DNA from: an uncultured Lachnospiraceae bacterium
Lineage (GTDB): Bacteria > Bacillota > Clostridia > Lachnospirales > Lachnospiraceae
Reading direction: 5' to 3'
Length of the DNA stretch: 12,567 nt
Assembly: GCA_945827765.1 (NCBI GenBank)
Contig: CALZPS010000021.1
Span: 1-12,567, forward strand
Shown: positions 1-12,567 of the stretch, in pieces
Layout of the letters: each line of letters begins with the position of its first letter
Numbering within the stretch: position 1 is the first letter of the stretch
Position numbers and translations under genes: made by a program
The notes under the pieces: model-generated
Told to the model about the DNA's origin: nothing
Database searches by the model: none
What the model saw: only the letters and a program-made list of their open reading frames with translations

Positions 1-37
1 TCTCACAACCATCACCAAATGAAAGGAATATAAAACC

Positions 38-1747
38 ATGACCGAAATCAAAAAATATGCTATTTTTGAAGTTTCATTTACTGCCTCGTACGAGGGCAAT
101 CCCTTCAAGGATGTTTCCCTGACAGCAGTATTTCGCCGCAATGCGGATACTGACACGCCATCCGTCACTGTACATGGCTTCTACGACGGAAACAACACCT
201 GGCGTATCCGGTTTATGCCGCAGGAGGAAGGGGAATGGACCTATGTCACCGATTCTTCTCTGGCTGTACTCAACGGACAAACAGGAAGTTTTATCTGTAC
301 GGCTGCGGACGCGGCCTGTCACGGTCCGGTACGGGTGAACAATACCTATCATTTTGCACACGCGGACGGCACGCGCCACATTTCCATCGGAACAACCTGC
401 TATGCCTGGGTATACCAGCCATTGGAGCGGCAGGAACAGACATTGGAGACATTAAAGAATTCTCCGTTTAATAAAATCCGCATGTGTGTATTCCCAAAAT
501 GGTATGAACACAACTATGACAAAACCCCTATCCTGTTCCCTTACGAAGGCAGCGTGGAAGAAGGGTTTGACTATGAACGTCCGAATGTAGAATTTTTCCG
601 CCTGCTGGAGCAACGTGTGGGACAACTCGCCGAGCATAATATTCAGGCTGACATCATTATTTTCCACCCTTATGAGCGCGCAGAATGGGCGTTCAATTAT
701 ATGAATGAAGAACAGGATGCGCTTTATATGCGTTATCTCATCGCCAGGCTGAGTGCCTATCATAATGTTTGGTGGAGCATGGCAAATGAGTGGGATATTT
801 TCATTATGAAACCCACCTGTCCAAAATCAAACCTAGCCTACTGGAATACCCTTGGTCGTTTTGTACAGACAAATGACCCTTATGGTCATCTGATTGGTAT
901 CCATAACTGTGTGCAGATTTTTGATCACAGTGCAGATTGGATTACTCATGCCAGCATGCAGAGAGTAGATTACTATAAGACTGCCGAGATGACTGACTCC
1001 TGGCGCAGCAGCTGGCACAAACCTGTCGTTATTGATGAATGTACCTACGAAGGAGATATTGACCATGCCTGGGGCAATATCACCGGGGAAGAAATGACCC
1101 GCCGTTTCTGGGAAGGAACCGTGCGCGGCGGTTATATGGGGCACAGTGAGACCTATTCCTGCCCGGAGGATGTGCTCTGGTGGAGCCACGGCGGCATACT
1201 CAAAGGAACCAGCCCGGCGAGGATTGCATTTATGAAAGAACTTCTGGAAGAATATCCGCAGTATGAGATTGAGCTGATCTCTGATTTTGGAGATTCCGTT
1301 TGCGGCGGCTGTCCGAAAGAATATTATCTGTATTATTACAGTGGATTCCGCCCGAACAAAGCACATTATAATCTGCCTATCAGCAGAGAATACAAAGCAG
1401 AAGTCATCGATACCTGGAATATGACCAGAGAAACTCTCCCGGGAACTTATACCGGAGCCGTTACCATTGACCTCCCTGCCAGACAATATATGCTGGTACG
1501 TTTTGTGGCTGTAAAAGACGTGGATTTATCCACAGTAATAATCACCCCTGATTCTACATTTGCTGATGCAGCGGAAATGCCAAACGGATATAAACTGCTG
1601 GACATCATCAAAGCCAAGGGCAGCGAACAAAATGAAGGGATAGAAAAACTCATTTACAATATGCCGATTAAAATGCTCCAGCCATACGCCGGAATCAGTG
1701 ATGAGGCACTGGCTGAAATGCTGGCTATGGTAAATAAAAAAGATTGA
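38..1747 (+). CDS. DUF5060/DUF4038/DUF5605-type glycoside hydrolase, intracellular
   Basis: A 569-residue protein, probably a cytoplasmic glycosidase of the clan GH-A barrel type. Residues about 5-90 look like the beta-sandwich DUF5060 domain (FxxxYxGNPF near 14-23, GEWTY at 65-69). Residues about 100-400 resemble the DUF4038 TIM barrel, related to apiosidase-like GH140 proteins. About 415-490 fits the small DUF5605 beta domain. Candidate catalytic residues are E251 in MANEWD (acid/base) and E334 in VIDECTYEG (nucleophile), the usual strand 4 and strand 7 positions. No signal peptide is present. The start has an AAAGGA site about 10 nt upstream; a nearer ATG at 19 stops after four codons. Residues 505-569 form an extra helical tail resembling the GH2 tail at 2914-5187. 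The substrate cannot be read from sequence. Whether upstream genes share its transcript is not visible. Confidence 0.85.
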   Translation: MTEIKKYAIFEVSFTASYEGNPFKDVSLTAVFRRNADTDTPSVTVHGFYDGNNTWRIRFMPQEEGEWTYVTDSSLAVLNGQTGSFICTAADAACHGPVRVNNTYHFAHADGTRHISIGTTCYAWVYQPLERQEQTLETLKNSPFNKIRMCVFPKWYEHNYDKTPILFPYEGSVEEGFDYERPNVEFFRLLEQRVGQLAEHNIQADIIIFHPYERAEWAFNYMNEEQDALYMRYLIARLSAYHNVWWSMANEWDIFIMKPTCPKSNLAYWNTLGRFVQTNDPYGHLIGIHNCVQIFDHSADWITHASMQRVDYYKTAEMTDSWRSSWHKPVVIDECTYEGDIDHAWGNITGEEMTRRFWEGTVRGGYMGHSETYSCPEDVLWWSHGGILKGTSPARIAFMKELLEEYPQYEIELISDFGDSVCGGCPKEYYLYYYSGFRPNKAHYNLPISREYKAEVIDTWNMTRETLPGTYTGAVTIDLPARQYMLVRFVAVKDVDLSTVIITPDSTFADAAEMPNGYKLLDIIKAKGSEQNEGIEKLIYNMPIKMLQPYAGISDEALAEMLAMVNKKD

Positions 1748-1766
1748 CTGCCGCATTTTTCTATAG

Positions 1767-1811
1767 GCATACAGGCAATCTATAATAATTTAGCATGCAG
1801 GCAATCTATAA
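1767..1811. repeat. two tandem 19-bp direct repeats upstream of the marR promoter
   Basis: Copies at 1767-1785 and 1793-1811 match at 18 of 19 positions (GCATRCAGGCAATCTATAA) with a 26-bp period. They lie just upstream of the TTGACA box at 1820, where an activator or a second repressor could bind two sites on nearly the same helix face. They may also simply be a local duplication. Confidence 0.7.
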
Positions 1812-1819
1812 ATTCTATA

Positions 1820-1848
1820 TTGACATATCCAATCGATCATGATAGTAT
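1820..1848 (+). promoter_or_regulatory. sigma-A-type promoter of the MarR gene
   Basis: A perfect -35 TTGACA (1820-1825) is followed after 17 bp by TAGTAT (1843-1848), four of six matches to TATAAT. Predicted transcription start is near 1855, giving a leader of roughly 140 nt before the ATG at 1993. The -10 lies in the left arm of the 37-bp palindrome, so a bound dimer would block polymerase. Confidence 0.65.
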
Positions 1849-1878
1849 ACATTGTGAACAGTTCACAATGTATACTAT
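1842..1878. promoter_or_regulatory. perfect 37-bp palindrome, probable MarR operator
   Basis: Two 18-bp arms (1842-1859 and 1861-1878) are exact reverse complements around one central A at 1860. The core TTGTGAACAGTTCACAA has the size and symmetry of MarR-family operators. It covers the predicted -10 and start site of the MarR gene, which suggests autorepression. As RNA it would be an 18-bp hairpin followed by a few U residues, so a secondary terminator role for the gene at 38-1747 is possible. Confidence 0.75.
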
Positions 1879-1992
1879 TTTGCAATTCAAAATACACACC
1901 AAATAATGAGTTGCCCTACATTGAGCCTGACGTCGTTTTTGTGTTTTGCACTCCTAAAATCGACTAAAACATTTGAAATGAGAGGAGTTTTC

Positions 1993-2433
1993 ATGGAAAA
2001 TCTCAAAGAGAGCATATTAAAATCATGGATTCGGATGTCTTTGTCCATCCATGACGAGCGGATCGTCTCAAGTTTGTCTTATAATGAATCGCTCATTTTT
2101 CATCTTCTGTATGAGCGCCATCAGCAACTCCCCACACAGCCTATGACTGCTACCGAGCTATGTCATGTGATGCGGATGCAGAAGTCACAGATGAACCGCA
2201 CATTGACTCAGATGGAGCAAAAAGAACTAATCGTGCGGGAACGTTCCACACGGGACAAGCGTCAGATGTTTGTGCGGATAAATTTCGACAAAATTGAAAT
2301 CTATCAGCAACAGCATGAACAGATTCTGAGAATCATTGACGAACTGATTACTATGGTTGGAAAGGACAAGGCAGAGGAAACTGTCCGGTTGTTTGAACTG
2401 GTTGCAGATGCTGCCGAAAAGGTGATTAAATGA
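1993..2433 (+). CDS. MarR-family transcriptional regulator
   Basis: A 146-residue winged-helix regulator, normal length for the family. The recognition-helix region (TATELCHVMRMQKSQMNRTL) and the wing (RERSTRDKRQM, with the conserved D-x-R) are clear, flanked by N- and C-terminal helices that form the dimer interface. The reading frame is open back to 1906, but ATG 1993 is chosen because AGAGGAG sits at 1981-1987 at ideal spacing. The upstream extension (encoded 1906-1992) looks non-coding and carries leader sequence. The stop overlaps the next start as ATGA, implying translational coupling with the DegV-like frame. It probably represses its own promoter through the palindrome at 1842-1878. 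The ligand is unknown. Confidence 0.9.
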   Translation: MENLKESILKSWIRMSLSIHDERIVSSLSYNESLIFHLLYERHQQLPTQPMTATELCHVMRMQKSQMNRTLTQMEQKELIVRERSTRDKRQMFVRINFDKIEIYQQQHEQILRIIDELITMVGKDKAEETVRLFELVADAAEKVIK

Positions 2434-2987
2434 TACGGATACCTATAGACTCTTCTTCCGATTATCTGATGGAAGAGATTCAGGAAAACAATTTTGAGCT
2501 CGTGCCTATCAGCATTGTGCTGAATGGGGAGACATATATCGACGGTAAGAATCTCGAGCGGAACCAGTTTTACGAAATCATGGCTGAAACCAAGGCATTT
2601 CCTCAGACCTCACAGCCTTCCCCACAAGCATTTTTAGACATTTTCCGTAAATCCCACGTCAAAGTCATAGCGGCTCTCGATACACTGGAATACTTGGCCC
2701 GTGGCGGGCGCACCAGCCAGACTGTTGCCACTATCGGAAATCTGGCCAATTTAAAACCAATTATCACACTCAGTGAGGACGGAAAAGTCGAGATGATCGG
2801 AAAGTGTCTTGGCAAGAACAAAGCCATCCTTGTTTCCGGTATTTTACCGGCCACAAAGATGGCTCTTTTATTCCCAAATAATACATTCGCATCCGCGGAT
2901 TTGCCCCGTCCTCTTATGATTTACGGATACTCTCCGGCTTTTCAATCTGGTTTAACTGTGCATTTAATCCCAGCAGCATCTCTTTAG
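2430..2987 (+). pseudogene. DegV-family fatty-acid-binding protein remnant, internally deleted and 3'-truncated
   Basis: DegV proteins bind fatty acids for the FakA kinase system and are usually about 280 residues; this frame has 185, of which about 133 are recognisable. Residues 1-74 match the DegV N-terminus (MIRIxxDSSSD, then FPQTSQPSP at 57-65). The text then jumps directly to the late block DTLEYLARGGRTS (84-96) and KPIITL through GKNKA (109-132). Roughly 70-80 residues holding part of the lipid pocket are missing in frame, and about 100 C-terminal residues are absent. After residue about 132 the frame reads through a hairpin (2822-2864) and into the antisense of the convergent GH2 gene, overlapping it by 74 nt. 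It is translationally coupled to marR by ATGA. A short peptide may still be made, but normal DegV function is unlikely. Confidence 0.75.
2822..2872. terminator. bidirectional intrinsic terminator between marR-degV and GH2
   Basis: Arms at 2822-2833 and 2853-2864 pair over 12 bp with one non-Watson-Crick position (G-U in the minus-strand RNA, C-A in the plus-strand RNA). An inner perfect stem CCGGTA/TACCGG (2836-2841 with 2845-2850) closes a 3-nt loop. The plus side is followed by CTTTTATT; the minus side by TTGTTCTT, 50 nt after the GH2 stop. It therefore probably ends GH2 transcripts and also marR-degV transcripts, although it lies inside the open DegV-like frame. Confidence 0.65.
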
Positions 2988-5187
2988 TAATCTTCGGTCC
3001 GCCATCCGCACTCATCGTGCCGGCCATGCTGACCATACGAACCACCGTAAACCCATTCATCATCTGCAGCATGCCTTCCGACATTTCAAATCCGGCCGGT
3101 TTTGCAGCCTCTCCGTCTGCTCCGCCCATCATTTTTTTCATGATTCCGCCAAAAAGCTGTGCCCCCTGGGGACTTGCCATGATATCGCCGATCGTATCAT
3201 TAATGGAATAATGGCCTTCTACCTCAGTAATATCGAACCAGTTGATGATTGCACCTTTTTCTTTCAAGCGGTAATCCTCATTAAAGGTATCAACTTTACG
3301 AATGATACTTTCATCCCTGCACTCTCCGGCAACTGCGACGAGCGTGGTTGTTCCCACGTTTGGCACATCAAATTTAAAGAAATGGTCTTCCGCCGTTTTG
3401 ATTCCGAGACTCTTGCCATTTGCCAGCAACTCAACTTCCGGCTGATTGGAGTATACGGTAATCTTTGTCACATCCTCCACGCGGTCCACATATCTCTTTC
3501 CGCACAGATGTACAAACGGGTCATCCGACAACCATGCCTTATATGCATAGAAGGAATCCTTTTTATATTTTCTGTCAAATGTCATCAGACCTTTATGGTT
3601 CTGTCCATTTTCTCCGCCCTCGTTACGGGCATCCGCGCCAAAATCAAACATATTCCACACATGGGTCGCCCACAGATATTTTCTGGAAAACAACTGCTTG
3701 ATCAATTCTTCATGGTAATATGCCTGATATTCCTCGGTATAGTCTCCCTGTTTCGGGTCGGACGTATGCCAATTGAGTGCCTCGCATCCATACTCACTCA
3801 TTCCGATTGGGATATTCGGGAATGTCTTGTGGAAATTATCAAACCACGGACCATTCATGGATGTATCACCGCCATACCATCCAAAATAGTGATTGTAAGA
3901 GATCACATCCGGAATCTGGATATATGGGTCGTTGATATCGCACATGGATACGCAGGCCATCGTTGTCTTACGGGTTTTATCCATCTCATGGCACAAATCA
4001 TTCAATATGCGGTGATTTTCCAGCAAATCATCATCTGAGCCACTAATGGTGATTTCGTTGGAAAGTCCCCATACCACGATACTGGCATGGTTATAATTTT
4101 GTATAATCAATTCTTTCATTTGAGAAATCGTATTCTCCCTGCCGGTCGGCATATGTTTGGAAATGTACGGAATCTCCGCCCAGATTACCAGTCCTTTCTC
4201 ATCGCACAGGTCATAAAAATACTGGTCATGCTGATAATGCGCCAGACGAATCGTGGTTGCACCCATCTCACAGATAAAGTCAATATCTTCCTCATGGTGC
4301 TCCGGCAACAATGCATTTCCATATCCCCAACGGTCCTGATGACGAGATACTCCGCGCAGAGGATAACTCTCGCCATTTAAAATAAATCCATTCTCAGCAT
4401 CAATTTCATAAGTGCGGCAGCCGAATCTTGCAGAAATATGATCCAGAATCTGCTCACCACAAACCAGCTTTGCCTCTGCTGTGTACAGATATGGATTCTT
4501 CTTACCATTCCAGCGGATCACATTCTCAATCGTCAGATTTACTTTTGTCTTATCTGCCGGGCTGACTGCACTTGCAACCACTGCGCCGTCGGCATCTTTT
4601 ATGGTCACTTCTATCTTCTGCTCTGCTTTTGCATTGGTCAGATATACTTCTACCTCCACCTGTGCAGCGGAATCCTCAAGCTGAGGGGTAACACGGATGC
4701 CGGGTCCTCCATAATAATCCAAATCAAAGTGGGACTCTGATACCGCAATCAGATTCACATCCCGGTACATTCCCCCATAAAATGTAAAGTCTGCCATCTG
4801 CGGATATACCGTCTCATTTGCTGTATTATCCACCGCAACTACAATCAGATTCTGCTCTTCCAGAGCATCCGTCATGTCCACTCTCCAGGTAGAATATCCG
4901 CCGTCATGATGTGCCAGTTTCTTTCCGTTCACATAGACATCTGCTGAAGAATTAGTGCCCCGAAATTCAATGTAATATCTGTCTGCTGCCGGCAGTTCGG
5001 ATTTTTCCAGTTCTTTCGCATAATAGCAGGTTCCTCTGTAATAATCATTACCGCCGTCCTGACCGTCAATGGCATTCCAGCAATGCGGAATGTTGACCCA
5101 GTACCAGTTCTGCGGCATCGTTTCTGGTACGCAAGATGCCTCCTTGGAAAATCCCCATTTGTCATTAAAGTTGATAATCTGTCTCAT
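2914..5187 (-). CDS. glycoside hydrolase family 2, beta-galactosidase-like
   Basis: A 757-residue cytoplasmic retaining exo-glycosidase. Domain order: jelly-roll sugar-binding domain (about 1-150), immunoglobulin-like domain (about 160-260), TIM barrel (about 262-555), a beta-sandwich (about 560-645), then a Met-rich helical tail (about 655-750). The acid/base is E378 in WGLSNEI and the nucleophile is E465 in IGMSEYG. The RLAHYQHDQYFYDLCDEKG stretch (314-332) is the GH2 signature, and the NHKGLMTFDRKYKKDSFY stretch (530-547) resembles beta-galactosidases more than glucuronidases. No signal peptide is seen. A strong AGGAGGA site (5196-5202) lies 8 nt before the start. It follows the symporter gene on the same strand, separated by the folded element at 5220-5406, and its end converges on the DegV remnant. 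The exact sugar (beta-galactoside or another) is inferred, not shown. Confidence 0.88.
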   Translation of the reverse strand: MRQIINFNDKWGFSKEASCVPETMPQNWYWVNIPHCWNAIDGQDGGNDYYRGTCYYAKELEKSELPAADRYYIEFRGTNSSADVYVNGKKLAHHDGGYSTWRVDMTDALEEQNLIVVAVDNTANETVYPQMADFTFYGGMYRDVNLIAVSESHFDLDYYGGPGIRVTPQLEDSAAQVEVEVYLTNAKAEQKIEVTIKDADGAVVASAVSPADKTKVNLTIENVIRWNGKKNPYLYTAEAKLVCGEQILDHISARFGCRTYEIDAENGFILNGESYPLRGVSRHQDRWGYGNALLPEHHEEDIDFICEMGATTIRLAHYQHDQYFYDLCDEKGLVIWAEIPYISKHMPTGRENTISQMKELIIQNYNHASIVVWGLSNEITISGSDDDLLENHRILNDLCHEMDKTRKTTMACVSMCDINDPYIQIPDVISYNHYFGWYGGDTSMNGPWFDNFHKTFPNIPIGMSEYGCEALNWHTSDPKQGDYTEEYQAYYHEELIKQLFSRKYLWATHVWNMFDFGADARNEGGENGQNHKGLMTFDRKYKKDSFYAYKAWLSDDPFVHLCGKRYVDRVEDVTKITVYSNQPEVELLANGKSLGIKTAEDHFFKFDVPNVGTTTLVAVAGECRDESIIRKVDTFNEDYRLKEKGAIINWFDITEVEGHYSINDTIGDIMASPQGAQLFGGIMKKMMGGADGEAAKPAGFEMSEGMLQMMNGFTVVRMVSMAGTMSADGGPKITKEMLLGLNAQLNQIEKPESIRKS

Positions 5188-5219
5188 GTAACTGCTCCTC
5201 CTGTCCTTTTATTTCGTTC

Positions 5220-5406
5220 CTATTCACAGCCCCCCGCCATCATGCGTCCCCGTCGCCTCTGCGAGGCTTCAGTCCCGCTCCTTACGGAGCCAAGGCTGCT
5301 TATGAGGGCGGGGTGACTGCTTCACAGTCCGAATTTGGAATCGAACATATTCTCTTACGTGCAAGCACGACGAGAATTTATTCGATTCCAAATCGGCTGT
5401 GAATAG
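5220..5406. repeat. 187-bp multi-stem inverted-repeat element (MITE-like or structured RNA)
   Basis: The ends are perfect 12-bp inverted repeats (CTATTCACAGCC at 5220-5231, GGCTGTGAATAG at 5395-5406). Inside are nested stems: CCCCGCC/GGCGGGG (5232-5238 with 5307-5313, extended by TCATG/TATGA after one mismatch) enclosing GCCTC-TGC-GAGGC (5255-5267) and GCTCC-TTAC-GGAGC (5277-5290); a GACTG/CAGTC hairpin (5315-5329); and a 13-bp perfect stem (5333-5345 with 5381-5393) enclosing ATTCTC/GAGAAT and CGTGC/GCACG. Together they form a closed multi-branch fold. The element fills nearly the whole gap between the symporter stop (5412) and the GH2 ribosome binding site. No obvious target duplication flanks it. 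It could be a non-autonomous mobile repeat or an mRNA processing or attenuation structure. Confidence 0.75.
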
Positions 5407-5411
5407 TAACT

Positions 5412-6809
5412 TTACTTCTGCATTTTCTCATGTTTTTCTTTTAAGATACGCACATTTTCATCAACCTGTTTTTTGTGCAGCGGATACCAGAACCACAGTA
5501 CCAGCGCCAACAGCAAAAAGCCCAATCCCGGAACCAATGTGGAAATATTGAAAATTCCGTTCACAACCCCCTCGTCAAATGCGGTTGCTTTCGAATATCC
5601 GACCATCTCCAAAAGAAGCCCCGACAGACCTGCGGATGCTGCCTGACCAAGTTTTCTGGCAAAGGAATACAACGCGTAAACCGTTCCGTCTTCCCGCACG
5701 CCGTTCTTAATCTCGGAATAATCGATAACGTCCGTAATCAATGCCCAGCATACCATGGAAAACATGCCCAGACCAAACCAGCTCAGCAGCTGGAATCCTA
5801 CATAAACCCATACATTTTCCGGACGTAGGAAGAAAAGAATCGCGCAAATCGCCGCTGCCAGCAAATTCGATACGATACTGACTTCCGCCTTACCAAACTT
5901 CCGTGCACATGGTTTTGCAAGCACTCCGGCTATCAACATACCAACCATCATCATGATTGTCGATACAGACTGTGCCGTCGTATTTCCATAAAAGTTCGGA
6001 TATACATAGTTTGCCATCGACTGCATCGTCAACTGTGCGAGCAGCATCACGATAGACGCCACGATAATAGACACCAGTGCCCGGTTCTTAACAGCATTAC
6101 TCAACATCTTCAGAACCGTATTGTTCACCTGAACCTCTTCCGATACTTCCGGTTTTACACGCTCTGTAGTAAGTGTATAGCACAGCAGGTAGCAGCCGAC
6201 CGCACAAAGTGAAAACACACCTGCAATGATTGTAAAACGGCCGCCGTTCATGACACTGTTTCCGTCTATTTTATCATAAGCCACCATCGGCACGCCTGCA
6301 CCGATAATCAGTCCGGCCAACATACCGCCCATCGTACGGAATGTGGAAAGGGACTGGCGGTCTTCCGGCTCCGGGGAAATGGCAGACGCCATGGAGCCGT
6401 AAGGAATATTGATGGAAGTATAGAAAATCGACCCCCACAAAATATACGTCACAAACAGATAACCAATCTTAAACGCCATCGGCATTCCGGCAAGTCCACT
6501 CTGATAAATTAAAAATGATGCGATTGCCACAGGCGCACACATTCTGCGTATCCATGGTTTGAACTTTCCGACCGGCGTCATTTTACTTCTGTCACAGATC
6601 CGTCCCATTGTGACATCCGTCACTGCGTCCACAAACCTTGCAAGCATCATGATAATACCAACCACGCCTGCAGACACTCCCATCACGTCTGTATAAAATT
6701 TCAGCAAAAAGCTGGATGAGAGGATAAAAGTGAAGTCATTTCCGAAATCTCCGAACATGTACCCCAGCTTGTCTCTCAAACCAAATGGTCTGATCTTCTT
6801 TGTTTCCAT
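5412..6809 (-). CDS. GPH-family (MelB-type) sugar:cation symporter
   Basis: A 465-residue inner-membrane transporter with about 12 hydrophobic segments, the usual size for the glycoside-pentoside-hexuronide:cation symporter family within MFS. The N-terminus carries the family pattern GDFGNDF (20-26). RFVDAVTDVTMGRICDR (59-74) holds D61 and D65 at the positions of the two cation-binding aspartates of MelB helix II. It likely imports an oligosaccharide or glycoside with Na+ or H+. An AAGGAAGG site (6818-6825) precedes the ATG. The GH2 gene follows on the same strand, so the two probably form an uptake-and-cleavage unit. The gene is divergent from the AraC-type regulator at 6995. The true substrate cannot be told from sequence. 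Confidence 0.9.
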   Translation of the reverse strand: METKKIRPFGLRDKLGYMFGDFGNDFTFILSSSFLLKFYTDVMGVSAGVVGIIMMLARFVDAVTDVTMGRICDRSKMTPVGKFKPWIRRMCAPVAIASFLIYQSGLAGMPMAFKIGYLFVTYILWGSIFYTSINIPYGSMASAISPEPEDRQSLSTFRTMGGMLAGLIIGAGVPMVAYDKIDGNSVMNGGRFTIIAGVFSLCAVGCYLLCYTLTTERVKPEVSEEVQVNNTVLKMLSNAVKNRALVSIIVASIVMLLAQLTMQSMANYVYPNFYGNTTAQSVSTIMMMVGMLIAGVLAKPCARKFGKAEVSIVSNLLAAAICAILFFLRPENVWVYVGFQLLSWFGLGMFSMVCWALITDVIDYSEIKNGVREDGTVYALYSFARKLGQAASAGLSGLLLEMVGYSKATAFDEGVVNGIFNISTLVPGLGFLLLALVLWFWYPLHKKQVDENVRILKEKHEKMQK

Positions 6810-6850
6810 AGTTAAGCCCTTCCTTTCTCATAATAAAATCACATCTGTTG

Positions 6851-6874
6851 ATATAGTATTGTTTAACACTATAT
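6851..6874. promoter_or_regulatory. 24-bp imperfect palindrome upstream of the symporter gene
   Basis: ATATAGT (6851-6857) and ACTATAT (6868-6874) are exact inverted repeats, with further partial symmetry in the 10-bp spacer. It lies 42 nt upstream of the symporter start in the divergent region, so it may be an operator. A convincing minus-strand -35/-10 pair was not found here, and AT-rich DNA can show such symmetry by chance. Confidence 0.4.
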
Positions 6875-6929
6875 GTTCCATGCCTGTTAGTATATTTTTT
6901 ATATTTATCCGAATAATTTTTGTGTATTA

Positions 6930-6958
6930 TTGAATCCCTCTAAATATTATACTATAAT
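6930..6958 (+). promoter_or_regulatory. sigma-A-type promoter of the AraC gene
   Basis: TTGAAT (6930-6935) and a perfect TATAAT (6953-6958) are separated by exactly 17 bp. The predicted start is near 6965, giving a leader of about 30 nt. A GGGAGAAG ribosome binding site (6980-6987) precedes ATG 6995. Confidence 0.75.
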
Positions 6959-6994
6959 TAGAGAAAAATCATACGTTCCGGGAGAAGAACACTT

Positions 6995-8230
6995 ATGTTT
7001 TATGATGCGCAGCTTTCCTTTTTAAAAAAAATTCTCAAACAATATAATATTGACTGCTGTTTCATTCCTCACAAGGGAGACCACGATATTTCCTTTGAAA
7101 CAGATATTCGCAACTTTGTCTATAATCAGATATATAACAGAAACGCAATTGAAACTTTGAAATCCCAACTGCAGCAAAATGTAATCTATCAATGCCGGGA
7201 TATCCTGGACTGTCAGTATTATATGCTGCGCCTTCCCGACACTGACCCAGAGCAGATACTTCTGGCAGGACCATACACGGATGTCATCTTTTCCCGTGAA
7301 CATATCCTCCCTCTCATGGAGCGCATCGGACTGCCTTCTGAACTTGTATCTTCGCTGGATGTTTTTTACAGTTCTGTTCCGCTGATTGCAGACGCCCACA
7401 TTTTATTTGCTATTTTCAATGCTTTTGGTGAAACGATTTTTCATAGCGTGGAAAATTTTTCCTTTGAAAATATTGCAGACTCCTCCATTGCCAATGTATC
7501 CGATATATTAAATGTATCTATTCCTACAGAACAGGAAAATGTTTCTTTCAAAATAAAACAACTCGAAGACATTTATCAGGCAGAAAACAAACTGCTGACT
7601 ATTGTGTCAAAAGGAATGATCCATCAGACCGAGTTTTTTACCGATAATATAGAACGCATGACCTATATGATGGAACAGCGTCTGCCGGATTCTATCCGTA
7701 ACCTGAAAAATTATTGTATCATTCTGAATACCCTGCTTCGGAAGGCTGCTGAAAAAGGCTCTGTCCATCCGTTCCACATTGACAAAATATCCTCTGCCTA
7801 TACACGGAAAATCGAACTCATCAACTCAGCAGAAAACGGGAAAAAACTGCAAAAAGAGATGATACGCAAATATTGCCTGATGGTCCGCAATTTTTCAATG
7901 AAACAATACGCACTTCCCGTACAAAAAGTCATGATTCATATAGATTCACAATTATCCGCGGATTTGTCATTAACCGCCATGGCAAACATGTTACAGATAA
8001 ACGCCAGTTATCTTTCCGCTTTGTTCAAGAAAGAAACCGGCGTTACGCTCACAGAATATGTAAATAAAAAACGAATCGACCACGCCATCCTGCTATTGAA
8101 TTCCTCTGACGCACAGATTCAGACCATAGCTCAGCATTGCGGGATTACAGACGTCAATTATTTTACAAAATTATTCAAAAAACAAGTCGGAAAGACACCG
8201 AAAGAATACCGGGCGCTGATACGAAAGTAA
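6995..8230 (+). CDS. AraC-family transcriptional regulator
   Basis: A 411-residue regulator. The C-terminal ~99 residues are a typical AraC/XylS double helix-turn-helix: LSLTAMANMLQINASYLSALF for the first helix pair, IQTIAQHCGITDVNYFTKLF for the second, ending with GKTPKEYR. The N-terminal ~310 residues have no family I can name. They begin with a soluble alpha/beta-looking region containing the sequence QILLAGPYTDV, followed by a long helical linker, and probably sense a ligand. No membrane segment is seen. The gene is transcribed away from the symporter-GH2 pair, the usual layout for a local activator of an uptake operon; that target is inferred. It converges on the gene at 8269-9123 with a gap of only 38 bp and no clear terminator. 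Confidence 0.9.
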   Translation: MFYDAQLSFLKKILKQYNIDCCFIPHKGDHDISFETDIRNFVYNQIYNRNAIETLKSQLQQNVIYQCRDILDCQYYMLRLPDTDPEQILLAGPYTDVIFSREHILPLMERIGLPSELVSSLDVFYSSVPLIADAHILFAIFNAFGETIFHSVENFSFENIADSSIANVSDILNVSIPTEQENVSFKIKQLEDIYQAENKLLTIVSKGMIHQTEFFTDNIERMTYMMEQRLPDSIRNLKNYCIILNTLLRKAAEKGSVHPFHIDKISSAYTRKIELINSAENGKKLQKEMIRKYCLMVRNFSMKQYALPVQKVMIHIDSQLSADLSLTAMANMLQINASYLSALFKKETGVTLTEYVNKKRIDHAILLLNSSDAQIQTIAQHCGITDVNYFTKLFKKQVGKTPKEYRALIRK

Positions 8231-8268
8231 GAAAGCTGTGTAAGAGAGATTTCATTACCCTCATTTTT

Positions 8269-9123
8269 CTAAACGATATGAAACAATTCTCCTGCTCCGC
8301 CCAGCGAATACGCGCGCGAAAACTGATGCCGCCTCGCATAATGAGCCGCCTCGTCCGCCTGTGTTCCGTATTCACACAGAAAAGCTACAAAAAGCTCTCT
8401 CGGCTGGACTGAAAGCCACTCCTCCAGTTCTTCCGATTCTATATGCAAAACCTGCTCTTTTCTGATACCGCCCAAAAAATCTGTTTCGGCACCTTCTTTC
8501 TTACGCAAATCCACCAGAAATCCACCTTTTTTCAACTGCTCTCTCACATAAGAAAGAGATGCCCGCACCTGTGTCATCTCATATTGATTCAAAATGATTT
8601 TCTCCCAGCGTTCATTGATAAGGACAAGCCGCTGTCCTGATGTAGATTGTTCCGGCAAAAGACCATTGATTTCTGTTTGGATTTGACCGTCTACCAGCGC
8701 GCAGTCCGTTACTTTGCGCACACGGACACACCTCGGGCAATCCGGCATCGTCACCAACTCACCATTCGCACAGAGCAAAAAAATCTGTCTGGACGTGCCG
8801 TCATATACTATCCGATTCACCTTCCCCGACGCTCTCACAAATCCATTTAACGGGCTGCCCGCCAGCAGATTTGCCGACTCCCACACGCCGCCCATCACCG
8901 AGCGGTACACATAAGGAAGGCCATCCTCTCCCACGCCCGCTGCCACGAAGTCCACGTCCGTCGCCGCAATCGCTGTAAATGTACAAAACGGATAATATCC
9001 CTGATAATTTTCATTGAACGCAATCGGCTGCCATTCTGCATTACTTTTCCACAAATTTCCTTCCTTGTCCAATGCTATTTTCAAATTCATATTTTTCTGT
9101 TCACATATTTGTATGAAATCCAT
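8269..9123 (-). CDS. propeller-like protein with C-terminal rhodanese-like domain
   Basis: A 284-residue protein of uncertain function. Residues about 13-155 contain repeated beta-strand patterns such as DKEGNLWKS (19-27), YVYRSVMGGVWESA (71-84) and IFLLCANGELV (114-124), resembling BNR or WD-type propeller blades but too few for a closed propeller. Residues about 185-284 look like a rhodanese domain: GFLVDLR (201-207), the active-site loop CEYGTQA with C250, then a helix and AYSLGGAGEL (271-280). If active it would handle sulfur as a Cys persulfide, but the loop is not a standard rhodanese loop. The start at 9123 is supported by GGAAAGG (9132-9138); the next Met (residue 12) has no such site. 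It lies downstream of GH3 but after a terminator. No signal peptide is visible. Confidence 0.7.
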   Translation of the reverse strand: MDFIQICEQKNMNLKIALDKEGNLWKSNAEWQPIAFNENYQGYYPFCTFTAIAATDVDFVAAGVGEDGLPYVYRSVMGGVWESANLLAGSPLNGFVRASGKVNRIVYDGTSRQIFLLCANGELVTMPDCPRCVRVRKVTDCALVDGQIQTEINGLLPEQSTSGQRLVLINERWEKIILNQYEMTQVRASLSYVREQLKKGGFLVDLRKKEGAETDFLGGIRKEQVLHIESEELEEWLSVQPRELFVAFLCEYGTQADEAAHYARRHQFSRAYSLGGAGELFHIV

Positions 9124-9220
9124 ATTTTTTGCCTTTCCGATTATATTTTTGTTTTATGTAATCCGCTCTTTTCCCGAACTCATCCCAAAATAGAATTCTT
9201 TCTTGTAATTTCTTCATATA

Positions 9221-9252
9221 TATAAAAAGTGGCGGGAAATTCTCCCCACCAC
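9221..9252 (-). terminator. intrinsic terminator of the GH3 gene
   Basis: On the minus strand a 10-bp stem (two G-U pairs) with a GAAT tetraloop spans 9252 to 9229 and is followed by TTTTTATA. It lies 54 nt past the GH3 stop at 9306. It should separate GH3 from the rhodanese-like gene, which then needs its own promoter; no convincing one was found in 9124-9220. Confidence 0.8.
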
Positions 9253-9305
9253 AATACTCCAAAGAACTCATAACCCAAAGGTTCGGTATAACGCAACTCA
9301 CACAA

Positions 9306-11954
9306 TTATTTCACCGCAAATGCCACTTTCGCGCTCTTTGCCTCGCCTTTGTATTCCACAAATACAGTAACCAGAGCCGTACCTTTTCCGACCGCCGTTA
9401 CCATACCGCTCTCATCCACGGTCACAACCTCACTGTCGCTTGAAGTGAAGACTGGCTTGTGCTCACACAGACACAGTCTGGTACTGTCAAGCAATGTCGC
9501 CACCGGTTTAATCTTTGCCGTCTGGCACAGTTCAAGCACCTGTTTGTCGCTCACAGCATATACATTTCCTAAAGGTGCATCCCACTCACCGCTAATCTGC
9601 ACTTCCTGACAACATACGATGTCAGCACTGCTGCGTCCGATCTCCACACGGTATGTGCCGCTCTCCACAATCAGTTTCTTGCGCAGGTAGCTCCAGAAAT
9701 TGATGTCACTTACAGGCACGGTAAGTTCTACAGTCTTTGTCTCTCCGGCTTTTAAGAATACCTTGTCAAATGCTTTCAGCTGACGCACCGGTTTGTTGTC
9801 GTCCGTTCCCTGCGGAATGTTCTTGCCGATATAAAGTTCGACGATCTCTGCCCCGTCATATTTGCCGCTGTTGGTCACGTCCACACTGACTTTCAGCACA
9901 TCGTTGGCATCCAGTTCAGTCGCACTCAGTTTCATATTTGAATAATCAAACGTCGTATAGCTTAAGCCATATCCGAACGGGAAGATTGGCTCCCCTTTAT
10001 AATACATATAGGTTCTGGTCTTGAAATTAACTGTATCATGCTTGCGGATACCGTAATCATTGAGCATCGGCAGTTCATCCACGTCTTTGTACCATGTAGC
10101 CGTCAGCTTGGCATTCGGATTTACCTTGCCGAACAATACATTGGCAATCGCAGTTCCCTGTTCCTGTCCTGCAAAATGCTCATTGAGAATGGTATGTGCT
10201 TTCTCGAAGAATGCACCGCCAACTGCACCCAATGTCTGCAGCACAACGATTGTATTATCATTAACTTCCAATAATTTCTGAATTTTCTCGCTCTGTCCGT
10301 AAGGCAGCTCCAATGTATCGCGGTCATGTTCCTCAGAGGCATTAGTTGCATCGGTTCCGGCGATCACGATGACACAATCTGCTGTCTTCGCAGCCTCCAG
10401 TGCGCGGTCAAACAGTTCGTCATTATCCTTCTGGAAATCCGGATCCTCAGGTACATGATGCTCAGGAGATGCAAATGCCACACCAACTTCCTGCAACGTT
10501 GCATTCGGTCCCATGAAATCTGCCATCATCTGCTGCATAGCCGCCATTGCTTCCGGATCAGCCGCTGCTGCCGCCGCGTCACTGTCTCCGCCTGCAGGTC
10601 CTGCTCCCGGAAGAAGATCTGCCACGCCGCCTGCTTTGAATTCTTTGCCGCTGCACCATCCTTTTTCATAGACAACTTCCACGCCGCTGCCCTCTAACTC
10701 GCGTCTGATACCTTCCAGTGCCATCACATTGACCGGAGTATCCACAACTTTACTCATACTTCCTGCACTGTAGCCGCCAAGCTCACGGTAAATTGCATTC
10801 GGCCCGACTACCAGCACCTTCTTCATATTATTTTTATCCAACGGCAGGAGCTGTTTGTCATTCTTCAACAAAACAATCGTATCGTTTGCCATATCTACCG
10901 ACAACGCTTTCATCTCGTCGGAGCAAATGCTTTCCTTGCCGATACCGGAATATGGAACGTGAGATTTCTCGTCAAACAATCCCAGACGGAAACGAACCGT
11001 GAATATACGCACCAGTGCACGGTCTAAGATATCTTCCTCAATCAATCCTTCCTGCATCGCCTGCAGCAGATTGTACTTGTGCTCTGTTCCACAGCTCATA
11101 TCTGTTCCGGCAATCAATGTCATCGCCGATGCCTCTTTCATATTTTTTGCATAATAATGACCGGACAGTTTCTCACCTGTTCCCATCGATGCAAACATCG
11201 GACTTTCATAGACATCGCCTACTGCTCCGCAGTCCGATACGACAAATCCGTCAAATCCCCACTCCTCACGCAGAAGAGTTGTCAAAAGCATATCATTGCA
11301 GGAGGACGGCACGCCATTGACTCTGTTGTAGGATGTCATGATGGACTGAGCCCCTCCCTCGCGGATAGCATACTCAAATACCTTTGTATAATACTCTCTC
11401 AGCGTCGCCTCATCCACATTGGAAGAGCCACGGTGACGGTTATTCTCCGAACTGTTCAGAGCATAATGTTTCGGCGTGGAAACTACTTTGATATATTTTT
11501 CATCGTCTCCCTGCATACCCTGTATGTAGCTTGCAGCCATTTTTCCTGCCAGATACGGATCCTCACCAAAGTTCTCGTCGCTTCGACCGTTGCGCGGGTC
11601 ACGTGCCAGATTTATGGTCGGACACCACATATGCAGCTCGTCTCCGTCAATATTATTATAAGCACGGCACTCGTCTGCAATCGCGCTTGTCACTTTCTTA
11701 ATCTTCTCTCTGTCCCAGGACTGACTCATAGCCAGACACACCGGATAGCTGGTTACATCCATCGGACGGAACTTAAACGGTCCGAAATATCCGTGCGATG
11801 CTTCACTCCAATAGTTATAGTATGGTACGTCAAGACGCGGAATGGCCGCTCCGTGGTTGCCTAACTGGCTGATTTTCTCCTCCAACGTCATTCTTGACAC
11901 CAAATCTGCCGCACGCTCTTCAAAACTGTACGATTCATTCTTGTAAATTTCCAT
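9306..11954 (-). CDS. glycoside hydrolase family 3 (beta-xylosidase/beta-glucosidase-like) with Fn3-like and BIG2 domains
   Basis: An 882-residue intracellular beta-glycosidase without a signal peptide. The GH3 N-terminal barrel (about 10-330) holds KH at 162-163 and the nucleophile D241 in GFVVSDCGAV, a form common in xylosidase-like members. The second GH3 domain (about 355-665) contains SEEHDRDTLELP, where E541 or E542 is the candidate acid/base. A ~70-residue Ala/Met/Gly-rich insertion (about 440-510) splits this domain. The Fn3-like domain covers about 690-775. A BIG2-type domain (about 810-880; FTSSDSEVVTVDESG then AVGKGTALVTV) ends the protein, which is odd for a cytoplasmic enzyme. 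The ribosome binding site is AAGGGGAAA near 11964. It has its own promoter with a palindromic operator upstream and its own terminator downstream. Substrate preference is not determinable here. Confidence 0.88.
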   Translation of the reverse strand: MEIYKNESYSFEERAADLVSRMTLEEKISQLGNHGAAIPRLDVPYYNYWSEASHGYFGPFKFRPMDVTSYPVCLAMSQSWDREKIKKVTSAIADECRAYNNIDGDELHMWCPTINLARDPRNGRSDENFGEDPYLAGKMAASYIQGMQGDDEKYIKVVSTPKHYALNSSENNRHRGSSNVDEATLREYYTKVFEYAIREGGAQSIMTSYNRVNGVPSSCNDMLLTTLLREEWGFDGFVVSDCGAVGDVYESPMFASMGTGEKLSGHYYAKNMKEASAMTLIAGTDMSCGTEHKYNLLQAMQEGLIEEDILDRALVRIFTVRFRLGLFDEKSHVPYSGIGKESICSDEMKALSVDMANDTIVLLKNDKQLLPLDKNNMKKVLVVGPNAIYRELGGYSAGSMSKVVDTPVNVMALEGIRRELEGSGVEVVYEKGWCSGKEFKAGGVADLLPGAGPAGGDSDAAAAAADPEAMAAMQQMMADFMGPNATLQEVGVAFASPEHHVPEDPDFQKDNDELFDRALEAAKTADCVIVIAGTDATNASEEHDRDTLELPYGQSEKIQKLLEVNDNTIVVLQTLGAVGGAFFEKAHTILNEHFAGQEQGTAIANVLFGKVNPNAKLTATWYKDVDELPMLNDYGIRKHDTVNFKTRTYMYYKGEPIFPFGYGLSYTTFDYSNMKLSATELDANDVLKVSVDVTNSGKYDGAEIVELYIGKNIPQGTDDNKPVRQLKAFDKVFLKAGETKTVELTVPVSDINFWSYLRKKLIVESGTYRVEIGRSSADIVCCQEVQISGEWDAPLGNVYAVSDKQVLELCQTAKIKPVATLLDSTRLCLCEHKPVFTSSDSEVVTVDESGMVTAVGKGTALVTVFVEYKGEAKSAKVAFAVK

Positions 11955-12035
11955 TCTGTCATTTCCCCTTTCTTTTTAAAAATTTGTTCGGACAGGACAC
12001 TTTTTCTCGCTTTTATCCTAACCTTTTGTGTTTTC

Positions 12036-12047
12036 GTGCACGTGCAC
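12036..12047. promoter_or_regulatory. LacI-family-like operator GTGCACGTGCAC
   Basis: A perfect 12-bp palindrome with CG at its centre, the usual look of LacI-family sites. It lies about 8-19 nt downstream of the predicted GH3 transcription start, where a bound repressor would block elongation. No LacI gene is in the window. Confidence 0.6.
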
Positions 12048-12054
12048 ACCTTGT

Positions 12055-12090
12055 TAAATATATTATAGCAAATAAAACAGGATTGCGCAA
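12055..12090 (-). promoter_or_regulatory. sigma-A-type promoter of the GH3 gene
   Basis: On the minus strand TTGCGC (12090-12085) and a perfect TATAAT (12067-12062) are separated by 17 bp. The predicted start is near 12055, about 100 nt before the GH3 ATG. The -35 lies within the right-hand arm, on the minus strand, of the inverted repeat at 12077-12120. Confidence 0.75.
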
Positions 12091-12120
12091 GCATATATTT
12101 TTATGCCCGGCAATCCCGTT
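12077..12120. repeat. 44-bp inverted repeat, terminator-like on the minus strand
   Basis: Arms 12077-12087 and 12110-12120 are complementary at 10 of 11 positions; in minus-strand RNA the odd pair is G-U, giving an 11-bp stem. An inner stem GCATA/TATGC (12091-12095 with 12102-12106) adds to it, and TTTTATTT follows on the minus strand. It may terminate transcripts from the transposase remnant or an older upstream gene, and it overlaps the GH3 -35 box. Confidence 0.55.
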
Positions 12121-12567
12121 AAATAAAAAAGTTAAGCGCATTGATTGCGCACAGTTTCCGAACCCGGAAGTTCTCAAACTGGAACATCTGCTTTTTACAA
12201 CGGAAATATTCCTCGATTTTCCATCTGGAAAAGTAGATACGTGCTACCTTTATGACATCATCTTTTGGTGGTAAGGCGAATGACATAATCCTGTTTTAGT
12301 TCATCCATTTTTAAAAACATTTTGTTGTCATCATAGCCGCGATCCATGGCAAAGGTTGCCTTTCCGAAAAGAGCGGCTCCCTGTTCCATGGCCTGGAAAG
12401 TAATTGTATTGACCGACTTATAATCCTTCTCTGAAGATGAATGGATTTTGGAAAAGATACTGACTGGATGGTTACTGGAATTAAGGACACATGCTTCCGT
12501 AACATGATATCCTTTTTTATAAACACTTTTTACAGAAGTGATTTCAGAGCCATCTCTGACAATACCG
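12119..12567 (-). pseudogene. IS4-family DDE transposase remnant, frameshifted and internally deleted
   Basis: Two minus-strand pieces are readable. The first enters from the right edge at 12566 and runs to a stop at 12258-12260: GIVRDGSE, then YKKGYHVTEACVLNSSNHPV, then ATFAMDRGYDDNKMF with the catalytic-type Asp, ending RLTTKR. The second is in another frame, from about 12265 to the stop at 12119-12121: KDDVIKVARIYFSRWKIEEYFR then FENFRVRKL. It carries the IS4 signature Y-x2-R-x3-E-x6-K. In intact relatives a stretch of roughly 60-80 residues separates these blocks, so a deletion and frameshift have joined them near 12262. The C-terminus is also cut after NALNFFI. The copy cannot be functional. 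Its 5' part lies outside the window. Confidence 0.85.

Follow-up and report, generated by a model that had tools for sequence, protein, structure and literature searches.

A structured MITE family in Lachnospiraceae with a copy between symporter and GH2 genes and a likely relationship to the Clostridiales-1 RNA

Background

Clostridiales-1 (RF01699) is rated, in a published table, as 'probably' an RNA and as probably not cis-regulatory (PMC2864571). The bcr1-bcr3 repeats of the Bacillus cereus group are described as short dispersed MITE-like repeats that are often located in UTRs or operons, and bcr10 and bcr18 have a conserved secondary structure (PMC3446304). IStrons join a ribozyme with an IS, that is, a structured RNA with DNA transposition (PMC4227781). 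In our literature searches, which covered titles and abstract openings and had most subscription papers outside their scope, the element analysed here was undescribed and Clostridiales-1 was not called mobile.

This element lies in a window of 12,567 nucleotides from contig CALZPS010000021.1 of an uncultured Lachnospiraceae bacterium. It resembles the bcr repeats in being short, dispersed, MITE-like and structured, but it occurs in other hosts and does not show their TTTAT-type insertion motif, as its own 8-bp target duplications vary. In the manner of IStrons, it would combine a structured RNA with DNA transposition, but it has neither a group I intron match in Rfam at the gathering score nor an internal transposase gene. 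With an IS4-family element found in a related genome it has in common the type of terminal inverted repeat (TIR) and an 8-bp flanking repeat (7 of 8 positions), but the likeness is limited to the ends, and no transposase is encoded within it. The reading that we favour, with a probability of about 0.8, is that the element is a copy of a short non-autonomous MITE family that is moved in trans and whose RNA fold serves its own persistence.

Results and discussion

Genomic context and borders of the element

The element is flanked on the minus strand by an upstream gene for a sugar symporter of the MFS_2 family (5412..6809; PF13347, 270.6 bits) and a downstream gene for a GH2 glycoside hydrolase (2914..5187; PF02836, PF00703 and PF02837). 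The genes at 38-1747, 9306-11954 and 6995-8230 extend this pair to a set of genes for apiosidase-like, GH3 and GH2 proteins, a symporter and an AraC-type regulator, a setting that resembles a glycan-use cluster. An ORF of the DegV family (2430-2987) overlaps the GH2 gene at its 3' end; its 185 aa match a 280-position profile in two stretches, and it may be truncated or internally deleted. A tRNA search of the whole window found none. The genome assembly comprises 1.8 Mb and is 69% complete.

The sequence-only reading had described a closed multi-stem element fitting exactly between the symporter stop codon and the ribosome-binding site of the GH2 gene. The fit is borne out by the minus-strand coordinates: the stop codon occupies 5414-5412, the element then runs from 5410 to 5216, and AGGAGG at 5202-5197 precedes the GH2 start codon ATG at 5187. 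The perfect 12-bp inverted repeat (5220-5231 and 5395-5406) was likewise confirmed, and the closed multi-stem structure stands, but the borders originally given, 5220..5406, were too narrow. The 12-bp repeat sits inside a pair of 16-nt TIRs at 5216-5231 and 5395-5410 (94% complementary, one mismatch), and the element is now delimited as 195 bp at 5216..5410, with its sense strand corresponding to the minus strand of the window. Over positions 1-196 of a covariance model, it scored 200.9 bits in cmsearch, a value to be read with the window copy being one of the 30 sequences behind that model.

In the element sense, inverted-repeat pairing identifies the 5' TIR as GTTACTATTCACAGCC (5395..5410, minus strand) and the 3' TIR as GGCTGTGAATAGGAAC (5216..5231, minus strand), which has one mismatch to the other end. 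The TIR pattern GTTACTATTCACRGCC was present in seven of the eight genomes searched, and a reversed control pattern gave no matches. Flank comparison revealed an 8-bp repeat on either side of the element, GAAGTAAA at 5411..5418 and GAAATAAA at 5208..5215 (both minus strand; 7 of 8 positions identical), which represents a putative target-site duplication. As GAAGTAAA holds the last symporter codon AAG and the stop codon TAA, the exact fit between stop codon and ribosome-binding site would have arisen through insertion of the transposon at the stop codon, with duplication of that codon, and the symporter and GH2 genes would therefore both have stayed intact. The longest ORF wholly within the element has 40 aa and there is no transposase gene, so that the element, at 195 bp with paired 16-nt TIRs, has the properties by which MITEs are defined.

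Further copies and host range

The genome that contains the window carries three further copies: a full copy on contig C155, 95% identical to that in the window (9 mismatches over 195 positions), a full but divergent copy on C66 and a partial copy on C102. Others were found in related genomes. At E <= 0.001, 27 of the 150 family-level genomes had a match to covariance model R1, the genome under study among them. The match was strong in 17 of these (best E < 1e-15) and weak in the other 10, which had one or two matches each; the best loci of the latter (L145-L154) have the capped hairpin, mostly with other closing helices, and gave no Rfam match at the Clostridiales-1 cut-off. The number of R1 matches per genome reached at least 16, in a scan that scored 16 candidates.

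A search with the core pattern returned 48 stretches in named genomes, 14 of them in one Merdimonas assembly; 43 of the 48 are labelled Lachnospiraceae or belong to genera that we take to be members of this family, and five are labelled only Eubacteriales or bacterium. In an order-level sample of 196 genomes, nine had a match at E <= 1e-6, and seven of these nine belong to the same family. Of the two loci from outside it, L316 fits Clostridiales-1 better (111 bits) and L315 has GTTAC-type ends. The fold is conserved among related copies, and these apparently belong to a single bacterial family. A blastn search against phages and plasmids gave no match, and the core pattern was absent from viral_contigs. 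The TIR pattern occurred there in 11 stretches, among which R1 was convincing only in L123, a copy with an exact 8-bp duplication; L126 gave a 30-nt R1 match (E 0.0024).

A scan of 100 of the loci gave 110 matches, from which 10 duplicates on the opposite strand were removed. Several individual loci have peculiarities of their own. Internal-deletion derivatives that retain both TIRs were found at L087, L096 and L109, and in L096 and L109 the break is at a CTG(T/C)GAA-like stretch common to the P3 hairpin and the TIR. One copy (L191, 1471-1650) is located near a 6S RNA gene and another (L212, 1052-1217) overlaps the edge of a TwoAYGGAY RNA match. Further short structured elements, which have the GTTACTRTTCAC-type ends of the family and other interiors, are present in L253 (172-315 and 3281-3414), L251 (3183-3324) and L254 (409-550); the two elements in L253 have a common GTAAGAARGTGATTCAGG motif.

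A branched fold maintained by compensatory changes

The RNA fold of 5187-5412 has a predicted energy of -93 kcal/mol, against -57.1 kcal/mol (sd 4.2) for dinucleotide shuffles, none of which was as good (z -8.5, 0 of 200). The further stems that had been noticed inside the terminal repeats resolve into a long hairpin, a small hairpin and a branched domain with two inner hairpins, all kept across relatives. The long hairpin H1 (5332..5394, minus strand as for all parts of the fold; helices 2-4) has an apical G(CUUG)C loop and a UAA/GU internal loop. In alignment A1, which consists of 30 copies, 25 of the 26 pairs of H1 show compensatory change; its sequence is almost freely variable and the pairing is retained. 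In a wider set of 100 copies (A2), the apex conforms to N(CNNG)N in 92 copies and is GCUUGC in 66. The small hairpin P3 (5315..5329) has compensatory changes in four of its five pairs.

The branched core (5232..5313) consists of helix P4 with a 2x2 internal loop, followed by a three-way junction. Its helix 6 has 17 pairs, nine with compensatory change, and the junction is supported by alignment columns 118 and 165, where U-A is replaced by C-G in five sequences. An RNAalifold pairing of columns 140-143 with 163-167 was dropped because columns 118 and 165 covary, as was a CAGUC/GACUG pairing for the same reason. Of the two inner hairpins, P7 (5255..5267) has five pairs, four with compensatory change. 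The other, P6 (5277..5290, GCUCC-GUAA-GGAGC), is 100% paired but almost invariant and hence gives no covariation support. Its loop is GUAA in 29 copies of A1 and GCAA in one, which makes it GNRA in 30 of 30, as opposed to only 30 of 100 in A2.

Taken over the whole fold, the check for covarying base pairs that the sequence-only reading had proposed gave a positive answer, with at least one compensatory change in 48 of the 73 pairs of A1. Paired cells amounted to 94.0%, compared with 81.0% in shuffled and 33-42% in slid alignments, and the covariation score was 0.395 against 0.155 in the control. The copies in A1 were hand-picked among those with readable ends, and some genomes contribute more than one; the compensatory changes were counted without a tree, and kinship among copies inflates these counts. 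Across the family, compensatory changes preserve most of the interior as a single branched structure, and on this pattern of substitution the fold is selected.

A plain palindromic MITE, with stems left over from an inverted-repeat origin and an unselected interior, would also fold, as TIR-bounded palindromes do by nature, and the deleted and partial copies among the loci inspected are in keeping with such an origin. We consider this very improbable in view of the inner helices of A1, in which 282 cells have changed on both sides of a pair, compared with 79.6 after shuffling. Nor did the reduction to a local palindrome, which the sequence-only reading had foreseen for a stretch with neither copies nor covariation, apply here.

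Target duplications and a candidate autonomous partner

The element has TIRs and occurs in copies at sites that are unrelated to one another, and insertions of the family leave target duplications of 8 bp. Among 89 copies with intact ends, 22 are flanked by exact 8-bp duplications and 38 by duplications with at most one mismatch, where 0.58 are expected and where 500 shuffles of the flank partners gave a maximum of three; some of the 38 represent the same insertion in related genomes (L041, L046). These 89 copies were taken from 139 distinct flank pairs, the other 50 being without intact GTTAC-type ends. For duplications of 4, 5, 6 and 7 bp, the counts were 9, 4, 4 and 4, compared with shuffled means of 6.3, 2.5, 1.1 and 0.4 (the shuffled maximum at 7 bp was three), and for 9, 10 and 11 bp they were 1, 0 and 0. 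The remaining 51 of the 89 intact copies have no near-exact 8-bp duplication, as old copies might show. In the genome under study, the copy on C66 (L165) has an exact 8-bp duplication, CCGCACAT, and the flanks of the copy on C155 have three mismatches in 8 bp.

A candidate for the source of the transposase was found in genome G124, in the form of a 1,748-bp element that is complete from end to end, with two identical TIRs of the same type, GTTACTATTCACAGYC, as those of the short element. The transposase that it encodes has 461 aa and belongs to the IS4 family (NF033592, 167.9 bits with a cut-off of 115; PF01609). The flanks of the element, AAAATTCG and AAAATTTG, form an 8-bp repeat that is alike at 7 of 8 positions. 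This IS4-family element is likely the autonomous partner, as judged from the shared ends. Transposase homologues were detected in three of the 11 genomes searched (G115, G124 and G199), with the one complete partner in G124; there was none in the 69% complete genome that carries the window, nor in seven other genomes with copies. Draft assemblies often lose such repeats. The G199 contig with the transposase homologue (L257) begins at CAATGTCATT, which is the sequence just inside the G124 TIR. A distant transposase locus in G115 (L258) has only poor TIR matches (2 of 12 positions mismatched), and no TIR matches were found at L257, L259 and L260. Three further loci with TIR pairs 1.5-2.8 kb apart (L249, L250 and L251) were rejected, as the enclosed genes, inspected by eye, are not transposases. 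The early suggestion of a MITE-like repeat is supported by the copies found elsewhere, by the TIRs and the 8-bp duplications, and by a candidate for the autonomous partner.

Orientation, related operons and regulation

The same suggestion had a second part, according to which domestication could have turned the repeat into a site of mRNA processing or attenuation. The fold in the operon mRNA would then be cut or would stall transcription and so set the ratio of symporter to GH2 protein. This reading could draw on the sense orientation of the element within the presumed operon, its exact position from stop codon to ribosome-binding site and its very stable fold. The observations do not support it. 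Between co-directional genes, we counted 37 elements in sense and 38 in antisense orientation (119 of 128 elements, with duplicate flanks and short contigs left out and genes picked by crude ORF calls), and the antisense copies are as well paired as the sense copies (mean pairing 0.928 in 33 and 0.928 in 30 copies, respectively; P = 0.99). With orientation even and pairing equal, the fold seems not to act via the host mRNA of a given copy. A terminator scan of 5000-7000 returned two sites, 5793-5778 and 6085-6073, both inside the symporter gene. No intrinsic terminator, for which a stem with a T run after it is required on the transcribed strand, was returned for the element or its borders.

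Examination of 30 loci, including that in the window, identified three close syntenic symporter-GH2 operons (symporters 68-73% identical), all three without the element. The gap between the genes is about 30 bp in two of these operons and about 115 bp in the third, and these gaps are too dissimilar to that of the window to display the unduplicated target. Three more loci with a distant upstream transporter (23-24% identical) are also without the element. Taken together, these observations make domestication at this locus improbable. Copies are closer to stop codons than to start codons: again by crude ORF calls, the distance is at most 15 nt in 36 of 116 stop-facing copies and in 13 of 120 start-facing copies. 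This is the pattern that purging of insertions upstream of genes would produce.

Even orientation bears as well on an RNA-level splicing or mobile element, for example an IStron-like intron that removes itself. The ends of the fold coincide with the ends of the element, and the union of ribozyme and IS in IStrons offers a precedent. However, insertions show no sense bias, and besides the lack of an Rfam match at the gathering score, the weak matches include no intron or ribozyme, so we regard self-removal as extremely improbable.

RNA or single-stranded DNA

The wobble pairs favour one strand. In 68 non-redundant copies, G-U cells outnumber A-C cells by 172 to 84 when read in the element sense, i.e. 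on the minus strand of the window, and by sequence the bias goes this way in 42 copies and the opposite way in 10, with 16 ties. The excess is found mainly in H1 (69:23) and the closing helix (34:16), and the P4 domain is even (35:38). The count on A1 was 83:43 with an earlier pair list and 83:35 with the final one, and the asymmetry may come partly from alignment choice and composition. The sense strand also folds better in 52 of 56 copies; when 40 of the 68 copies were shuffled by mononucleotide, composition alone accounted for -5.4 of the -8.2 kcal/mol difference between the strands. As composition thus explains most of its signal, this test of strand by folding energy was discarded.

Loops of the CUUG and GNRA types are characteristic of RNA, and the wobble bias and the CUUG-capped hairpin suggest an RNA from the minus strand. 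A sense-strand RNA appears more likely than a single-stranded DNA. The alternative, that the fold is needed in transposition as single-stranded DNA or a cruciform, is in agreement with a DNA folding energy that is also extreme (5220-5406, z -9.2, 0 of 200 shuffles as good), with a closing helix that is exactly the TIR pair, with the even wobble counts in P4 and with the even orientation relative to genes that a DNA-level need would give. On the other hand, TIRs together with duplications of a constant 8 bp fit transposition by a DDE enzyme, which generally does without an inner fold, and the overall one-strand wobble bias and the C-NN-G apex fit RNA. We consider a DNA-level role unlikely, though a serious competitor. 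The proposal of a structured RNA is probably right overall: it has the covariation and, more weakly, the strand bias on its side. At the Rfam gathering scores the window gave no match, and its kinship with Clostridiales-1 is below threshold.

Relationship to Clostridiales-1

The closest Rfam family is Clostridiales-1, which scored 32 bits against the window (cut-off 48) and 35.7 bits against the best other copy. Its model matched four of 20 loci of the element family at E <= 0.5, all in sense orientation (E 0.00031 to 0.34), and R1 in turn matched seven of 24 Clostridiales-1 loci at E <= 5, again all in sense orientation (best-hit E 4.5e-9 to 0.081). These cross-matches rest largely on the CUUG-capped hairpin. 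By eye, both families seem to have a closing helix, a long hairpin with a GCUUGC apex and an internal loop U[GA]AGCA/UGCG[AC]A. Clostridiales-1 is dispersed too, with 35 matches at E <= 0.001 in the genome under study and at least 52 in G009 (52 of the 52 scored). In contrast to the element, it has a third hairpin, where the element has P3 and the P6/P7 junction, and its own ends are TGATGTTGGGGTCAAAAG-like (TGAT) rather than of the GTTAC type. The element family is likely kin of Clostridiales-1.

The Clostridiales-1 loci examined (L218-L247 and L291-L309) come from the genome under study (G000) and from G009, G013 and G014. In the analysis of ends, 27 loci were examined, 26 gave a right-end candidate and 14 passed the end filter. 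Eight exact 5-bp duplications (0.67 expected) and three exact 6-bp duplications (0.21 expected) were found in these 14 copies with readable, TIR-like ends, some of which had also contributed to the end consensus. Nine Clostridiales-1 loci in the genome under study (L294-L302) are without those ends.

Genome G179 contains copies of the element core with another end, CCCGAATTATTCACAGC (L142, L208, L209, L211, L212, L214, L216 and L217). In these eight copies, 5-bp duplications are exact in five and have at most one mismatch in seven, compared with a mean of 2.1 and a maximum of 6 for the one-mismatch class in shuffles; the sample is small and the flanks are AT-rich. The ends in G179 differ from those of the other copies in a way suggesting an exchange of transposon ends. 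We tentatively propose, as a possibility rather than an expectation, a superfamily of selfish structured RNAs in this bacterial family with Clostridiales-1 as one branch, in which one core, made up of the CUUG-capped hairpin and an internal-loop domain, would be combined with at least three end types: the GTTAC type with 8-bp duplications, CCCGAATT in G179 with 5-bp duplications, and TGAT in Clostridiales-1 with 5-bp duplications. The RNA in such a superfamily would act in trans or in its own mobility, which would be why the core is conserved and the ends are exchanged.

Conclusion

A structured MITE family is well supported by these data; no description of it was found in the searches made, and it is likely kin of a known Rfam family. 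In the scenario that we favour, an IS4-family transposase recognising the TIR GTTACTATTCACAGYC would move the element in trans. Insertion into the short gap of the symporter-GH2 operon would have duplicated the stop codon, and the operon mRNA would now include the element in sense orientation. Its fold would matter as RNA from the element's own sense strand and would serve the persistence of the element, through spread or host tolerance, and not the neighbouring gene, and if GH2 expression were affected at this locus, this would be a side effect.

In a MITE, little apart from the ends is usually expected to be conserved. Here most of the interior is held by compensatory change, and some step seems to read the fold. 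For annotation, the locus is a warning that a strong fold reaching from stop codon to ribosome-binding site in an operon can be an insertion and not a regulator. The comparison with Clostridiales-1 suggests that this family, catalogued as an sRNA, may be mobile-element cargo, and the finding makes it possible to ask if a transposon may be dependent on an RNA of its own.
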